A DNA stretch of 64,000 nt, taken from assembly GCF_017355935.1 (NCBI RefSeq), contig NZ_JAFIQT010000001.1, forward strand, positions 806,001-870,000, written 5' to 3'. Positions 1 to 64,000 of the stretch are shown piece by piece; position 1 is the stretch's first letter, and the number at the start of each line of letters is the position of its first letter. A model generated the notes under the pieces. That model worked only from the letters and a program-made list of their open reading frames with translations, did no database searches and was not told where the DNA came from. The stretch is from Telluribacter humicola (GTDB lineage Bacteria > Bacteroidota > Bacteroidia > Cytophagales > Spirosomataceae). A program made the translations under genes and the position numbers.

Positions 1-492
1 TATGGATTTGGCGCCCGGAATCCATTTCCCCAGATTATTAACTTCTGGCTGTATACCCTCCTGGGGCTGGGAGTGTACGTCATCTTCAGGTACCTAAAGG
101 AAAGACCAGGTGCGGCGCATCCACAGCCGTTACAGGAGCAGGTACCATTAGAGGATACAGGGTACCTGAGCTGTAGCATTGACGGTGAAAAACAGCGTAT
201 TCCGTATCTTGAGATCCGGTACCTCGAGAGCCTCGAGAACTACGTCAAGATTCACACGCTACACAAGATCCACCTGGTGCGTATGTCAATGAAAGAGGCG
301 GAGGAGCGGCTGCCCCGGCCCCGGTTTCTACGCATCAGCCGTTCGCACATTATTAATACCTCGCACATCACCTCTCTGGCACAGGACAGCCTGCAGCTCG
401 GCTCCCATACCTTTCGGATTGGCAAAGTATACAAGAAGTACGTTGAAGATCAGCTAGAGCTGGGCGAAGAGCCGGGAGGCGCGGTTGAGTAG
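1..492 (+). CDS. Membrane-anchored LytTR DNA-binding regulator (5' end outside window)
   Basis: The frame is open from the first base of the window and ends at 492, giving 163 visible residues, so the true start lies to the left. Visible residues about 16-31 form the last part of a membrane helix (FWLYTLLGLGVYVIF). Residues about 70-155 match the LytTR DNA-binding fold: a 'YLEIRYLESLENYVKIH' strand-turn and the typical 'RISRSHIIN' segment. Membrane-anchored LytTR proteins of Bacteroidota often lack a receiver domain. An internal GTG at 73 would cut the helix and is unlikely to be the start. Target genes are unknown. Confidence 0.8.
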   Translation, partial: YGFGARNPFPQIINFWLYTLLGLGVYVIFRYLKERPGAAHPQPLQEQVPLEDTGYLSCSIDGEKQRIPYLEIRYLESLENYVKIHTLHKIHLVRMSMKEAEERLPRPRFLRISRSHIINTSHITSLAQDSLQLGSHTFRIGKVYKKYVEDQLELGEEPGGAVE

Positions 493-605
493 TGCCCCTC
501 CTCCCAGTCTTTAAGATAAATAGGGATCAGGAGATTGTTACAATACTTTAGATTGTTTTTGGTTAAATAGAAGTAACCTTACTATACTTTTTTCGTTTGA
601 TAGGC

Positions 606-1073
606 ATGGCAGGCACGGCTACAATCAGGATAAGACGAAACGATGAGTCCATCAACAGGTTTATGGCATATGGTATCTACGTGGATGATAAAAAAGTAGG
701 AGCCATCTCCAACGAAGATACGATCCAGGTAAAGGTAACGCCGGGGCAGCATACGATCTACGCCCGGCTGGACTGGTGCTATAGCCCAACCCTGACCTTT
801 ACTGTTAAGGAGGGAGATAGCAGGACGTACAATGTCAATAGCCTGAAGAACACCAACCTGCTGATGATTGCCCTCTTCCTGGTCGTGCTGTACAATACGC
901 TACGCTTTCTGTTTGATGTGGATAATCCCCGTTTGATTGTACTGACCTTTCCGGCTATCCTGGTGCTGCTGTATTTTCTGACCCTGGGCCGGAAAAAGTA
1001 CCTGTCGCTGTCAGAAGATAAAAGTAAGCCCGCTGATAAAGCTGTCGGATCTGATATTAGTTATAAGGCGTAG
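606..1073 (+). CDS. Hypothetical small membrane protein
   Basis: A 155-residue protein starting at the ATG at 606; an in-frame TTG at 597 would add three residues. The N-terminal half (to about residue 78) is a soluble beta-rich region with 'YVDDKKVG' and 'VTPGQHTIYARL', resembling PEGA-like surface domains. Two hydrophobic helices follow (about 82-102 and 108-127) and then a short charged tail. There is no signal peptide. It lies 113 bp after the LytTR gene on the same strand and could be co-transcribed. I do not recognise a characterised family. Confidence 0.6.
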   Translation: MAGTATIRIRRNDESINRFMAYGIYVDDKKVGAISNEDTIQVKVTPGQHTIYARLDWCYSPTLTFTVKEGDSRTYNVNSLKNTNLLMIALFLVVLYNTLRFLFDVDNPRLIVLTFPAILVLLYFLTLGRKKYLSLSEDKSKPADKAVGSDISYKA

Positions 1074-1159
1074 TGGAGTGAGTAAGGAGTAATGACTACC
1101 TGATTAGAACCTGTTTTTCAGAGATAACCTATGCCTCTGTGACTGGCACGGAACTACTT

Positions 1160-2425
1160 TCAGCATAGTACTGTCGGAGTAGGAGTACTTGATTTAGATC
1201 CAGATCGGACTGCTCTTAGCAAAGCCTTCTCCAGGCGAAGTGTAGCATCCTCCAGTGTCCAGTTTAGTTTTACATTTTCATAAGCCGTTTGCCCCATTCT
1301 ATCTCTTTCAGTAGGGTTATTTATAAAATACATAATCTTGTCTGCTATTTCTTCTTCTGTCAGACATAAAAAACCGGTCTCTCCATCAAGAATTGTCTCA
1401 CGGATTCCTGCCTGGTTAAGTCCTACTACAGGAGTCATGCAAGCGTTAGCCTCTAGTGGAGCCAACCCAAAGGGCTCGAGTTTGGAGGCATACACCAGGC
1501 AAATAGCATTATTTAGTAAGCGCACTAACTCTCTGTCACTAATCATTTCCCTGACCTGCAAATCCACATGCAGACTTTGGGCTAGTGCAAGTACGTAGTT
1601 ATAGTAGTTATCATTTTTATAGTTGCTTACCCATACCAATCGAGGACGATTTTCTTCGATTTGTGCGATTGCCCTTATGGCTATTTCTGCATTTTTGTGG
1701 AATAACAAGCTCCCCAGCCCAATTACATAGTTACCGGTTTGTCGGTCTGGTAATGGCTTAAAAGTAGAAGTATCCACTCCCAGATAGCAGACTTCACCCA
1801 TTCTGTTATAGGCTCGGGCACAGCTGTCGCTGGAGAAGTAAGAGTTTACAAGAAGTGTATCTACGGATTCAATATTAATTCGTTCTTCGTGTAGCTGTAC
1901 TCGTGCTGCTCTGGTCTTCCATATATCTTTGAGCCATTCCCACCAATATTTTTTAGTCAGGATAGTATGTTGACCAAGAATTTCTGGAGCTTCCCAGAAA
2001 CTATATGGATGAGCCTCGAAAAAAAAGCGGTAGGGTTCGCCTAGATATAGTACACGGGGGATATTAACAAAGCGACTTATAAATGGCGCTGCGTAGAAAA
2101 AACAGCTATTCGCAAATAATACATCGAAGCCGCCATTATTTATTTCATGGGCACACTGCTGACAGTGAATTTCCATCTCCCTAATATTCACATCCTTTTC
2201 AAAAAGTACAGATTTAACTCTATCCTTGATTGGAATGCGATGCATTCTATTTAATGGTACATGATGTATTTTTACAAACTTTGGAAGTACAAGAAACCCA
2301 TTAATCAAAGGATCAGGTGACCAAATTTCTATATGATGCCCCCTTTCCAAAAGGCCATTCAGGTGATAATACAGAGCTCTCGCTCCACCTCCAAAGGGTA
2401 AGTTATGCCAGACAGCTATTCTCAA
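1160..2425 (-). CDS. GT-B glycosyltransferase, group 1 (GT4-like)
   Basis: A 421-residue GT-B glycosyltransferase. The N-terminal domain opens with a glycine-rich loop (GGGARALYYHL). The C-terminal nucleotide-sugar domain holds the retaining-family E-x7-E motif (EPFGLAPLE) followed by 'PVVGLNQAGIRETI' and 'DGETGFL'. It probably moves a sugar onto a lipid- or polysaccharide-linked acceptor at the inner face of the membrane; donor and acceptor cannot be told. It stands alone, without other capsule or LPS genes. It is AT-rich compared with its neighbours (the 60 bases at 1681-1740 are 40% G+C), which suggests separate acquisition. Confidence 0.85.
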   Translation of the reverse strand: MRIAVWHNLPFGGGARALYYHLNGLLERGHHIEIWSPDPLINGFLVLPKFVKIHHVPLNRMHRIPIKDRVKSVLFEKDVNIREMEIHCQQCAHEINNGGFDVLFANSCFFYAAPFISRFVNIPRVLYLGEPYRFFFEAHPYSFWEAPEILGQHTILTKKYWWEWLKDIWKTRAARVQLHEERINIESVDTLLVNSYFSSDSCARAYNRMGEVCYLGVDTSTFKPLPDRQTGNYVIGLGSLLFHKNAEIAIRAIAQIEENRPRLVWVSNYKNDNYYNYVLALAQSLHVDLQVREMISDRELVRLLNNAICLVYASKLEPFGLAPLEANACMTPVVGLNQAGIRETILDGETGFLCLTEEEIADKIMYFINNPTERDRMGQTAYENVKLNWTLEDATLRLEKALLRAVRSGSKSSTPTPTVLC

Positions 2426-2867
2426 TAGGTGTGTAAGGTTAATATATGGAAATTTTACTGATATTTATTTATTGCTGCCTTTTTGGTTCTATTTACCTGT
2501 GATTTTTTGCTTAGATAAGATATATGCTTTATCAATTATTTAAATCGTAAATTTTATTTTTGGCAAGTGTATTTATTATAATTAGTTGATAATGCTACAG
2601 GAGTTAATTGCATATGTGCCTGATTTTACTAATTATTAAACTCAGGTAAAATTTGTAAATTATCTGTTGTATGTGCAGATCAAAAGTTCTATCAAGTTCG
2701 AACTAATAATGGTGATTTGCATTTTTTTTTATCTAACGGTATAGAATCTTATTTCTATGTTAGAAATACAACTACCTGCTGCCGGTTACTTAATATTTAC
2801 AGAATCACATCTGCATTCTCTACCAGTTTGAATTGTAGTCAATAATCAGGTAGCTCATCTCATCAAA
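2426..2867. other. AT-rich divergent intergenic region
   Basis: About 440 bp of very AT-rich DNA between the divergent glycosyltransferase and MBL hydrolase genes; it should hold both promoters. I see no convincing gene. The only clear structure is an imperfect hairpin at 2732-2764 (TCTAAC/GTTAGA and ATAGAA/TTCTAT with a 3-nt bulge), preceded on the plus strand by a run of T. No TAnnTTTG box was found at a good distance from either start. Confidence 0.5.
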
Positions 2868-3602
2868 ATGGAAATTTATATACTGAAAGTATCCTTTAGC
2901 TTCAATGGCCGGGAGGACAGCCTTTATCCGGTCATACTACGCGATCAACGGGACACTATTCTGGTGGACTGCGGTTACGAGGGCTTTATGCCTTTGATCG
3001 AGAAGGCCGCTCAGGTACATGGGCTATCTCTGCGTGACCATACAGGTATACTTATCACTCACCATGATATAGATCATATGGGAGCCCTGGCCGAGATCAA
3101 AGCAGCTTATCCATCGGTGAAGGTCTATACTTCAAAGTTGGATGAACCTTACGTTAGTGGAAAAGAAAAATCTTTGCGACTGGTACAGGCCGAAGCTATG
3201 TATGATTCGCTACCTGAGGAGCACAAACCGGGAGCCAAGTACTTTCAGGAAATGCTCAAAAACATGAAGCCCGTAGCGGTACATTATGCATTCTCAGAAG
3301 ATGAGGAGCCTCCCTTTCTGAACGGAATACAGGTCATTCCTACGCCCGGTCATATGCCGGGTCACATTTCTATCTATTTACAGGAAAGCAGGACGCTCAT
3401 AGCCGCCGATGCGGTAGTAGTGGAAGAAGGAGAACTGGAGATAGCTAATCCTCATTTTACCCTTGACCTGCACGAAGCTGTAAATTCAGTAAAAAAGCTA
3501 CGGGAGCTGGAAATAGATAGGATAATCTGCTACCACGGAGGAATGGTTACTAGCGATATTGAGCTTAAACTAGCTAAGCTTATTACAAAATATACAAAGT
3601 AG
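2868..3602 (+). CDS. MBL-fold metallo-hydrolase
   Basis: A 244-residue metallo-beta-lactamase-fold hydrolase. The metal motif at residues 65-70 is HHDIDH, which is HxDxDH rather than the classical HxHxDH; this variant is usual in the YflN/YtnP-like branch. Further ligands are visible in 'TPGHMPGH', 'IAADAVV' and 'CYHGG'. No signal peptide is seen, so it is cytosolic. The substrate is unknown; lactonases, small esterases and thioesterases all use this scaffold. The ATG at 2868 fits the expected start of the first beta strand. Confidence 0.85.
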   Translation: MEIYILKVSFSFNGREDSLYPVILRDQRDTILVDCGYEGFMPLIEKAAQVHGLSLRDHTGILITHHDIDHMGALAEIKAAYPSVKVYTSKLDEPYVSGKEKSLRLVQAEAMYDSLPEEHKPGAKYFQEMLKNMKPVAVHYAFSEDEEPPFLNGIQVIPTPGHMPGHISIYLQESRTLIAADAVVVEEGELEIANPHFTLDLHEAVNSVKKLRELEIDRIICYHGGMVTSDIELKLAKLITKYTK

Positions 3603-3679
3603 CCCAGGGACGAGTGAAGGTAACTACGACCCTAGGCTGAAGTTCAAAAAGTCTGGGTGAGGTAGTACATCCGGGGCGC

Positions 3680-4000
3680 TTACATTGCCTTCAACTGAGG
3701 CTTATCACGCTTCCAGATATCAGTATACTGTTCCTCCTGCTTCTTGAACTGGCCCTGTACGAACGGACAGTAGGTAGTCACCATCAGGTTGTTGTCACGG
3801 GCATACTGGGCCATCCCATCAAGGAGCTGCTTGGCCAGTCCCTGGCCCTGTAGCCTCTCGACTACGGCTGTGTGGTAGACGGACATTTCTTCACCTACTA
3901 TGCCTATGACCATTTCGGCTACTCGTTCATCATTTTCCATGATGACAAATGATCCCTTATCGTTAGGGACAAATTCTGCTTTGCTCATTGCTGGTTCCAT
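3680..4000 (-). CDS. GNAT-family N-acetyltransferase (YidJ/YjdJ-type)
   Basis: A 106-residue minimal GNAT domain. It has the acetyl-CoA loop 'RLQGQGLAKQLLD' and the 'TYCPFVQGQFKK' segment typical of the short YidJ/YjdJ-like family. Its ATG overlaps the stop of the upstream aldehyde dehydrogenase by one base (TAATG), so the two are probably translationally coupled. A second in-frame ATG lies four codons in. The acetyl acceptor is not known for this family. Confidence 0.8.
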   Translation of the reverse strand: MEPAMSKAEFVPNDKGSFVIMENDERVAEMVIGIVGEEMSVYHTAVVERLQGQGLAKQLLDGMAQYARDNNLMVTTYCPFVQGQFKKQEEQYTDIWKRDKPQLKAM

Positions 4001-5451
4001 TATTGTTTATCTACTCCCCCAAAGCATAGGTACTTGATCTCCATAAAGTAATCCATACCGTACTTGGAGCCTTCGCGGCCAAAACCTGACTCTTTAATAC
4101 CACCAAAGGGAGCTACTTCGGTAGAGATTAACCCTTCGTTGATACCTACCATGCCGTACTCCAGGGCTTCGGCTACCCGCCAACATCGGTTTATGTCTTT
4201 ACTGTAAAAGTATGATGCCAGACCATACTCAGTATCATTGGCCATCTGTATGGCCTCCTCCTCACTGCTGAAGCGGAAGATAGGCGCTACCGGACCAAAT
4301 ACCTCTTCCCTGGCAATGATCATATCCTCGGTAGCGTTGGCTAGTACCGTTGGCTGGTAGAATAGTCCTTCCATCCGTTCACCGCCGTAGGCTACCTTAG
4401 CTCCTTTTGAAATAGCATCCTCAACATGTTCGGTGACTTTGGTAATGGCTTTCTCACTGATCAGGGGACCAAGCTGTACACTTTTATCTAAGCCATTACC
4501 TATTTTTAGCTCACTTACGGCCTTTGAGAACTTCTCCACAAACTCATCGTATACCTGGTCCTGTACCAGTATGCGGTTGACGCACACGCAGGTCTGACCG
4601 TTGTGGCGGAACTTGGAAACGATAGCACCCTGTACGGCCGCATCCACATCCGCATCGTCAAAGACAATGAAGGGAGCGTTACCACCCAGCTCCAGCGATA
4701 GCTTTTTCAGGGTAGAAGAACACTGGCTCATCAGTACCTTGCCTACGGGCGTGGAGCCGGTAAAGGAAAGCTTACGAATCTTTGGATTCTCGCAGAACTC
4801 TTTCCCAACGCCTTTGCTGTCGGTAGTTGTAATCGTATTGTAGACGCCGGGTGGAAAACCAGCCTGCTCAGCCAGAGCTGCGATGGCTAGTCCGGTCAGG
4901 GGAGTTTCTGATGGGGGCTTGATCAATACCGGGCTTCCTGCGGCCAGGGCGGGGCCTACTTTGCGGGTAATCATCGCAAGGGGGAAATTCCAGGGAGTGA
5001 TGGCCGCTACTACCCCGATGGATTGCTTGATAACTACCAGTCGGCGGTCTTTGGTAGGCGGAGGTATAACATCACCGTAGGTACGCTTGGCCTCCTCAGC
5101 AAACCATTCAACAAAAGATGCACCGTAATTAACCTCGCCCAGGCTCTCAGTTATGACCTTGCCGGACTCAATGGTCATGATACGGGCCAGTTCTTCCTTG
5201 TGCTCTATCATGAGGTCAAACCATCTCCGCATGATGGCGGATCGCTCCTTGGCGGTCAAGTCCCGATAGGCAGGCCAGGCTGCTTCGGCCGCGTCAACAG
5301 CACGGCGAACATCTTCAACGCTCATATCTGGTACAGTCGCTACTACTTCACCCGTGGCCGGGTTAGTCACCTCAAAGGTTTTACCACCGGAGGCGCTTAC
5401 CCACTGGCCGTTTACGTAGGCTTCTGTTTTTATCAGTATACTTTGTTCCAT
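4000..5451 (-). CDS. gabD: NAD(P)-dependent succinate-semialdehyde dehydrogenase
   Basis: A 483-residue aldehyde dehydrogenase of the usual length. Catalytic residues are visible: N155 (PWNFPLA), K178 (IKPPSETP), E254 (LELGGNAPF) and nucleophile C288 (GQTCVC). The nearest recognisable subfamily is GabD-type succinate-semialdehyde dehydrogenase, which oxidises succinate semialdehyde to succinate in 4-aminobutyrate breakdown; other short aldehydes remain possible. No GABA transaminase lies nearby. It is followed without a gap by the GNAT gene. Confidence 0.85.
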   Translation of the reverse strand: MEQSILIKTEAYVNGQWVSASGGKTFEVTNPATGEVVATVPDMSVEDVRRAVDAAEAAWPAYRDLTAKERSAIMRRWFDLMIEHKEELARIMTIESGKVITESLGEVNYGASFVEWFAEEAKRTYGDVIPPPTKDRRLVVIKQSIGVVAAITPWNFPLAMITRKVGPALAAGSPVLIKPPSETPLTGLAIAALAEQAGFPPGVYNTITTTDSKGVGKEFCENPKIRKLSFTGSTPVGKVLMSQCSSTLKKLSLELGGNAPFIVFDDADVDAAVQGAIVSKFRHNGQTCVCVNRILVQDQVYDEFVEKFSKAVSELKIGNGLDKSVQLGPLISEKAITKVTEHVEDAISKGAKVAYGGERMEGLFYQPTVLANATEDMIIAREEVFGPVAPIFRFSSEEEAIQMANDTEYGLASYFYSKDINRCWRVAEALEYGMVGINEGLISTEVAPFGGIKESGFGREGSKYGMDYFMEIKYLCFGGVDKQ

Positions 5452-5540
5452 GTAGTTGTAAAAAGGCTGACGGAAAGGTAATCATTTACCGTTACCTGCC
5501 GAATATATGTATTAATGTGCCATACCAGTATAATAAAAGT

Positions 5541-5606
5541 GTGTCGCACCAAAGATGGTACGACACATATAATGGCTGTAATTTCGGAGGCGTTACCACC
5601 GAAATT
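5541..5606 (-). terminator. Two tandem hairpins after the SRPBCC gene
   Basis: On the minus strand, just past the stop at 5615, come a hairpin at 5599-5606/5580-5587 (8-bp arms AATTTCGG/CCGAAATT) and a second at 5541-5566 (GTGTCG/CGACAC plus inner ACC/GGT). The second is followed by ACTTTTATTAT. This looks like a tandem intrinsic terminator separating this gene from gabD. Confidence 0.55.
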
Positions 5607-5614
5607 ATATAGTC

Positions 5615-6427
5615 CTACAATGTATGTAAGGGAGTGTGGGGAGCATTCTGCTCCTGTACACTGTTGGGATCTACTCCTCGGTGCTTAGCAGTTGGATCAG
5701 GGACAACAAATTCCTCTCCTGTCTCCATCAGGTGCTTAAAGCGACGCATGTCCTGCTTAACCATCTTCTTGAATGCAGGGTTGAAAAGCTTACTCAACGT
5801 GTCACCTACGTAGCCTGCCGGTGGCTGATAGCGGATAACAGCGTGTACTTCGGTGCCTTTACCATCAATGGATTCTTTGAACTGAACTTCACCTGCATTA
5901 TCTACAGCGGTACCCGGTACCGAGCGCCATACGATGCACTCATTCTCGCGGTCTTCGACTATTTCGGCATCCCATTCCAGCTTCGTAATACCTCCGGGTA
6001 CCGGAGCGATCCAGTGAGAGCGCTTAGAGTCGATCTGAGTGACCTTTTCCAGGTGGTGCATGAACTTGGGCAGGTTTTCAAGCTGACGCCAATACCGATA
6101 CACTTCTGAACGTGGCTTATTGATGGTGACGCTGCTGGAAAGTTCAATCGAATCCAGACTGGCACCTTCAGATGTGTCACGGCCAATGACATTGTTTACA
6201 GGGCAATAGCCGGAAGTACCACGGTAAAGGAGTGCTCCGCCAATCGTAGCAAGAAGAAGGCGTCCCAGACTAGGCTTACGTAAGCCATAGTAGGTAAGCA
6301 AAGCTCCCGCTGTGGTAGATATGATACGCTCAGTATCGCCTACATTAACACGGGACGAACCACTGGCGACAGGTTCAATCGTACTCTGGTCCTGAGTGCC
6401 AGACATACCTATTTCTGATGTGATCAT
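5615..6427 (-). CDS. DUF2892 + SRPBCC (polyketide cyclase/dehydrase-like) protein
   Basis: A 270-residue protein from the ATG at 6427; the open frame extends to a GTG at 6463, and another ATG lies at 6406. The N-terminal third resembles the DUF2892/YgaP-type membrane hairpin (GLRKPSLGRLLLATIGGALLYRG, then GYCPVNNVIG). The rest is a START-like SRPBCC domain ('KPRSEVYRYWRQLENLPKFM', 'VWRSVPGT', 'RYQPPAGYVGD'). Proteins of this layout are common in Bacteroidota and often appear stress-linked; the ligand is unknown. Confidence 0.75.
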   Translation of the reverse strand: MITSEIGMSGTQDQSTIEPVASGSSRVNVGDTERIISTTAGALLTYYGLRKPSLGRLLLATIGGALLYRGTSGYCPVNNVIGRDTSEGASLDSIELSSSVTINKPRSEVYRYWRQLENLPKFMHHLEKVTQIDSKRSHWIAPVPGGITKLEWDAEIVEDRENECIVWRSVPGTAVDNAGEVQFKESIDGKGTEVHAVIRYQPPAGYVGDTLSKLFNPAFKKMVKQDMRRFKHLMETGEEFVVPDPTAKHRGVDPNSVQEQNAPHTPLHTL

Positions 6428-6634
6428 AATATTGTGATGAGTTGGTTTGGTGAAACAACTCACACCAGGTCAAAAAAATCAGGCCATGGGTAGAAGAAAA
6501 AAGGGAGGGAATCTGAGAAAAACAGAGTAGGGGCAGGCGGGCCTGAATACCGGCATTTATGTAAAAGAAGTTACATGAATAATAGGTAGCAGGTTGATAA
6601 ATAGAAGGTTGTGGAGGAGGAGGAGAGCGTTAGT

Positions 6635-6681
6635 TCTACTCTACCTGTGGTGCTAGTTGCTCACACCGCAGGTAGAGTAGA
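6635..6681 (-). terminator. Hairpin after the copper-domain gene
   Basis: A long stem starts 12 nt past the stop at 6693: 18-bp arms at 6635-6652 and 6664-6681 with one G-U wobble and an 11-nt loop. There is no clear T-run on either side, so it may act as a 3' processing or stability stem rather than a strict intrinsic terminator. Confidence 0.45.
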
Positions 6682-6692
6682 GACAGGCATAC

Positions 6693-8711
6693 TTATTTTA
6701 CAACCTTGAGCTTACCTTGCATCACGATATAGTGGCCGGGGAAAGTACACACGTAGGTGTAATCACCGGCTTGCTTGGGAGCTACAAAGTAAATGGCTTC
6801 GCTGGTTTCAGGCTGCAGGATATTGGTATGGAACAGAACGTTGTCCGATACCGGTACATACTGCATTTCTGGGCCTTTAAGCCCCAGGTTTAGAGCCGCT
6901 TCTCCTACCTGATTGGCAGTACCTGGCTTGGTAATCACGCAGTTGTGCAGCATGTCATCGTCATTATTGAACACCCACTTTACCCGGCTTCCGGCCTTAA
7001 CCCGTACCTCCTGCACTTCAAATTTCAGCCCCGGCTTCGTACCTAATGTAATTACCTGGTCTGGACCATTGGTCCAGTCGGCAGGCATTTCGGTCATATG
7101 CTTGGCAGCGGAGCCGGCGCTGGCTGTAGCAGCTGGTGCAGCGGTACTGGTCTTAGCGGCAGGCATGGTATGTCCGGCGTGGGCCCCAGTGCTGGCACTG
7201 GCAGTCATGACAGGCAGTACCGCTTTCTCTCCGGAAGCAATTTCATTCAGCGTATAGTAGCCAAAGTTGTGGAGAAGCGAAAGACCATCCTTTGACTTTA
7301 CGCCTTCGGCTTTTAACTCGTGGATATACCCTTTACGCAGGCTGTCGCTATCTACCACCAGGCGAGCCCGCAGGCCATCGTCCGAGAGCAGAATACCTTT
7401 TATGGCCATCTGCTTAGCATTGATAATCGGACTACCATAGATGTGGTGGTACTTGTAGTTAAAGCTGTTGAGCTGGTATGAGGCCGGATCAGTAGCGGTG
7501 GCTTTGTCTACCGGCATGGTAAAGGTAACTTCGAAGCCATCGGGTGTCGATCGGATCGACTTCATTTCGAACGGAGTCTTACCTGTCCATACCAGACGCT
7601 GGATACCAAAGGGAGCAGTACCCGTAGCGGACCAGCCGCGGCTGGTCTGTCCTACAAACATAGAGCCATCCAGTCCCCATACCATCCGGATGATACCGGA
7701 CATAAAGCCTTCACGGAAGGGGAAACAAGCTCCCTGCCATACACCATTGACCTTTTCCATATCCACCCGCATGATCTTGCTGTGACCCTGGTCACCTACA
7801 AACATCTGTCCCTCAAACGGACCAAATGCTCCGCGGGTAGTATCTTCCTTGAAATCGGAGGTAGAGATACCCATCAGCGTATGCGGGAACCATACCGCCG
7901 GAGCCTTCAGACCAGGTACTTTCTTGGCTACTTCGTAAAGAGGCTCACCTGTATCGGGTATGTCCTTAGGCTTCAGTTTTACGGGTGAGCCAGGCAAGTC
8001 GCTCCAGCGCAGACCGGCCGGGTTACCCACAAAATCACCTTTATCCACATGGGTCATACGACCTGAACCTACCCAGTCACCTTGGTTTTCGGTATAGAAA
8101 ATGTCGCCTTTGAAAGAACCAAATCCGGCCGGAGAGCGCATACCTGTAGCCCAGGGAGTAAGGCTGCCATCTTCACCCAGCTTGAGCATCCATCCCCGCC
8201 ACTTCGACTGGCTGGCACCGTGCCCGATCCAGTCGAGGTTGAGGGTAATAACCATATCGCCGTTGGGCATAGGTACGGGGCCGTACGAGTACTGGTGGTA
8301 GTTGCCCGACAGGGGCCATTTGGCAAAGCTGTCGTAAATGTCGGCTATACCGTCATTGTTGGTGTCGACCAGCTTGGTTACCTCACCCCGCTGCGTCACC
8401 AGGAAGTGGTCACCGCGGTAGTGGAGTCCCAAGGGCTCGTGAAGACCATGTGCAAAACGATTGAACGACGGACGTCCGTTGCCCTTCATGTACGGGTTGC
8501 TGATCATCCATACTTCACCCCGACGGGTAGAGGTAGCCAGGCGACCATCCGGTAGCACCGACATTCCCCCTATCTCCAGTTCAATGTTTTCAGGAATGGG
8601 CATGGTAATAATGCGGTAGTAGTCGTCCTCGGTGACGGGACGGGCTGTCTGCGCCTGCAAGGCCGCTACACTACCTACGGCCAGAATGGCTGATAATACT
8701 ATATTTTTCAT
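6693..8711 (-). CDS. Secreted propeller (sorbosone dehydrogenase-like) protein with azurin-like copper domain
   Basis: A 672-residue exported protein; the ATG at 8711 directly precedes the signal peptide (MKNIVLSAILAVG...ALQAQ), while an upstream start at 8735 only adds eight residues. Residues about 30-380 resemble the glucose/sorbosone dehydrogenase-like six-blade propeller family ('GLHEPLGLHYRGDHFLVTQR', 'TGMRSPAGFG', 'FVGDQGHSKIMRV'). A linker rich in Ala/Thr/Ser leads to a C-terminal cupredoxin with full type-1 copper ligands H589, C655, H660 and M664, spaced as in azurin. It may oxidise a sugar or polyol and pass electrons to its own copper centre. PQQ binding was not verified. The next gene on the operon's upstream side is the DUF1080/PA14 gene. 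Confidence 0.75.
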   Translation of the reverse strand: MKNIVLSAILAVGSVAALQAQTARPVTEDDYYRIITMPIPENIELEIGGMSVLPDGRLATSTRRGEVWMISNPYMKGNGRPSFNRFAHGLHEPLGLHYRGDHFLVTQRGEVTKLVDTNNDGIADIYDSFAKWPLSGNYHQYSYGPVPMPNGDMVITLNLDWIGHGASQSKWRGWMLKLGEDGSLTPWATGMRSPAGFGSFKGDIFYTENQGDWVGSGRMTHVDKGDFVGNPAGLRWSDLPGSPVKLKPKDIPDTGEPLYEVAKKVPGLKAPAVWFPHTLMGISTSDFKEDTTRGAFGPFEGQMFVGDQGHSKIMRVDMEKVNGVWQGACFPFREGFMSGIIRMVWGLDGSMFVGQTSRGWSATGTAPFGIQRLVWTGKTPFEMKSIRSTPDGFEVTFTMPVDKATATDPASYQLNSFNYKYHHIYGSPIINAKQMAIKGILLSDDGLRARLVVDSDSLRKGYIHELKAEGVKSKDGLSLLHNFGYYTLNEIASGEKAVLPVMTASASTGAHAGHTMPAAKTSTAAPAATASAGSAAKHMTEMPADWTNGPDQVITLGTKPGLKFEVQEVRVKAGSRVKWVFNNDDDMLHNCVITKPGTANQVGEAALNLGLKGPEMQYVPVSDNVLFHTNILQPETSEAIYFVAPKQAGDYTYVCTFPGHYIVMQGKLKVVK

Positions 8712-8759
8712 TTTCACTAGGAGTATATGATCCAAAACGTGGAGTATTAAGAGGATAGG

Positions 8760-10490
8760 TTACCAGAACATGGTGTAGCTGGTAGAACCATTCACCGGTA
8801 GCAGCAACTCCTGCTGCCCACCCGACGTACGAAGTACCGCTTTGGATCGCTTGTCCAGACGCACGTAGTAGTGGTTATCTATTTTATAGAGACCTTTTTC
8901 GACCATCTCTATTTGCTTACCGGCACCAGCCAGTGTATACAGGGTACCTCCATTGGGCGTGCCGTCTACATTAATGGTACGTACCAGTCCGTCAGTACCG
9001 GGTACTAGGTAGTCATTTACGGTAGCCGAGCCTGCGGCATATCGCATCATCGGGAAGCCTTGGGCATCCAGTCGGTAGCCCAGGAAGTTGATATCTGCTG
9101 AGTCGGGCCAGGCCGTATTATCTTTCTTCAGAATGGCGATGCTGCTTTTGCCCGATACGGGTACAGTGAGTCCGGCGGTAAAGAGTAGCTGGGGTTCACC
9201 CCGCTCGTACCACATCTCGGTCACATTGGCAAACTGGCCACGCCAGGCCTGCAGCAGGGCACCGCGGTTAAGGTCCATGGTGTAGTGCCAGCCGGCCGGG
9301 CTTCCTACCGATACACAGTGAGTACGCTTGTACTTCTCATCTTCGAGTTGAACGAATGAGCGAATCATCTCGGGACGTCCCTCGGCGGCTACGCCCATGT
9401 ATGGCTTAGGCGCCGGTACCGGTAGTGACGAAAGGGGATGCAGGTCATAGGGACGTACACCGGCTGTTTCGACGCGCAGACCCAGAGCGGCCGGGCGCCA
9501 GGGGAAGCGGGAGTAATGTAGCCGGAACTTGTGTGCGCCTTTGTTGAGCTGGATCGAGCCTGAGTGCAGATCCTGCGAAGTACTCTCACCCGGTGCAATT
9601 ACCTGCTTGCCATCAATGTCCAGCGTCAGGATCGGACCGGTATAGGCTACCGTAAATATATAGATCCCCGATTCCTCCACGTTCATTTCACCCTCATATA
9701 TAGCATGAAACTCACGCATACCTGTGCCGATCTCCTGGGTCAGGGTATTGGTTTTTTCTTCGCGTACTACTTTTACCGGCTTAGGGTTATTCCACGAATC
9801 GTTGTACAGCTTGTACGACATATTCTGCAGAGCCAGGGGCTTACGATCACCCAGAAGCTGGTACCCGATGTTACGGAAGGCTATGGTGCCCTTGGTTACT
9901 TCCAGGCCAAGCGCCTGCGGCTCAGCGATGGATTTGGATAGAGGTAGGTACACACTCTGCTGTACTGTCACTCCGTTCAGGGCTAAATTGTTCAGCAAAG
10001 CAGAGCCGGCCTGAGTAGGTACAGAGGCGTCGTAGGCTAGTTCCAGCGTTTGCCACAGACCCGGTGCCTTGGCGGCATTCTGGGCAGGAAACTGGCTGAT
10101 AAAGCCGGACGACTGGGCATTAGGAGTAGGCTGTTGGCGGCTGTCAGCCAGGCGTACCCGCTGGCCACCCGGAAGGTGTACATAACCCTCCGCACCCGGC
10201 GAAAGCATAAACTCCAGTCGTAGCTGCAGGTCCTGGGCTTTGACCTGCGTAGTAAGTGGCGAACCGGGGGTTCCTACCAGTACACCACTACCGGACTGAG
10301 TTTTGACAGACGAAGCATTGTCAGGATGAATAGTTACCCCTCCTTTGACCGACCAGTTAGATCCCGTTTGTCCAAAAGCACTAAGATCTTTCAGAGAAAT
10401 GGCGGTGTAGTTGCCTTGTTCTGACTGCGCTGAAACGAACAGGGGGCACGTAAGCAGCAGCAGATAAATAATTCTGGTTAAAGAACGCAT
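8760..10490 (-). CDS. Secreted DUF1080-like (3-keto-disaccharide hydrolase) + PA14 protein
   Basis: A 576-residue exported protein with a clear signal peptide (IIYLLLLTCPLFVSAQ). Residues about 28-215 look like the DUF1080/3-keto-disaccharide hydrolase sandwich fold ('LKDLSAFG', 'LRLEFML', 'PGLWQTLELAYDA', 'IAFRNIGYQLL'). Residues about 222-345 look like a PA14 carbohydrate-binding domain ('GIYIFTVAYTGPILTLDIDG', 'GAHKFRLHYSR'). The C-terminal 220 residues are unassigned. It lies 49 bp upstream of the copper-domain gene on the same strand, so they are probably one transcript. The DUF1080 assignment is by resemblance, without a search. Confidence 0.7.
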   Translation of the reverse strand: MRSLTRIIYLLLLTCPLFVSAQSEQGNYTAISLKDLSAFGQTGSNWSVKGGVTIHPDNASSVKTQSGSGVLVGTPGSPLTTQVKAQDLQLRLEFMLSPGAEGYVHLPGGQRVRLADSRQQPTPNAQSSGFISQFPAQNAAKAPGLWQTLELAYDASVPTQAGSALLNNLALNGVTVQQSVYLPLSKSIAEPQALGLEVTKGTIAFRNIGYQLLGDRKPLALQNMSYKLYNDSWNNPKPVKVVREEKTNTLTQEIGTGMREFHAIYEGEMNVEESGIYIFTVAYTGPILTLDIDGKQVIAPGESTSQDLHSGSIQLNKGAHKFRLHYSRFPWRPAALGLRVETAGVRPYDLHPLSSLPVPAPKPYMGVAAEGRPEMIRSFVQLEDEKYKRTHCVSVGSPAGWHYTMDLNRGALLQAWRGQFANVTEMWYERGEPQLLFTAGLTVPVSGKSSIAILKKDNTAWPDSADINFLGYRLDAQGFPMMRYAAGSATVNDYLVPGTDGLVRTINVDGTPNGGTLYTLAGAGKQIEMVEKGLYKIDNHYYVRLDKRSKAVLRTSGGQQELLLPVNGSTSYTMFW

Positions 10491-10525
10491 TTGTAAATAA
10501 GTGTACAGTTTACATTTAAATGCAA

Positions 10526-10573
10526 GTTAGCAATAATCCCTGACTGATATATCAGTCAGGGATTATTGCTAAC
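10526..10573. repeat. Perfect 48-bp palindrome
   Basis: A 23-bp arm at 10526-10548, a central AT at 10549-10550 and the exact reverse complement at 10551-10573 make the whole 48 bases self-complementary. It sits 22 bp past the NIPSNAP stop and 35 bp before the start of the PA14 gene, both on the minus strand. It has no T-run, so it may be a weak terminator, an mRNA-end stabiliser or a protein-binding site. Confidence 0.7.
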
Positions 10574-10595
10574 GAAAACAGAATAAGTTAAGTAT

Positions 10596-11363
10596 CTACC
10601 GGATTGTAGAGAAGTCGGCAGGTTTCATGTATACCGATTCTACCTTTTCGGTTAGCTTGCCGTTGCGCTCCGAGTTATCGCGGGCTTTAACCCAGGTGTG
10701 GTCGTTACGGAAGTTGTCAAACGCTTTTTTACCGGCCTCTTCACTAGGGTGCGCCAGGATATAAATCAGGGTATTCTCCTTATCTTGAGGTATCCAGTAC
10801 CCTATGTTGGTCATGCCGTGCTTGTTAAACAGCTTCACCGTATGATCACGGAAACGAGCCAGCAGATCATCCATTTTGCCGGGGTTGGCTGTGTAGGTAC
10901 GCAGCTCAAATACCCGCCCCTTCGGATCTACTGAATTGATGTTGATAGCAGGCGAGAAGTCAGCTGTTTTCATGAATATCTGATCTACCTTCTTCACGAT
11001 CTTCCCGTCTTTCTCGGACTCACTCGCTACTCGCTTCCACTCGGGATCAGAGCCGAAGGCTTTCCAGGAGGCATTGCGGGCTTCCATGTTAGGGTACGAA
11101 AGGATATAGATCAGTTTGTTGTCTGTGTTATCAATGGGTACCCAGTAACCGGCGTTGGTCATACCGTGCTTTTCAAAAATTTTGGTAGTGTGGTTGCGGA
11201 AGCGGTTAAGCAGGGCATCCAGGCGACCAGGCTCGCAGTAGTAGACACGCATCTCGTACAGGCGCGAATCATCATTTTTGGCTGTGGTCTGGGCGGATGA
11301 CGGGGTAACGGTAACAGCCAATAAGCACAGGATTGGCAGTAGTAAAGAAGTAAGGACTTTCAT
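10596..11363 (-). CDS. Exported protein with two NIPSNAP domains
   Basis: A 255-residue protein with a signal peptide (LLLPILCLLAVTVTPSSAQ) and two NIPSNAP-type dimeric alpha/beta domains at about residues 32-130 and 155-252. The repeats are plainly homologous: 'YEMRVYYCEPGRLDALLNRF' and 'FELRTYTANPGKMDDLLARF', each followed by a 'KHGMTN.GYW' block. The molecular function of NIPSNAP domains is unsettled. It lies upstream of the PA14/copper-domain genes on the same strand, with a palindrome between, so it may share their role. Confidence 0.8.
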   Translation of the reverse strand: MKVLTSLLLPILCLLAVTVTPSSAQTTAKNDDSRLYEMRVYYCEPGRLDALLNRFRNHTTKIFEKHGMTNAGYWVPIDNTDNKLIYILSYPNMEARNASWKAFGSDPEWKRVASESEKDGKIVKKVDQIFMKTADFSPAININSVDPKGRVFELRTYTANPGKMDDLLARFRDHTVKLFNKHGMTNIGYWIPQDKENTLIYILAHPSEEAGKKAFDNFRNDHTWVKARDNSERNGKLTEKVESVYMKPADFSTIR

Positions 11364-11878
11364 AAAAGTGATGGAATAGTTGTAATGGGATTTGCTGTAA
11401 AAAGTTTCTCAGGATTAGTCTGTGAACGACTGGTAGCGGGTTGGCTCCGTGCTCACCTACAAAGAAACGGCACAAGTAGATTTTCTACTCATAAAAACCC
11501 ATCAGACAAATCCAGTTTTTTGTAGAAAGGGAAGATGACCGTGTATCAGTACGGGCATTGGCTAGTCAAGTCTGTCAACTCTAGTTACTTAGACGCACCT
11601 GTCACTGCGGTTCATCCTCAGTTTTGGAGTATTCATACCGAATTCCTGCCGCCTGAGCTATTTTAAATTCATATTTTGTAATATACGTAGTTGTTTTGAG
11701 GTGATGAAATTGTGGTTTTTTTATAATAAATATTGATAAAGTATTGAAATGAAGCCGTTTGAAAAATAGTTGGAGTAGCTGAAACATTTTGTACTTTTTT
11801 GTCGTACTATTTGTAAAATGGTTCCAATGTGAACGAGTAATTTTGATCCCTTTGCTCATCTTCAAAAACATAAAGCCC
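11364..11878. other. Divergent intergenic region, NIPSNAP gene and ACP gene
   Basis: About 515 bp with no gene I can support. The right half (from 11640) is AT-rich and should hold the ACP promoter; a near-consensus box TACTATTTG lies at 11805-11813, 66 bp before the ACP start. A small hairpin (AGTAGA-TTT-TCTACT) lies near 11475. Open frames crossing this region look like chance frames. Confidence 0.4.
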
Positions 11879-12112
11879 ATGAAACAACGCATTATTACTA
11901 TCCTGAAAAATTTTGGTGTTGAAGAATCTGCCATCACCGAAGACGCACACTTTATCAAAGACTTGGGGTTTGACAGCCTGGATACTGTAGATCTGATGAT
12001 GCAACTGGAGCAGGAGTTTGTAATAAGTATCCCTGACGAGGATTATGCCAAGATTACGAACATCCGCAGCCTGATGTCGTATCTGGAAGAGCAACAAGCC
12101 GTCACTGTATAA
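11879..12112 (+). CDS. Acyl carrier protein
   Basis: A 77-residue acyl carrier protein from the ATG at 11879; the open frame runs further upstream but the extra part is unlike the family. The 4'-phosphopantetheine attachment site is S33 in GFDSLDTVDLMMQLE, followed by helix III with 'IPDEDYAKITNIRSLMSYL'. It carries fatty-acyl or other acyl chains in the cytosol. No fabF or other synthase gene lies beside it, so it may be a second, specialised ACP and not the main acpP. Confidence 0.9.
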   Translation: MKQRIITILKNFGVEESAITEDAHFIKDLGFDSLDTVDLMMQLEQEFVISIPDEDYAKITNIRSLMSYLEEQQAVTV

Positions 12113-12158
12113 ATAATGGTACCGGGGATACAGAAGGGTACGACTTGAGTCGCTACCC

Positions 12159-12620
12159 TTATTTTTTGCCCCTTTGGGCCGGAGCCGCGGCTATAACGGC
12201 TATTTCGATACTGGCGCCAGCCGGTAGGGCGGCAACCCCAACAGTAGTACGGGCTGGGTACTGACCCGTAAAGTACCGGCCATAGATCTCGTTGACTTTA
12301 CCGAACTGCGCAATATCCTTAATATAGATAGTCGTATTGACTATGTGCGTCAGGTCAAGCCCGGCGGTAGTCAACAGCGTCTTGATATTCTCCATGATCT
12401 GAACAGCCTCTGCCTCTACGCCTCCTTCTACCAGTTTTTTTGTTTCGGGATTGAGTCCAATCTGCCCCGCCAGAAACAGCATACCGTTGGCTTCTATCCC
12501 CTGACTGTAGGGACCTATCGGAACGGGAGCTTTGTCTGTCTGGATTATTTTATGCTGAGCCAGTACATGGCCTGATACTATAAGAAGACCCATTACCGCC
12601 GGAAGTACTATTTTTTTCAT
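12159..12620 (-). CDS. Exported RidA/YjgF-family protein
   Basis: A 153-residue RidA-family protein. The fold signature is clear: 'APVPIGPYSQGIEANGMLFLAGQIG', read in pieces as PIGPYSQG and LAGQIG, then 'YPARTTVGVAALPAGASIEI' with the conserved Arg of the active site. RidA enzymes hydrolyse reactive enamine/imine intermediates from PLP enzymes. Unlike cytosolic RidA it starts with a signal peptide (KKIVLPAVMGLLIVSGHVLAQ), so it should act in the periplasm. It stands alone between the ACP and gcvT. Confidence 0.85.
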   Translation of the reverse strand: MKKIVLPAVMGLLIVSGHVLAQHKIIQTDKAPVPIGPYSQGIEANGMLFLAGQIGLNPETKKLVEGGVEAEAVQIMENIKTLLTTAGLDLTHIVNTTIYIKDIAQFGKVNEIYGRYFTGQYPARTTVGVAALPAGASIEIAVIAAAPAQRGKK

Positions 12621-12750
12621 ACGAGTGATGAGAGGACTAGTTTAGGATAAATGTACGAAAGCAAGATAGTGACTTTTTTAGAAACAACTATTTCTGGCCT
12701 TAGTAGCTGAATTGTCTGCATATAACTGCCGGTCTTTTACAGGCATTTCC

Positions 12751-12758
12751 TACTTTTG
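12751..12758 (+). promoter_or_regulatory. Bacteroidota -7 box upstream of gcvT
   Basis: TACTTTTG matches the Bacteroidota sigma-70 consensus TAnnTTTG exactly and lies 23 bp before the gcvT ATG. The upstream -33 element is not distinct. Confidence 0.55.
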
Positions 12759-12781
12759 CACTCGCAATAAATTACAATTTG

Positions 12782-13861
12782 ATGAAAACAATCCCACTTC
12801 ACGACTTACACGTTCAACTAGGAGCCAAAATGGTACCTTTTGCGGGTTTTGTAATGCCCGTTCGCTATACATCGGACCTGGACGAGCACCATGCCGTCCG
12901 TAACAGTGTAGGCGTGTTTGACGTATCCCACATGGGTGAGTTTGTGCTGCGCGGTCCCCAGGCACTGGATCTGATCCAGAAGGTATCAGCCAACGATGCA
13001 TCGGTACTCTATGACGGTAAGGTACAGTACAGCTATCTGCCCAACGCGGACGGTGGAGTGGTGGATGACCTGCTCGTGTACCGCCACCATGCGGATGAGT
13101 ACATGCTAGTGGTGAATGCTTCGAACATAGAGAAAGACTGGGACTGGATCATGAGCCACAATACCGAAGGGGTAGAGATGGAGAATATCTCAGACCAGAT
13201 GTGTCTGTTTGCGGTGCAGGGGCCTAAGGCTATCGCTACGCTTCAGAAGCTGACCGAGATAGACGTAGCAGCCATGGAGTACTATACCTTCCAGACTGGT
13301 TCATTGGGCGGTATTGAGGGAGTGATCCTGTCGGCAACGGGCTATACCGGAGCGGGTGGATTTGAAGTATATGTAGAGAAAGAGAAGGCTCAGGTGATAT
13401 GGGAGGCCATTTTTGAAGCCGGTGCTGAATTCGGGATCAAGCCCATCGGTTTGGGAGCCCGGGATACGCTGCGCCTCGAAAAAGGTTTTTGTCTGTACGG
13501 CAATGATATAAGCGATACCACATCACCCCTCGAAGCCGGACTGGGCTGGGTGACCAAGTTTACCAAGCCATTTATCAACTCTGATGCTCTTAAAGTACAA
13601 AAGGAGCAGGGAATAGCCCGTAAACTGGTAGGTTTTGAGATGATAGATCGTGGTATCCCCCGCAGCCACTACGAACTATGTGATGCCGGAGGTAACGTCA
13701 TTGGTGAAGTCACGTCGGGTACCCAGTCGCCTACGCTTCAGAAAGGGATCGGCATGGGCTATGTGCAGAAGGAGTACAGCCAGCCCGGTGCTGAGCTATT
13801 CGTAAAGGTGCGTGAGCGCCTCCTGAAAGCGCAGGTCATAAAACTACCTTTTGTAAAGTAG
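12782..13861 (+). CDS. gcvT: Aminomethyltransferase (glycine cleavage T protein)
   Basis: A 359-residue T protein from the ATG at 12782 (an overlapping TTG precedes it). It transfers the methylene group from the aminomethyl-lipoyl H protein to tetrahydrofolate, releasing ammonia. Typical parts are seen: '[19 protein letters not shown]', '[11 protein letters not shown]', '[13 protein letters not shown]', '[13 protein letters not shown]' and the C-terminal barrel '[12 protein letters not shown]'. gcvH and gcvP are not in the window, as is common in Bacteroidota where gcv genes are scattered. A TAnnTTTG box precedes it. Confidence 0.95.
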
Positions 13862-14024
13862 CGCTTAGCTATTAGCAAGTTGGTTGTTAGGGATTAGCTT
13901 ACGGTACTCACTAACAACGATATGGTATTATTGTATATATTAATTCAGATATAAGATAAAAGTAAACGGCCTGTAATCCAGAGCAAGTAGCTATGCCTAC
14001 TTGACACGTAGGGCCCCCATCCTC

Positions 14025-14735
14025 ATGAAACAACTTGATGTTTGCCTGACACCTGACTTGCTGCACCTTCATAAGTTAGATAATTGTATTGTCGTAGTGG
14101 CTGATATATTCAGGGCTACCTCCTGCATGGTAACCGGCCTGGCCTACGGTGTAAAAAGTATTACGCCGGTGGCTACTATTGAAGAGTGTAAGCTACTGCA
14201 GGAGAAAGGCTACATAGCCGCCGCGGAGCGCAATGCGCAGATGGTAGAAGGTTTTGATCTGGGTAACTCACCGTTCAGCTTCATGAATGAGCGGTTTATC
14301 GGAGCCAACATAGCCATGACTACCACCAACGGTACGCTGTCTATTGCCAAAGCCAGACCACTTGCGGTTAAGATCCTGGTGGGAGCATTCCTGAACCTGG
14401 GATCACTGGCTAACCAGCTTCGTTCCGAGCCTTATGATGTACTGGTACTATGTGCCGGCTGGAAAGGACGCCCTAATCTGGAAGATACACTGTTTGCCGG
14501 CGCTCTGGCTGATGCCCTCAAAAATGAATATATGCTCTTGGAAGATAGTACTATCATGGCTCAGCGGATGTACCAGCAGGGGAAAGATAATCTGCTGTCT
14601 TATGTAGCTAACTCCTCGCACGTGCGGCGGTTGCAGCGGCTGGGTATACAGAAAGATATCTCCTATTCACTGCAGACGGACTTGTACGATGTGGTACCGG
14701 TACTGAGAGGAAACTCGCTGGTAGCGATGAACTAA
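14025..14735 (+). CDS. comB: 2-phosphosulfolactate phosphatase family protein
   Basis: A 236-residue ComB-family protein from the ATG at 14025; an in-frame TTG lies 24 bases upstream. Conserved blocks: 'VVVADIFRATSC', 'AERNAQMVEGFDLGNSPF', 'AMTTTNGTLSI', 'LCAGWKGRPNLEDTLFAG'. The founding member dephosphorylates 2-phosphosulfolactate in coenzyme M synthesis; in bacteria without that pathway the substrate is uncertain (sulfolactate or another acid phosphate). No other sulfolactate genes lie near. Confidence 0.85.
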   Translation: MKQLDVCLTPDLLHLHKLDNCIVVVADIFRATSCMVTGLAYGVKSITPVATIEECKLLQEKGYIAAAERNAQMVEGFDLGNSPFSFMNERFIGANIAMTTTNGTLSIAKARPLAVKILVGAFLNLGSLANQLRSEPYDVLVLCAGWKGRPNLEDTLFAGALADALKNEYMLLEDSTIMAQRMYQQGKDNLLSYVANSSHVRRLQRLGIQKDISYSLQTDLYDVVPVLRGNSLVAMN

Positions 14736-14836
14736 GAGAGCTGCGGTATCCATCCAGCATAAATAAGGTAGTAAGAGTTGAAAGGTTGTCGCCTTTTATT
14801 CGTTTCAGTGGTTAGTGTTTGTTGTTACCTGGTGTT

Positions 14837-16777
14837 ATGTCAAAAGCTTTTACAAAGGTTATTGTAGGAATATTATTCAGTATGGCTCTGCGGGTACAGG
14901 CACAGGAAGTGCCTACTACCCCTCAGTCCGATACTACGCTTTCCCGAACTCCCGGCCGTAACGTAGTTACGCCACTCAATACGAACTCACTCCCCATACT
15001 GAACGATACGGTAGTACCTCAGGGACGGAATGTAGTAACGCCGATCCTCTCCAACGGGCTGCCCATACTCGACCCGGATTCTACCCGAGCTACTACTACT
15101 CAGGGGGATAGTACCCAGAGTGCAGCTCGTATCCTGACGGGGGACGTGTCGTACCTGTCCGTTTGTGCGGGTAGTACTATACAGGTACCGTTCACGCCTT
15201 CCGGTACTTTTAATGCGGATAACTCTTTTCTGGTGCAGCTCATTGACGCCAGTAATAACTTTATAGTCATATCGACTCCTGCCAAGTCGGGGACCCTAAG
15301 TGCGGTCATACCGGCCGATAAGAAGGGCGGGCATCAGTATCGCCTGCGGGTGGTTTCAACCAGTCCGGCCATGCTGGGCAACGAAGTACCTATCCGTATT
15401 CTCCCGACACCTACGGCCCGACTCGAAACGGCCGATGGATCTATGTCATCGCGTATTATGCCCGGACAGGAAGCCCATCTGCGGGTCAATCTGACGGGAA
15501 CCGGCCCCTGGTCATTCAGGGTATCGGACGGAACGGTAGTGCGTGAGACGCTAAGCAATCCTTACTATTTCTCCATCAAGCCTGAGCAGGTCCAGGCGTA
15601 CCGGTTAACGGGCGTAGCCAATGTCTGCGGCAGTGGTACCGTCAATGGGGAGGTAATCGTGAACGTAGATCCTAACCCGGAGCCACGGCTCGCGCTGAAA
15701 GATGCCGAAAAAGGATTCCGTGTATGTTCCAACACACCATTCCAGGTATCATTTAGCGCAACCGGAAAATATAAAGCTGGTAATAACTTCGTAGTGCAGA
15801 TTGCCGATGCCGATGGTGTATTCAGGAATATCTCTCAGGTTGATACCATGGGCCCTATCGTAGCCCAGTTACCGCCTGGTTTCAAGGCCGGACAGTACCG
15901 CCTGCGGGTGGCTGCGTCCGCTCCGCAGCTATTCAGTGATACGACCAGCATTTTGGTGGCTGCTCCCACGCATACTGTACTGCAGAGCGACTCCCTGTCG
16001 GTAAAAGAAGGAGAGAGCGCTGACCTGACGGTACGTTTTACTGGAGGAGGTCCCTGGTTTGTGCTGTTGTCGGATGGTACCTATGAGAACAATATTCTTA
16101 CATCACCTCATACCCTTAAGGTAAATCCTGCTAACCCTACCAACTACCAGATTACCTCAGCGGGGGGCTTGTGTGGAGTCGGAAGTTTCTCGGGTAAGGC
16201 GCATGTATTTGTGAAGGTACCTCCTTCAACCATCAGTATGGGTAGCCCTTCGCAGAGTATTATTTGTTCGGGAGGGGAAGTGGAAGTACCCTTTACGTAT
16301 ACAGGAAGATTCTACGCAGCCAATAAATTCATTGTCCAGATCGCCGACGAAAGCGGGAACTGGGTGAACCTGCCAACTACCGGAAAAGAAAGCCCGTTGA
16401 AGGTAAAGGTAACGCCTTCTTTCATGAGTGATACGATCAGTGCTCAGCGCCTGCGTATCATGGCTACGGCGCCATCAGTAGTGAGCGAGCCGCGCGAGAT
16501 CAAAGTCATTGCCCCCGATGCAGCCATTGGTGAGGTATCAGGTCGTGGGGTCATAGCAGGGGGAGGTTCTACCCGCATCCGGCTCAAGTTTAAGAACGGT
16601 TTACCGCCCTGGTCATTTACCTTATCAGATGGCACTACCGTACAGGGTACCTTCCTGAATCCGTACCTGATCACGGTATCGCCCACTGCCACTGCCGAGT
16701 TTACAATAAGCTCGTTGAAAAGTGCCTGTGGGAGTGGAACCAGTATGGGAAGTGCTCTGATTACGGTTGAGAAATAG
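14837..16777 (+). CDS. Secreted protein with three repeated Ig-like modules
   Basis: A 646-residue exported protein from the ATG at 14837 with signal peptide (VIVGILFSMALRVQAQ). A short direct repeat (GRNVVTP...LPIL) occurs twice near residues 41-80. Three modules of about 186 residues follow, starting near residues 110, 297 and 482. Each has a first half with a Cys and 'F.VQ..DA..' and a second half with 'GPW.F..SDGT', 'NPY' and a 'CG.G...G' end. Modules look like all-beta adhesion or glycan-contact folds. No T9SS sorting domain is visible at the C-terminus. I do not recognise a named family. Confidence 0.7.
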   Translation: MSKAFTKVIVGILFSMALRVQAQEVPTTPQSDTTLSRTPGRNVVTPLNTNSLPILNDTVVPQGRNVVTPILSNGLPILDPDSTRATTTQGDSTQSAARILTGDVSYLSVCAGSTIQVPFTPSGTFNADNSFLVQLIDASNNFIVISTPAKSGTLSAVIPADKKGGHQYRLRVVSTSPAMLGNEVPIRILPTPTARLETADGSMSSRIMPGQEAHLRVNLTGTGPWSFRVSDGTVVRETLSNPYYFSIKPEQVQAYRLTGVANVCGSGTVNGEVIVNVDPNPEPRLALKDAEKGFRVCSNTPFQVSFSATGKYKAGNNFVVQIADADGVFRNISQVDTMGPIVAQLPPGFKAGQYRLRVAASAPQLFSDTTSILVAAPTHTVLQSDSLSVKEGESADLTVRFTGGGPWFVLLSDGTYENNILTSPHTLKVNPANPTNYQITSAGGLCGVGSFSGKAHVFVKVPPSTISMGSPSQSIICSGGEVEVPFTYTGRFYAANKFIVQIADESGNWVNLPTTGKESPLKVKVTPSFMSDTISAQRLRIMATAPSVVSEPREIKVIAPDAAIGEVSGRGVIAGGGSTRIRLKFKNGLPPWSFTLSDGTTVQGTFLNPYLITVSPTATAEFTISSLKSACGSGTSMGSALITVEK

Positions 16778-16810
16778 GACAGGTAGAAATAGCCAAATAA
16801 ATACCTGATT

Positions 16811-16848
16811 TTGTACAACATCTGGACATTTAAGTGAGTTTGTACAAA
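16811..16848. promoter_or_regulatory. Paired TTGTACAA palindromes before a Crp/Fnr gene
   Basis: TTGTACAA at 16811-16818 and TTTGTACAAA at 16839-16848 are 29 bp apart centre to centre. The second ends two bases before the regulator's ATG. The arrangement suggests autoregulation by the encoded Crp/Fnr protein. Confidence 0.4.
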
Positions 16849-16850
16849 GT

Positions 16851-17438
16851 ATGGAACCACTAAAAGCGTACCTGTCAAGGTACATGTCGTTATCGGATGC
16901 CCAGATTGAACTGCTTGTTTCTTACCTTAAAGAAGTGAAGCTAGAGGCAGGGGATTATTTCCTTCGCGAAGGAAATGTCTGCCGGCACATTGGATTTGTG
17001 ACGGAGGGAGTTCTCCGGGTATTGCATTTTGATCGGGACGATGAAGTAACCCGTTACTTCATTTCCAATGGAAATCTGGCCGTGTTACCGGATAGCTTCC
17101 GGCACCAGGCTCCGGCTACTGAAAATATACAGGCTGTTACGGATACTCATATCTGGATCCTTAAGTACGAGGATATGGTAAGTTTATTTGGAGAGATTCC
17201 GGCCTGGGGGCGCCTGGTCCAAAGGCTGGTAGAGGAGGTGCAGAGGCAGCGGGCGCTGGGGCGTGTGCTGGCCAGCCAGAATGTGCAGACTCGCCTGAAT
17301 AACTTTGATGAGGAATATCCTGGGCTGATAGATGTAATACCTGAAAAGATCCTGGCCTCGTACCTCCGGATGAGCCCGCTGGAATTAAAGAAAAGCAGAC
17401 AGAGTATGATCGGCAATCAGCCATCCAATACGGTCTGA
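16851..17438 (+). CDS. Crp/Fnr-family transcriptional regulator
   Basis: A 195-residue regulator. Residues about 20-115 form the cyclic-nucleotide-binding-like beta roll ('AGDYFLREGNVCRHIGFVTE', 'GVLRVLHFDRDDEVTRYF'), then a dimer helix and a short C-terminal helix-turn-helix ('PEKILASYLRMSPLELKKSR'). The Arg/Glu pair of true cAMP binders is not evident, so the signal is unknown. This layout is common in Bacteroidota. Two TTGTACAA palindromes lie directly upstream. Confidence 0.85.
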   Translation: MEPLKAYLSRYMSLSDAQIELLVSYLKEVKLEAGDYFLREGNVCRHIGFVTEGVLRVLHFDRDDEVTRYFISNGNLAVLPDSFRHQAPATENIQAVTDTHIWILKYEDMVSLFGEIPAWGRLVQRLVEEVQRQRALGRVLASQNVQTRLNNFDEEYPGLIDVIPEKILASYLRMSPLELKKSRQSMIGNQPSNTV

Positions 17439-17484
17439 TGGATCATGTCTCTGGCTGACCCAAAGTACTTTCTTACTATAACGC

Positions 17485-17907
17485 ATGCTCGTATTTCAGA
17501 ACGAATGCTCATTGCCGCCGTTGCCCCGCGGCTTTCATCTTATTTCTGACCGCGTACTCAGGGCTTTGCCTGAGATCCGGCAGATCAAAGCCGGACTTCT
17601 CCACGTATTTATTCAGCATACCTCAGCCAGCCTGACGATCAACGAAAATGCTGACCCAACGGTACGGCATGACTTTGAGAGCCATTTCAATGTCATGGTA
17701 CCCGAAAATGCTCCTTACTACCGCCATAATTACGAGGGACCGGACGACATGCCGGCGCATATCAAGGCTTCGCTGCTGGATAGTGCCGTCACTATACCCA
17801 TTACCAATGGTCGTCTGAACCTGGGTACCTGGCAGGGCATCTACCTGTGCGAGCACCGTGACCACGCCTCCGGCCGCCGCCTGGTACTGACCGCGTATGG
17901 CGTATGA
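17485..17907 (+). CDS. YjbQ/UPF0047 family protein
   Basis: A 140-residue YjbQ-family protein of normal length. Motifs: 'GLLHVFIQHTSASLTINENA', 'VRHDFESHF', 'HIKASLLDSAVTIPI', 'GTWQGIYLCEHRDH'. Members show weak thiamine-phosphate synthase activity, but the true role is open. Its TGA overlaps the ATG of the PorZ-like gene in an ATGA junction, so the two are probably translationally coupled. Confidence 0.9.
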   Translation: MLVFQNECSLPPLPRGFHLISDRVLRALPEIRQIKAGLLHVFIQHTSASLTINENADPTVRHDFESHFNVMVPENAPYYRHNYEGPDDMPAHIKASLLDSAVTIPITNGRLNLGTWQGIYLCEHRDHASGRRLVLTAYGV

Positions 17908-19730
17908 GGAGGCTCTTCCTTATACTAACCCTACTATTAACTCTATCCGGTGGCTATGCACAGGATGTACCACTTGGCGCCTGGCGAACCCACTTTAGCT
18001 ACCTGTCCGCCCATAGTGTAGAGCTGGTGGAGGGGCGCGTCTTCTGCGCTACCTACAACGGCCTTTTCAGTGTCAATCCTTCCGACGATAGTACTGTTGA
18101 ATATTCTAAAGCCACCGGGCTAAGCGATGTGGGAGTGAGTGCTATGGCGTATGATCCTGCCACACAACTTCTACTGCTGGGGTACCGGAGTGGTAACCTG
18201 GACCTGCTGTACCTGGATGAAAAGGCGGAGCCTACCGAAATCCTAAACTGGCCCCTGCTGCGTAACGCGGCTGATCTGCCCGAAAATCGTCGGTTACTGG
18301 ATATCCAGTTCCACGAGGGACTTGCGTACTTATCTACTGGCTTTGGCGTCGTTGTGCTGGACCCGCAGCGCCGGGAGGTACGCGAGACGTACCGGTACAT
18401 CGGACCGGCCGGGGCCGAAGTAGCGGTGTATAGCCTCGCCTTTACTTCGGACAGCCTCTACGCTGCTACCTCACAGGGGTTATTGGCTACTAGCTTGGCC
18501 CCTACCATCAACCGACAGTTCTTTGGCAACTGGCGATCTGTGCCTACTCCATTTCCCACGCCACGCTCAGTAGCGATAGCCAACGGCTCCGTCTACGCCG
18601 GTTTTTCGGGTAGAGGCGTGTACCGGCGGGAAGGCAGTAGCTGGAACCTGGCTTATCCTGGTACTGGCTCGACGGTTATATTACGTTCGGCTGGTGTGAG
18701 GCTACTAGCTATGCTGGATGGTCAGGTAGTAGTACTGGCTCCACCGGTTCCGCCTACTGTTTATCAGCACCCTTTGATCGTGAGTCCGCAGGATGCTACT
18801 ATGGAGGCAGCCGGTACTTTGTGGATAGCCGATCTCAAAAATGGATTACTAGGTAACGCTGGAGGAGCTTTTCGCTCGTACAGCCCCCCTACGGCCGATA
18901 CCACTATTGCTGTACGGGCTGACTCTTCCGTGCTGGATCGAAACGGGCTCCTGTGGTCGCGCCTGCCTACCTACCTGGGGGGAGGTATTGTAGTGAGTGA
19001 CCCGGGTACCGGTCGTCAGCGCTATCTCTCTACCTCACCGGGGAATGGTGGTCTGCCCTCGGCTGCGATTACTAGTATAGTACTGGATCGGGATGGCTTG
19101 ATCTGGTTTGCGAGCGACCGGGGCGTAGGGTACTTTGTGCCGGATGGAGTACTATCCGGCGGACGGATAGATGCCGTACTACCTATCTACGGGCAGCGTC
19201 GCCTCCTCTCCAACGAACGGGCTACCGCCCTGGCCGTAGAGCCCGGCAACCGCAAGTGGATCGGTACCCGCAATGGTCTGTACCTGTTCTCTTCCGACGG
19301 TACTGATCTGATTCAGCAGTTTACCGCCCAGGACAGCCCCTTGCCGACTGATCAGATACGTGCCTTACGCTTTGCTGATAGTACCGGCTACCTTTACGTC
19401 GATACACCCAATGGGATGGTTTCCTATCGGAGCGATGCTAGTTCGCCCGAGCCTACCCTGGCTACCAGTACTGTTACTATTTTCCCGAATCCGGTCAGGC
19501 CTGGTTATGAGGGAGTAGTGGGGGTGAAGGGACTGGTCGAAAATACAGTGGTAAAAATTACAGATTTGTCGGGGCGGCTGGTGCACGAAACCCGCTCTCA
19601 GGGCGGAACAGCTTCGTGGAATTTAAGGGATTATACAGGCCGCAGAGCGCGCGGAGGCATATATCTTGTACTTCTTATAGCCCCCGATGGAACGGAAAGT
19701 GTGGCCGGAAAGTTGGCTGTAGTGGAATAG
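17904..19730 (+). CDS. porZ: PorZ-like T9SS protein with two-component-regulator-type propellers
   Basis: A 608-residue exported protein with signal peptide (LFLILTLLLTLSGGYAQ). It opens with 'PLGAWRTHFSYLSAHSVE', typical of PorZ, followed by propeller repeats such as 'TGLSDVGVSAMAYD', 'DRDGLIWFASDRGVGYF' and 'GNRKWIGTRNGLYLFS'. The last 80 residues are a type A T9SS sorting domain ('TIFPNPVRPGYEG', 'KITDLSGRLVHE', 'GGIYLVLL'). In Porphyromonas PorZ sits at the cell surface and helps deliver A-LPS for anchoring T9SS cargo. The PorZ call rests on overall layout; a generic T9SS propeller protein is the alternative. Confidence 0.75.
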   Translation: MRRLFLILTLLLTLSGGYAQDVPLGAWRTHFSYLSAHSVELVEGRVFCATYNGLFSVNPSDDSTVEYSKATGLSDVGVSAMAYDPATQLLLLGYRSGNLDLLYLDEKAEPTEILNWPLLRNAADLPENRRLLDIQFHEGLAYLSTGFGVVVLDPQRREVRETYRYIGPAGAEVAVYSLAFTSDSLYAATSQGLLATSLAPTINRQFFGNWRSVPTPFPTPRSVAIANGSVYAGFSGRGVYRREGSSWNLAYPGTGSTVILRSAGVRLLAMLDGQVVVLAPPVPPTVYQHPLIVSPQDATMEAAGTLWIADLKNGLLGNAGGAFRSYSPPTADTTIAVRADSSVLDRNGLLWSRLPTYLGGGIVVSDPGTGRQRYLSTSPGNGGLPSAAITSIVLDRDGLIWFASDRGVGYFVPDGVLSGGRIDAVLPIYGQRRLLSNERATALAVEPGNRKWIGTRNGLYLFSSDGTDLIQQFTAQDSPLPTDQIRALRFADSTGYLYVDTPNGMVSYRSDASSPEPTLATSTVTIFPNPVRPGYEGVVGVKGLVENTVVKITDLSGRLVHETRSQGGTASWNLRDYTGRRARGGIYLVLLIAPDGTESVAGKLAVVE

Positions 19731-19759
19731 GTTTTGTCCTAATTCGGAATAATATTCGG

Positions 19760-19786
19760 TTGAGTATTCAGTACTTTGTAATTTTG
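19760..19786 (+). promoter_or_regulatory. udk promoter
   Basis: TTG at 19760-19762 and TAATTTTG at 19779-19786, 16 bp apart, match the Bacteroidota -33/-7 pattern. The -7 box ends 65 bp before the udk ATG. Confidence 0.6.
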
Positions 19787-19851
19787 CAATTAATCGCGCC
19801 CAACTTAGAGGTAGAGCAACAAACTACCTTATTTCATTGCAAACTAAAAAC

Positions 19852-20478
19852 ATGACAAGTCAGCAAAAGCCCCCTTTTATTATCGGTATTACAGGAGGTA
19901 GTGCGTCAGGAAAGACGTACTTTATGAAGAAGCTTATTGAATCGGTCAACGAAGAGCACATCTGCCGCCTTTCGCAGGATAACTACTATCGCCCGATCAA
20001 TGAGATTCCGAGGGATGAAAACGGGGTAGAGAACTTTGATCTGCCGGAGGCTATTGACCACCAGTTATTTGCAAAACATATAGCTGAGCTACGGCAGGGA
20101 AATACAGTTTACCAAAAGGAGTATACTTTCAATAATCCTCTGCTCGAACCCAAGGTACTGACTTTTAATCCCCTCCCTATCATTATTGTTGAAGGTATCT
20201 TTGTGTACTACTATCCGGAGGTAGCCCGGCTGATCGACCTCAAGATATTCGTAGATACCAAAGAGTACGTAAAGATCAAACGGCGTATTATCCGGGACAA
20301 CAACGAGCGTGGCTACGACCTCGACGATGTACTGTACCGCTGGGAACACCACGTAGCGCCTACCTACGAAAAGTACATAAAGCCCCTGCGCTCCGAAGCC
20401 GATATCGTCATCAACAACAACCAACACTTCGACACCGGTCTGGAAGTACTGGTAGCCTATCTGAAGACGAAGGTATAG
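19852..20478 (+). CDS. udk: Uridine kinase
   Basis: A 208-residue uridine/cytidine kinase from the ATG at 19852; a TTG 15 bases upstream is in frame. The P-loop is GGSASGKT, followed by 'LSQDNYYRP', 'NFDLPEAIDHQLF' and 'IIVEGIFVYYYPEV', and the LID region 'KRRIIRDNNERGYDLDDVLYRW' (in part). It phosphorylates uridine and cytidine to UMP and CMP in pyrimidine salvage. It has its own promoter and an intrinsic terminator, so it is monocistronic. Confidence 0.95.
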   Translation: MTSQQKPPFIIGITGGSASGKTYFMKKLIESVNEEHICRLSQDNYYRPINEIPRDENGVENFDLPEAIDHQLFAKHIAELRQGNTVYQKEYTFNNPLLEPKVLTFNPLPIIIVEGIFVYYYPEVARLIDLKIFVDTKEYVKIKRRIIRDNNERGYDLDDVLYRWEHHVAPTYEKYIKPLRSEADIVINNNQHFDTGLEVLVAYLKTKV

Positions 20479-20498
20479 GTAGCTTAGATTTTAACTAG

Positions 20499-20534
20499 AA
20501 GCGCCTGGTTCCAACGGAGCCAGGCGCTTTTTTT
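20499..20534 (+). terminator. Intrinsic terminator of udk
   Basis: Arms AGCGCCTGG/CCAGGCGCT around a short loop, followed by seven T residues, 20 bp past the udk stop. Confidence 0.85.
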
Positions 20535-20587
20535 GTATTGCTTTCTGCTGCTATACAGGAAGATCCAGACAGTCTGTAACAGACTCC

Positions 20588-21499
20588 TTACATCCACAAA
20601 AAAGGATCTTCAGAGGCTACGTGGGTTATTTTGAGGTCGGGGAGTTTGGGCTTGAGCCAGTCTATGAAGTACTCCATACCCGGCTCTTCGCTGACGGCGT
20701 GGCCCAGTACGATGAGGGAAACATTTTGACCTAATAAGCGGGCGTCGCGGATATACTCTACCGTCTCCCACTCGGGCGCTTCGCCTACTATAAGTACATC
20801 GGGCTTTTCGCGCTCAGCCAGGGCCACCTGTCTTTGTCCGCCGATTGCGCCGGGTAGCAGGCCGATGCGCTGGCAGGTCTGATTGGGATCGCCCACCACT
20901 CGCAGTTGTGTAATGCCGAGGGATTGCTTCAGGTGCTGCACCAGTTGTTTCAGCGGGACCGACGGGATGGTGAGTATGGGCTGGCCGGCCTTGTAGTAGG
21001 ACAGCCAGTTGGCCTTCTTGACGACGCCGTAGCTGATGGCGTCGGGAGTGAGCCGGTGAATGTAGTCATGAAAGCGCCAGACCACAATTTTATGTTTATC
21101 CAGCAGTTGCTGCTTCTGTTTAACTATATTATTATTCTCTACCCAGTCAGGCTTGTCGAGGTGGTTGTAGAAGGTAGGCTCATGGGCCATGATAAAATTG
21201 ACTTTCAGTCGGGCGGCTTCCTCAATTACGGCAATGGTCGGAAACATGGTCGTTACGATGCCACTTACTACCTGGCTGCCCTTACCAGACTTAAGCGTAT
21301 CTACCGTATCTGGAAGAGTGGACAGTTTGCCCTCTTTCAGGATCAGGTCTATCACCTCCTGCACTGTCCAGCTTTTCAGAGGTGACTCAGGGAGCGATGA
21401 GGCCATCAGTGGTTTCAGGTCGGCCAGGGCCAGCAAGCCAGCCGACTGGGCCGTACGGGTTATAAACTTTCGGCGGTTGAGAGAATAGGGTTGCTTCAT
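20588..21499 (-). CDS. Tat-exported NIF3-like dinuclear metal protein
   Basis: A 303-residue protein. The first 32 residues carry a twin-arginine signal (NRRKFITR, then a hydrophobic stretch 'AGLLALADL'). The rest resembles NIF3/YqfO-type dinuclear metal-centre proteins: 'IEEAARLKVNFIMAHEPTF', 'VVWRFHDYIHRL' and the late 'VLGHAVSEEPGMEYFIDWL' that supply metal ligands (His, Asp, Glu). NIF3 proteins are usually cytosolic with no firm function; the Tat signal suggests a folded metalloprotein sent to the periplasm. Confidence 0.8.
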   Translation of the reverse strand: MKQPYSLNRRKFITRTAQSAGLLALADLKPLMASSLPESPLKSWTVQEVIDLILKEGKLSTLPDTVDTLKSGKGSQVVSGIVTTMFPTIAVIEEAARLKVNFIMAHEPTFYNHLDKPDWVENNNIVKQKQQLLDKHKIVVWRFHDYIHRLTPDAISYGVVKKANWLSYYKAGQPILTIPSVPLKQLVQHLKQSLGITQLRVVGDPNQTCQRIGLLPGAIGGQRQVALAEREKPDVLIVGEAPEWETVEYIRDARLLGQNVSLIVLGHAVSEEPGMEYFIDWLKPKLPDLKITHVASEDPFLWM

Positions 21500-21635
21500 G
21501 GGTATAAGGTTAGAATCCTTAGGCTAAACTACTACATTTATTGCTAAGGTCTTAACCAACTCCGGGTTCAATAAAAGACTGAATGCTTACCACCTGGTAA
21601 GGTAAAATAATTTTCTTCTCCTGCGTTCTGCGCAG

Positions 21636-21643
21636 TAACTTTG
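21636..21643 (+). promoter_or_regulatory. Bacteroidota -7 box upstream of the outer-membrane receptor
   Basis: TAACTTTG matches TAnnTTTG and lies 145 bp before the ATG at 21789, which would leave a leader of about 140 nt. Confidence 0.45.
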
Positions 21644-21788
21644 TAGAAGTGAGTGGCAGTAGTAAGATGGCCTATTGTTCTCACTAAACAGACACCACCC
21701 AGTCTATTTTCTGTATTTATTGCTAGTACAGGATTCTTCGTTGCTGTTTGTAGGTACTTTGTGTTGGATGTGATTGTTGACTATATAC

Positions 21789-24191
21789 ATGCAGAAATTT
21801 ATCCTCTTCGCTCTGTTTTCTCTTATTTCTTTGAGTCTGTTTGCACAGACAGTACCCGTGCAGATCAAATTGACTGAACCAACCCGCGAGCCAATCATTG
21901 GAGCTACGGTACAGGTACTGAATGCGGCGGACTCGTCGGTGGCTCAGGCTGGCCTTACCGATACACTGGGTACTGTTAGCTTTGTTTTGACTCCGGCTAC
22001 ACCTTACGTGCTGGTAGCTACCTCCATCGGATACCGGGAGTTGCGGAGGCCGCTGACTGTATTAGCGCAGCAGAGGACACTTGCCTTTACTCTGACCGAA
22101 GAAAGTCAGCTCCTGCAGGAAGTGCAGGTCACGGCGGCCCGTCCCCTGATGCGGCAGGAGGAGGATAAACTAATCGTAGACCCGGAGCCGATTGTAAGTA
22201 CCAGTACCAGCACGCTGGAGGTACTCGAAAAAACACCGGGGCTGTTTGTGGATCCGGACGGGAATGTGTACCTGAGCAGTACTACACCGGCCACTATCTA
22301 TATCAACGGGCGGGAGCAGCGCATGAGTACCGCCGACATTGCCTCCATGCTCAAAAGCCTGCCGCCTAATAGTATAGCGCATATAGAAGTACTACGTACC
22401 CCCTCGGCCCGCTACGACGCCAGCGGCAGCGGTGGGGTAGTGAATATAGTACTCAAAAAAGGAGTGAAAATAGGACTGACGGGCTCGGTGAATGCGTCCC
22501 TGAACCAGGGGAGCTACGGCAACCAGATGCTGGGCCTGAACCTGAACAACCAGGTAGGGAAGCGGCACGCATACCTCAACCTCAACTATGCCCGCCGCAA
22601 TACCTACGAGCGGGTAGAGACGGAACGCTTACTTACCAACGGCAGCCGCATCGCTCAGCAGGCTTTTACTACCTTTCCGTCGGATGTTGCCTACGCAGGC
22701 TTCGGGTTTGGGTACGAGTTGTCGCCGAAGTGGGAGCTTAACTACGACAGCCGGATCAACTACACCGCTACCAATTCCTCTTCCAGTAACGAAAGCATCA
22801 TTAGTAAGCCGGATGCAGGTACCTTACTAAGCGACAACACCAACTACCTGCAGAACCACTCGAACGTATTTTCTGTGAGCCAGGGCGTCACATCCAAATA
22901 CAAAATCAACGAGGAGGGGGCCGAGATCACTACCGACTTTTCGTACGGGTACTTTGAAAATAAAGGGAGTCAGGAATATCAGACCCTCTTTCGGCTCCCG
23001 CAGGTGGCGGAGCTGGCGGGCGACGGAGAGTGGACTAACCGTCGCCACGTGTGGTCGGGGCAGGTGGATGCCCGCTACAAACTCCCCAAGCAGATTACGC
23101 TGGAAACGGGGCTAAAATCAACCTTTCAGGGTTTCAACAGCGGTACCAACTACTTTATAGAGGTAGATGACCAACGAGAGCAGGATAGATTTCGGACTAA
23201 TACCTTCACCTACCGTGATAACATTAACGCCGCCTACCTGCAGGGCTCCAAGACTTTTGGTGCCTTCCTGTTAAAAATAGGAGCCCGACTTGAGAATACC
23301 ATCATGAACGGGTGGCAGCGCATCCCGTCCGATACCTCCTTCCGCATCAACCGCACCGACCTCTTCCCCTACCTTTATTTTAGTCGAAGGGTAGGTAAGA
23401 TCGCGGGCTACGAGCTGCGTAGCTACCTGGTGATGCGCCGCTCCATCACGCGCCCCACCTACGAGTACCTCAACCCTTTTGCCCGTTTCGTGGACCAGTA
23501 CCTGTACGAAACCGGCAACCCGGCTCTGCGACCTCAGTTTACCCAAAACTACGAAGTGAATATCAGCGTGGACGAGCGGCCCATTTTTGCCATCGGGCGC
23601 AACTATACGCAGGATATTTTTACGAATGTACTCTACCAAGACCCACGTAACCCTGCCGTTGCCTACCGCTCCTATGACAACCTGGGGCGCAACGCCGAAA
23701 CGTACTTCCGCCTGCTGGGAGCCATCCCGCCCGGTGGGAAGTACTTCTTTGTGCTGGGGCTACAGTATAACTACAACGACTACCGGGGTGAATACGAAAA
23801 TAGTCCGCTGGAGTTCCAGCGCGGTAGTACCACGTTCTTTACCTACCATCAGCTGAAACTAGGAGCACTGACGACCCTTAGCCTCAACGGTTTTTACCGG
23901 ATGAAGGGACAGCTCCAGTTCTACGAGCTCAGCAACTTTGGTAATGTGAACCTGAACCTCAACCGGCACCTCATGAACAAGAAGATGCTGTTGAGCCTGA
24001 GCATCAGTGATGTGTTCTTTACCAATAAGTACCAGTTTACGCTCAATCAGGGTTCCATAGCTGCCTCGGGTGCCCGCATCAACGATACCCGCCGCGTAGG
24101 CCTCAGCCTGCGGTATAACTTCGGTGTGCGTAAAAAAGAGGAACGCTCCGGCATGCCGGATTTCGACTCGCTGGAGCGGAATAGTCGGTAG
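21789..24191 (+). CDS. Outer membrane beta-barrel family protein (TonB-dependent-receptor-like)
   Basis: An 800-residue outer-membrane protein from the ATG at 21789 (a TTG start lies 15 bases upstream). A signal peptide (FILFALFSLISLSLFAQ) is followed by a carboxypeptidase-D regulatory-like domain (about 22-105, 'EPIIGATVQVLNAADSS'), a plug domain (about 115-225, 'EVLEKTPGLFVDPDGNVYL', 'IEVLRTPSARYDASGSGGVV') and a long beta-barrel. The C-terminus resembles the OMP_b-brl_3 family rather than SusC. Ligand unknown; there is no SusD partner. Confidence 0.85.
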   Translation: MQKFILFALFSLISLSLFAQTVPVQIKLTEPTREPIIGATVQVLNAADSSVAQAGLTDTLGTVSFVLTPATPYVLVATSIGYRELRRPLTVLAQQRTLAFTLTEESQLLQEVQVTAARPLMRQEEDKLIVDPEPIVSTSTSTLEVLEKTPGLFVDPDGNVYLSSTTPATIYINGREQRMSTADIASMLKSLPPNSIAHIEVLRTPSARYDASGSGGVVNIVLKKGVKIGLTGSVNASLNQGSYGNQMLGLNLNNQVGKRHAYLNLNYARRNTYERVETERLLTNGSRIAQQAFTTFPSDVAYAGFGFGYELSPKWELNYDSRINYTATNSSSSNESIISKPDAGTLLSDNTNYLQNHSNVFSVSQGVTSKYKINEEGAEITTDFSYGYFENKGSQEYQTLFRLPQVAELAGDGEWTNRRHVWSGQVDARYKLPKQITLETGLKSTFQGFNSGTNYFIEVDDQREQDRFRTNTFTYRDNINAAYLQGSKTFGAFLLKIGARLENTIMNGWQRIPSDTSFRINRTDLFPYLYFSRRVGKIAGYELRSYLVMRRSITRPTYEYLNPFARFVDQYLYETGNPALRPQFTQNYEVNISVDERPIFAIGRNYTQDIFTNVLYQDPRNPAVAYRSYDNLGRNAETYFRLLGAIPPGGKYFFVLGLQYNYNDYRGEYENSPLEFQRGSTTFFTYHQLKLGALTTLSLNGFYRMKGQLQFYELSNFGNVNLNLNRHLMNKKMLLSLSISDVFFTNKYQFTLNQGSIAASGARINDTRRVGLSLRYNFGVRKKEERSGMPDFDSLERNSR

Positions 24192-24261
24192 GGGTAATAA
24201 TTCTACTTAGGAGATTATGTATTAGATTAGTGCCTAACGCTCTGTACTACAAATAAGCTAG

Positions 24262-24912
24262 ATGTCTGCACTCGAAGAAATTAAAACGCACCTTGATGAC
24301 CAGCGAAATATACTGCAGGATATAAATATATCTTTTGCTAATATGGAGCGGCTTCGGGAGGAAAAGTATGACTCTGAAAGCAGAGTTAAAAGGTTTGAAT
24401 TCTTTCAGCATCATTATTATCAGCTGAAGTTCATCTCAGTGATTCAGTTGAGTAAGCTATTCGGATCTAGCCCCAAAAACGATAGAAGAAGCTTTTATGT
24501 CTTATTAAGTCTATTAGAGACAAAAGATTTAGATTATCCGGCCCTTTCGGAGGGATTTCAGGTCAAGCCAGACCATATAGTTGGAAATTATGATGATCTT
24601 AGAAAGGTAACAGCCCGTAATCGTAAGTGGTTAAAGGAGAATGTGAGTGTCATAAAGAGTATAGTTGATGCGAGGAATCAGGTCTATGCTCACAGTGATC
24701 CATCTACTAATATCAAACGTGTACTACTGGAAGATATACACACATTGGTTTTGTTAGCCACAAAGATATATAATGATATAAATTTCCACATCTTCGATAC
24801 TAATACCCATTTTTTAACTGAATATTGGAGTATTGATTATGTTCTTAAAATTATGGCAGGGCATGAGCAGGCCAGGATGGAGGAAATAGAACGAAAAAGA
24901 AATCTTGGTTAA
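24262..24912 (+). CDS. Possible HEPN/AbiU2-like protein
   Basis: A 216-residue, mostly helical, charged protein. The segment at residues 137-145, ARNQVYAHS, fits the HEPN signature (R138, then H144 with Asn after the Arg) and is followed by 'HSDPSTN' as in AbiU2-type proteins. HEPN proteins are often RNases in abortive infection or toxin-antitoxin modules. It is AT-rich (60 bases at 24781-24840 are 27% G+C against 65% at 23701-23760), suggesting recent acquisition. No antitoxin gene is seen next to it. The family call is by motif only. Confidence 0.5.
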   Translation: MSALEEIKTHLDDQRNILQDINISFANMERLREEKYDSESRVKRFEFFQHHYYQLKFISVIQLSKLFGSSPKNDRRSFYVLLSLLETKDLDYPALSEGFQVKPDHIVGNYDDLRKVTARNRKWLKENVSVIKSIVDARNQVYAHSDPSTNIKRVLLEDIHTLVLLATKIYNDINFHIFDTNTHFLTEYWSIDYVLKIMAGHEQARMEEIERKRNLG

Positions 24913-24923
24913 CTTCTTAAAGC

Positions 24924-25916
24924 CTACCCCCCAATTGCAATCATCCTCCGGTTCTGCTCGTACTCAGACCTAGCGTCTTTATTAGTGAATTCGGTATGAC
25001 CACCGTGGGCGAAGTGCTTTTGCTGGAAGTGGTCGTAAATGATAGCCCGCACATCTTCTCCGCGGCGTAGGGGCTTCAGCAGGTCTACTTCGGAGGTATC
25101 GAATAGGCAGTTTTTAAGCTTTCCGTCGGCCGTAAGGCGAATGCGGTTGCAGCTATCGCAGAAATGGTTGGTGATGGTACTGATAATGCCAAAGGTACCT
25201 TGTCCACCCTCTACCCGGAAGGTACGGGCGGTATCATTGGGTTCGCCCGGAAGAGGTGCAAATAGAAACTCCTCGCTAACCCGACTAAGCAAATCATTGT
25301 AGGTAACAATACGGGAGAAATCCCACTGGTTGCCGTTGAAAGGCATAAACTCAATAAAGCGCACGTGCAGGTTCGGCTCAGTCAGTGTCATGCGCACGAA
25401 GTCATTGACTTCTTCTACGTTCACATCCCGCATTACGACCATGTTGAGCTTCACGCTGAAGCCCTCGGCCAACAGCATACGGATGTTGACGAGTGTCTTG
25501 GTGAAGTGGTCACGCTTGGTGATGCTGCGGAAGCGCTCCTCGTTCAGCGTATCCAAGCTAATATTCAGCGAGCGAACACCGGCATTCTTTAATGTATCTA
25601 TATACTGCTCAATAAAGACGGCATTGGTAGTCAGGGTAAGGGAGGTAGGTAGTTTACCCAACGACTCGATGATCTGACCTACGTCTTTTCTGACCAACGG
25701 CTCGCCACCCGTCAGGCGTATCTTCTGCACACCCATATCCACAAAGATTCCCGCCAGCGTCTGAATTTCCTCCGCCGACATCAGCCAGGCCGACGGCATA
25801 AACTGCATATCCTCCTGCGGCATACAGTAATTGCAGCGCAGGTTGCACTTATCCGTCAGAGATATGCGGAGGTAGTTATGGACGCGTCCGAATTTGTCTA
25901 CAATGGGTGGGTTCAT
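24924..25916 (-). CDS. moaA: GTP 3',8-cyclase
   Basis: A 330-residue radical SAM enzyme that starts molybdenum cofactor synthesis by converting GTP to 3',8-cH2GTP. The SAM cluster cysteines are C24, C28 and C31 (CNLRCNYC). The C-terminal second cluster motif is 'FCDSCNRIRLTADGKLKNCLF' read as C-x2-C-x13-C, and the protein ends in the conserved Gly-Gly. It is the last gene of the moeA-moaD-moaE-moaCB-moaA run, 15 bp after moaCB. Confidence 0.95.
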   Translation of the reverse strand: MNPPIVDKFGRVHNYLRISLTDKCNLRCNYCMPQEDMQFMPSAWLMSAEEIQTLAGIFVDMGVQKIRLTGGEPLVRKDVGQIIESLGKLPTSLTLTTNAVFIEQYIDTLKNAGVRSLNISLDTLNEERFRSITKRDHFTKTLVNIRMLLAEGFSVKLNMVVMRDVNVEEVNDFVRMTLTEPNLHVRFIEFMPFNGNQWDFSRIVTYNDLLSRVSEEFLFAPLPGEPNDTARTFRVEGGQGTFGIISTITNHFCDSCNRIRLTADGKLKNCLFDTSEVDLLKPLRRGEDVRAIIYDHFQQKHFAHGGHTEFTNKDARSEYEQNRRMIAIGG

Positions 25917-25930
25917 TTCTTTTTTATCGA

Positions 25931-26836
25931 TTAGTGTCGAGCTCCTTCCATAACGCTAAACACATGTAATACGTGCGGGAACAGGGCATCCATGTTTTCG
26001 GTCACACCGCCCGTACTACCGGGCATAGTGATAACAAGGGTATTGCCAACCAGGCCGGCTACAGCCCGCGAGAGCATAGCTGTCGGGATGCGTTGCTGTC
26101 CGTACTGGCGGGCCGTCTCGACGATGCCGTCAATGGGTACATCTATTAATTCACCCACGGCTTCGGGCGTTACATCACGGGGCGAAAGGCCGGTACCACC
26201 CGTGATCAGCACTAGTCGGTAGCCCAGGTCACACAAGCCTTTAATCTTCTCCTGAATGATAGCCTTATCGTCGGGAATGATGCTGTAATCACTGACTTTA
26301 ATCTGGAATGGTTCCAGCTTTTCAATGATGCGTCGGCCGGACTTATCTTCTCCAATACCCTGAGCGATGCTATCGGAACATACTACCACGGCAGTTTTGA
26401 GGTCGGGCATCGGGGCCTTGCGGTCGCTCTTGCCCCCCTTCTTCTCCAGTAGTTTGATGTGCCGGATCTCTACGCCCTTGTCAATGGGCTTGAGCATATC
26501 GTACATAGTCAGCGCTACTACCGATACCCCGTGCATGGCCTCTACCTCTACGCCTGTTTTATAGATTGTCTTAACCGTCATTTCTATCACCACCGTCAGG
26601 TCCTCCACCCGGTAAGCCACCGTAGTGGACTCAATGGGCAGCGGATGGCAGTCAGGCAGCATATAAGGGGTTTTCTTCACGGCCAGCAGTCCGGCGGCTT
26701 TAGCCATTTCGTACACATCACCTTTAGGTACCGTACGATTCAGAATGGATTCAATGGTTTCGGGCTTGCTCACTTGTACAATGGCCTGAGCCGTGGCAAT
26801 ACGTAGGGTATTGGTTTTATGGGTAATGTCAACCAT
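25931..26836 (-). CDS. moaCB: Bifunctional MoaC-MogA/MoaB molybdenum cofactor protein
   Basis: A 301-residue fusion. Residues 1-150 are MoaC (cyclic pyranopterin monophosphate synthase): 'MLPDCHPLPIES', 'VEVEAMHGVSVVALTMYDM'. Residues about 155-301 are a MogA/MoaB domain (molybdopterin adenylylation): 'VVCSDSIAQGIGEDKSG', 'LVLITGGTGLSPRDVTPEA', 'ALLFPHVLHV' region. Such fusions are known in Bacteroidota. The gap to moaE is one base, indicating tight coupling. Confidence 0.9.
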   Translation of the reverse strand: MVDITHKTNTLRIATAQAIVQVSKPETIESILNRTVPKGDVYEMAKAAGLLAVKKTPYMLPDCHPLPIESTTVAYRVEDLTVVIEMTVKTIYKTGVEVEAMHGVSVVALTMYDMLKPIDKGVEIRHIKLLEKKGGKSDRKAPMPDLKTAVVVCSDSIAQGIGEDKSGRRIIEKLEPFQIKVSDYSIIPDDKAIIQEKIKGLCDLGYRLVLITGGTGLSPRDVTPEAVGELIDVPIDGIVETARQYGQQRIPTAMLSRAVAGLVGNTLVITMPGSTGGVTENMDALFPHVLHVFSVMEGARH

Positions 26837-26837
26837 G

Positions 26838-27287
26838 TTACTTGTTCTCTTTCCAGGTATATTCGCCTGTTTCGCCTATTAGTTCTTTACCAAAGATAGG
26901 TACCTTCGCCTTAATCTCTTCTACCACGTACTCCAGCGCTTCAAAACTGGCCCGTCGGTGGGCGGAGGAAACAAAGACAAACAAGCTCACTTCACCCGTA
27001 GGTACTAGGCCAAGGCTGTGGTAAATATGCATGCACACCAGGTCAAATTTGGCAAAAGCGGCTTCACGGATATCATGGAATACCTTCTCGGCCATTTCGG
27101 TATAGGCGGTGTATTCAATGCCCGTCACGACACCGCCGTCCTTCTGATCGGCCCGGATCTGTCCCAGGAACAGGGAGTGGGCTCCGATGTTGGTCTTGGA
27201 CTGGTGCTTGGCTATGGAATCACTTATGAACTGAGGGCTGATGGGCCCATCCACGAATACCTTTTTGGGTGTATGTGTTTTTTCCAT
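26838..27287 (-). CDS. moaE: Molybdopterin synthase large subunit
   Basis: A 149-residue MoaE. It joins MoaD in molybdopterin synthase, which adds two sulfurs to cPMP. Markers: 'SLFLGQIRADQKDG', 'GIEYTAYTEMAEK', 'VGEVSLFVFVSSAHRRASF' (positions about 100-118) and the active-site lysines 'EEIKAKVPIFGKE'. It sits between moaD and moaCB on the minus strand. Confidence 0.95.
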   Translation of the reverse strand: MEKTHTPKKVFVDGPISPQFISDSIAKHQSKTNIGAHSLFLGQIRADQKDGGVVTGIEYTAYTEMAEKVFHDIREAAFAKFDLVCMHIYHSLGLVPTGEVSLFVFVSSAHRRASFEALEYVVEEIKAKVPIFGKELIGETGEYTWKENK

Positions 27288-27336
27288 TGTCTACAAATGA
27301 AGGAATTCTGTATCTGCGTAACTATAAGGTTTAGTA

Positions 27337-27576
27337 CTATCCGCCCGCAAAGGGAGGAAGCAGGGCTACCTCAGCGTTTGTATTAATAGGCATGGCAGAA
27401 TCAGCGATCTGCTGGTTGACGGCCAACTGAAATTTGCGGTCGCGCAGGACAGGGTACTTTTGTAAAAGCTGTTCGCGGAGCTGCCCTACTGAAAGCGGAT
27501 CAGTGGCTTCCCAAGTTTCGGAAGGGTGACCGGTGGCTTCGGCAAGCATCCCGAAATAAAGAATACTAATGGTCAT
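27337..27576 (-). CDS. moaD: MoaD, molybdopterin synthase sulfur carrier
   Basis: A 79-residue ubiquitin-like sulfur carrier. It begins 'ISILYFGMLAEATG' and ends in 'PPFAGG'; the terminal Gly-Gly is adenylylated by MoeB and then thiocarboxylated. Length is normal. It lies 49 bp upstream of moaE, and 125 bp separate it from moeA; that gap may contain its own promoter but I see no clear box. Confidence 0.92.
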   Translation of the reverse strand: MTISILYFGMLAEATGHPSETWEATDPLSVGQLREQLLQKYPVLRDRKFQLAVNQQIADSAMPINTNAEVALLPPFAGG

Positions 27577-27701
27577 TGTAATTGGGCTTTAGGCTGTAAG
27601 CAACAGTCTTTATAATGGAATATAACTCTAACGTAAATCAGGGGTCTACAGTTGCCTTTTGTCTATCTAATGATAGCTAACTTACAGATTTATAAGTAAT
27701 A

Positions 27702-28898
27702 CTAGCAAAAGAACGGCAGTAAATGCACCTCTACCAGGTCACCCGGCTGTACCGTTTGCTGAGTAGAAGGCAGGTGGATCAGTACGTTGGCTACCGCGAA
27801 GGAGCGTAGCGCAAATGACTCCTGTCCTTCCAGCGGCGTCACACCGGTGGTAGTAGCGGAGCCCTTCAGCAGTTCATCCCGCTCCCCCTTGAACGAGTAA
27901 GGATGGGTGATAGGCAGGCGCACCGTTGGTAGGAAGGCATCAGCCTTGCCGGACAAGCGGCGCAGGGCCGGTAGTACATACTCGTAGTAACATACCAGCG
28001 AAGAAGCCGGGTTGCCGGGAAGGGCAAAGAATAAGGTGGTGTCCCTCTTGCCAAACAGCAGCGGCTTGCCGGGGCGCTGGCGCACCTTGTAGAAAATGGT
28101 TTCTACGCCTATTTCCTCTAATGATTTACCTACGTAGTCGTATTCACCTACAGATATACCTCCCGTTGCCAGTACAACGTCATTTTGCTCAGTCAGCTCA
28201 CGCAGGGCCTGGGTCGTAGCCTCGGGGTTGTCGTCTACATACTTGATAGTTATCTGCGTAATGCCCTCCTGACGTAGGGTAGCCGCCAGCATGGTAGAGT
28301 TGGATTCATAGACCTGTCCAAAGCGTAGGGGATTTCCCGGCTGCACCAGCTCATCGCCCGTGACCAGTATGCCTACCTTCGGCTTACGGTATACTTCCAC
28401 CCGCTGCACATTCATGCCCAGCAGGAAACCCACCGAGCCGGGCGTGAGGTAGGTACCTGTGGGTAGGGCGACAGCGCCTTCCCTGACTTGCTGACCTATG
28501 GCGCGTACATTCTGTTTTTCAGCTACCGGGTATTCCTTAATAAGTACCGTATCAGCGTTTCGTTCCGTCTTTTCCTGCATGACAACGGCGGTAGCTCCGT
28601 CAGGTACGGGGGCACCAGTAAATATCCGTACGGCGGTACCGCGTTCTAAGGTAAGCAGTTCAGGCGCTCCGGCCTGCGACTCCGCTACTACGGGCAGGGC
28701 CATCCCTGACTGCACAATATCCTCATGGTGAATGGCGTAGCCATCCATGGAGGACTGACGGAAAAGGGGGAGCGAGAGCGGAGCCTGTACGTCGGCAGCT
28801 ACTACATAGCCGACGGCTTCGATGACATCGCGCCCCTCCACCGACAGCGGGAACGTATTTTCAATGACCTTTTGTTTTGCTTCCTGAACGGTAACCAT
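27702..28898 (-). CDS. moeA: Molybdopterin molybdenumtransferase
   Basis: A 398-residue MoeA from the ATG at 28898; a GTG at 28940 would add 14 atypical residues. It inserts molybdate into adenylylated molybdopterin. Domains: linker 'FRQSSMDGYAIH', 'GAPVPDGATAVVMQE', the molybdopterin-binding MoCF-like domain ('GILVTGDELVQPG', 'VLATGGISVGEYD', 'FFALPGNPASSL') and a C-terminal MoeA domain IV. It leads the Moco cluster and diverges from moeB. Confidence 0.93.
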   Translation of the reverse strand: MVTVQEAKQKVIENTFPLSVEGRDVIEAVGYVVAADVQAPLSLPLFRQSSMDGYAIHHEDIVQSGMALPVVAESQAGAPELLTLERGTAVRIFTGAPVPDGATAVVMQEKTERNADTVLIKEYPVAEKQNVRAIGQQVREGAVALPTGTYLTPGSVGFLLGMNVQRVEVYRKPKVGILVTGDELVQPGNPLRFGQVYESNSTMLAATLRQEGITQITIKYVDDNPEATTQALRELTEQNDVVLATGGISVGEYDYVGKSLEEIGVETIFYKVRQRPGKPLLFGKRDTTLFFALPGNPASSLVCYYEYVLPALRRLSGKADAFLPTVRLPITHPYSFKGERDELLKGSATTTGVTPLEGQESFALRSFAVANVLIHLPSTQQTVQPGDLVEVHLLPFFC

Positions 28899-28967
28899 TT
28901 TCTTGCAAGAAATAAGTGCATATTTAGGAGAGGTACCCACTACTGATGCTCTCTGCCCATGCGAAAT

Positions 28968-28987
28968 TTACGGACCCGGGTCCGTAA
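28968..28987. promoter_or_regulatory. Perfect 20-bp palindrome between moeA and moeB
   Basis: The half-site TTACGGACCC at 28968-28977 is followed directly by its reverse complement. It lies between the divergent moeA and moeB starts, 69 bp before the moeA ATG and 37 bp before the moeB ATG. This is a natural position for one operator controlling both sides; no regulator gene is adjacent. Confidence 0.5.
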
Positions 28988-29024
28988 TGCCTACGAACGA
29001 TTCTATCATTTTTCGATACCCGCT

Positions 29025-30110
29025 ATGTTTTCACCTCAGGAACAGCAGTTTTATGCCCGTCAGCTATCGCTTCCGGAATTTGGTCATGAAGGTCAGCAAC
29101 GCCTGAAGCAGGCTCGTGTGCTGGTGATCGGTGCGGGCGGTCTGGGTTGCCCGATCCTGACGTACCTGGCCGCGGCGGGAGTAGGTACGCTGGGAGTAAT
29201 TGATTTTGATAAGGTAGAAGCCAGCAATCTGCACCGGCAGGTCTTGTTTGGAGTGGATGATATCGGCAAGTCCAAGGCCCTGGCGGCTGCTGTGCATCTG
29301 CAGGCTCTAAATCCTTATATAGATATCAAAGCGTATGACGGACAACTGACCAGCGATAACGTGCTGCGCCTGATGGCAGATTACGATATAGTCGTAGATG
29401 GATCGGATAACTTTCCTACCCGTTACCTGGTCAACGACGCCTGTCTGCTGCTGGATAAGCCCCTTGTATTTGGCTCTATCTTCAAATTCGAAGGACAGGT
29501 GACGGTATTTAACTACCAGGGCGGCCCTACCTACCGCTGCCTGTATCCGGTGCCGCCTGCGGAGAACGAAGTACCCAACTGCGCCGAGATTGGTGTACTG
29601 GGTATATTGCCCGGAGTTATTGGTACTTTGCAGGCTACCGAAGTAATCAAGCTCATTACCGGAGCGGGCGAGGTGCTGAGTGGCAGGCTGCTGCTGTACG
29701 ATGCCTTGAGATCCACCTTCCAGACGTACCGCTTTGAGGCTAATCCGGACGTTCGGGAGCGACGGGGCCTGCAGGCTGACTATGGACTGGCCTGTGCAGT
29801 ACCTGATCTTGAGATAGAAGAGCTTACCTATCCTGAATTACAGGAACTACTGGAGGGCCCCCAGCCTCCATTCCTGATTGATGTCCGTGAGCCGCACGAG
29901 CATGAGCGCTTTCATATCGGTGGGGTCAACTGGCCGCTGAAGTCCCTGCCCCAGTACCTGTCGGACATTCAGCCACACCAGGACATCGTTCTATACTGCC
30001 AGTCGGGTATGCGGAGCCGACGGGCGGCTGAGCTGCTTCGTGAAGAATTACCCAATCATACTATTCGTCACTTGCAGGGCGGAGTGGGAGCGGTAGGAGC
30101 GTGGGGATAA
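29025..30110 (+). CDS. moeB: MoeB-type adenylyltransferase with rhodanese domain
   Basis: A 361-residue protein from the ATG at 29025 ('FSPQEQQFYARQLSLPEFG', the usual MoeB start); the frame is open to an ATG at 28959, but that would place a palindrome inside the gene. The ThiF/MoeB domain (1-240) has the nucleotide loop 'VIGAGGLGCP' and 'DGSDNFPTRYLVNDA'. The C-terminal rhodanese domain (about 270-361) has active Cys in 'YCQSGMRSRRA'. It adenylylates MoaD and probably supplies its sulfur. Confidence 0.9.
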   Translation: MFSPQEQQFYARQLSLPEFGHEGQQRLKQARVLVIGAGGLGCPILTYLAAAGVGTLGVIDFDKVEASNLHRQVLFGVDDIGKSKALAAAVHLQALNPYIDIKAYDGQLTSDNVLRLMADYDIVVDGSDNFPTRYLVNDACLLLDKPLVFGSIFKFEGQVTVFNYQGGPTYRCLYPVPPAENEVPNCAEIGVLGILPGVIGTLQATEVIKLITGAGEVLSGRLLLYDALRSTFQTYRFEANPDVRERRGLQADYGLACAVPDLEIEELTYPELQELLEGPQPPFLIDVREPHEHERFHIGGVNWPLKSLPQYLSDIQPHQDIVLYCQSGMRSRRAAELLREELPNHTIRHLQGGVGAVGAWG

Positions 30111-30630
30111 GCAGTGGTATTGAAGGTAGTTTCTGAGTTATAATTTCATCTATGGGGCCTCTACTCCGGGTGCAGAACTGAGTAGCAGAAGGACTAGTTG
30201 ACTAGGAGTACATTTGGACAATTCCTTTATGAAGTATAACCATACGATAAGATTTACATCTACTCTTCTTGCATTTTAATTTATTGTTATATATTCGCTT
30301 CATAGAAGAGGGGTAAACAGCCTCTTTTCTATGCCCTCCCGACGCTCTCGTTAAAATTTTTTCAGGAAATTTTTCCTCCTCGTACCTTACTGTAAGCTGT
30401 TGCTTCGTTTTACCCAACAACCGGGTAATTATTGCTTTTATTCCTTCTATTTCAAGAAAATACGGATTGTATAAAATACATATCTGCATTTTTGGTCTAC
30501 CCGATTTTGTGCAATTACTGCTACTTGTTACCCCTTGTAAATCAGTTTTTTATTTCCATTGAAACATTTTAATGTGCTATGCCGTTATAAAGCCTGAGTA
30601 TTAAATTATGTAGAACCAAACAAACCATGC
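30111..30630. other. AT-rich intergenic region
   Basis: About 520 bp upstream of the lytic transglycosylase gene. I see no supported gene. A hairpin at 30301-30333 (CATAGAA..GAGG / CCTC..TTCTATG with a 2-nt bulge) could end a transcript. A 95-codon minus-strand frame at 30202-30489 has no recognisable features. The promoter of the downstream gene is presumably in the last 150 bp. Confidence 0.4.
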
Positions 30631-31428
30631 ATGCTACGAGTCTTGTTTTTTATGCTTGCTGTTGCGTCTTTTGGAGTAGTTAAGTTTAGTAATCAGAGTG
30701 TAGAGAAATTTGTAGAGGAAAAGAAAGAGGTTGTAATTGTAGAGGATGTTGATACTGAGCTTATTGATATCGACTTTTGCGGAGATACCATCCCCCTCAA
30801 GCAAGCATTTGTAGCCCACCGCTATCAGCGGACAATCAAGGACTACGACAATCCCACCTTCCGAAGAATGAGAAATCGGGTACAGGGTAACATGAAAGTT
30901 ATCGAGCCTATTCTTCAACGTTACGGCATTCCTGCCGATCTAAAGTACATTCCCATAGTAGAAAGTACCATGACTGCTTCGGCAGTGTCGCCTAGAGGAG
31001 CCGTTGGCTACTGGCAGTTTATGCCTGAAACGGCCCGCGAGTTTGGATTAAAAGTGGATGATAGTGTTGATGAACGCAAAAATCTGATTAAGTCTACCCA
31101 TGCTGCCTGCAAATACCTGCTCAGGTTACACCGTCAATTAGGTTCCTGGACACTGGTAGCTGCGGCATACAACGCCGGTCCTACCCGTATTCGGCGGCAT
31201 GTAAACCAACAGCAGAATGAAGATTATTTCAGACTGCGAATGAACCAGGAGACTTCACAGTACGTGTTCAGATTGGTAGCTGCAAAAGAATGGTTTACGA
31301 ACCCTGACCGCTGCAAAGAGTGGAGAGGTGATGACGTATTCACCAGAGTTGCCAAAATCAATGAAACCAAAAAATTGATAGAAGAAGGTGCCATCGCTCG
31401 TAAGGCATTGGCTGCGGCAGGATCGTAA
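30631..31428 (+). CDS. Lytic transglycosylase (SLT domain, MltD-like)
   Basis: A 265-residue exported protein with a short hydrophobic N-terminus (VLFFMLAVASFGVVKF). Residues about 105-225 form an SLT lysozyme-like domain: catalytic Glu in 'PIVESTMTASAVSPRGAVG', then 'YWQFMPETAREFGL' and 'LVAAAYNAGPTRIRRH'. It should cleave peptidoglycan glycan strands with 1,6-anhydro ring formation. There are no LysM repeats, unlike E. coli MltD. A strong terminator follows. Confidence 0.9.
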   Translation: MLRVLFFMLAVASFGVVKFSNQSVEKFVEEKKEVVIVEDVDTELIDIDFCGDTIPLKQAFVAHRYQRTIKDYDNPTFRRMRNRVQGNMKVIEPILQRYGIPADLKYIPIVESTMTASAVSPRGAVGYWQFMPETAREFGLKVDDSVDERKNLIKSTHAACKYLLRLHRQLGSWTLVAAAYNAGPTRIRRHVNQQQNEDYFRLRMNQETSQYVFRLVAAKEWFTNPDRCKEWRGDDVFTRVAKINETKKLIEEGAIARKALAAAGS

Positions 31429-31468
31429 GCCAAACCTTCTTTCTACATTCAAGACGCAATAGTTACAA

Positions 31469-31506
31469 TTAAGAGCCGCCCTTTATGGGACGGCTCTTAA
31501 TTTTTT
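31469..31506. terminator. Terminator between convergent genes
   Basis: Arms TTAAGAGCCG (31469-31478) and CGGCTCTTAA (31491-31500) with an inner CCC/GGG, followed by TTTTTT. It serves the lytic transglycosylase and, in reverse, may serve the S41 protease gene. Confidence 0.85.
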
Positions 31507-31513
31507 GGCCCCT

Positions 31514-34500
31514 CTACAGAGCCTTTGTGAGTTCTTCAATGGCCTTCTCCAGTTGCGGGTCCAGATCGTTGAGGCGGTCAGTAAAGGTCTGCTTTACATA
31601 GATGTCGGGTGTGACTCCTTCTTTCTCTATGTTTTTGCCATCAAGCGTGTAGCATCCCCATGAGGGCAGGCGGTAAAACGACCCATCTACCAGCCCCTTG
31701 CCCGAGGTAAAGATAATCCAGCGATAGGTTTCGGTACCGATGACCTTACCCAGCTTGAGTTGTTTAAATCCGGCGGCGGTCATTTCCGCATCGGAGAGCG
31801 ACTGTTCGTTGATGAGCAGTACAATGGGCTTGGCCGCTACCCCGAAGTTAGGCTGGGGAGTGAGGGCTCCCTCACGGTATTTCCACTGCAGGTAAGGCCG
31901 CTGTGACAGGAAGTTAAGTACCAGGTCGTGAACATTACCCCCTGTATTGTAGCGCAAGTCCAGGATCAGAGCGTCCTTTTTGTACCAGTCGCGGGTCATA
32001 TCAACCACAAAACGCTCGTACTCCTGCTGTCCCATATTCTTCATGTGGACGTAGGCGATGCGCTTTTTACTTTTCTCATCTACGTACTTCTGGTTCCAGT
32101 CTATCCACTCGTCGTAGAGGTTGCTACCTAGCGAAGCCTGCGGGTGAATACGCACTGTGTACGATGTGTCGGCGCCTTTTCTTCGTAAGGTAAGCTCTAT
32201 TTCCTGCTCAAGGGAAGGCTTAGTTAAGTATAGATCACGGTTTTGCTGGGCATCAACGGCAATGCCGTTGACGTGGGTGAGCTGGTCGCCGGTGAGTATC
32301 TTTTTGTCAGCCTTGTCGGCGGCGCTCCGCTTTACTATACGCTGTACGGTATAGGGATTCACATCATCAAACAGTATGCCGGTTTCCAGTGTGCTGTTTT
32401 TGTAGTATACTTTCTCCTCGGGGCCGTTGGAGTACAAGCCCAGGTGCGAGGCATTCAGCTCGCCCAGCATATCATTAAACAACGTACGGAAGTCATCGCG
32501 GTTGGTCAGGTAGGGCAGGAATGTAGCGTAGCGATCACGGATGGCTTTCCAGTCGGTACCGTGGAAGGTTTCATTGTAAAAGTTCTCTTCCACACCGGCC
32601 CATGCTTCAAGGAACATCTGGTTAAACTCGGCAGCGAGGCTACGCTGAAACGTGTGGCTGATCTGGATGGACTCCGCCCGACATCCTTCGTAGTTGAACT
32701 TTCGGATAGAGCCATTGATCAGCAGATAGTACTTATCATCGGCCTGGGCTACATCAAAGCCGCCTACGCCCTCCTCTACTTTCTCAGTTTTGGGAGATTC
32801 GAAAGGCTCGTAGGTAGTGCGCCACAGGCTTTCTTTCCCTTTGTCATGATCCGAAACATAGAATACATATGTCTTGGCATCCTTCTGGATCACCAGGGGC
32901 GATCCCTGCGCTCCAAACGAAGGGCTCACCTGCTCCATACGGTCAAGGATATCTTCCAGGTCTATGGCAATGGGCTTAACGGGAGCTTCCTCCGGTTCCT
33001 TTTCTTCTTTCTTAGCGTTTTTACCCTTTTTCTTCTCGTCTTCTTTTTTGCCTTTGTCGCTAGTAGCACCTTCTGCCAGTGAGTTCTCTTTCTTAAACAG
33101 CTCCTCAAACTTTTCACTCCGGTAAGCATCATCCAGCTTGGTGAGTGCCATGCGGTACACCTTGGGGCTCTGCGCGCCAAACGGGTACGAAGGCCTCATG
33201 CGGTCACAGGCAAAGTACAGGTACTTGCCGTCGGGCGACCAGGTAGGTTCTACCTCTGAGATACCGGTTTTGGTCAGGTTAAGGGTTGTGTTGTTCTTGA
33301 TGTGGTGGATAAAGATGTCCCGTTCGAAATCGCGATAGGCCGTAAACAGGATGTACTCACCGTTGGGGGAGAAGCTGGGAACATCGTTCTGGATACCCCA
33401 TAGTTCTTCTTTGACTACGGTTTTGTTTTCGAGCGTTTTGAGGTCCAAAATCCTGACTTCGTTGCGACCGCTCAAGTATACCCCCAGGGTGCGTTTTTTA
33501 TTCAGGCTGAGGTTGCGGTTGCTCTGGCTGTCAGTAGTAAGCTGTTTTTCCTTGCCTTTGCCATCCGCCCTTTGGGTGTACCAGTTGGGGTACCCGCCTA
33601 CGGTCTGGCTGTAGATAAGCGTTACACTATCGGCCAGCCACTTTACTTCCATCACGCGGGCATCGGAGCGGGTCGGAAGCTGCTTCACATACTTTCCTTC
33701 GTGGTCCGATACAAACAGCTCTCCCCGTGATACAAAGGCCAGCTTCTTGTTGTCCGGGGCTACGTCAAAGGCCGTAATCTTGTCCCGGGTACTAAACTCC
33801 TGCGCCTTGGGTAGCGTACTGTTCTGTACCATACTTAGCCGTACCGGCTGAGAGGTACGGCTCGCTAAGTCATACTGCCATAGCTGATAGTCTTTCTCAA
33901 ATATTACTTTATTACCATCAGCACTTACCTGAGGTCGCTTGATGGATTCTTTGAAACTTGTAAGTGGCGTCTTGGTGCCATTTTCGAAGGTGTACAGGTT
34001 GTACTGACCGTTGGCTTCATCCGATACAAAGTATATCTTACCGTTGCGGTCTATGGTTGCCCACATATCCTTGCCACGGTAGTCGGTATAGCGCTTGTGT
34101 TCTTTTGTCTTCAGGTTGTACGACTGAATATCCGGATTAAATTCGCCCTGGTAGCCTTTTCGCATAGCCTGACTACCACTTTCCCAGGTATCGTTGAAGA
34201 ACAGCTCTCCGCTGGGGGCTTCGGCTACATTATGGATCCGGTTGAAGTAGTGTTTGAACAGGCGTCGAGGTGTACCACCCTTCAATTCTATGGCGTAGGT
34301 AGTCCCCCCATTCTGAACACCCGACTCAAAATAGATGGTCTGTGAGTCCCACGACCACCCTTCTACCAGATCGTACGAGCTGTGATAAGTAAGCTGCCGG
34401 ACGGGACCTCCCGCTACGGGCATCACGTACACATCGGTATTTCCGTTTTCGTTGCTGGAGAAGGCAATCCACTTGCCATCGGGCGATACGCGTGGCCGGG

Positions 34501-34699
34501 TTTCGGAGCCTTGCATGGCTGTAAGCCGGGTAGCCGATCCGGTAGCTATATCAGCTTTCCAAAGGTCAGATTCATAGCTGAAGATAGCAGCCTGAGCATC
34601 GGGAGTGAGAGTAGGGTAAGAGGTAAAGTGGGCATCTGAGCTTTGGGCCATACTATTGGCAGAAAGCAGCAGAGCCGAAAACAGTAAAGTTTTCTTCAT
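31514..34699 (-). CDS. Tricorn-like S41 family peptidase
   Basis: A 1061-residue exported protease with signal peptide (LLFSALLLSANSMAQ). Residues about 25-520 are beta-propeller repeats of the TolB/tricorn type ('RPRVSPDGKWIAFSSNENG', 'EPTWSPDGKYLYFACD'). A highly charged Lys/Glu linker (about 545-580) follows. The C-terminal half holds a tricorn C1-like region, a PDZ domain (about 760-840) and the S41 fold with 'LDLRYNTGGN' and catalytic Ser in 'NEQSLSDAEMTAAG'. It probably degrades peptides in the periplasm or at the surface. Confidence 0.9.
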   Translation of the reverse strand: MKKTLLFSALLLSANSMAQSSDAHFTSYPTLTPDAQAAIFSYESDLWKADIATGSATRLTAMQGSETRPRVSPDGKWIAFSSNENGNTDVYVMPVAGGPVRQLTYHSSYDLVEGWSWDSQTIYFESGVQNGGTTYAIELKGGTPRRLFKHYFNRIHNVAEAPSGELFFNDTWESGSQAMRKGYQGEFNPDIQSYNLKTKEHKRYTDYRGKDMWATIDRNGKIYFVSDEANGQYNLYTFENGTKTPLTSFKESIKRPQVSADGNKVIFEKDYQLWQYDLASRTSQPVRLSMVQNSTLPKAQEFSTRDKITAFDVAPDNKKLAFVSRGELFVSDHEGKYVKQLPTRSDARVMEVKWLADSVTLIYSQTVGGYPNWYTQRADGKGKEKQLTTDSQSNRNLSLNKKRTLGVYLSGRNEVRILDLKTLENKTVVKEELWGIQNDVPSFSPNGEYILFTAYRDFERDIFIHHIKNNTTLNLTKTGISEVEPTWSPDGKYLYFACDRMRPSYPFGAQSPKVYRMALTKLDDAYRSEKFEELFKKENSLAEGATSDKGKKEDEKKKGKNAKKEEKEPEEAPVKPIAIDLEDILDRMEQVSPSFGAQGSPLVIQKDAKTYVFYVSDHDKGKESLWRTTYEPFESPKTEKVEEGVGGFDVAQADDKYYLLINGSIRKFNYEGCRAESIQISHTFQRSLAAEFNQMFLEAWAGVEENFYNETFHGTDWKAIRDRYATFLPYLTNRDDFRTLFNDMLGELNASHLGLYSNGPEEKVYYKNSTLETGILFDDVNPYTVQRIVKRSAADKADKKILTGDQLTHVNGIAVDAQQNRDLYLTKPSLEQEIELTLRRKGADTSYTVRIHPQASLGSNLYDEWIDWNQKYVDEKSKKRIAYVHMKNMGQQEYERFVVDMTRDWYKKDALILDLRYNTGGNVHDLVLNFLSQRPYLQWKYREGALTPQPNFGVAAKPIVLLINEQSLSDAEMTAAGFKQLKLGKVIGTETYRWIIFTSGKGLVDGSFYRLPSWGCYTLDGKNIEKEGVTPDIYVKQTFTDRLNDLDPQLEKAIEELTKAL

Positions 34700-34810
34700 G
34701 GCATCTAATGAGAGGAGTGTTTATTGGTCAAAAAGGGCATGGTTACTATATATTCTTTGTAACCAATGCGTAAATTAATTGATAGCTTTCAAATACCAAG
34801 CGGGAGTCTT

Positions 34811-34818
34811 TAACTTTG
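34811..34818 (+). promoter_or_regulatory. Bacteroidota -7 box upstream of the cyclophilin gene
   Basis: TAACTTTG fits TAnnTTTG and lies 76 bp before the ATG at 34895. Confidence 0.5.
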
Positions 34819-34894
34819 TAGCGTATTTGGTCTGGCTGATTCTATCAGAGACAGTACCGATACCTTTTATCCATTATCACATAAATATATCGCT

Positions 34895-35338
34895 ATGTTG
34901 AAAGCTGAAATGGTCACCGAGAAGGGGACGATGTGGATCGAGTTCTATGAGAAGGACGCACCCAATACCGTTAAGAATTTTGTAGATCTGTCGAAGAAGG
35001 GCTTTTACGATGGCCTTACGTTTCACCGGGTTATCCCTGATTTCGTAATTCAGGGCGGTTGCCCTCAGGGTACCGGCCGTGGCGGTCCGGGGTACAATAT
35101 CCCTTGCGAACTGGACGGTGAGAACCAGTACCACGACCGTGGTGTACTGTCAATGGCTCACGCCGGTCGTAACACAGGTGGATCGCAGTTCTTTATCTGC
35201 CACAGCCGCCGTCACACTGCCCACCTTGACCGTAACCATACCTGCTTTGGTAAGGTAGTAGAGGGAGTGGACATCGTTGATGATATCCGTCAGGGTGATA
35301 AGATCACAAAGATCACCATCCATGAGGATGAGGCGTAA
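34895..35338 (+). CDS. Peptidyl-prolyl cis-trans isomerase, cyclophilin type
   Basis: A 147-residue cytosolic cyclophilin. Core residues are present: 'LTFHRVIPDFVIQGGCPQG' (catalytic Arg and Phe/Gln), 'RGVLSMAHAGRNTGGSQFFI' and 'LDRNHTCFGKVVEG'. It speeds proline isomerisation during folding. It has no signal peptide. A very strong palindromic terminator follows 18 bp after the stop. Confidence 0.95.
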   Translation: MLKAEMVTEKGTMWIEFYEKDAPNTVKNFVDLSKKGFYDGLTFHRVIPDFVIQGGCPQGTGRGGPGYNIPCELDGENQYHDRGVLSMAHAGRNTGGSQFFICHSRRHTAHLDRNHTCFGKVVEGVDIVDDIRQGDKITKITIHEDEA

Positions 35339-35356
35339 AGAGCTGTAAAGCTTCTA

Positions 35357-35397
35357 TAAGCAAAAGGGCACGAGCTCAGCTCGTGCCCTTTTGCTTA
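35357..35397. terminator. Bidirectional palindromic terminator
   Basis: 20-bp arms at 35357-35376 and 35378-35397 flank a single base. The arms contain an A-run on the left and a T-run on the right, so the element works for the cyclophilin gene and for the convergent symporter gene. Confidence 0.85.
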
Positions 35398-35412
35398 CAG
35401 ACAATGGATTTA

Positions 35413-37032
35413 TTACCAGAAGTAAGTATACAGGAAGGTAATAAGAGATATCACAACTATCGCTCCGATGGTAAAAGAACGGTGCGTCTTGAACATAGAG
35501 GCATCAATAGCAAGTCCTTTGTTCTCGCTAGGTAGGGCATAACCCAGGATTACCATGACGGTCACACAGATCAGGTACACCCAGCCCATACGATCAAGGA
35601 AAGGTACCTCTGACCAGTCAGCAAACGGCAGCCAGTTGTTGTGCATACCCAGTGCGATCAGGAACCCACCCACGATGGCGAACATAGCGCCGGCCGAGTT
35701 GGTACGCTTCCAGAAGAATCCCATACTGAAGGCGGCGAAGATACCGGGAGAAAGCAGACCGGTCATTTCCTGAATAAACTGGAAACCCCCTTTCTTATCG
35801 ATACCCATGTACGGAGAGGCCACAATAGCGATCACCATGGCGGCTACTACCACCACACGACCTACCATAACCAGCTGTTTTTCGCTGGCATTCTTGCCGA
35901 AGTAGTCTTTGAAAATATCCAGTGTAAAGATAGTCGAGATACTGTTGGCCTTACCAGCCAGCGAGGCCACTACGGCAGCCGTCAGAGCAGCAAACGAAAG
36001 ACCTTTCAGACCTACGGGCAGTAGGTTGAGTAGCACCGGATAGGCTTTGTCAGCATTGATCAATCCATCTTCACCCAGCATTTCCTGTTGAAACATCCCC
36101 TTGCTATACAGCGTATAAGCCGCGATACCAGGTAGTACCACAATGATAGGCATCAGGAGTTTCAGGAACGCTGCGAAAAGAATACCATTACGGGCAGTTT
36201 TGATATCGGCACCCAGGGCACGCTGCGTGATGTACTGGTTACAGCCCCAGTAGTTCAGGTTCACGATCCACATACCACCTATAAGTACCGTCAAACCGGG
36301 TAACTGCATGTAGTAAGGGTTAGCACGTGGCAGGATCATATGGAAGTGATCGTCGTGGTTTTGCATCATCAGGCTAAATCCCTCCATCATACCGGCCCGT
36401 CCGGCGTCATCAGATACCAGGTTGAGGGCCAGGTAAGTAGTAGCCAAACCACCGATCACCAGGAAGAATACCTGAATTACGTCCGTATAACCGATTACCT
36501 TCATCCCACCCAGGGTAATGATAATGGCAAAAATCGCCAGGGCTATCATACAGGTATAGAAATCAATGCCCGATATACCTGATACCGCCAGAGCTCCCAG
36601 GTACAGGATGGAGGTCAGGTTAACCAGGATGTACAGGGCCAGCCAGAAAATCGCCATGATTAGGCTCACTGACCTATTGTAACGCTGGGTCAGGAACTGA
36701 GGCATGGTATATATCTTATTCTTCAGGTAGATAGGCATGAAGAATATAGCTACAATGATCAGGGTAGCGGCGGCCATCCACTCGTAGGTAGAGATAGCCA
36801 GACCCATGGTAAAGCCATTCCCTGACATACCGATAAACTGCTCAGCCGATATGTTAGAGGCGATAAGAGAGGCACCAATAGCCCACCAGGTGAGAGATCC
36901 TTCGGCAAGGAAGAAGTCAGTAGTAGAGGCTTCGGCTGATTTTTTCTTGTGATAAATCCAGTAGCCATATACGGCTACCACGAGAAAGTAAACTAGGAAT
37001 ACAAGGTAATCGAGGAGCTGTAATTGTTGCAT
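35413..37032 (-). CDS. Sodium:solute symporter (SSS family, sugar-transporter-like)
   Basis: A 539-residue inner-membrane carrier with about 13-14 hydrophobic helices, the normal SSS/SGLT size. Markers: 'EASTTDFFLAEGSLTWWAIG', 'SNISAEQFIGMSGNGF', 'SSILYLGALAV' region and 'SLAGKANSISTIFTLDIFK', where SGLT proteins hold Na2-site Ser/Thr. It resembles vSGLT-type sodium/galactose carriers; the substrate cannot be read from sequence. Confidence 0.9.
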   Translation of the reverse strand: MQQLQLLDYLVFLVYFLVVAVYGYWIYHKKKSAEASTTDFFLAEGSLTWWAIGASLIASNISAEQFIGMSGNGFTMGLAISTYEWMAAATLIIVAIFFMPIYLKNKIYTMPQFLTQRYNRSVSLIMAIFWLALYILVNLTSILYLGALAVSGISGIDFYTCMIALAIFAIIITLGGMKVIGYTDVIQVFFLVIGGLATTYLALNLVSDDAGRAGMMEGFSLMMQNHDDHFHMILPRANPYYMQLPGLTVLIGGMWIVNLNYWGCNQYITQRALGADIKTARNGILFAAFLKLLMPIIVVLPGIAAYTLYSKGMFQQEMLGEDGLINADKAYPVLLNLLPVGLKGLSFAALTAAVVASLAGKANSISTIFTLDIFKDYFGKNASEKQLVMVGRVVVVAAMVIAIVASPYMGIDKKGGFQFIQEMTGLLSPGIFAAFSMGFFWKRTNSAGAMFAIVGGFLIALGMHNNWLPFADWSEVPFLDRMGWVYLICVTVMVILGYALPSENKGLAIDASMFKTHRSFTIGAIVVISLITFLYTYFW

Positions 37033-37180
37033 GAGGTTATAAGTAAGTCAACAGGTTTTAAGGTTCTACGGATATCGATTCGAAAGGTACTTTTTTTTAG
37101 AAAATTGTGCACTATACATATAGGGCTATTACTCTAAAAAAATACTCTGTTCTATGGCTAAAAGGCGAAATGCTTCCTGT

Positions 37181-38038
37181 TCATTGAGGATGAAGTGGCG
37201 TTTCAGGCAATTTTATCTGGCTGCGTAGTTCGGCGGCCTCTTCCATTTGCTTATACACATCTTCAAACGAATCGCCATCCTCCACTCTGACCGTTAAATT
37301 TTTTATTCCGGAGCTACCCACCAGCGCCATCCATCTTGACACCTCCATGCCGGCGGTCATGTAAGCCAGCATCACGTGGCGCTGATTGCCGCTAAAAAAT
37401 CCCCGCATGGTACTTATTTCTTCCAGTTCCAGAAATTCCTGAGCGCCATTGGTTAGGTACAACCACTCATCCATGTAGTCGAGGTAGCGCTGTATCGAAT
37501 CGGTGCTATTGACAAAGCGGCGGTCGAGCATCAGGGCCAGGCCTTCGTTGAACCACTGAGGTACTTCAGTAGTAGTGGTCCACCAGCCCAGCCGCGTGAA
37601 TAGCTCGTCGTGGCACATTTCGTGGCTTACAACGTCTTCGTTCAGGCCAAAGGGGTTCAGGATGATGTAGGAGTCGCCCCAGGGAGTACCCAGGCTGCAG
37701 CCGGCGCCTTCGTTGCTGTGGCAGTACTTTTCGTACTGAGCGGGACTGCTGCAAAGTATAAAAGTAGCCTCACCACGGGCCGCTCCCCAGAAGCGGGCCA
37801 CCCGGGTGCGGGCGCGCTGGATGGTCTGGAACATCTGGCGGCGTTGGGGTTGTGTAATGTCCGGACTAACAAAAAGCTTATCATTGACCTTTTCAAAATC
37901 CGAGTACCGGACCGTCTGACAATGGAATACATGAGGATAGATAATGTAGTAGCCTACCAACACCGCTAGCAGCCCTATACCGATCAGTCGTCCAACTCGG
38001 GTAAACCAACTTTTTGAAAAGGGGGAGGTCTTCAACAA
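37181..38038 (-). CDS. Membrane-anchored gluzincin-like HExxH protein
   Basis: A 285-residue protein with one N-terminal membrane helix (about 17-34) and an extracytoplasmic domain. H139-E140-M-C-H143 is a zinc HExxH motif, and E165 in 'QWFNEGLAL' is a fitting third ligand 22 residues later, as in peptidase MA-type gluzincins. No ATG is available; translation probably starts at the TTG at 38038, which follows an in-frame stop by nine codons. Substrate unknown. It lies upstream of the symporter gene on the same strand, 148 bp away. Confidence 0.7.
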   Translation of the reverse strand: MLKTSPFSKSWFTRVGRLIGIGLLAVLVGYYIIYPHVFHCQTVRYSDFEKVNDKLFVSPDITQPQRRQMFQTIQRARTRVARFWGAARGEATFILCSSPAQYEKYCHSNEGAGCSLGTPWGDSYIILNPFGLNEDVVSHEMCHDELFTRLGWWTTTTEVPQWFNEGLALMLDRRFVNSTDSIQRYLDYMDEWLYLTNGAQEFLELEEISTMRGFFSGNQRHVMLAYMTAGMEVSRWMALVGSSGIKNLTVRVEDGDSFEDVYKQMEEAAELRSQIKLPETPLHPQ

Positions 38039-38141
38039 ATCCCGGGTTTTGTAGTTTGTAGTTCAGAGTAAAAGTAGTCTAAGTTTTAAAAATAGAAAGT
38101 TAACTTTTTAGTACACCCACCTCTAATCAACAATTTTTTCG

Positions 38142-39122
38142 ATGTCAAGCTGTATCATCATTGGCGCCGGCCTGGCCGGTCTTACCGCTGCCTGCGAACT
38201 TACCCGCCACCAGTGGCAGGTCACCCTCCTGGATAAAGGCCGGGGCGTAGGGGGCCGAATGGCTACCCGCCGCATCCACAACACCCGCGCCGACCACGGT
38301 GCCCAGTACTTCTCAGCCCGCACGCCGGAGTTCCAGGCGCAGGTGCAGGCCATGCAGGAAGCAGGAGTAGTAAAGGAGTGGTACCTGCCGGGGATCGATC
38401 ATCATCCACGCTATGTAGGCAGCAGCGGCATGAGCGCCGTGCCCAAGTACATGGCTCAGGAGCTGGATATTCGTACGGGAGAAAAGGTGGTACATGTGGC
38501 GGGCGACACCACCGGCTGCACCGTACGTACCGAGGCAGGTACTATATACTCGGCTGAGAAACTTATCATCACCATACCCGCCCCGCAAGTCAAAGTACTA
38601 CTTGCGGACAGCAGCATCCAACTACTGGCACCTGACCAGTTAGCTCTGGATTCTATTGCGTACCAGCCCTGCCTGGCCGTCATTGCGGAGCTAAACCAGC
38701 CAAGCCGGATTCCCGCCCCCGGAGGTATACGATATGAAGAAGGACCTATTTCCTGGATTGCAGATAATCAGCAGAAAGGCATCATCAACGATTCAACTAC
38801 CGTCACCATCCACGCAAGTCCACAGTATAGCCGGGAGCACCTTGAGGGCGATCTGAATAAAGTAGGAGAGAAGCTGATCGCTGAGCTACACGAGTGGATA
38901 CCTGCCGAAGCGGTCGAGAGTTTTCAGGTACACCGCTGGCGGTACAGCCTCTGCGATCAGCGCCATCCGGAGCCTTACCTGCGGTGTGATACCCCATTTT
39001 CCATGTTGTTGGGTGGAGACGGTTTCGGAATGGGGAATGTGGAGGGAGCCTACCAGTCAGGCTTACAGATGGCGCGGTACCTGGTGGGGGAGGGGAAGAG
39101 AAAAAAACTTTCTATGGAATAG
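38142..39122 (+). CDS. Renalase-like FAD/NAD(P)-dependent oxidoreductase
   Basis: A 326-residue flavoprotein. The Rossmann motif 'IIIGAGLAGLTAACEL' begins at residue 5, followed by 'LLDKGRGVGGRMATRR' and 'ADHGAQYFSAR', typical of the bacterial renalase-like amine oxidase branch. The C-terminus has 'GDGFGMGNVEGAYQSG', the flavin-contacting end. Bacterial renalases oxidise misreduced NAD(P)H isomers; that activity is possible here but not shown. Confidence 0.88.
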   Translation: MSSCIIIGAGLAGLTAACELTRHQWQVTLLDKGRGVGGRMATRRIHNTRADHGAQYFSARTPEFQAQVQAMQEAGVVKEWYLPGIDHHPRYVGSSGMSAVPKYMAQELDIRTGEKVVHVAGDTTGCTVRTEAGTIYSAEKLIITIPAPQVKVLLADSSIQLLAPDQLALDSIAYQPCLAVIAELNQPSRIPAPGGIRYEEGPISWIADNQQKGIINDSTTVTIHASPQYSREHLEGDLNKVGEKLIAELHEWIPAEAVESFQVHRWRYSLCDQRHPEPYLRCDTPFSMLLGGDGFGMGNVEGAYQSGLQMARYLVGEGKRKKLSME

Positions 39123-39143
39123 CCTGGCTATGTAATGAGCAGG

Positions 39144-39404
39144 CTACTCCTTCTTTTTAGGCAGTAGCTCGATCAGCTCCTTCTCGCCGTTCAGCAGGTA
39201 GTAAGCCACGAACTTCATCGGTTGACTAGCCGAGTAGTTGTCAAAATGGAGAATGGGAGTATCGGCGGGTTCAAAGAAAGCATCACCGGCCCGTAGTACC
39301 TGGGCCGGTTGACTTTCTATCTGCAATAAGCAAGTACCTTCTACAATATAGCCCACTCCCGGGCAGGGATGCTTATGGTAAGCTCCTTTTTGTCCACCTT
39401 TGAA
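39144..39404 (-). pseudogene. 5'-truncated cupin-domain gene
   Basis: The frame encodes a cupin from the middle of its first motif onwards: 'YHKHPCPGVGYIVEG' (HxH...E...G) and then 'LRAGDAFFEPADTPIL'. No ATG, GTG or TTG exists in frame before the motif; a stop at 39405-39407 comes only five residues before the conserved block begins, and the first possible start (GTG at 39356) lies inside it. Complete small cupins have about 40 more N-terminal residues. The missing part is not found in other frames upstream, so this is a remnant. Confidence 0.65.
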
Positions 39405-39487
39405 TTACACGGATGCTTATTCCTCTATTCAACAACTATTGAAACCTTCGGGTACAAAATGAGTTAATGGTGGTAAACGCTAACAAA

Positions 39488-40027
39488 ATGAACAAGGGCA
39501 AATTACTAGTAGGTGGAGCGCTTCTGGGGGTAGTGGTCATTACGGCTTTGAACTCCTGCCGGAGTATACCACGAGGGGCTACGGCGGTTCAGCCGTTCGA
39601 TGTGGAGAGGTACCTGGGCAAGTGGTACGAAATAGCCCGGTTTAACTACCGCTTCGAGCGGAACCTGAATAATGTGACGGCCAACTACTCATTAAATCCG
39701 GATGGAAGCATCAAGGTACTTAACCGGGGGTATGATCAGAAAGAAGAGGAGTGGGAAGAAGCTACCGGCAAAGCGAAGTTTGTAGCGTCACCGGATAAGG
39801 GAAAGCTGAAGGTGACCTTTTTCTGGCCTTTTTATTCAGGTTATAATGTTATTGAAATTGATCCGGAGTACCGGTACGCTCTCGTAGCAGGCAAAGATCT
39901 GGACTACCTCTGGTTGCTGTCGCGGGAAACTACCATGCCTGAGGCTGTAAAACAAAGGTACCTCGAAAAGGCCCGCAGCATCGGTTATAATACATCCCGA
40001 TTGATCTGGGTAGAGCATACTAAGTAG
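39488..40027 (+). CDS. blc: Lipocalin-family outer membrane lipoprotein
   Basis: A 179-residue lipoprotein from the ATG at 39488; an ATG at 39467 is also in frame. The signal ends in a lipobox 'ALNSC'. The lipocalin fold is clear: 'VERYLGKWYEIARFNYRFER' (GxW motif), 'GYDQKEEEWEEATGKAKF', 'YALVAGKDLDYLWLLSR'. Blc-type proteins bind lysophospholipids or fatty acids at the outer membrane. Confidence 0.92.
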   Translation: MNKGKLLVGGALLGVVVITALNSCRSIPRGATAVQPFDVERYLGKWYEIARFNYRFERNLNNVTANYSLNPDGSIKVLNRGYDQKEEEWEEATGKAKFVASPDKGKLKVTFFWPFYSGYNVIEIDPEYRYALVAGKDLDYLWLLSRETTMPEAVKQRYLEKARSIGYNTSRLIWVEHTK

Positions 40028-40054
40028 CAATAATTTTATAAGGAGTAGCCGCTC

Positions 40055-40795
40055 CTACACCCGATCCATTTCTCCGACCAGCGCACCCTCAACTACATGG
40101 CGCCACCGCTCCATCAGCGCGGGTACATCTTCCTGCGTGAGTCCGGTGGTAGGTATAGGCTCGTGTACAATGGCGCGTACGATACCCGGGTGCAGGCGCA
40201 GGGGTGTTACGTCCGGCAGGAGCAGGTGATTGGTCAGGAGCGTGATAGGTACGATAGGTACCTGCTGCTGAATGGCCATAATGAAGGCTCCTTTCTGGAT
40301 AGGTAGATGCAGCTTAGGAGGATGTTTGGATACAATACCTCCCTCCGGAAAAATCATCACGCTACGGCCAGAAGCCAGCGTCCTTATGGACTTATTGAGC
40401 GAGTAGGCGCGGCTGTGGCCCTTGTCACGGTCTACCTGTATATGCAGCTTCGCAAACATATAGCCGAATAGGGGGACCTTCTTCACCCCGTGCTTCCCCA
40501 CAAACGCATAGTAATTATCCAGGATAACGCCCATGGTGGCAATGTCAAGGTAGGAGAAGTGGTTGGCGCAGAATACATAGGAACCCCGCGGCTCTGGCCG
40601 AAACTGATATTCTATGTCAAACCGGATACCCACCAGCGGAAACAGCAGCTTACCCCACAAACGATTGATGTAGTGCGCATAAGGCTTCCACTCCTCCCTT
40701 TGCAGGAAGATATACGTAAAGGGGAACAGCAGCAGAAATATCGTAACGAACCAGAACGCGCACCAGATCGTATATAGCAGCGAAAACAAACGCAT
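40055..40795 (-). CDS. plsC: 1-acyl-sn-glycerol-3-phosphate acyltransferase
   Basis: A 246-residue acyltransferase from the ATG at 40795 ('RLFSLLYTIWCAFWF', the usual start for this branch). The frame extends to 40912, but a terminator hairpin at 40851-40882 lies in that extension. Motifs: 'NHFSYLD' (NHx4D, a variant of HX4D), 'PLFGYMFAKLHIQVDR' and 'IFPEGGI'. It converts lysophosphatidate to phosphatidate at the inner membrane, or acylates a related lipid. Confidence 0.88.
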   Translation of the reverse strand: MRLFSLLYTIWCAFWFVTIFLLLFPFTYIFLQREEWKPYAHYINRLWGKLLFPLVGIRFDIEYQFRPEPRGSYVFCANHFSYLDIATMGVILDNYYAFVGKHGVKKVPLFGYMFAKLHIQVDRDKGHSRAYSLNKSIRTLASGRSVMIFPEGGIVSKHPPKLHLPIQKGAFIMAIQQQVPIVPITLLTNHLLLPDVTPLRLHPGIVRAIVHEPIPTTGLTQEDVPALMERWRHVVEGALVGEMDRV

Positions 40796-40850
40796 GTACT
40801 TGTAGCCGGGTATAAGGGTAGAAAGTGCTAATGTAAGCAGATTAAAAAAC

Positions 40851-40882
40851 AAAAATCTCCTCTGGAAGGAGAGGAGATTTTT
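40851..40882 (-). terminator. purH terminator
   Basis: Arms 40851-40863 and 40870-40882 (13 bp, outermost A/T pairs give a T-run on the minus strand) lie 70 bp after the purH stop. Confidence 0.75.
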
Positions 40883-40951
40883 ATAACAGTCCACAGAAGC
40901 CCGTGGAGACATGGGCCACGGTGACGGGTAAAGATAACAGCTTACCAGCTA

Positions 40952-42475
40952 TTAGTGCTTGAAGTGGCGGACGCCGGTAGTTACCATGGCTACGCCGTTG
41001 GCATTGCAGTACTCGATGGAATCCTTATCGCGGATAGAGCCACCGGGTTGTACTACGGCCGTGATACCTGCTTCTTTGGCTATTTCTACACAGTCGGGGA
41101 AGGGGAAGAAAGCATCTGATGCCATCACCGATCCGTTCAGGTCAAAACCGAAAGACTTTGCTTTCTCAATGGCCTGACGCAGGGCATCCACGCGGGAGGT
41201 CTGTCCGGTACCGCTGGCCAGGAGCTGGTCTTCTTTGGCCAGTACGATGGTGTTGGATTTGGTATGCTTACACACTTTCATAGCAAACTCCAGCGCACGC
41301 AGTTCGTCTGCAGAAGGTGCTTTCTCAGTAACGGTAGTCATCTGAGCGGCGGTTTCGGTAGCCAAGTCTTTATCCTGTACCAGTACTCCGTTCAGGATCG
41401 TCTTGAACATTTCACCGGGCAGAGCTACTTCTTTGCGCTGTAGCAGTATACGGTTCTTCTTTGACTTAAGTACTTCCAGCGCTCCTTCTTCGTAGCCCGG
41501 TGCAATCAGGATCTCCATGAACAGCTTATTCAGCTCCTCAGCCGTAGCTACATCTACTTTAGTATTAGTAATTACCACTCCACCAAAGGCCGAAACCGGA
41601 TCACAAGCCAGTGCATTGAGGTAAGCCTGCTGAGCCGTGGCCGCCGTAGCGATACCACAGGCGTTGGTATGTTTGATGATGGCAAAGGTAGGACCCGCTT
41701 CGGTAAATTCGTCGATCAGTCCCACACAGGCATCTACGTCTACGAGGTTGTTGTACGAGAGCTCCTTGCCGTGCAGCTTGTCAAACATGGCATCCAGATC
41801 ACCGTAGTAGGTAGCTTTCTGGTGCGGGTTCTCGCCGTAGCGAAGCGTCTGCGACTGCAGGCCACGGAAGTTATAGATATCCGAGTCGGCTCCCAGGAAG
41901 TAGCTGTTGATGGCCATATCGTAGTGCGACGACGTTCCAAACGCCTGCTGGGCGTAGGTGCGGCGGTCTTCCAGGTCGGTAGAGCAGCCTTTCTCTGTAA
42001 GCAGGGCCAGTACATCAGCGTATTGGTTGCGGGTAGATACGATCAGAGTATCTTTGAAGTTCTTGGCGGCAGCCCGGATCAGCGAAATACCTCCAATGTC
42101 AATCTTCTCGATGATATCTTCCTCACTGGCTCCGGAGGCTACGGTTTCCTCGAAGGGGTACAGGTCTACGATGACCATGTCCAGCGCCGGGATGTTGTAC
42201 TCAGCAGCCTGCGCTACGTCTCCTTCGTGGTCGCGGCGGTACAGGATCCCTCCGAATACAGCCGGGTGCAGGGTCTTGACGCGGCCTCCGAATATAGAAG
42301 GATAGCCCGTCAGCGATTCAACGGCCGTTACCGGAATGCCCATTTCTTCAATGAACGTTTGGGTACCACCAGTAGAGTAGAGATTCACACCATTTTCGTG
42401 CAGGAGACGAACAATGGGCTCGAGGCCATCTTTGTAATAAACAGAAATGAGCGCGGATTGAATTTTTTTAGACAT
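40952..42475 (-). CDS. purH: Bifunctional AICAR transformylase / IMP cyclohydrolase
   Basis: A 507-residue PurH, slightly shorter than E. coli's. The IMP cyclohydrolase (MGS-like) domain spans 1-190 ('LLHENGVNLYSTGGT', 'GGRVKTLHPAVFGGIL', 'DLYPFEETVASGA'). The transformylase spans 200-507 ('LRYGENPHQKATYY', 'IIKHTNACGIATAAT', 'AFGGVVITNTKVD'). It performs the last two steps of IMP synthesis. A TAnnTTTG box and a folded leader lie upstream. Confidence 0.96.
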   Translation of the reverse strand: MSKKIQSALISVYYKDGLEPIVRLLHENGVNLYSTGGTQTFIEEMGIPVTAVESLTGYPSIFGGRVKTLHPAVFGGILYRRDHEGDVAQAAEYNIPALDMVIVDLYPFEETVASGASEEDIIEKIDIGGISLIRAAAKNFKDTLIVSTRNQYADVLALLTEKGCSTDLEDRRTYAQQAFGTSSHYDMAINSYFLGADSDIYNFRGLQSQTLRYGENPHQKATYYGDLDAMFDKLHGKELSYNNLVDVDACVGLIDEFTEAGPTFAIIKHTNACGIATAATAQQAYLNALACDPVSAFGGVVITNTKVDVATAEELNKLFMEILIAPGYEEGALEVLKSKKNRILLQRKEVALPGEMFKTILNGVLVQDKDLATETAAQMTTVTEKAPSADELRALEFAMKVCKHTKSNTIVLAKEDQLLASGTGQTSRVDALRQAIEKAKSFGFDLNGSVMASDAFFPFPDCVEIAKEAGITAVVQPGGSIRDKDSIEYCNANGVAMVTTGVRHFKH

Positions 42476-42549
42476 TGCGACGCTTCGTTCGTATTTTAGT
42501 GAAATAGATCTAGATATTATGATTCAGAGGAGATTGCGTGTGGAAAAGA

Positions 42550-42591
42550 GCCCTTGCGGCTACTCTCTTTTTAAAATAAGCCGCAAAGATA
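42550..42591 (-). promoter_or_regulatory. purH promoter and folded leader
   Basis: On the minus strand TATCTTTG (42591-42584) matches TAnnTTTG. Just downstream, TTGCGGCT (42586-42579) can pair with AGCCGCAA (42561-42554). An alternative stem uses AGCC/GGCT around GCAAG and ends near CTTTTC. The two cannot form together. Confidence 0.4.
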
Positions 42592-42619
42592 GTGTAATCC
42601 TCAACTAATAGTAACTATT

Positions 42620-44002
42620 ATGCAAACTCTACCTCATACTTCTCAGGTGGCACCCAGCCACAAGGGGCTGCCACTGGTCGGTAATACCTGGCATTTTGTG
42701 CGTGATCCGCTGAATTTTCTGCTCGATCTGCAGGGGCAGTACGAGCGGCTGGTCAGGGTCAATGTACTGGGCCGCGACATCACGGTACTGCTGACGGCTG
42801 AGGATGCCAAGCACGTCTTACAGGAAAACAACCGCAACTACCACAAGAGCGAAGCCTACAAGATACTGGCGATCTTCCTGGGCAATGGCCTGCTCAACAG
42901 CGAGGGTGACTTCTGGCGGAGGCAGCGCAAGCTGGCTCAGCCGGCCTTCTACAAGCAGCGCCTGGCCCTGATGACCGACATGATGGTACACGAAACGCAG
43001 GTACTGTTAGCTGAGTGGAAAAAGCATGATCATAGCCAGGCGCGAGATATCACGGCCGATATGCTGAGTTTGACGCTCAATATCGTGACCAAAGCCCTGT
43101 TCAGTACCGATGTGGGAGACCGCGTAGCGGGTATATCGGGAGCGCTCAATGACATCATGCACTACTCTGACAATGCACTCAAAAGCTTCGTAAATATCCC
43201 TTTGAAGTACCCTACACCCGGTAACCTGCGCTACCTGAACGCGGTAAAAAAGGTGGAGGGACTCATCTACGACATTATCAACAACCGCCGGGACGAAAGC
43301 GCCCGCAACCCCGATGTCCGCTACGATGACCTGCTGGATATGCTCCTGCACGCCCGCGACGAAGAAACCGGCGAAGGTATGTCGGATAAGCAGGTACGCG
43401 ATGAGGTAACTACCATCTTCATGGCCGGGCACGAAACTACCGCCAACGCGCTGTCGTGGGCCTTATACGTACTGGCTCAGCATCCAAAAGTTCAGAAGCG
43501 GCTCAGGGAGGAGGTCATACAGGTAGTGGGTGACGAGGGAGTACCTACTTTTGAGTCGGCCCGGCAACTGGGCTATACCCTGCAGGTTGTACAGGAGGTA
43601 ATGAGGCTCTACCCGCCCGCCTGGATGGTGGGGCGGCGTACGCTGACCCCTGATTACATAGGAGGGTACACAATTAAGCCTGACTCCTACGTGCTGGTAA
43701 GCCCTTATGTACTGCATCGCCACCCCAACTACTGGCACCAGCCGGAGGTATTCAACCCCGATCGCTTTGCACCGGAGGCTATCAAAGAGCGTCCTACCTA
43801 TGCCTATATACCTTTTGGGGGCGGCCCCAGAATGTGCATTGGCAACAATTTCGCTCTGCTTGAGATGCAGGTGGTACTGGCCTTATTAGTACGGGATTTT
43901 GATATTCAGCTGCTTTATCCCGGACAACGGGTGGAATCTGAGCCTATGGTCACCTTGCGACCCAAGGCGAGTTTGCGGTTAAAAGTAAGAGGGGTAAGGT
44001 AG
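42620..44002 (+). CDS. Cytochrome P450
   Basis: A 460-residue soluble P450. The oxygen-binding helix I motif is 'AGHETTANALSW', the ExxR is in 'QEVMRLYPP' region (helix K 'EVMR'), and the haem Cys lies in 'FGGGPRMCIGNNFALLE'. It resembles the CYP102-like/CYP4-related bacterial class of fatty-acid hydroxylases. No ferredoxin or reductase gene is adjacent, so the redox partner is elsewhere. Substrate unknown. Confidence 0.93.
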   Translation: MQTLPHTSQVAPSHKGLPLVGNTWHFVRDPLNFLLDLQGQYERLVRVNVLGRDITVLLTAEDAKHVLQENNRNYHKSEAYKILAIFLGNGLLNSEGDFWRRQRKLAQPAFYKQRLALMTDMMVHETQVLLAEWKKHDHSQARDITADMLSLTLNIVTKALFSTDVGDRVAGISGALNDIMHYSDNALKSFVNIPLKYPTPGNLRYLNAVKKVEGLIYDIINNRRDESARNPDVRYDDLLDMLLHARDEETGEGMSDKQVRDEVTTIFMAGHETTANALSWALYVLAQHPKVQKRLREEVIQVVGDEGVPTFESARQLGYTLQVVQEVMRLYPPAWMVGRRTLTPDYIGGYTIKPDSYVLVSPYVLHRHPNYWHQPEVFNPDRFAPEAIKERPTYAYIPFGGGPRMCIGNNFALLEMQVVLALLVRDFDIQLLYPGQRVESEPMVTLRPKASLRLKVRGVR

Positions 44003-44142
44003 AGGGGAGTAATTATTTGTTGTCATTGTTTGGTTGCAATGGCTTGAATTTCAATTATATAATTTGTAGATTAGTCTTCTATCTCAGACACTCTCCTCGT
44101 ACCAGCCCTAAAATAGTGTTTATTAACATAACTCATAGGCTT

Positions 44143-44577
44143 ATGTGTACGGTAGAAAAATTAGTAAAAGACAAGAAAGACCAGCGTGTGTGGTATGTTA
44201 CTCCGCAGCAAATGGTTATTGAGGCACTTCACCTCATGGCTGAAAAAGGGATAGGTGCCCTGCCAGTTATGGATGGTCAGACTTTGGTGGGAATCTTCTC
44301 CGAGCGGGACTATGCCCGAAAGGGAATTATACAGGGACGGAAAGCCAAGAGTACGCCAATTATGGAAGTAATGACTCCAAAGGTGTACACCGTAACGCCT
44401 GATTTGGATATTACAGACTGTATGGAGCTTATGACCCAGAAGAAGATCCGGCACCTGCCTGTCATGGAGCAGGGACGTGTTATAGGTATCCTAAGTATAG
44501 GTGATATTGTGATGGCGATGATTCAGGAACAGGGAGAGCATATCAACTATCTGGAGCACTATATCATAGGTATATAG
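44143..44577 (+). CDS. CBS-domain protein
   Basis: A 144-residue protein of two CBS domains, from the ATG at 44143; the open frame extends to 44017 but the extension is unlike the family. Domain 1 (about 10-70) has 'LHLMAEKGIGALPVMDG' and 'VGIFSERDYARKGI'; domain 2 (about 78-140) has 'MELMTQKKIRHLPVMEQG' and 'IGILSIGDIVMAM'. Such stand-alone pairs bind adenine nucleotides and regulate partners that cannot be named here. Confidence 0.9.
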   Translation: MCTVEKLVKDKKDQRVWYVTPQQMVIEALHLMAEKGIGALPVMDGQTLVGIFSERDYARKGIIQGRKAKSTPIMEVMTPKVYTVTPDLDITDCMELMTQKKIRHLPVMEQGRVIGILSIGDIVMAMIQEQGEHINYLEHYIIGI

Positions 44578-44617
44578 AAGGCTTACCGGATAAATACATT
44601 GTGTGATAGATTATCAG

Positions 44618-44650
44618 GCCGGGCTACGTCGTATCCCGGCTTAATTTTTA
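44618..44650 (+). terminator. Terminator after the CBS gene
   Basis: GCCGGG (44618-44623) pairs with CCCGGC (44635-44640), followed by TTAATTTTTA. Confidence 0.7.
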
Positions 44651-44704
44651 TATACTTGCTCTGATAGTCTAGTTTATACTTTATACTAATACAGCAAATC
44701 ACAC

Positions 44705-45493
44705 ATGAATCTTGATCTTTCTGGTAAAACAGCCCTTGTTTGCGGCAGTACCCAGGGAATAGGCTACGCTTCGGCCGTAGAATTGGCTCTGTTGGGTGCC
44801 AATGTTACACTTATAGCCCGGAATGAACAAAAACTAGCGGAGGCTGTCGACACCCTGGATATATCGCGGGGGCAGCTTCATCGTTACGTTGTGGCAGATT
44901 TTGCCGATAGCGGGAACGTAAAAGAGGCCATTGATGGATACCTGAGGCTGGTGCCGGATGTACACATACTGGTCAATAATACAGGAGGACCATCGGGAGG
45001 ATCTATCATTGACGAAGCTCCGGAGAAATTCCTGAAAACCTTTGAGATGCACCTGATCAACAACCAGATCCTGACCCAGGCCGTAGTACCCAGTATGAAA
45101 CAGGCAGGTTTTGGCCGCATCGTCAATATTATCAGTACATCGGTGAAGCAACCCATAGTGGGGCTGGGCGTATCCAACACCATACGCGGAGCCGTAGCCA
45201 ACTGGTCCAAGACTCTCTCGCTGGAACTGGGCAAGTATGGTATCACAGTTAATAATGTATTACCGGGTTATACACGTACCAGCCGACTGGATGCGGTACT
45301 GGGTATGCGCGCCGAAGCACAAGGCAGAATGGTGGATGAAGTGGCTGCTCATATGGAGTCGGAGATACCGGTGGGCCGCTTCGCGGAGGCTGAAGAAGTG
45401 GCGGCTGCGGTGGCCTTTCTGTGTAGTCCGGCGGCAGCCAGCATCAGCGGTATCAATATACCCGTGGACGGTGGCAAAACAGGTAATCTATAA
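44705..45493 (+). CDS. Atypical short-chain dehydrogenase/reductase (BKR-like)
   Basis: A 262-residue SDR. The cofactor loop is 'CGSTQGIG' (residues 13-20) and the 'NNTGG' strand is present. At the active site S146 is retained, but the usual Tyr-x3-Lys is replaced by S157-N-T-I-R161. This fits a known subgroup of BKR-like SDRs that lack the full catalytic tetrad, so it may be inactive, regulatory, or use other chemistry. A strong hairpin terminator follows. Confidence 0.85.
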   Translation: MNLDLSGKTALVCGSTQGIGYASAVELALLGANVTLIARNEQKLAEAVDTLDISRGQLHRYVVADFADSGNVKEAIDGYLRLVPDVHILVNNTGGPSGGSIIDEAPEKFLKTFEMHLINNQILTQAVVPSMKQAGFGRIVNIISTSVKQPIVGLGVSNTIRGAVANWSKTLSLELGKYGITVNNVLPGYTRTSRLDAVLGMRAEAQGRMVDEVAAHMESEIPVGRFAEAEEVAAAVAFLCSPAAASISGINIPVDGGKTGNL

Positions 45494-45516
45494 ATTCCAC
45501 CGGCATTAGTAGTAGT

Positions 45517-45546
45517 ACGGCCCCTGGCGATATCGCCAGAGGCCGT
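45517..45546. terminator. Bidirectional hairpin terminator
   Basis: A 30-nt near-palindrome (ACGGCC..CTGGCGAT and its complement, one mismatch pair) lies between the convergent SDR gene and the membrane-protein gene. Confidence 0.75.
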
Positions 45547-45551
45547 AAACT

Positions 45552-45983
45552 TTATTTGGTAGCTTTTTTCTCTACATGCTCCAGGAAAGTGTCAGGCTCT
45601 TCGGTAGGTGCCTGCTCATAGCTTGGTTTGGTCTTGGTCATTAGTGCCAGACCTATACCGAGCACGCCCAGTGCGATCATGGGGTATTTTATCCGATTAT
45701 CCAATTTGGCTACATAGGGTACCGCCATCATCAGAGCACTTACCCCCAGGTCCATCGCCATGTGAGTTTTCATATCAATGGCCTTTACTGCTCCTGTCTC
45801 GTGGTTGGTCATAAGTCCCTGAGCCAGGATACCCGCACCAATTGTTGGCAGCAGCTTATTGGCCGTTCCCTGATTTTTCAGTCGACCATCGGTCATAGCT
45901 TTAAGCACCACGGGTGCCGCCATAAGAGCAGCACTGTATACCATATCCATGATACCATGTGCACGTGTTGGAATACGAATCAT
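45552..45983 (-). CDS. Small membrane protein, RxHx3D type (A)
   Basis: A 143-residue protein with about four hydrophobic helices and a charged tail. It begins 'IPTRAHGIMDMVYSAAL' and has a second 'MKTHMAMDLGVSALMM' block near residue 71, so it looks like an internal duplication of a His-Asp helix unit. The next gene upstream on the strand has the same pattern. Function unknown. Confidence 0.65.
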   Translation of the reverse strand: MIRIPTRAHGIMDMVYSAALMAAPVVLKAMTDGRLKNQGTANKLLPTIGAGILAQGLMTNHETGAVKAIDMKTHMAMDLGVSALMMAVPYVAKLDNRIKYPMIALGVLGIGLALMTKTKPSYEQAPTEEPDTFLEHVEKKATK

Positions 45984-46125
45984 AAGATGAATCTGTTTAA
46001 AAAGTTAATGGTGTGTTATAATAGCTTAGTGCTTGACCTGTTTCTGGTACTACTCAGAAAGTGGTCATGGAAGTAGAGAAAAAGATAATGCCAGCAGGAA
46101 TTGAGCGACTGATGGGATTAGTGGT

Positions 46126-46470
46126 TTAGTCACTACTACGGTAGTTGGTTAGCGCCCATACAACCAGAACAACTATCCCAAAGCCTAAGTAGAAGTTCTT
46201 TGCCAGGCTTTCCTCAAAATAAAATAGAGAGGCCAGTACGGCCAATATGCCTACTATTAACTCTACATAACCATGAATGGGGAAAGGGACGAGTTTGAAC
46301 ATACCACCTGGAAAGCGGGTCACGAGCGTAAGTACCAGATGTATTCCTCCCAGTACAAACGTGAAGGCCGATAGCGAAGAGTCCCAGCTGTACAAACCTG
46401 CCACAGACCAGAGCGAAACAACCAGCAGATAATCAAGAATAGCGTGGAATCGTGGAGATATAACCTTCAT
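46126..46470 (-). CDS. Small membrane protein, RxHx3D type (B)
   Basis: A 114-residue, four-helix membrane protein. It begins 'ISPRFHAILDYLLVVSLW' and has a second 'PIHGYVELIVGILAVLAS' block near residue 63, matching the layout of the neighbouring 143-residue protein 143 bp downstream. It may interact with that protein. Function unknown; it resembles SPW-repeat-like membrane proteins in form only. Confidence 0.65.
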   Translation of the reverse strand: MKVISPRFHAILDYLLVVSLWSVAGLYSWDSSLSAFTFVLGGIHLVLTLVTRFPGGMFKLVPFPIHGYVELIVGILAVLASLFYFEESLAKNFYLGFGIVVLVVWALTNYRSSD

Positions 46471-46567
46471 ATATCATTTTAATAGTGTGAGTTATAGCTT
46501 CCTTAACTCGCTGATGAAGGATTTAGTTATCGGAGTGTAGGGTGGGCGAGTTGTAGAAAGGAGTTTT

Positions 46568-46603
46568 AAAAAAACACCCGCAGATTCTTAGACCTGCGGG
46601 TGT
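46568..46603 (-). terminator. Terminator of the GH2 gene
   Basis: On the minus strand ACACCCGCAG (46603-46594) pairs with CTGCGGGTGT (46583-46574) over a 10-nt loop, then seven T residues. It begins 20 bp after the GH2 stop. Confidence 0.88.
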
Positions 46604-46622
46604 CTTCATTAAAAGCTACCTA

Positions 46623-48473
46623 TTACTTATTCATTTTCACCAGCGACTTGTCGTATAGCTTCTGGTGGACCTGGTGGAGCTTTTCCACGGGTACCTTCTG
46701 TACCTTCCGGTCATAGGTCATCAGGCCATTTACCTCTACTTCCACGTCGGTAGTCTGGGTGTAGATAGCAGCCGAAAGGCCGTCCTTGATCAGACCGGTT
46801 ATGTTATCAATAAAGGTTTTGTAGCGGTCAAACATCTCATCGGACGTCTTAAACGTCTGGTAACCCCAGTTGTTTTTCTGCTGCCAGGTGTGCCCTTCAA
46901 CGGGTAGACCCAGTCCACCGTATTCACCGAGTACCAGTACCTGCTTGGTACCAAACAACTCAGGGTCGGGCATGGCGGGTGCGGGGTAGTTGTGCAGATC
47001 GATCATGTGTCCTACCGGGAAGAAGTTACCCCCGCTGGCGCTGTTGACCAGGCGGGTAGGGTCGTACTGCATGGTCCAGTTGGTGATGTCTTTGGTCTTG
47101 AACTGTCCCCAGGCTTCATTGAATGGTACCCACACCACGATAGAAGGGAAGTTGTAGTTGGCATCCATGATGGCCTTCCACTCCGTGCGGAATATCTTTT
47201 CGGACTCCGGCGTACGATCTTTCTCGGTACCCAGTCCGGCTACCCCCGGGCGGGCTTCCCAGCGGTTGCCCATGTCGCCGCTTGGCATATCCTGCCATAC
47301 CAGCATACCCATCTTGTCGCAGTAGTAGTACCAGCGGGCAGGCTCTACCTTTACGTGCTTCCGGATCATGTTGAAGCCCATGTCTTTGGTCTTTTCGATG
47401 TCAAAGCGAAGTGCCTCGTCGGTAGGAGCCGTATAAAGGCCATCGGGCCACCAACCCTGATCGAGCGGGCCAAACTGGAATACAAACTGGTCGTTGAGCA
47501 GCATACGCTGGATACCCTGCGCATCGGGCTTTACGGATATCTTACGCATGCCGAAGTAGCTCTTGACCTCATCTATTACCTTGCCGTTGCGCACCAGCGA
47601 CACCGTCAGGTCGTATAGGAAAGGATTACTGGGTGACCACAACTTAGGCGAGCTGATTTGCAAAACGGCTTCTGAGCCAGGAGCTACCTCCTGCTGGGCT
47701 ACCTGAGTGGTACCGTCCATGGCCGTAATCCTAATGAGGTCGTTGGGCTCATCGTTGTGTCCCTGTACGGCTACCGTCAGAGTTTTGTTATCTATATTAG
47801 GAATATTTCTGATGTCGGAGATATAGCTGGTAGGTACTGTTTCCAGCCATACGGTCTGCCAGATACCCGTTACAGGGGTGTACCAGATACCGTGCGGATT
47901 TTTGATCTGCTTGCCGCGGGGCTGTGGGCCGTCGCTGCTGGGGTCCCACACCCGTACGGCGATCTGCTGATCCCCCTTCACCAGATGAGGCGTAATGTCA
48001 ATAGAGAACGGATCGTAGCCGCCCTGGTGGGAACCCGCCTTCTTGCCGTTAACGTATACATCGCACTGCCAGTCTACCGCCCCGAAGTGCAGAAGTACGT
48101 TCTGGTTTTTGAGCTTGTTTGGAAGCTTAACCGTCCGCTGGTACCACAGCACGCTGTCTTTACCTACGGTGCGGCCCACGCCCGACAGGGCCGACTCTAC
48201 CGCGTAGGGTACCAGTATTTTTCCTTCAAATGTAGCAGGCTTGGTCTGGTCCTGAGCACCGGCTTTGATAGCGTAGTCCCAGAGTCCGTTCAGGTTTTGC
48301 CAGTTGGCACGTACCATTTGCGGACGCGGATATTCAGGAAGCGGAGCCGCCGGATTAACCTGAGTAGCCCAGGTAGTGGATATCTTACCCTCTACCGGTT
48401 TCCAGTCCTGCGACTGGGCGGTGGCCAGCTGTATACTGCCAAACAGGATGAGGGCCAATAAGGATCTTTTCAT
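46623..48473 (-). CDS. Exported glycoside hydrolase family 2 protein
   Basis: A 616-residue GH2 enzyme with signal peptide (LLALILFGSIQLATAQ). Order: jelly-roll sugar-binding domain (about 45-215, 'NLNGLWDYAI', 'LHFGAVDWQCDVYVNGKKAG'), Ig-like domain (about 220-315), and TIM barrel (about 320-600). The acid/base Glu lies in 'VPFNEAWGQF' and the nucleophile Glu in 'LGEYGGLG'. Specificity (beta-galactosidase, glucuronidase or other) cannot be read. It is monocistronic, with its own terminator. Confidence 0.88.
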   Translation of the reverse strand: MKRSLLALILFGSIQLATAQSQDWKPVEGKISTTWATQVNPAAPLPEYPRPQMVRANWQNLNGLWDYAIKAGAQDQTKPATFEGKILVPYAVESALSGVGRTVGKDSVLWYQRTVKLPNKLKNQNVLLHFGAVDWQCDVYVNGKKAGSHQGGYDPFSIDITPHLVKGDQQIAVRVWDPSSDGPQPRGKQIKNPHGIWYTPVTGIWQTVWLETVPTSYISDIRNIPNIDNKTLTVAVQGHNDEPNDLIRITAMDGTTQVAQQEVAPGSEAVLQISSPKLWSPSNPFLYDLTVSLVRNGKVIDEVKSYFGMRKISVKPDAQGIQRMLLNDQFVFQFGPLDQGWWPDGLYTAPTDEALRFDIEKTKDMGFNMIRKHVKVEPARWYYYCDKMGMLVWQDMPSGDMGNRWEARPGVAGLGTEKDRTPESEKIFRTEWKAIMDANYNFPSIVVWVPFNEAWGQFKTKDITNWTMQYDPTRLVNSASGGNFFPVGHMIDLHNYPAPAMPDPELFGTKQVLVLGEYGGLGLPVEGHTWQQKNNWGYQTFKTSDEMFDRYKTFIDNITGLIKDGLSAAIYTQTTDVEVEVNGLMTYDRKVQKVPVEKLHQVHQKLYDKSLVKMNK

Positions 48474-48592
48474 ACGCGATACGCAATGTGTTTAGGATGA
48501 GGTGACCGGGCCTATGTCCCGTACTCTAAAAAGAAGATTTACCTCATTCCTAACTACAAGCTTCGCGAGATTTATATGAATGGTACTGGTAG

Positions 48593-49132
48593 CTACCCCC
48601 GCAGATCATCCGCATCGAACTTCACCGGCAGTAGATTAGAGATGGATTCGGAGACAATAACACCTCCATCGGGCCGCATCATTAGGAGGCGAATCGGCTG
48701 TTTTTGACGGTGTTCGTACTCGAGCAGTGACTGGCGGCAGGCCCCGCAGGGCGATACCGGTTTGTACTCCTCCTGCTGACTGGGCTGGGCCACACCTGGT
48801 CCAGCCAGACCGGGCCGGGCCTCGCCGGGCCGGGCTACCACCGCAATCGATTGGATCTGCTTGTCGGGGTAGTTAGCACCTACCCAGTAGATCACCGACT
48901 GCTCGGCGCAGGAGCCGGAGGGGAAGGCTGCGTTTTCCTGATTACCGGCTGTAAACACAGTACCGTCTTCGAGCAGGACGGCCGCTCCCACATGGAAGTT
49001 GGAGTAAGGAGCGTAGGACTTGCGGGTGGCCTGGCGGGCTGCTTCCATGAGCTGTTGTTCCGCTTCGGGTAGTTCTGATTCGGTAGGATATGAAGTCAGA
49101 CAAATATTCAGTTGGACTTTATTCACGTACAT
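48593..49132 (-). CDS. cdd: Cytidine deaminase with a pentapeptide-repeat insert
   Basis: A 179-residue cytidine deaminase (usual length about 130-160). Zinc ligands C75, C129 and C132 and catalytic E77 are in 'SGSCAEQSVIYW' and 'SPCGACRQ'. It converts cytidine to uridine in pyrimidine salvage. Between the two motifs, residues 100-119 carry a tandem five-residue repeat (ARPGE, ARPGL, AGPGV, AQPSQ) absent from ordinary family members. The catalytic core is otherwise intact. Confidence 0.9.
   Translation of the reverse strand: MYVNKVQLNICLTSYPTESELPEAEQQLMEAARQATRKSYAPYSNFHVGAAVLLEDGTVFTAGNQENAAFPSGSCAEQSVIYWVGANYPDKQIQSIAVVARPGEARPGLAGPGVAQPSQQEEYKPVSPCGACRQSLLEYEHRQKQPIRLLMMRPDGGVIVSESISNLLPVKFDADDLRG
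48776..48835 (-). repeat. 15-bp tandem repeat within cdd
   Basis: Four degenerate 15-bp units encode the pentapeptides in residues 100-119 of cdd. CCGGGCCGGGC occurs at 48810-48820 and again at 48825-48835. The period keeps frame. Confidence 0.7.
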
Positions 49133-49284
49133 GCGGATTAGTAGTACTACATAGTAAAAGGGACATTTTAACGACAGATCGTCTGTGAATGTTTAAAGCA
49201 ACCCGGTTTTGAGAAGGAATCCGGCCCAGTTTATGACAATTGCCAACTCATTGATATATTTAAGCTTGTAAACCCAGATTATTC

Positions 49285-49713
49285 ATGGAAAAAGAAATTA
49301 CAAAAAAGTACAGCAATGGAGAGGTGACCATTGTGTGGCAGCCGCATAAGTGTATTCATTCAACGCTCTGTTTCCGCGGACTTCCCGGAGTTTTTGATCC
49401 GCGCAACCGTCCCTGGGTCACCATCGATGGGGCCGAAACAGAATCGATCGTAGAACAGATTGATAAATGTCCGTCGGGAGCGCTTTCGTACTATATGAAC
49501 AGTAGTACTCTAGAGCCCATAACCATAGAAAACACGACTCTGGTAGAAGTACTTCCCAAAGGCCCGCTGCTGGTGTACGGTAACCTGAAAGTAAAGGATG
49601 CGGTAGGGCAGGAAGCAGATAAAAGCAAGGTAACTGCCTTTTGCCGCTGTGGCCAATCCCACAACAAACCCTACTGCGATGGCAGCCACTTGAAAGTTGA
49701 TTTTGAAGGCTAA
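49285..49713 (+). CDS. Fer4_19 + CDGSH iron-sulfur protein
   Basis: A 142-residue protein. Residues about 8-65 resemble the YjdI/Fer4_19 mono-cluster domain ('QPHKCIHSTLCFRGLPGVF', 'DKCPSGALSYY'). Residues about 108-140 form a CDGSH [2Fe-2S] motif, 'CRCGQSHNKPYCDGSH', with three Cys and one His. It probably works in electron transfer or cluster handling. The next gene starts 10 bp after its stop. Confidence 0.85.
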   Translation: MEKEITKKYSNGEVTIVWQPHKCIHSTLCFRGLPGVFDPRNRPWVTIDGAETESIVEQIDKCPSGALSYYMNSSTLEPITIENTTLVEVLPKGPLLVYGNLKVKDAVGQEADKSKVTAFCRCGQSHNKPYCDGSHLKVDFEG

Positions 49714-49723
49714 CTGCTGGACA

Positions 49724-50260
49724 ATGAAAAGATATATACCCTGGTGTCTGGGACTTTTGATGGCTTGCTCGGGCGATGATCCGGTTGAACCTACGGTATA
49801 TGATGTACCGAAGGTGGTGGAAAAGTACGTTCAAAGTTTTGTGGAAGAGGGGCAGAAGCGAGGCATAGATATCAAACTGGAAAACCTCATTGTGGAGATC
49901 AAGGCTACCGGTGCTACTTCAGGAGATGAGTGCGGTAGTTGTACGCAGGCAGGTACTAATGGTCAGCGCAAGATCACTCTGGTAGAAACCGGTCTTTGCT
50001 GGGGAACTACCATCGAACAGAACCGCGAGGCTTTGGTATTTCATGAACTGGGGCACTGCCTGCTCCAGCGCGACCACCGCGACGACCTGCTGCCCGGTGG
50101 CGCTCCGGTCAGCCTCATGAATTCCCGGGCCGTAGGCTTCTACGAAGCATGTGCCTACCCCATAGGTAACGAGGACGAATGCGACAAACGCTACCGCCGT
50201 ACCTACTACCTCGACGAACTCTTCAATGCCAAAGTACCTGCCCCGGACTGGGCCAGGTAA
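49724..50260 (+). CDS. Putative metallopeptidase lipoprotein
   Basis: A 178-residue lipoprotein from the ATG at 49724, with lipobox Cys C15 (LLMAC). The zinc motif is 'HELGHCLLQRDH': H107, E108 and H111 with D117 or H118 as third ligand, like a metzincin site in which the Gly is lost. A possible Met-turn is 'SLMNS'. Two Cys pairs may form disulfides (DECGSC). It follows the CDGSH gene by 10 bp but no link in function is evident. Confidence 0.75.
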   Translation: MKRYIPWCLGLLMACSGDDPVEPTVYDVPKVVEKYVQSFVEEGQKRGIDIKLENLIVEIKATGATSGDECGSCTQAGTNGQRKITLVETGLCWGTTIEQNREALVFHELGHCLLQRDHRDDLLPGGAPVSLMNSRAVGFYEACAYPIGNEDECDKRYRRTYYLDELFNAKVPAPDWAR

Positions 50261-50344
50261 CCTCACAAGCGCCTGTGGCTGCTAGTAAGTACCATCGATG
50301 CGGGTGCAGATCTGTCAGAGAGTACCCCTTAGTGGAGACAGGTA

Positions 50345-51253
50345 CTAAGGGCGAGTAGCAAGTACTTCCCTTACAGATGTCCACCGGATACCTGGGTAGC
50401 GGTTGTTGTCGAGCGGTTCCAGTTTGGCTTGCCCGCTTAGCATATTGCGCAGGTACTGCATCCCCTGCCAGGGTGGGAAAACATCGTCGTTTTTGGGCAT
50501 GACTGCACGGGTTACTTTGATCATAGTGTCCAGCGTTTGGAGCCCTCCGACGCGAAATAGGCGAAATTCCTTTCCAGTCGCTTCACTGGCCGCTTCTCTT
50601 AGTCCGCGGGGGCTAAGTACATCACCAGCAACGCGGAGGTACCGGGGAGTAGTAGCGTCAAGGGCGGCAGCAGCGGTGTACTGAGCCGTATTCTCCGTAG
50701 TAGTGAAGTCCAGCGGCTGGTCGGCATTGCCCCAGTAGACCACCCGGTTGAGCGGGAAAAGAATAACCGGTGCCTGGCCAGTCAGCAGGTCGGTAAACAT
50801 ACCGTTAAGAACCGATGTGGCGGCGATGGGTGCCTTATCGAGGCGCTCCCGAAACGCCTGGCGAAGGTCGAGGTTACGGTTAGTCCCGGGAGGTAGCCCG
50901 GTGTAGTCAATGGCGTAGTCAGAGGGAATAAAGCGGGGAACACTGGCTTCAACCGCCGCCTGGAGCAAGGCCGTTTGGGCGTCTACAATCACCTCCCGTA
51001 GTCCTGACAGCGCCGATACTACGCAGTCGGCACCCATACAAGCGGTAACCAGCCCGGAAGTACTGCTGAAGTCAACCTCAACGATCGAAGCCCCCAGTTG
51101 TCGCAACGCTTCAACAGCCTTGCCGGTACTTCCGGGACGGACAATAGCCCTTACCTGGGCTCCCTGTTGAAGTAGTGACCGGGCTATGCGCCCACCCAGA
51201 TCACCAGTGGCTCCCGCCAGTACTATTGTTTTATTCTCACCAGCTACAGCCAT
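50345..51253 (-). CDS. NmrA/isoflavone-reductase-like NAD(P)-binding protein
   Basis: A 302-residue atypical SDR of the NmrA type. The cofactor loop is 'LAGATGDLGGRIARSLL', followed by 'RAIVRPGSTG' and 'ADCVVSALSGLREV'. 'FIPSDYAIDY' is the usual mid-chain block. It may reduce quinones or aromatic alcohols or act as a redox sensor. It is cytosolic and monocistronic. Confidence 0.8.
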   Translation of the reverse strand: MAVAGENKTIVLAGATGDLGGRIARSLLQQGAQVRAIVRPGSTGKAVEALRQLGASIVEVDFSSTSGLVTACMGADCVVSALSGLREVIVDAQTALLQAAVEASVPRFIPSDYAIDYTGLPPGTNRNLDLRQAFRERLDKAPIAATSVLNGMFTDLLTGQAPVILFPLNRVVYWGNADQPLDFTTTENTAQYTAAAALDATTPRYLRVAGDVLSPRGLREAASEATGKEFRLFRVGGLQTLDTMIKVTRAVMPKNDDVFPPWQGMQYLRNMLSGQAKLEPLDNNRYPGIRWTSVREVLATRP

Positions 51254-51419
51254 GCTTTTGTTTTATAGTCTGAACCACAACAGTAGGGTGAAGGCAAATG
51301 TTAAGGAGGCATACCTAAGGCTTACCGGCAGCCAGGCAGCTGGGATCAGCAACTGACAGCTTACCGGGAGCAGGTCTGGGATAAGAGGCATGGACTGTAT
51401 CAGTCCAGGCGGAGAGGCA

Positions 51420-52334
51420 CTACTTGTCGCTCTTTTGTTTTAGCAGTTCGTAATCCTGCAGTACCAGTTTGATACTCGCAACCAGCAACTCCGGATCATC
51501 GTAGTGGACAAAATGCCCGGCATCGCCACTATAGAACAGCATTCCCTTATCCACTGATTGGACTACATCCATCCACCGGCCCCCCCTGACCCTCATTTTC
51601 GATCTGAATTTTGCTATATTTTCCGGAGTGCGGGAATCCTCGGGAGCATCAAACCGGCCACCCGTGATGATATGGACCGGAATATTGGGAAGCGGGCTTT
51701 CCGTTATCTCCTTAAATTCCGTTTTTCGCAAGTCAGCCAGTACTATTCCTTCTTCTTTAATTGACGGGGGCGCATCCCGATTTCTGTCTTCCAGGAAAGA
51801 TACGATTCCTGCGACTTCTTTATCAATGCGGGCCTCATCCCATCCCAAAGGCTTATAGTAGTCCCGCTTATTCTGATGATTTTCGGTAAAATCAGCCGGG
51901 TCAATAATGACAAGTCCTGCCAGTACCTCAGGAAAGTATACCGCAAAGCCACGTACATACATACCTCCCAGCGAATGTCCCACCAGTATATAAGGGGGCT
52001 TTATTTCTAGCTGGTTAAGTACTTTAATCAGCTTATCGGATACATTTTTGATAGTGGGCATCTCATTATCCGGCTCCGACTCACCTATGCCGGGCCTGTC
52101 ATACGTAATTAGTGGCGCCAGCTCAGATACCCCTTTCAGCACTCGGTCCCAGTTATCCATAGGAGTACCGTATCCACTTTCAAATACCACTACCGGCTGT
52201 CCTTCCTTACGTTTTTCCAGTCCGATGGTATTAATCATTATTCTGGTGCCATCAATGCTGATCGCTCTTTTTTGAGAGTGGGCGCATAGGCTTAGTAAAA
52301 GTGCGGCTGTGAGTACTACGAGTTTTTTCATCAT
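51420..52334 (-). CDS. Exported alpha/beta hydrolase
   Basis: A 304-residue hydrolase with signal peptide (KLVVLTAALLLSLCAHS). The nucleophile Ser is in 'LVGHSLGGMYV', the acid probably in 'IIDPADF' or 'ITGGRFDAPED', and the His in 'GDAGHFVHYDD'. Oxyanion region 'VFESGYGTPMDNW'. An esterase or peptidase acting in the periplasm is likely; the substrate is unknown. A 7-bp hairpin lies at 51391-51407 past the stop. Confidence 0.85.
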   Translation of the reverse strand: MMKKLVVLTAALLLSLCAHSQKRAISIDGTRIMINTIGLEKRKEGQPVVVFESGYGTPMDNWDRVLKGVSELAPLITYDRPGIGESEPDNEMPTIKNVSDKLIKVLNQLEIKPPYILVGHSLGGMYVRGFAVYFPEVLAGLVIIDPADFTENHQNKRDYYKPLGWDEARIDKEVAGIVSFLEDRNRDAPPSIKEEGIVLADLRKTEFKEITESPLPNIPVHIITGGRFDAPEDSRTPENIAKFRSKMRVRGGRWMDVVQSVDKGMLFYSGDAGHFVHYDDPELLVASIKLVLQDYELLKQKSDK

Positions 52335-52586
52335 TAGCAGTTTTATCCATGTAAGGTCCTACGGCAGTTTTTATCACTAATAGTTCCCATACCGTAGCTG
52401 AGGGGCTACTAAATAATGGATTCGTTGTAGGTAGTATACAAGGGTTAAATTATTTAGACAGAACCGCTACGAAATATAGGCATACTCTAAATAAAATGTT
52501 TCTTTGCCGTAGATGTTCTTTGGCAATACCAGAGGCAACTGTGTCATTTTACTATACCAATCAACAAACTAACCATTTTAGCGACC

Positions 52587-52865
52587 ATGAAAACCTTTCA
52601 CCTCTCTATCGACCTCAAATCATTTTTTATGGGTGCCCTTACCCTGGGAGGTATTCTGCTACTGGCCAACTTCACACCTGTCGAGAAAGCTAAACCTGAG
52701 TCTGACATTATAGATACCCGTCGTTTCCAGGTTGTAGCCGGTGAGCGAGAAACTATTATCCTGGATACCCAGACCGGACGTTTCATTGTTTCACCGGGTT
52801 ATATCGGGCAACCCCGCTGGGTGAACGGAGATTTTGAAGAACTACAGAAGCGGGAGAGGAAGTAG
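52587..52865 (+). CDS. Small hypothetical protein with one membrane helix
   Basis: A 92-residue protein: a short N-terminus, one hydrophobic helix (about 13-30, FFMGALTLGGILLLANF), then a soluble part with 'RRFQVVAGERETIILDTQTG' and 'PRWVNGDFEEL'. It looks like a conserved Bacteroidota small protein, but I know no function. A strong palindromic terminator follows. Confidence 0.6.
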   Translation: MKTFHLSIDLKSFFMGALTLGGILLLANFTPVEKAKPESDIIDTRRFQVVAGERETIILDTQTGRFIVSPGYIGQPRWVNGDFEELQKRERK

Positions 52866-52948
52866 GGAAAGTACTTCATCCCTGGGCGGTGGTGGCACCG
52901 GCTATGGAGAAGATTATGAAGATATTTGAATCTTATCTATAGTTGAAA

Positions 52949-52988
52949 AAACAAATAGCCGCCACTTTAAAGTGGCGGCTATTTGTTT
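52949..52988. terminator. Perfect 40-bp palindromic terminator
   Basis: 20-bp arms at 52949-52968 and 52969-52988 are exact reverse complements with no spacer; A-runs and T-runs at the ends allow action in both directions for the convergent small-protein and PIG-L genes. Confidence 0.8.
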
Positions 52989-53008
52989 AAAAGGTAATTA
53001 TCTAAAGT

Positions 53009-53929
53009 CTACTTCAGCATCGGAAACAAACGCTTTAGATCAGCCTCACTAGGGCGGGCGCCGTATTCGCATACTTCAAAGGCTTCGGCGTGTTGTACCT
53101 GAGCAGCTTTGTCCTTACCGTACCACTTTTCCAGTGAAGCCCGTACTTCGGGTGTGATCTTGGTGGCGCGGGTTTCGCCCAGCCATTTTTCATGATCCGC
53201 TTTGTTGGCAGGTACCTGATCCAGAAAGCCGCCGATCCAGGGGAGCCACTCGTAAAACTGCGACTGGTGGGCATCCATGGCGTGAATCTTCTGCGCGTAC
53301 ACGGGCGTGATATCAACGGCTACATCGGGACGGAACGGGTTAGGCCGCTGGAAGTGATCCTGGAAGTACAGGAAGATCGGGTTCTTCTTCAACGGTGGTG
53401 TCTCGGGAGCAACATTCGGAACGGCTACCATATAGGCTGCATCCTGGACGAGTACACCTGTATACCGGTGGTCGGGGTGGTAGTCGTTGGGACGGGGGGC
53501 AATCACTACGTCGGCATTCCACTCACGGATCTTCTTGATGATCTGCAGGCGGGTTTTCAGGTCCGGCAGGAGCTGGCCGTCGTGATTGTCGAGTACATCG
53601 TAGGTAACGCCAAAGCGCTTACCGGCTTCCTTGGCTTCGGCCAGTCGGCGTTTGGCCAGAGAGGCTCCTTTGTCGGTCTGGTGGCCGGCATCGCCGTTGG
53701 TGACGGATACAAACTTGACCGCGTGGCCCATCGAGGACAGGAGCGCGGCTGTACCGCCGCCTTTGATGTCGCAGTCGTCAGGGTGCGCGCCGATCATGAT
53801 GATGCGGAGTTTTTCTGAAGCGTTCTGAGCCATCACTACGGCTCCGGTACTGAACACAAAAAGGAGTAACAGCATACTTCTGAGCAGTGTGTTTGCCCTC
53901 AGTGTCAAAAGTTGATTACATGTAAACAT
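53009..53929 (-). CDS. Exported PIG-L family deacetylase
   Basis: A 306-residue LmbE/PIG-L protein with a signal peptide (SMLLLLFVFSTGAVVMAQ). Zinc motif 'IGAHPDDCDIKGGG', then 'VTNGDAGHQ' and 'PRPNDYHPDHRYTG' with the third His. Family members deacetylate N-acetylglucosamine-type sugars such as those on mycothiol or bacillithiol precursors; this exported form more likely acts on extracellular glycans or other N-acetyl sugars. Confidence 0.88.
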   Translation of the reverse strand: MFTCNQLLTLRANTLLRSMLLLLFVFSTGAVVMAQNASEKLRIIMIGAHPDDCDIKGGGTAALLSSMGHAVKFVSVTNGDAGHQTDKGASLAKRRLAEAKEAGKRFGVTYDVLDNHDGQLLPDLKTRLQIIKKIREWNADVVIAPRPNDYHPDHRYTGVLVQDAAYMVAVPNVAPETPPLKKNPIFLYFQDHFQRPNPFRPDVAVDITPVYAQKIHAMDAHQSQFYEWLPWIGGFLDQVPANKADHEKWLGETRATKITPEVRASLEKWYGKDKAAQVQHAEAFEVCEYGARPSEADLKRLFPMLK

Positions 53930-53986
53930 ACAGGGTTAGGTTTAGGAGTATTAAATAAAGGGTAATCTCGTGTGAAATAATGAGTT

Positions 53987-55012
53987 TTAGTTGACATCTC
54001 TGGCCATGAATGTTCTGGCCTTGGCTTTTATTTTATCCGCTTCACAGCCGTTGGCTAGGTGGCCGCAGTTGCCGGTGAGCTCAAGTACTTCTGCTTTGAG
54101 GTCGTGGGCCACCTGAATAGCCGATAGTGGGTTGACCATGTGGTCCTGTAAAGCTACTATTACGAGTGCTTTGGCCTTAGTATCCCGAATGGCCTTTGCC
54201 CGGTCACGGCCTCTAAACACATCGTGCCCCAGCATAGCCCGTAGCTGTGAAGCCCAGTTGTAGGGGTCGTTGTTTTTGACGTATTCGGCTTCTTTGGCCT
54301 GCAGGTACTTCTTAAACTCCGGCTCGGTGGGGAGCTTGGTGTAGTAGTACTCGGGTGAAGTAAGATGCATTTCGTGCAGAGCCCCGACGGTCTTCATGGC
54401 GTCAGTGCTGTACTTGCCGCGTTCCAGTACGGCCAGTTGGGTGCCCCATAGAAACCGATCATGGGCTGACTGATCGGGAGTACCTACGATGGTTACCACC
54501 TTATCCATCATGTTGGGGTAGGTAAAGAGCCACTCAAAGGTCTGCATACCGCCCATAGATATACCGGCTACGGCGTAGAGATGAGGGAGCCTCAGGTGCT
54601 TCGTGACCAGCTCATACTCGGCCCTCACCATGTCCCGGATCGAAAACTGGGGGAACTGTGCCCCCGGCTGAGCCTTGCTGTTGGAGGGCGAAGAGGAAAC
54701 GCCGTTACCCAGCGCATCTACCACGATGGTGAAGAAGCGGGTACTATCAGCTACCTGATCGGGAGCCGCCATAAATAGCTTGTCTACGCTCTTTCCTGTA
54801 AACCAGGTAGGTACCAGGATAGTATTGGAGCGATTGGCATTGAGCTTCCCGGCGGTACGGTAGCCGAGGCGGCAGTTTTTGATCACCTGCCCATTTTCAA
54901 GTTTAAAATCACCTAAATTATAATAGCGTTGCTGAGGCAGCCGTTGCTGCGCAAAGGTGAAGTGAGTAATTAGTAATGTAACAAGTAACAGGCAACAGGA
55001 CTTCAGACGCAT
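53987..55012 (-). CDS. Exported MetX-like alpha/beta hydrolase
   Basis: A 341-residue alpha/beta protein of the homoserine O-acetyltransferase (MetX)-like branch, with signal peptide (SCCLLLVTLLITHFTFAQ). The nucleophile lies in 'AVAGISMGGMQTFEWL', the acid in 'ALQDHMVNPLSA' and the His in 'GNCGHLANGCE'. True MetX is cytosolic, so this copy is probably a hydrolase. It lies 57 bp upstream of the PIG-L gene on the same strand, so the two may be co-transcribed. Confidence 0.82.
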   Translation of the reverse strand: MRLKSCCLLLVTLLITHFTFAQQRLPQQRYYNLGDFKLENGQVIKNCRLGYRTAGKLNANRSNTILVPTWFTGKSVDKLFMAAPDQVADSTRFFTIVVDALGNGVSSSPSNSKAQPGAQFPQFSIRDMVRAEYELVTKHLRLPHLYAVAGISMGGMQTFEWLFTYPNMMDKVVTIVGTPDQSAHDRFLWGTQLAVLERGKYSTDAMKTVGALHEMHLTSPEYYYTKLPTEPEFKKYLQAKEAEYVKNNDPYNWASQLRAMLGHDVFRGRDRAKAIRDTKAKALVIVALQDHMVNPLSAIQVAHDLKAEVLELTGNCGHLANGCEADKIKAKARTFMARDVN

Positions 55013-55102
55013 GATTTGAAATAGTGATACTTCACCTAAAAGTGCACAGGCCCGGTAATACTACTGCCAATACTATGAAATACGGGTTCGGCAACTAACA
55101 AA

Positions 55103-55130
55103 ACAGGAGGCCCCATGCGGGGCCTCCTGT
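55103..55130 (-). terminator. Terminator of the Hint-domain gene
   Basis: 12-bp GC-rich arms (55103-55114, 55119-55130) with a 4-nt loop, followed on the minus strand by TTTTGTT. It starts 24 bp after the stop. Confidence 0.85.
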
Positions 55131-55154
55131 ACGATTATTGACTACTATCAATCT

Positions 55155-55751
55155 TTATTTGTCCAGTACCACTACATTCTCTACCAGATAAGAGCCGGTG
55201 TCGGTGATGAGGGTATAGCCGGTATCCAATTTACCTGCGTTAGCCTGTATCAGTCCCACTTTCCAGGCCGAAACAGCTCCTGTGGCCGGCTCGTAGCAAT
55301 ATAGTACATCTCCTTTTATCAACTCTTCCACCCTTTTACGGCCAGTTGCAGTCTGGACGGGGTGGCAGGGCGTCGCCTCCAGCAGCAGAGCCGGTACCAG
55401 CGGCCAGCTGTTGCGACTCGCGGTCAGTTCATCCACCGGGCGCAGGTACAGTTGGGTAAGGGCAGTGCCCATATTTTCCAGTTTATCTACCTGCCGCACC
55501 AGGGTGGTCGTAATCTGCTTGTTGGCGTAGGCTATCACGGTATCACCGGCTTGTACGGTGGAGATGGATTTGGTACTTCCGTCCGCCATTTTGACCGACA
55601 CATGCTCCGGGAAACAGTACAAATCCGGCTTTGGCAACGCCTCAGACGCTGTATCCGAAGGCATGAGCCGGAGCGCCTGGGGCTGCTCTACCTGAGCCCA
55701 TGCACTCAGGTAAAGCAATACGATCAGCAGGGTAAGGGTAAAGGTACGCAT
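55155..55751 (-). CDS. Secreted stand-alone Hint (hedgehog/intein) domain protein
   Basis: A 198-residue exported protein with signal peptide (TFTLTLLIVLLYLSAWAQ). From C46 the sequence follows a Hint domain: block A 'CFPEHVSVKMADGSTKSI' then 'VQAGDTVIAY', block B 'ATPCHPVQT' with T127 and H130, 'IKGDVLYCY', and an end like block F 'YTLITDTGSYLVENVVV'. The final His-Asn of splicing inteins is missing; the protein ends 'VVVLDK', so any reaction would be N-terminal cleavage rather than splicing. Only about 26 residues precede C46 after the signal. Role unknown. Confidence 0.75.
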   Translation of the reverse strand: MRTFTLTLLIVLLYLSAWAQVEQPQALRLMPSDTASEALPKPDLYCFPEHVSVKMADGSTKSISTVQAGDTVIAYANKQITTTLVRQVDKLENMGTALTQLYLRPVDELTASRNSWPLVPALLLEATPCHPVQTATGRKRVEELIKGDVLYCYEPATGAVSAWKVGLIQANAGKLDTGYTLITDTGSYLVENVVVLDK

Positions 55752-55782
55752 GGCGCTTTTTATGATTAGTTTAGGTTAATTA

Positions 55783-56877
55783 TTATGCTTTTGAGAGCCT
55801 TAAGTAGGCCTTACTTACCATACTTGGTACCGCCGCCGCCGCTATCAGGGCCAGTCCGCTAAACAGCAGGATCACTGGGTTGGCAAAGAAAGTACCGGTA
55901 GAAAGAATTCCAAGGATAAGCAGGGTAGAGAATGGCAGCGAGAAGGCCAGCATTAGTACCGCCAGTTCCATGTCAAAGGTACGTTTTTCCTTAGGCAGTG
56001 CCTTGGCTTCTTCCTTGGCATGGAAGGCCGAGATATGCGCCAGTGGCCAGAAACTGGCCGAGCTGAGAGGTACCACGATCGCCAGCAGCATCATAGAGGG
56101 CTCCGTAATGTGGAACACGTAGATCATGCCCGAGCTGATAACCATGGTAATACCGGCCCGGAAAAGCAGGATGGAGCTAACCAGCCCCTTCTTACCATCT
56201 TTCAGCTGTACCGCCAGTCCGATGAACATCAGTACCAGGGGCGTCATCAGGGCGCTGGTCTTATCAAAGATATCCGTCATGATCACAGGCAGGGTGGTGT
56301 AGTTAACACCTATGCTCAATAATACAATAGCTATAATGATCAGGAGGTTGATGGGTTCCTGAACCATGCTCAGCAGCAGGCTCTTGATCTTTCCTCCCGT
56401 GTTGGTTTCTTCGTCCGTACTGTTCTTGAGGAACATATTCATGGCCAGCAGGTAGAGCGTAATCAGCACAAAAAACTTATTACCTACGTCGGCCAGGGCA
56501 GCAATAGCAAGGCTCTTTTCACCCAGAAACTCGGCTATAAACGGGAAACAGGAGAGCCCGGGAGCCAGAGAGGGAATGAGCATCATCAGGGTGCGGCCTG
56601 TTGAACTGTTTTTTTCAATTCCGAACATAGAAAAAGCAAGCGGTCCGGAAAAGTACATCAGGAAGTTAAACACCAACGTAACCAGGGGAATGATGAAAAG
56701 GGTGGAATCCATTTCAATCTTCATCAGCGAGATAAAGATCGTCGAGGGCAGCGCCACCGAAAGTACAATCTCCTTGATACCGTTAGTCTGTTCTTTATTC
56801 TTAAACTTTGATCTGAGTACCAGACCCAAAGCAATCAGTAGCAATAAAGTTATGGTTTTCTGTAAGGCATCGCTCAT
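55783..56877 (-). CDS. AEC-family (auxin efflux carrier-like) transporter
   Basis: A 364-residue inner-membrane protein with about ten helices in two halves. 'LSVALPSTIFISLMKIEM' and 'LMMLIPSLAPGLSCF' match the AEC fold's Pro-rich helix breaks. AEC carriers move organic acids, amino acids or, in plants, auxin. It lies 31 bp upstream of the Hint gene and downstream of the aminotransferase terminator on the same strand. Confidence 0.78.
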   Translation of the reverse strand: MSDALQKTITLLLLIALGLVLRSKFKNKEQTNGIKEIVLSVALPSTIFISLMKIEMDSTLFIIPLVTLVFNFLMYFSGPLAFSMFGIEKNSSTGRTLMMLIPSLAPGLSCFPFIAEFLGEKSLAIAALADVGNKFFVLITLYLLAMNMFLKNSTDEETNTGGKIKSLLLSMVQEPINLLIIIAIVLLSIGVNYTTLPVIMTDIFDKTSALMTPLVLMFIGLAVQLKDGKKGLVSSILLFRAGITMVISSGMIYVFHITEPSMMLLAIVVPLSSASFWPLAHISAFHAKEEAKALPKEKRTFDMELAVLMLAFSLPFSTLLILGILSTGTFFANPVILLFSGLALIAAAAVPSMVSKAYLRLSKA

Positions 56878-56962
56878 AGCTGAAATGAGTTAAAGGGGTA
56901 CTGGAGTATTGAATAAGCAAACTTTGTTATTCAATAGAAAAGATTAGGTTAACAGAAGTAGT

Positions 56963-57000
56963 AAGCGAAGCCAGAACGCCAGTAGCCTCTGGCTTCGCTT
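56963..57000 (-). terminator. Hairpin after the aminotransferase gene
   Basis: 13-bp arms (56963-56975, 56988-57000) lie 29 bp past the stop at 57030. The T-run is poor, so termination strength is uncertain. Confidence 0.55.
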
Positions 57001-57029
57001 GGGAAAGAGCCGGTAAGCAGCTCCGCAGG

Positions 57030-58214
57030 TTAGCTTAGTTGGCCCAGGGCACCAACAAACATCTTCATCTCGTCCATGGTACCGATACTTACGCGGCACC
57101 AGGGCTTGCCCAGAATTTCAAAAGCTCTCACACCTACGCCCTTTGCTGACATTTTTGTAAGCAATTCCTTACCTGATACACCTACCGGGAAAATGACGAA
57201 GTTGGTATAAGACGGGATGTACTTGTAGCCCATCTTGTCCAGGTTGTCGTACAGGTACAGCTTGGCTTCGTGGTTGAGCTTGCGGGTGCTGGTCTGGAAG
57301 TTGGCATCGTCAAGGCTGGCGTTGGCTGCCGCAATGGACGTATACGCGATACCCATACCACCGCGGGTGATTTTCTGGATCTGATCCAGCGTAGATGGCA
57401 GCGCCGCGATATATCCTACACGCAGACCGGCCATACCCATGATCTTGGAGAAGGTACGGGCCACGATCACATTCTTCTTCTTAGTCAGCAGCGATACCAT
57501 ACTCTCAGTATTGGCACCTACGGCCAGCTCCAGGTACGCCTCATCTACGAATACAGGTACTTTCTCTGATACGCGTGAGCAGAAGTCGAGCAGGTCTTTA
57601 CCGGCCGTGATGCTACCTACGGGGTTGTTAGGGTTACACACGTACACCAGTTTAGTATCTTTATCGATGGCAGCTTCCATCGCTTTCAGGTCGTGTGACC
57701 AGTCTTCCTTACAGGGGATAGCCTTCCAGGTAGCACCGGTTGACTTGGCTACGTTGATCAGCGACATATAAGTTGGATCAGCCGATACGACGTTACCTCC
57801 GTTGGCAAACAGGACCAGGGCTACTTTCTCCAGCAGGTCTGACGAACCCGGACCCATCATGATATGGTCTGGCGTCACGCCTTCTTTCTTGGCTATTTTA
57901 GCCATCAGGTCAGTCAGTTCTTTCCAGGCGTAGCGGTTACCACCTTCTACCGACTCAGCCACCGCCTTACGTGCCGACATAGGCGGTCCGTAGGGATTCT
58001 CGTTGGCGTTGAGTTTTGCTACAATCTTAGGAGCCACTTTTTCGTCCAGAAAGTACTCCCGTACCATCGGGCTGCGGAAGATCCGGTTCTCAGGATCCAG
58101 GTTGAGGGGCATATTAGAAAAGGCGCCCATGCTCAAGTGTGGTGCTGCCACTAAGCCACCCAGTGTCATAAGGCCTGACTTCAACAGATTACGGCGATCT
58201 ATTTTCTGATCCAT
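57030..58214 (-). CDS. Tat-exported PLP-dependent aminotransferase (class I/II, HisC-like)
   Basis: A 394-residue fold-type I aminotransferase. The N-terminus is a twin-arginine signal (DRRNLLKSG, then LMTLGGLVAAP). The core resembles histidinol-phosphate aminotransferase: 'KLNANENPYGPP', 'GPGSSDLLEKVAL', 'YVCNPNNPVGS' and the PLP lysine in 'TFSKIMGMAGLRVGY'. A PLP enzyme exported folded by Tat is unusual; its periplasmic substrate is unknown. It stands in its own unit between two hairpins. Confidence 0.82.
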   Translation of the reverse strand: MDQKIDRRNLLKSGLMTLGGLVAAPHLSMGAFSNMPLNLDPENRIFRSPMVREYFLDEKVAPKIVAKLNANENPYGPPMSARKAVAESVEGGNRYAWKELTDLMAKIAKKEGVTPDHIMMGPGSSDLLEKVALVLFANGGNVVSADPTYMSLINVAKSTGATWKAIPCKEDWSHDLKAMEAAIDKDTKLVYVCNPNNPVGSITAGKDLLDFCSRVSEKVPVFVDEAYLELAVGANTESMVSLLTKKKNVIVARTFSKIMGMAGLRVGYIAALPSTLDQIQKITRGGMGIAYTSIAAANASLDDANFQTSTRKLNHEAKLYLYDNLDKMGYKYIPSYTNFVIFPVGVSGKELLTKMSAKGVGVRAFEILGKPWCRVSIGTMDEMKMFVGALGQLS

Positions 58215-58299
58215 AATTAGATTGGTTTATTAGGTTTTAAAAAAGTTAGTAGCGAAAGGTACTCAGGGTATGTACATGTGAAACAGGTTGAAAAAGAGT

Positions 58300-58359
58300 G
58301 TCATACCGGCAACTGGGCTATCTCGATAAGCGTAGAGACAGGGTGGTGGCCGGTATGAC
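58300..58359 (-). terminator. Terminator of the susC-susD-lipoprotein operon
   Basis: 11-bp arms (58300-58310, 58349-58359) enclose a 38-nt loop with a smaller inner stem (TCTC..GAGA), and are followed on the minus strand by ACTCTTTTTC. It begins 14 bp after the lipoprotein stop. Confidence 0.65.
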
Positions 58360-58372
58360 GGGGGGGACTGAA

Positions 58373-58855
58373 TTACTTAGCCTGGATCTGCGAGAATCGG
58401 GTGAAGGCAACTCCTTTATGAGTGCCCGACCAGGAGATCTTTACCGTGTTGCCGGCCTTGGGTGCTGTTAAGCCCAGCTCAGCCCAGGTTTTTTCCAGGG
58501 TTACTTCACCGCTGGCATTGGAGGTAACCTCGCCCAGGGGAGCACCCGTACGGAGCGTAATCTTCATCGGAATGTTAGCTACCGGGATGGAATCTATTCC
58601 TTTGGTATGGTCAAGGATGTTAGTCTTATCCAGTTCGAGCAGACGTGCCTTCAGGACTACCTTGGCATCGGCAGCCGAATAGGCTACCGTAGGCTCAGCC
58701 GCCAGGGGAGCACCGAAGGGAGCTCCTACGATATCTACCAGTACCGGGGCCACTACCCGATCCACAAAGGGGTCTTCTACTTTGCAGGAAGTAACAGCCA
58801 GAGCGATGGCAAGGGCACAACCCAGGGTCGAAAGGTATGATATGGTCTTTTTCAT
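58373..58855 (-). CDS. Hypothetical lipoprotein of the sus operon
   Basis: A 160-residue lipoprotein; the lipobox is 'AVTSC' with the Cys at about residue 24. The mature part is beta-rich with a conserved-looking 'RTGAPLGEVTSNASGEVTL' block like an Ig/transthyretin-type sheet. It is the third gene of the operon, 48 bp after susD, where surface glycan-binding or unknown lipoproteins often sit. I do not recognise a family. Confidence 0.65.
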   Translation of the reverse strand: MKKTISYLSTLGCALAIALAVTSCKVEDPFVDRVVAPVLVDIVGAPFGAPLAAEPTVAYSAADAKVVLKARLLELDKTNILDHTKGIDSIPVANIPMKITLRTGAPLGEVTSNASGEVTLEKTWAELGLTAPKAGNTVKISWSGTHKGVAFTRFSQIQAK

Positions 58856-58903
58856 AATCTAGATCATTAACTGTGAATTGTAAATAGTTGACTACCTGCT
58901 ACT

Positions 58904-60379
58904 TTACTCTGCCCACCATAGCTTGGTCTTCATGTCATTGGCACCACCGTTGAGTGTAATGCCGGCTTCAACATTGGCCTGGTTCAGGGAGAATTCAGAG
59001 TTGGGATATACAAAGCGGGTAGGTAGTACACCATCGTTGACAAATACAGCCCGGCTATCAGCTGGCGGGAATACCGGGAAACCGGTGCGACGCTTCTCGG
59101 TCCAGGCTTCGATGCCCTGGCCGAACAGAGCGATCCACTTCTGCTCCAGTACCTTCTCTTTGGTCACAGCGCCTACTTTGGTTAGGTAGTCGGCTGGTAC
59201 GGTCAGGCTATACTGGTTGAATGAAGCCTCGATTCCCTTCTCGAAGTAAGCCTTGGCATCGCCGGTAATGTCGCCATCCAGGGCTGCTTCGGCCAGGATG
59301 AAGTTCAACTCAGCGAAGGTCATAACTACCTCAGGCGCGTCGGCCCGTACAAAGTAGTTGCCGATGGTAGAACTAGTAGCCAGATAATTGGTAGCGACCG
59401 CGTCGGGCAGGCCATTTGGATGTCCCTGGTATTTTCCTTCCTTATTAGGATTGGCATAAACCGTGATCCGGGTATCACCCAGCGCATTCATCTTGTCTGC
59501 CAGCGTAGAGCTGATGTTCCAGTCGGTCCGGCCGTCCTGTACCATTACCTGGTTCCACTCATTGTTGCTTGGTAGTACGGTAGAGGTTTTCAGTGCGGCA
59601 TTATCGGCGTTGCTGGTAAATATTGGGTACTTAACAGGATCACCCAAAATCTCAGCCATGATAGCGCGTGACTCAGCGGGTTTTTTACCTGCCTGACGGT
59701 TAGCAAGGCGCAGCCGCAGGGAGTTGGCAAACTTCTTCCACTTCATGATATCGCCGCCGTACAGAATATCACCCGAAATAGCAGGTCCCGAAGTACTCAG
59801 CTTTTCGTTCGCCAGCTTCAGGTCGTTTAGCATACCTGCATACACCTGCTCCATAGAGTCGTACTTCGGTGTATAGATAGGTGATTCGCTGGTACCGGAC
59901 AGCGCCTCCGAATAAGGAATAGAGCCGTACATATCCGTCAGCAGTGAGAATACCCAGGTACGCATCACCAGCGCTACACCTTCGTAGTTGGCATTAGGGC
60001 TTTTTCCATTAGGAGCTGACTGTACAATAATGCGCTGGAAGTTGAGCAAGCCATCGTTAAAGAAGCCCTTCCAGTTATTAGCGACCAGCGCCGGCGATAC
60101 CTCGTAGTTATCACCCTCGTTAGAGTAAATGTTACGGGTAAAGTGCTGTACGTACAGCTCTGCCGCATCAATATTGATACGCTCGAAGCGGGTGCGGTGT
60201 CCCCAGTAACGATCCACAGAAGCCTCAATGCCGGTAGGAAGCAGGTACTGCGCTCCGATAGCCGTAGGGCTGTTGGGGTCGGTGTTCATGGCGTCGAAGT
60301 TGTCAGTACAGCTGCTGATCGTCAGCAGACTGGCCAGCGCCATGGCCCATAGGGTTTTATAGTTAGTTAGGCTTTTCAT
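58904..60379 (-). CDS. SusD/RagB-family nutrient-binding lipoprotein
   Basis: A 491-residue SusD-like lipoprotein of the shorter SusD-like_2 type. The lipobox is 'TISSC' at about residue 24. 'DAMNTDPNSPTAIGAQYLLP' and the later 'EVVMTFAELNFILAEAAL' and 'WIALFGQGIEAWTEKRRTG' are typical. It acts as the surface lid of the SusC transporter, 50 bp downstream of susC on the same transcript. The nutrient (sugar or peptide) is unknown. Confidence 0.92.
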   Translation of the reverse strand: MKSLTNYKTLWAMALASLLTISSCTDNFDAMNTDPNSPTAIGAQYLLPTGIEASVDRYWGHRTRFERINIDAAELYVQHFTRNIYSNEGDNYEVSPALVANNWKGFFNDGLLNFQRIIVQSAPNGKSPNANYEGVALVMRTWVFSLLTDMYGSIPYSEALSGTSESPIYTPKYDSMEQVYAGMLNDLKLANEKLSTSGPAISGDILYGGDIMKWKKFANSLRLRLANRQAGKKPAESRAIMAEILGDPVKYPIFTSNADNAALKTSTVLPSNNEWNQVMVQDGRTDWNISSTLADKMNALGDTRITVYANPNKEGKYQGHPNGLPDAVATNYLATSSTIGNYFVRADAPEVVMTFAELNFILAEAALDGDITGDAKAYFEKGIEASFNQYSLTVPADYLTKVGAVTKEKVLEQKWIALFGQGIEAWTEKRRTGFPVFPPADSRAVFVNDGVLPTRFVYPNSEFSLNQANVEAGITLNGGANDMKTKLWWAE

Positions 60380-60429
60380 TGGTAAAATCTTTAAAGTTCT
60401 GGCGAAATAGCTGTCTTGTCTGGCTGCGC

Positions 60430-63400
60430 TTAGAAAGAGAAGGAGAGGTTCATACCCAGGCTGCGTGAGCTGGGGAGTTCACCGTAGCCAAATCCCTGCG
60501 CGTTGCCACCCTTGGAGTCAAATTCAGGGTCTACATGTGGCGTATTCTTGAAGATCATCAGGACGTTGCGGCCTACGATAGAGACTTTCGCTGACTGTAA
60601 ATGGACCTTTTTGAGTAGAGCCGCCGGTATGTTGTAGCCCAGTGAAAGCTCACGCAGCTTGACGTAGCTGGCATCAAAGATGGCTGCTTCGTGGTAGTTA
60701 CGTGGGTTGTTGTAGGCATACAGCTGATTCGCAGTAACAATAATATCATTAGGTACGTAGCTCACATTTCCATCAGCACCGGTAATCGCACGCACCCCTT
60801 TTCCGATTACACCTTCCTCACGGCCCAGGGCGGTTTCGGCGTACTGACCCGTCCAGCGACCGGTACCGGTACCTTCATCATAAATGTCGCCACCCATGCG
60901 TGCATCTATCAGAGCCGTCAGGGTTAGTCCTTTAAAGTTGAAAGTGTTTAGGAAACCGCCAGTCCAGTCGGGCTGGATATTACCAATAATCTGCTGAGTA
61001 GCCTGACGCAGGGGAAGACCGTTGTCGCCGTAGATGACCTGTCCGTCGGGAGAACGCTGAAAAGCAACCCCGTACAGGGTACCATAAGGCTGACCAACTC
61101 GGGCTTCGGAGGTCATACCCCGCTGAGAAGCCAGAATGTAGGTAGTCAGACCTTCGGCCAGTTCCTCTACTTTGTTGCGGTTGCGGGCGTAGTTTACAGA
61201 TACGTCCCAGGTAAAGCCGTTGTCCAGCTTAAGAGGAGTACCTGACAGGCTGATCTCAATTCCTTTGTTGGTGATCTGTCCGGCGTTCAGGATACGACGG
61301 TCGTAGCCGCTAGACTTAGAGATTTCGACACCCAGGATCTGGTTGCGGGTTGTCTGTTCGTAGTATGTTACATCCAGACCTACTTTTCCACGCAGGAAGC
61401 GCATATCCGCACCAAACTCAAGTCCGGTAGTAATTTCAGGCTTCAGACTGGAGTTAGCAATAGAGACATTTTCGGCAAACTTAGGTAGTGAGCCATTCCA
61501 CGAGCCGGATGAGGTAAATGTCTGGGCCAGCTGGTACGGATCGGCATCATTACCTACCTGAGCATAGCTGGCGCGTACCTTACCAAAGGTCAGGATATCG
61601 CTCTGTACATCGAGCAGGTCCGTCACCACTGCACTCACCGAAGCCGATGGGTAGAAGTACGAGCGGGCGTTGCTGGGGAGGGTACTCGACCAGTCGTTGC
61701 GGGCAGTCAGGTCCAGGAACAGCATGTTGCGCCAGCCAAAGTTAGCCGCAGCAAACAAGCTCTGTACTTTTGATTTTTCAATCTTGCTTTCGATGGTGTT
61801 ACGGCTGGGCACTGAGTTACCCGCGTTATAAATACCGTCTACCACCATTTCGCCTACGTTGAAGTAGTTACGCTTGTAGTAGTTGGTCCGGTCGATGCCA
61901 CCCACCTGGATGTTCGTGCTGATATCCGGAATAAGCTCTTTATTAAAGGTCAGGATAAAGTCATGGTTAGTTTCCTGCCGGCGTAGTATTTCTTCGTTGA
62001 AGCTACCGGGCGTACGATTCCCGTTTCTTACGCGATCAAAGTTGGTTACGTTGATGCGGGTATCACTCCACACATCCGTACCCGAGCGCACCATCAGGCT
62101 GAGCGAAGGCAGGATCTTGTAGTTAAGGGCGATGTTACCCAACAGGCGGTCTTTGTCGTTGCCATAGGGCAACTTGCGGGCTGTGTAGTACGGATTCGTA
62201 AAGAAGGTATGCTGCCAGTTAGGTGGATCAGTGTCGGCAGGCTTGCCGGCTACTGCGCGCTGGATATGTACATCCTGGTAGTCTTCGTAGTTACGGATCT
62301 GCTCCCACGACGTGTGGCGGTGAGCCCAGATAAACTGCTGGCCCGAAGTAAAGCTACGGTTGGTAGACCCCGACTTGATGTATTCGCCGGCCATGGTTAC
62401 CGTTAGGTTCTTAGCCAGGTTATAGCCGGAGTTAATCCGGAAGTTGGTACGGTGGAAGTCGTTGTAGTACATAATCCCTTTCTGATCCACGCGGGCTAGC
62501 GACATACGGAAGAAGCCTTTGTCGTTGCCACCTGAAAGGGCAAGGCTGTTGTTGACGGTCTGGCCGGTAGCCCAGTACTCTTCCCAGTTGTTAGGCTGAG
62601 GCGTAAGCGGAGCTACTTCGGTACCTGACCACCAGTGGCGAACCAGGCGGCCGTCCATAGGGGCACCCCAGCTTTCGTCAGTACCAGCCGATCCGGCTAA
62701 AGGGTAGCGGGCGTCATATACGGCACGGTATTGCTGGGTCTGCTGAGGGTCAGTGATCGAGCCGCTCCATCCGTCATTGTACCAGGTGCGATAGCCACTG
62801 CCACCTCCGTAGGTATTCTGGAAGTCAGGCTTAATCCAGGGGCGCTCAAAGGTCACATTGGAGTTGAAGTTAATACCCAGTCCCTTAGTACCCTGTCCGG
62901 TTTTGGTGGTGATAAGGATAACTCCGTTGGCCGCGCGCGATCCGTAAAGAGCCGCTGCGTTGGGCCCCTTCAGTACCGACATTTCCTTGATGTCGTCAGG
63001 GTTGATTTCGGAGATACCGCCACCCATCTGGTTGCTGCCGCTCTGCTGCATGGGTACCCCGTCAATAACGACCAGGGGCTGGTTGTTTCCTGAAACCGAC
63101 GACGCACCACGTATTTGTATGGTAGAGCCACTACCGGGACCACCGTTGGATTGGATGCGCAGACCGGCGATCTTACCGGAAAGTCCGTTGGCTACGTTGG
63201 TAGATCGTGATTCGGTAAGGCTGCTTCCTTTAATTTCCTGTACGGTATAACCCAAGGCTTTTTTCTCACGCTCAATACCGAAGGCCGTAACAACTACCTC
63301 GGCCAGCTGGCGGGTGTCAGCACTCAGTTTGATGTCAAATTGGGTCTTGCTTCCAATAGGTACTTCCTGCGACAGGTACCCTACAAATGAAAAAACGAGT

Positions 63401-63606
63401 ATGCCGTCGTCAGGGACGGTAATTTTGAAGTTTCCATCAGAGTCAGTGTTGGTACCGACATTGGTGCCCTTATAGATAATAGAAGCACCCGGAAGACCGA
63501 GTCCATCCTCGGCGGCTGTAATCTTACCAGTAAGCTGGCGCACCTGGGCCATGCTCAATGTAGTGCAAAGACAGCCCCATATCAAAACGAGTATAGTTTT
63601 TCTCAT
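60430..63606 (-). CDS. SusC/RagA-family TonB-linked outer membrane transporter
   Basis: A 1058-residue SusC-like protein with signal peptide (LVLIWGCLCTTLSMAQ). Order: carboxypeptidase-D regulatory-like domain (about 22-100), plug domain (about 110-230, 'GLSGKIAGLRIQSNGG', 'VVIDGVPMQQ', 'SVLKGPNAAALYGSRAANG') and a 22-strand barrel ending 'LGMNLSFSF'. It imports a nutrient captured by the adjacent SusD lipoprotein using TonB energy. There is no adjacent sigma/anti-sigma pair or glycosidase, so the substrate is open. Confidence 0.94.
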   Translation of the reverse strand: MRKTILVLIWGCLCTTLSMAQVRQLTGKITAAEDGLGLPGASIIYKGTNVGTNTDSDGNFKITVPDDGILVFSFVGYLSQEVPIGSKTQFDIKLSADTRQLAEVVVTAFGIEREKKALGYTVQEIKGSSLTESRSTNVANGLSGKIAGLRIQSNGGPGSGSTIQIRGASSVSGNNQPLVVIDGVPMQQSGSNQMGGGISEINPDDIKEMSVLKGPNAAALYGSRAANGVILITTKTGQGTKGLGINFNSNVTFERPWIKPDFQNTYGGGSGYRTWYNDGWSGSITDPQQTQQYRAVYDARYPLAGSAGTDESWGAPMDGRLVRHWWSGTEVAPLTPQPNNWEEYWATGQTVNNSLALSGGNDKGFFRMSLARVDQKGIMYYNDFHRTNFRINSGYNLAKNLTVTMAGEYIKSGSTNRSFTSGQQFIWAHRHTSWEQIRNYEDYQDVHIQRAVAGKPADTDPPNWQHTFFTNPYYTARKLPYGNDKDRLLGNIALNYKILPSLSLMVRSGTDVWSDTRINVTNFDRVRNGNRTPGSFNEEILRRQETNHDFILTFNKELIPDISTNIQVGGIDRTNYYKRNYFNVGEMVVDGIYNAGNSVPSRNTIESKIEKSKVQSLFAAANFGWRNMLFLDLTARNDWSSTLPSNARSYFYPSASVSAVVTDLLDVQSDILTFGKVRASYAQVGNDADPYQLAQTFTSSGSWNGSLPKFAENVSIANSSLKPEITTGLEFGADMRFLRGKVGLDVTYYEQTTRNQILGVEISKSSGYDRRILNAGQITNKGIEISLSGTPLKLDNGFTWDVSVNYARNRNKVEELAEGLTTYILASQRGMTSEARVGQPYGTLYGVAFQRSPDGQVIYGDNGLPLRQATQQIIGNIQPDWTGGFLNTFNFKGLTLTALIDARMGGDIYDEGTGTGRWTGQYAETALGREEGVIGKGVRAITGADGNVSYVPNDIIVTANQLYAYNNPRNYHEAAIFDASYVKLRELSLGYNIPAALLKKVHLQSAKVSIVGRNVLMIFKNTPHVDPEFDSKGGNAQGFGYGELPSSRSLGMNLSFSF

Positions 63607-63666
63607 GGGAAGTTTCCGGTTAATGATTAATTAGGTTAGAAAATCGAGAACAGGCTTTGATAAAGG

Positions 63667-63733
63667 TTATGGCTGCGACAGATTGACACGTTCATGGGCC
63701 GCACACATTAGCGTGTAACCGCCACAGCCATAA
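63667..63733 (-). promoter_or_regulatory. Nested stem in the susC leader
   Basis: On the minus strand TTATGGCTG (63733-63725) pairs with CAGCCATAA (63675-63667), and inside it ACACG (63716-63712) pairs with CGTGT (63690-63686). The element ends 61 bp before the susC ATG. It would be a structured 5' leader if transcribed. It resembles no riboswitch I know. Confidence 0.4.
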
Positions 63734-63887
63734 GCCTACTAGTTTGCTTTTCCGGAAAGCAATACCCTCTTGCGAGGACGATCAGCGCGATGGAGCAGAA
63801 ATGGTTAGGACAAAAGATTCCCTGCGTCAACGAATGCTGTTCGTCCACGTATTTAGGCTCTGGAGTTTTGAGTTGTTAATGTTGTTA

Positions 63888-64000
63888 CTAATAAGACTCG
63901 GAAACGTATGTACGGCTACTTACTCCGTTCATCTTGCCTGGCAAAATGGTACTCACGTTCCGACTCTTTTTATCTACGAATGCTTCAAGTGCGGCTGGAA
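63888..64000 (-). CDS. Possible 3' end of a minus-strand gene
   Basis: A minus-strand frame is open from the right edge to a TAG at 63888, giving 36 residues ending 'LPGKMNGVSSRTYVSESY'. The composition and codons look protein-like, but the piece is too short to assign. If real, it lies upstream of susC on the same strand, and the 281-bp gap would hold the susC promoter. Confidence 0.3.
   Translation of the reverse strand, partial: PAALEAFVDKKSRNVSTILPGKMNGVSSRTYVSESY

Follow-up and report, generated by a model that had tools for sequence, protein, structure and literature searches.

In Hint domains, a thioester at a Cys releases the upstream part of the protein, and splicing needs His-Asn. 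Hedgehog/Hog proteins (PF01079) share with the longer relatives of the protein described here a signal-like start, an N-terminal domain and a C-terminal Hint domain that starts from Cys-Phe, includes TxxH and has no His-Asn. They differ in that the N-terminal domain of the long relatives (here the N-domain) has no credible match in Pfam or the PDB and belongs to a bacterial cassette with an amine oxidase, and in that our protein lacks the N-domain, which is present in 80 of 80 long relatives. Our protein and the long relatives aligned with it end at the Hint core, which leaves no room for a sterol-recognition region. The sections of Buerglin 2008 drawn on here (PMC2362128) set out a subgroup of secreted bacterial proteins, in species that include Stigmatella, Myxococcus, Reinekea, Serratia and Yersinia, that fall outside the intein, Hog and BIL groups and have a C-terminal Hint domain, in some cases a signal peptide, and two conserved cysteines upstream of the Hint domain. 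The long relatives are similar to the subgroup in being bacterial, with signal peptides in some and a C-terminal Hint domain; however, an alignment of 20 long-form N-domains has no conserved Cys to set against the pair in that account. BIL domains of types A and B are, in the part of PMC5874633 used here, inserted in variable regions and cleave at the N- or C-terminus. They too are bacterial, non-mobile Hint domains, but our protein has neither a C-flank nor His-Asn. The pretoxin HINT of polymorphic toxins is placed directly before a C-terminal toxin in the portion of PMC3482391 relevant here, and what it has in common with our protein is the exported Hint autopeptidase type; in our protein, zero residues follow the Hint domain. 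Inteins are also unlike our protein, which ends in LDK and has no terminal His-Asn, C-extein or C-extein nucleophile. None of the matches listed for the open full-text literature (subscription papers lie outside it) described the cassette or the family, as judged by title and the start of the abstract.

The window, a 64,000 nucleotide stretch of the Telluribacter humicola genome (NZ_JAFIQT010000001.1, positions 806,001 to 870,000), includes a stand-alone Hint open reading frame (ORF) of 198 aa that begins with ATG and was recognised by profile searches (55155..55751, minus strand, as are all features of the window described below). Residues 1–20 (55692..55751) resemble by eye a Sec-type signal peptide with a site between AWA and Q. 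They are followed by a short tail, residues 21–45 (55617..55691), that occupies the place of the N-domain and linker of the long relatives. The Hint domain itself, residues 46–198 (55158..55616), has block A beginning at C46 (codon at 55614..55616), which from the sequence and its relatives is the putative nucleophile, and a block B TxxH in the form T127-P-C-H130 (55362..55373). Downstream is an intrinsic terminator-like hairpin (55103..55130) with a 12 bp stem that includes 9 GC pairs and a T-rich tail. The region contains four terminator-like sites, compared with 3.0 (sd 1.7) in shuffles, and the stems of the other three are 5–6 pairs. The initial annotation had proposed an ORF with a signal peptide-like start, a Hint domain with C46 and a TxxH that includes H130, no terminal His-Asn and a terminator of its own. 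Each of these was borne out, the terminator by the longest stem among the four.

The Hint assignment is better than chance (PF01079, E=2.6e-6), though its 27.6 bits are just below the curated cut-off of 29.7; Vint was matched at E=8e-4. When the whole genome was searched with the Pfam Hint profile, the window locus was the sole match (E=1.3e-5, also below the cut-off). An AlphaFold2 model built from two sequences had a mean pLDDT of 43.8 and a pTM of 0.27, values too low to show the horseshoe fold. Membership of the Hint superfamily follows from homology to the long forms: PF01079 was the best Pfam match in five of the six that were scanned, and the cut-off was passed in five of the six. The long-form profile matched the hedgehog Hint domain 1at0 over the whole domain (E=0.005), the second half of the Mycobacterium tuberculosis RecA intein 3ifj (E=3.6e-5) and, weakly, a solved BIL domain (E=0.014). 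Its best PDB matches, 6y75 and 6tmm (E about 1.3e-6), cover block A only and are filed as ADP-ribosyltransferase. When the short-family profile was used to query the PDB, two Tako8 repeat-protein entries came first and were discarded, as their scores are summed over repeats (single-repeat E≥33), and inteins followed at E=0.002 and weaker. The long-form query also returned at least eight loci in viral contigs, which by eye are Hint domains within unrelated phage-type proteins and were set aside, and the short-form query returned no loci from viral contigs.

A survey of 200 genomes of the window's GTDB family (E≤1e-3) found a Hint relative in 117, with one match in each, and no Hint match in the remaining 83. 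By open-frame length, 80 of the 117 are long and 37, including that of the window, are short. The long form has a signal-like start, an N-domain of approximately 150 aa and the Hint domain at the C-terminus, an order like that of hedgehog. On its own, the N-domain profile matched exactly the 80 long genomes and 0/37 of the short ones, always in an open frame of 303–396 aa adjoining the Hint match. In none of the 37 short genomes was the Hint match interrupted by an internal stop.

The long and short forms diverge at the active site. Among 66 distinct long proteins (45 from the 80 long genomes of the family and 21 from other families), [FYIV]-Cys-Phe and TxxHP were found in 66/66 and HN at the C-terminal end in 0/66. 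Of the 37 short proteins of the family, 36 were examined: two have C46, both from the window's genus, which is represented by just these two genomes, and H130 is kept in 32 and T127 in 28. The initial annotation had staked its assignment on conservation of both C46 and H130 in homologs; among the short proteins, this holds for H130 and fails for C46. In genus g32 (n=29), both the residue counts and the profile alignment indicate an ungapped substitution at the C46 place, to Tyr in 24 proteins and Phe in five. Two residues past the lost Cys there is a Ser in 24/29 and a Cys in 3/29, so a shifted nucleophile is possible in this genus. The C46 place is occupied by Phe in g24 and by His in three further genera. 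Four short proteins are without H130, and in one of them, L045, block A is missing too. In another family, L109 (3909-4517, plus strand) and L111 (3815-4498, plus strand) are short Hint paralogs that lack the Cys, although their genomes still encode intact long Hint proteins (L110 and L112); here the pattern has arisen independently. Besides these two, the order has a short protein, L125, that keeps the Cys; it is in a contig of 3,137 bases and has a different upstream part.

Of the 94 Hint domains placed in a maximum-likelihood tree, 25 are short forms of the family, and these make up one clade (support 100/100) that is nested among long forms, with the long forms of g16 as its sister (95/83). 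The window's genus branches outside the other short forms, at a support of only 95/66. From this placement, the long form is likely to be ancestral and C46 in the window protein a retained residue. Comparison of the two species of the window's genus gave a dN/dS of 0.137 for the whole gene (dS 0.81), with 0.104 for the Hint part and 0.238 over 22 codons of the tail. Among six g32 pairs that lack C46, dN/dS was 0.167 (dS 0.26), 0.077 (1.66), 0.083 (2.73) and 0.061 (3.50), with no value for the other two, and of these only the first pair is unsaturated. The proteins in the 0.167 and 0.061 pairs are the three from g32 that carry a Cys at position 48. At a dN/dS of about 0.1, the Hint domain is, as judged from these comparisons, still under purifying selection.

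As only a tail of approximately 25 residues is left and that tail is the faster-changing part, we take the window protein, with moderate confidence, to be a retired Hint domain that binds or serves as a scaffold within a nutrient-uptake run. Put more fully, and with a probability of roughly 60%, it would be the truncated and probably decommissioned Hint domain of a hedgehog-like autoprocessing protein that has lost its cargo and now acts as a non-cleaving exported module. The initial annotation had left three options, namely peptide release, attachment of a nucleophile and an inactive scaffold. Taking all short proteins together, the last is favoured over the first two, given the loss of C46 in short proteins against its invariance in long ones, and the loss of the cargo.

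The window protein may nevertheless still cleave, because neither species of its genus has lost C46, T127, H130 or block A. Its Hint domain would then undergo an N-to-S acyl shift at C46 and hydrolyse, freeing a peptide of about 25 residues. We consider this possible, if unlikely. The invariance of the Cys and TxxH in the long relatives argues for it. However, the peptide that would be freed is less constrained than the domain that would free it (0.24 against 0.10) and differs in length by three residues between the two species. The residues at −1 and +1 of C46 also change, from Y-C-F in the window protein to H-C-L in the sister species, and C46 is absent from the other 34 of the 36 short proteins. 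The persistence of H130 in most forms that have lost C46 does sit oddly with a dead active site.

The N-domain travels with an amine oxidase. At E≤1e-150, the oxidase was found in 68 of the 80 long genomes, in 0/37 short ones and in one of the 83 genomes without Hint, which is 71% complete; this search and that of the phylum scored no more than a few top candidates in each genome. Of the long genomes, 12 are without it: 11 belong to genus g31, and in the twelfth, G193, a fragment sits at the end of a contig. In a sample of 395 genomes from the phylum, the N-domain was present in 10 and the oxidase in nine, all of them among those 10. Full scoring was carried out for 13 genomes, including seven short and three g31 genomes. 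Five of the seven short ones, the window genome among them, had no oxidase match at E≤1e-10, and the remaining two had weak matches (8e-11 and 5e-17). Two of the three g31 genomes had no match and one had a weaker relative (3.6e-36). The tight association of N-domain and oxidase, together with their joint absence from short genomes, suggests that they act together, although the link is not absolute, as the long form of g31 occurs with no oxidase.

The oxidase is upstream of the long Hint gene, on the same strand and within 3 kb, in 44 of 54 long loci, and in 42/54 the aminotransferase is also there. In four more of the 54 the oxidase is on the other strand within 2 kb, and in six it is not found in the stretch covered. 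At all seven long loci examined from outside the order, oxidase, aminotransferase and Hint lie in one run. One of the oxidases was classified as Pfam Amino_oxidase (E=2.1e-54), and no NCBIfam match to the amine oxidase was found at E≤1e-20. Both oxidase and aminotransferase begin with motifs that by eye are twin-arginine-like. This ancestral oxidase-aminotransferase-Hint cassette, scattered across Bacteroidota, is the larger find. It couples an amine oxidase, presumably exported, to a Hint protein of hedgehog-like type, and makes the role of bacterial hedgehog-like proteins testable genetically.

The short forms have other neighbours. In the window, the Hint ORF is the last gene of a same-strand run that extends from 63606 down to 55155 and includes a SusC-like TonB-dependent receptor (60430..63606), a SusD-like protein (58904..60379), a small protein that by eye is lipoprotein-like and has no Pfam match (58373..58855), a HisC-like PLP aminotransferase with a Tat-like start, again by eye (57030..58214), and a transporter-like protein (55783..56877). 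The initial annotation had placed an AEC transporter beside the Hint gene, and a transporter-like gene does adjoin it; the AEC label is weak, with Pfam Mem_trans at E=0.035 and 13.1 bits, below the cut-off of 25.7. The next genes on the same strand, downstream of the Hint gene (53009-55012), encode a MetX/hydrolase-like protein and a PIG-L/BshB1-like deacetylase; in the sister species (L108) the Hint gene is likewise followed by relatives of both, with an additional ORF intervening. Upstream of the short Hint gene, all 22 of the family's loci examined have a transporter-like gene and an aminotransferase gene within 3 kb, and the transporter is the next gene upstream in 20/22 and within 1.3 kb in 22/22. 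The aminotransferase of the window falls in a clade that includes a SusCD-linked copy in G031. There, a Hint-free SusCD run like the window's adjoins an aminotransferase-long Hint pair without the oxidase. A reading in which the transporter has taken over the oxidase's position was rejected, since the transporter is part of a distinct SusCD-linked run, which is Hint-free in G031. In G024, an aminotransferase of the SusCD-linked clade is followed by the transporter, a second aminotransferase from outside the clade and the short Hint gene, which is what a transitional state could look like.

Architectures, residue losses, gene order, phylogeny and selection were all read from sequence, and from them we infer the following order of losses, in keeping with a decommissioned Hint domain. 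The ancestral long protein was presumably exported and worked alongside an aminotransferase and an FAD amine oxidase, likewise exported. Its Hint domain would very probably have carried out an N-to-S acyl shift at [FYIV]-Cys, giving a thioester at the Cys, and attack by water or another nucleophile would have released the N-domain, with no splicing expected without His-Asn. Both the oxidase and the N-domain would then have disappeared from the ancestor of the short clade, and the Hint gene would have remained at the end of a SusCD-aminotransferase-transporter run. Once the window's genus had split off, the nucleophile appears to have been replaced by Tyr, Phe or His, and cleavage would have been lost with it, so that the short Hint protein most likely now has a binding or scaffold function, exported but no longer cleaving. 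The C46 of the window's genus would be the retained ancestral residue, able at most to shed the tail of approximately 25 residues. A self-processing domain would thus have been decommissioned in steps, losing first its cargo and partner enzyme and then, in most descendants, its nucleophile, while the domain was kept by selection. A bolder version, which is speculative and rather unlikely, would make the long form an undescribed Bacteroidota counterpart of hedgehog processing, in which the thioester of an exported N-domain-Hint protein passes the N-domain to an amine with the oxidase and aminotransferase as near-obligate partners, and the window lineage lost cargo and oxidase together and had its Hint domain retired to a non-catalytic role. 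The amine as attacker is suggested solely by the neighbouring genes.

That the short gene is instead functionless and on its way out is very unlikely. It has lost the N-domain and the partner oxidase, and in 34/36 short proteins the nucleophile; four have also lost H130, with L045 lacking block A as well, and 83 of the 200 genomes have no match at all. Decay of this kind should be set against Hint matches free of internal stops in all 37 short genomes, dN/dS of 0.10–0.17 in the two unsaturated pairs, and a transporter and aminotransferase kept within 3 kb at every one of the 22 loci. A pretoxin-type Hint domain, as a remnant of a polymorphic toxin, or an intein or BIL domain is extremely improbable, as a weak PT-HINT match to the window protein (E=0.035) and the weak BIL match of the long-form profile are outweighed by the missing C-terminal extein, toxin and His-Asn and by a single match per genome, in a single clade with stable neighbours.

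Several further arrangements were seen. In genus g31, L157 (2165-9849) contains a SusC-SusD-aminotransferase-AEC-like-lipoprotein-like run without Hint, next to an oxidase-less pair of aminotransferase and long Hint genes. In G649, two tandem aminotransferase genes lie between the oxidase and long Hint genes (L143, 1944-4386). In family f12, L126 (2844-4544), L127 (4031-5836) and L128 (4065-5816) encode proteins of 566–601 aa with a signal-like start and an intact Hint domain (Cys, TPNH), and as their N-terminal region differs from that of the long form, they represent another hedgehog-like bacterial architecture.
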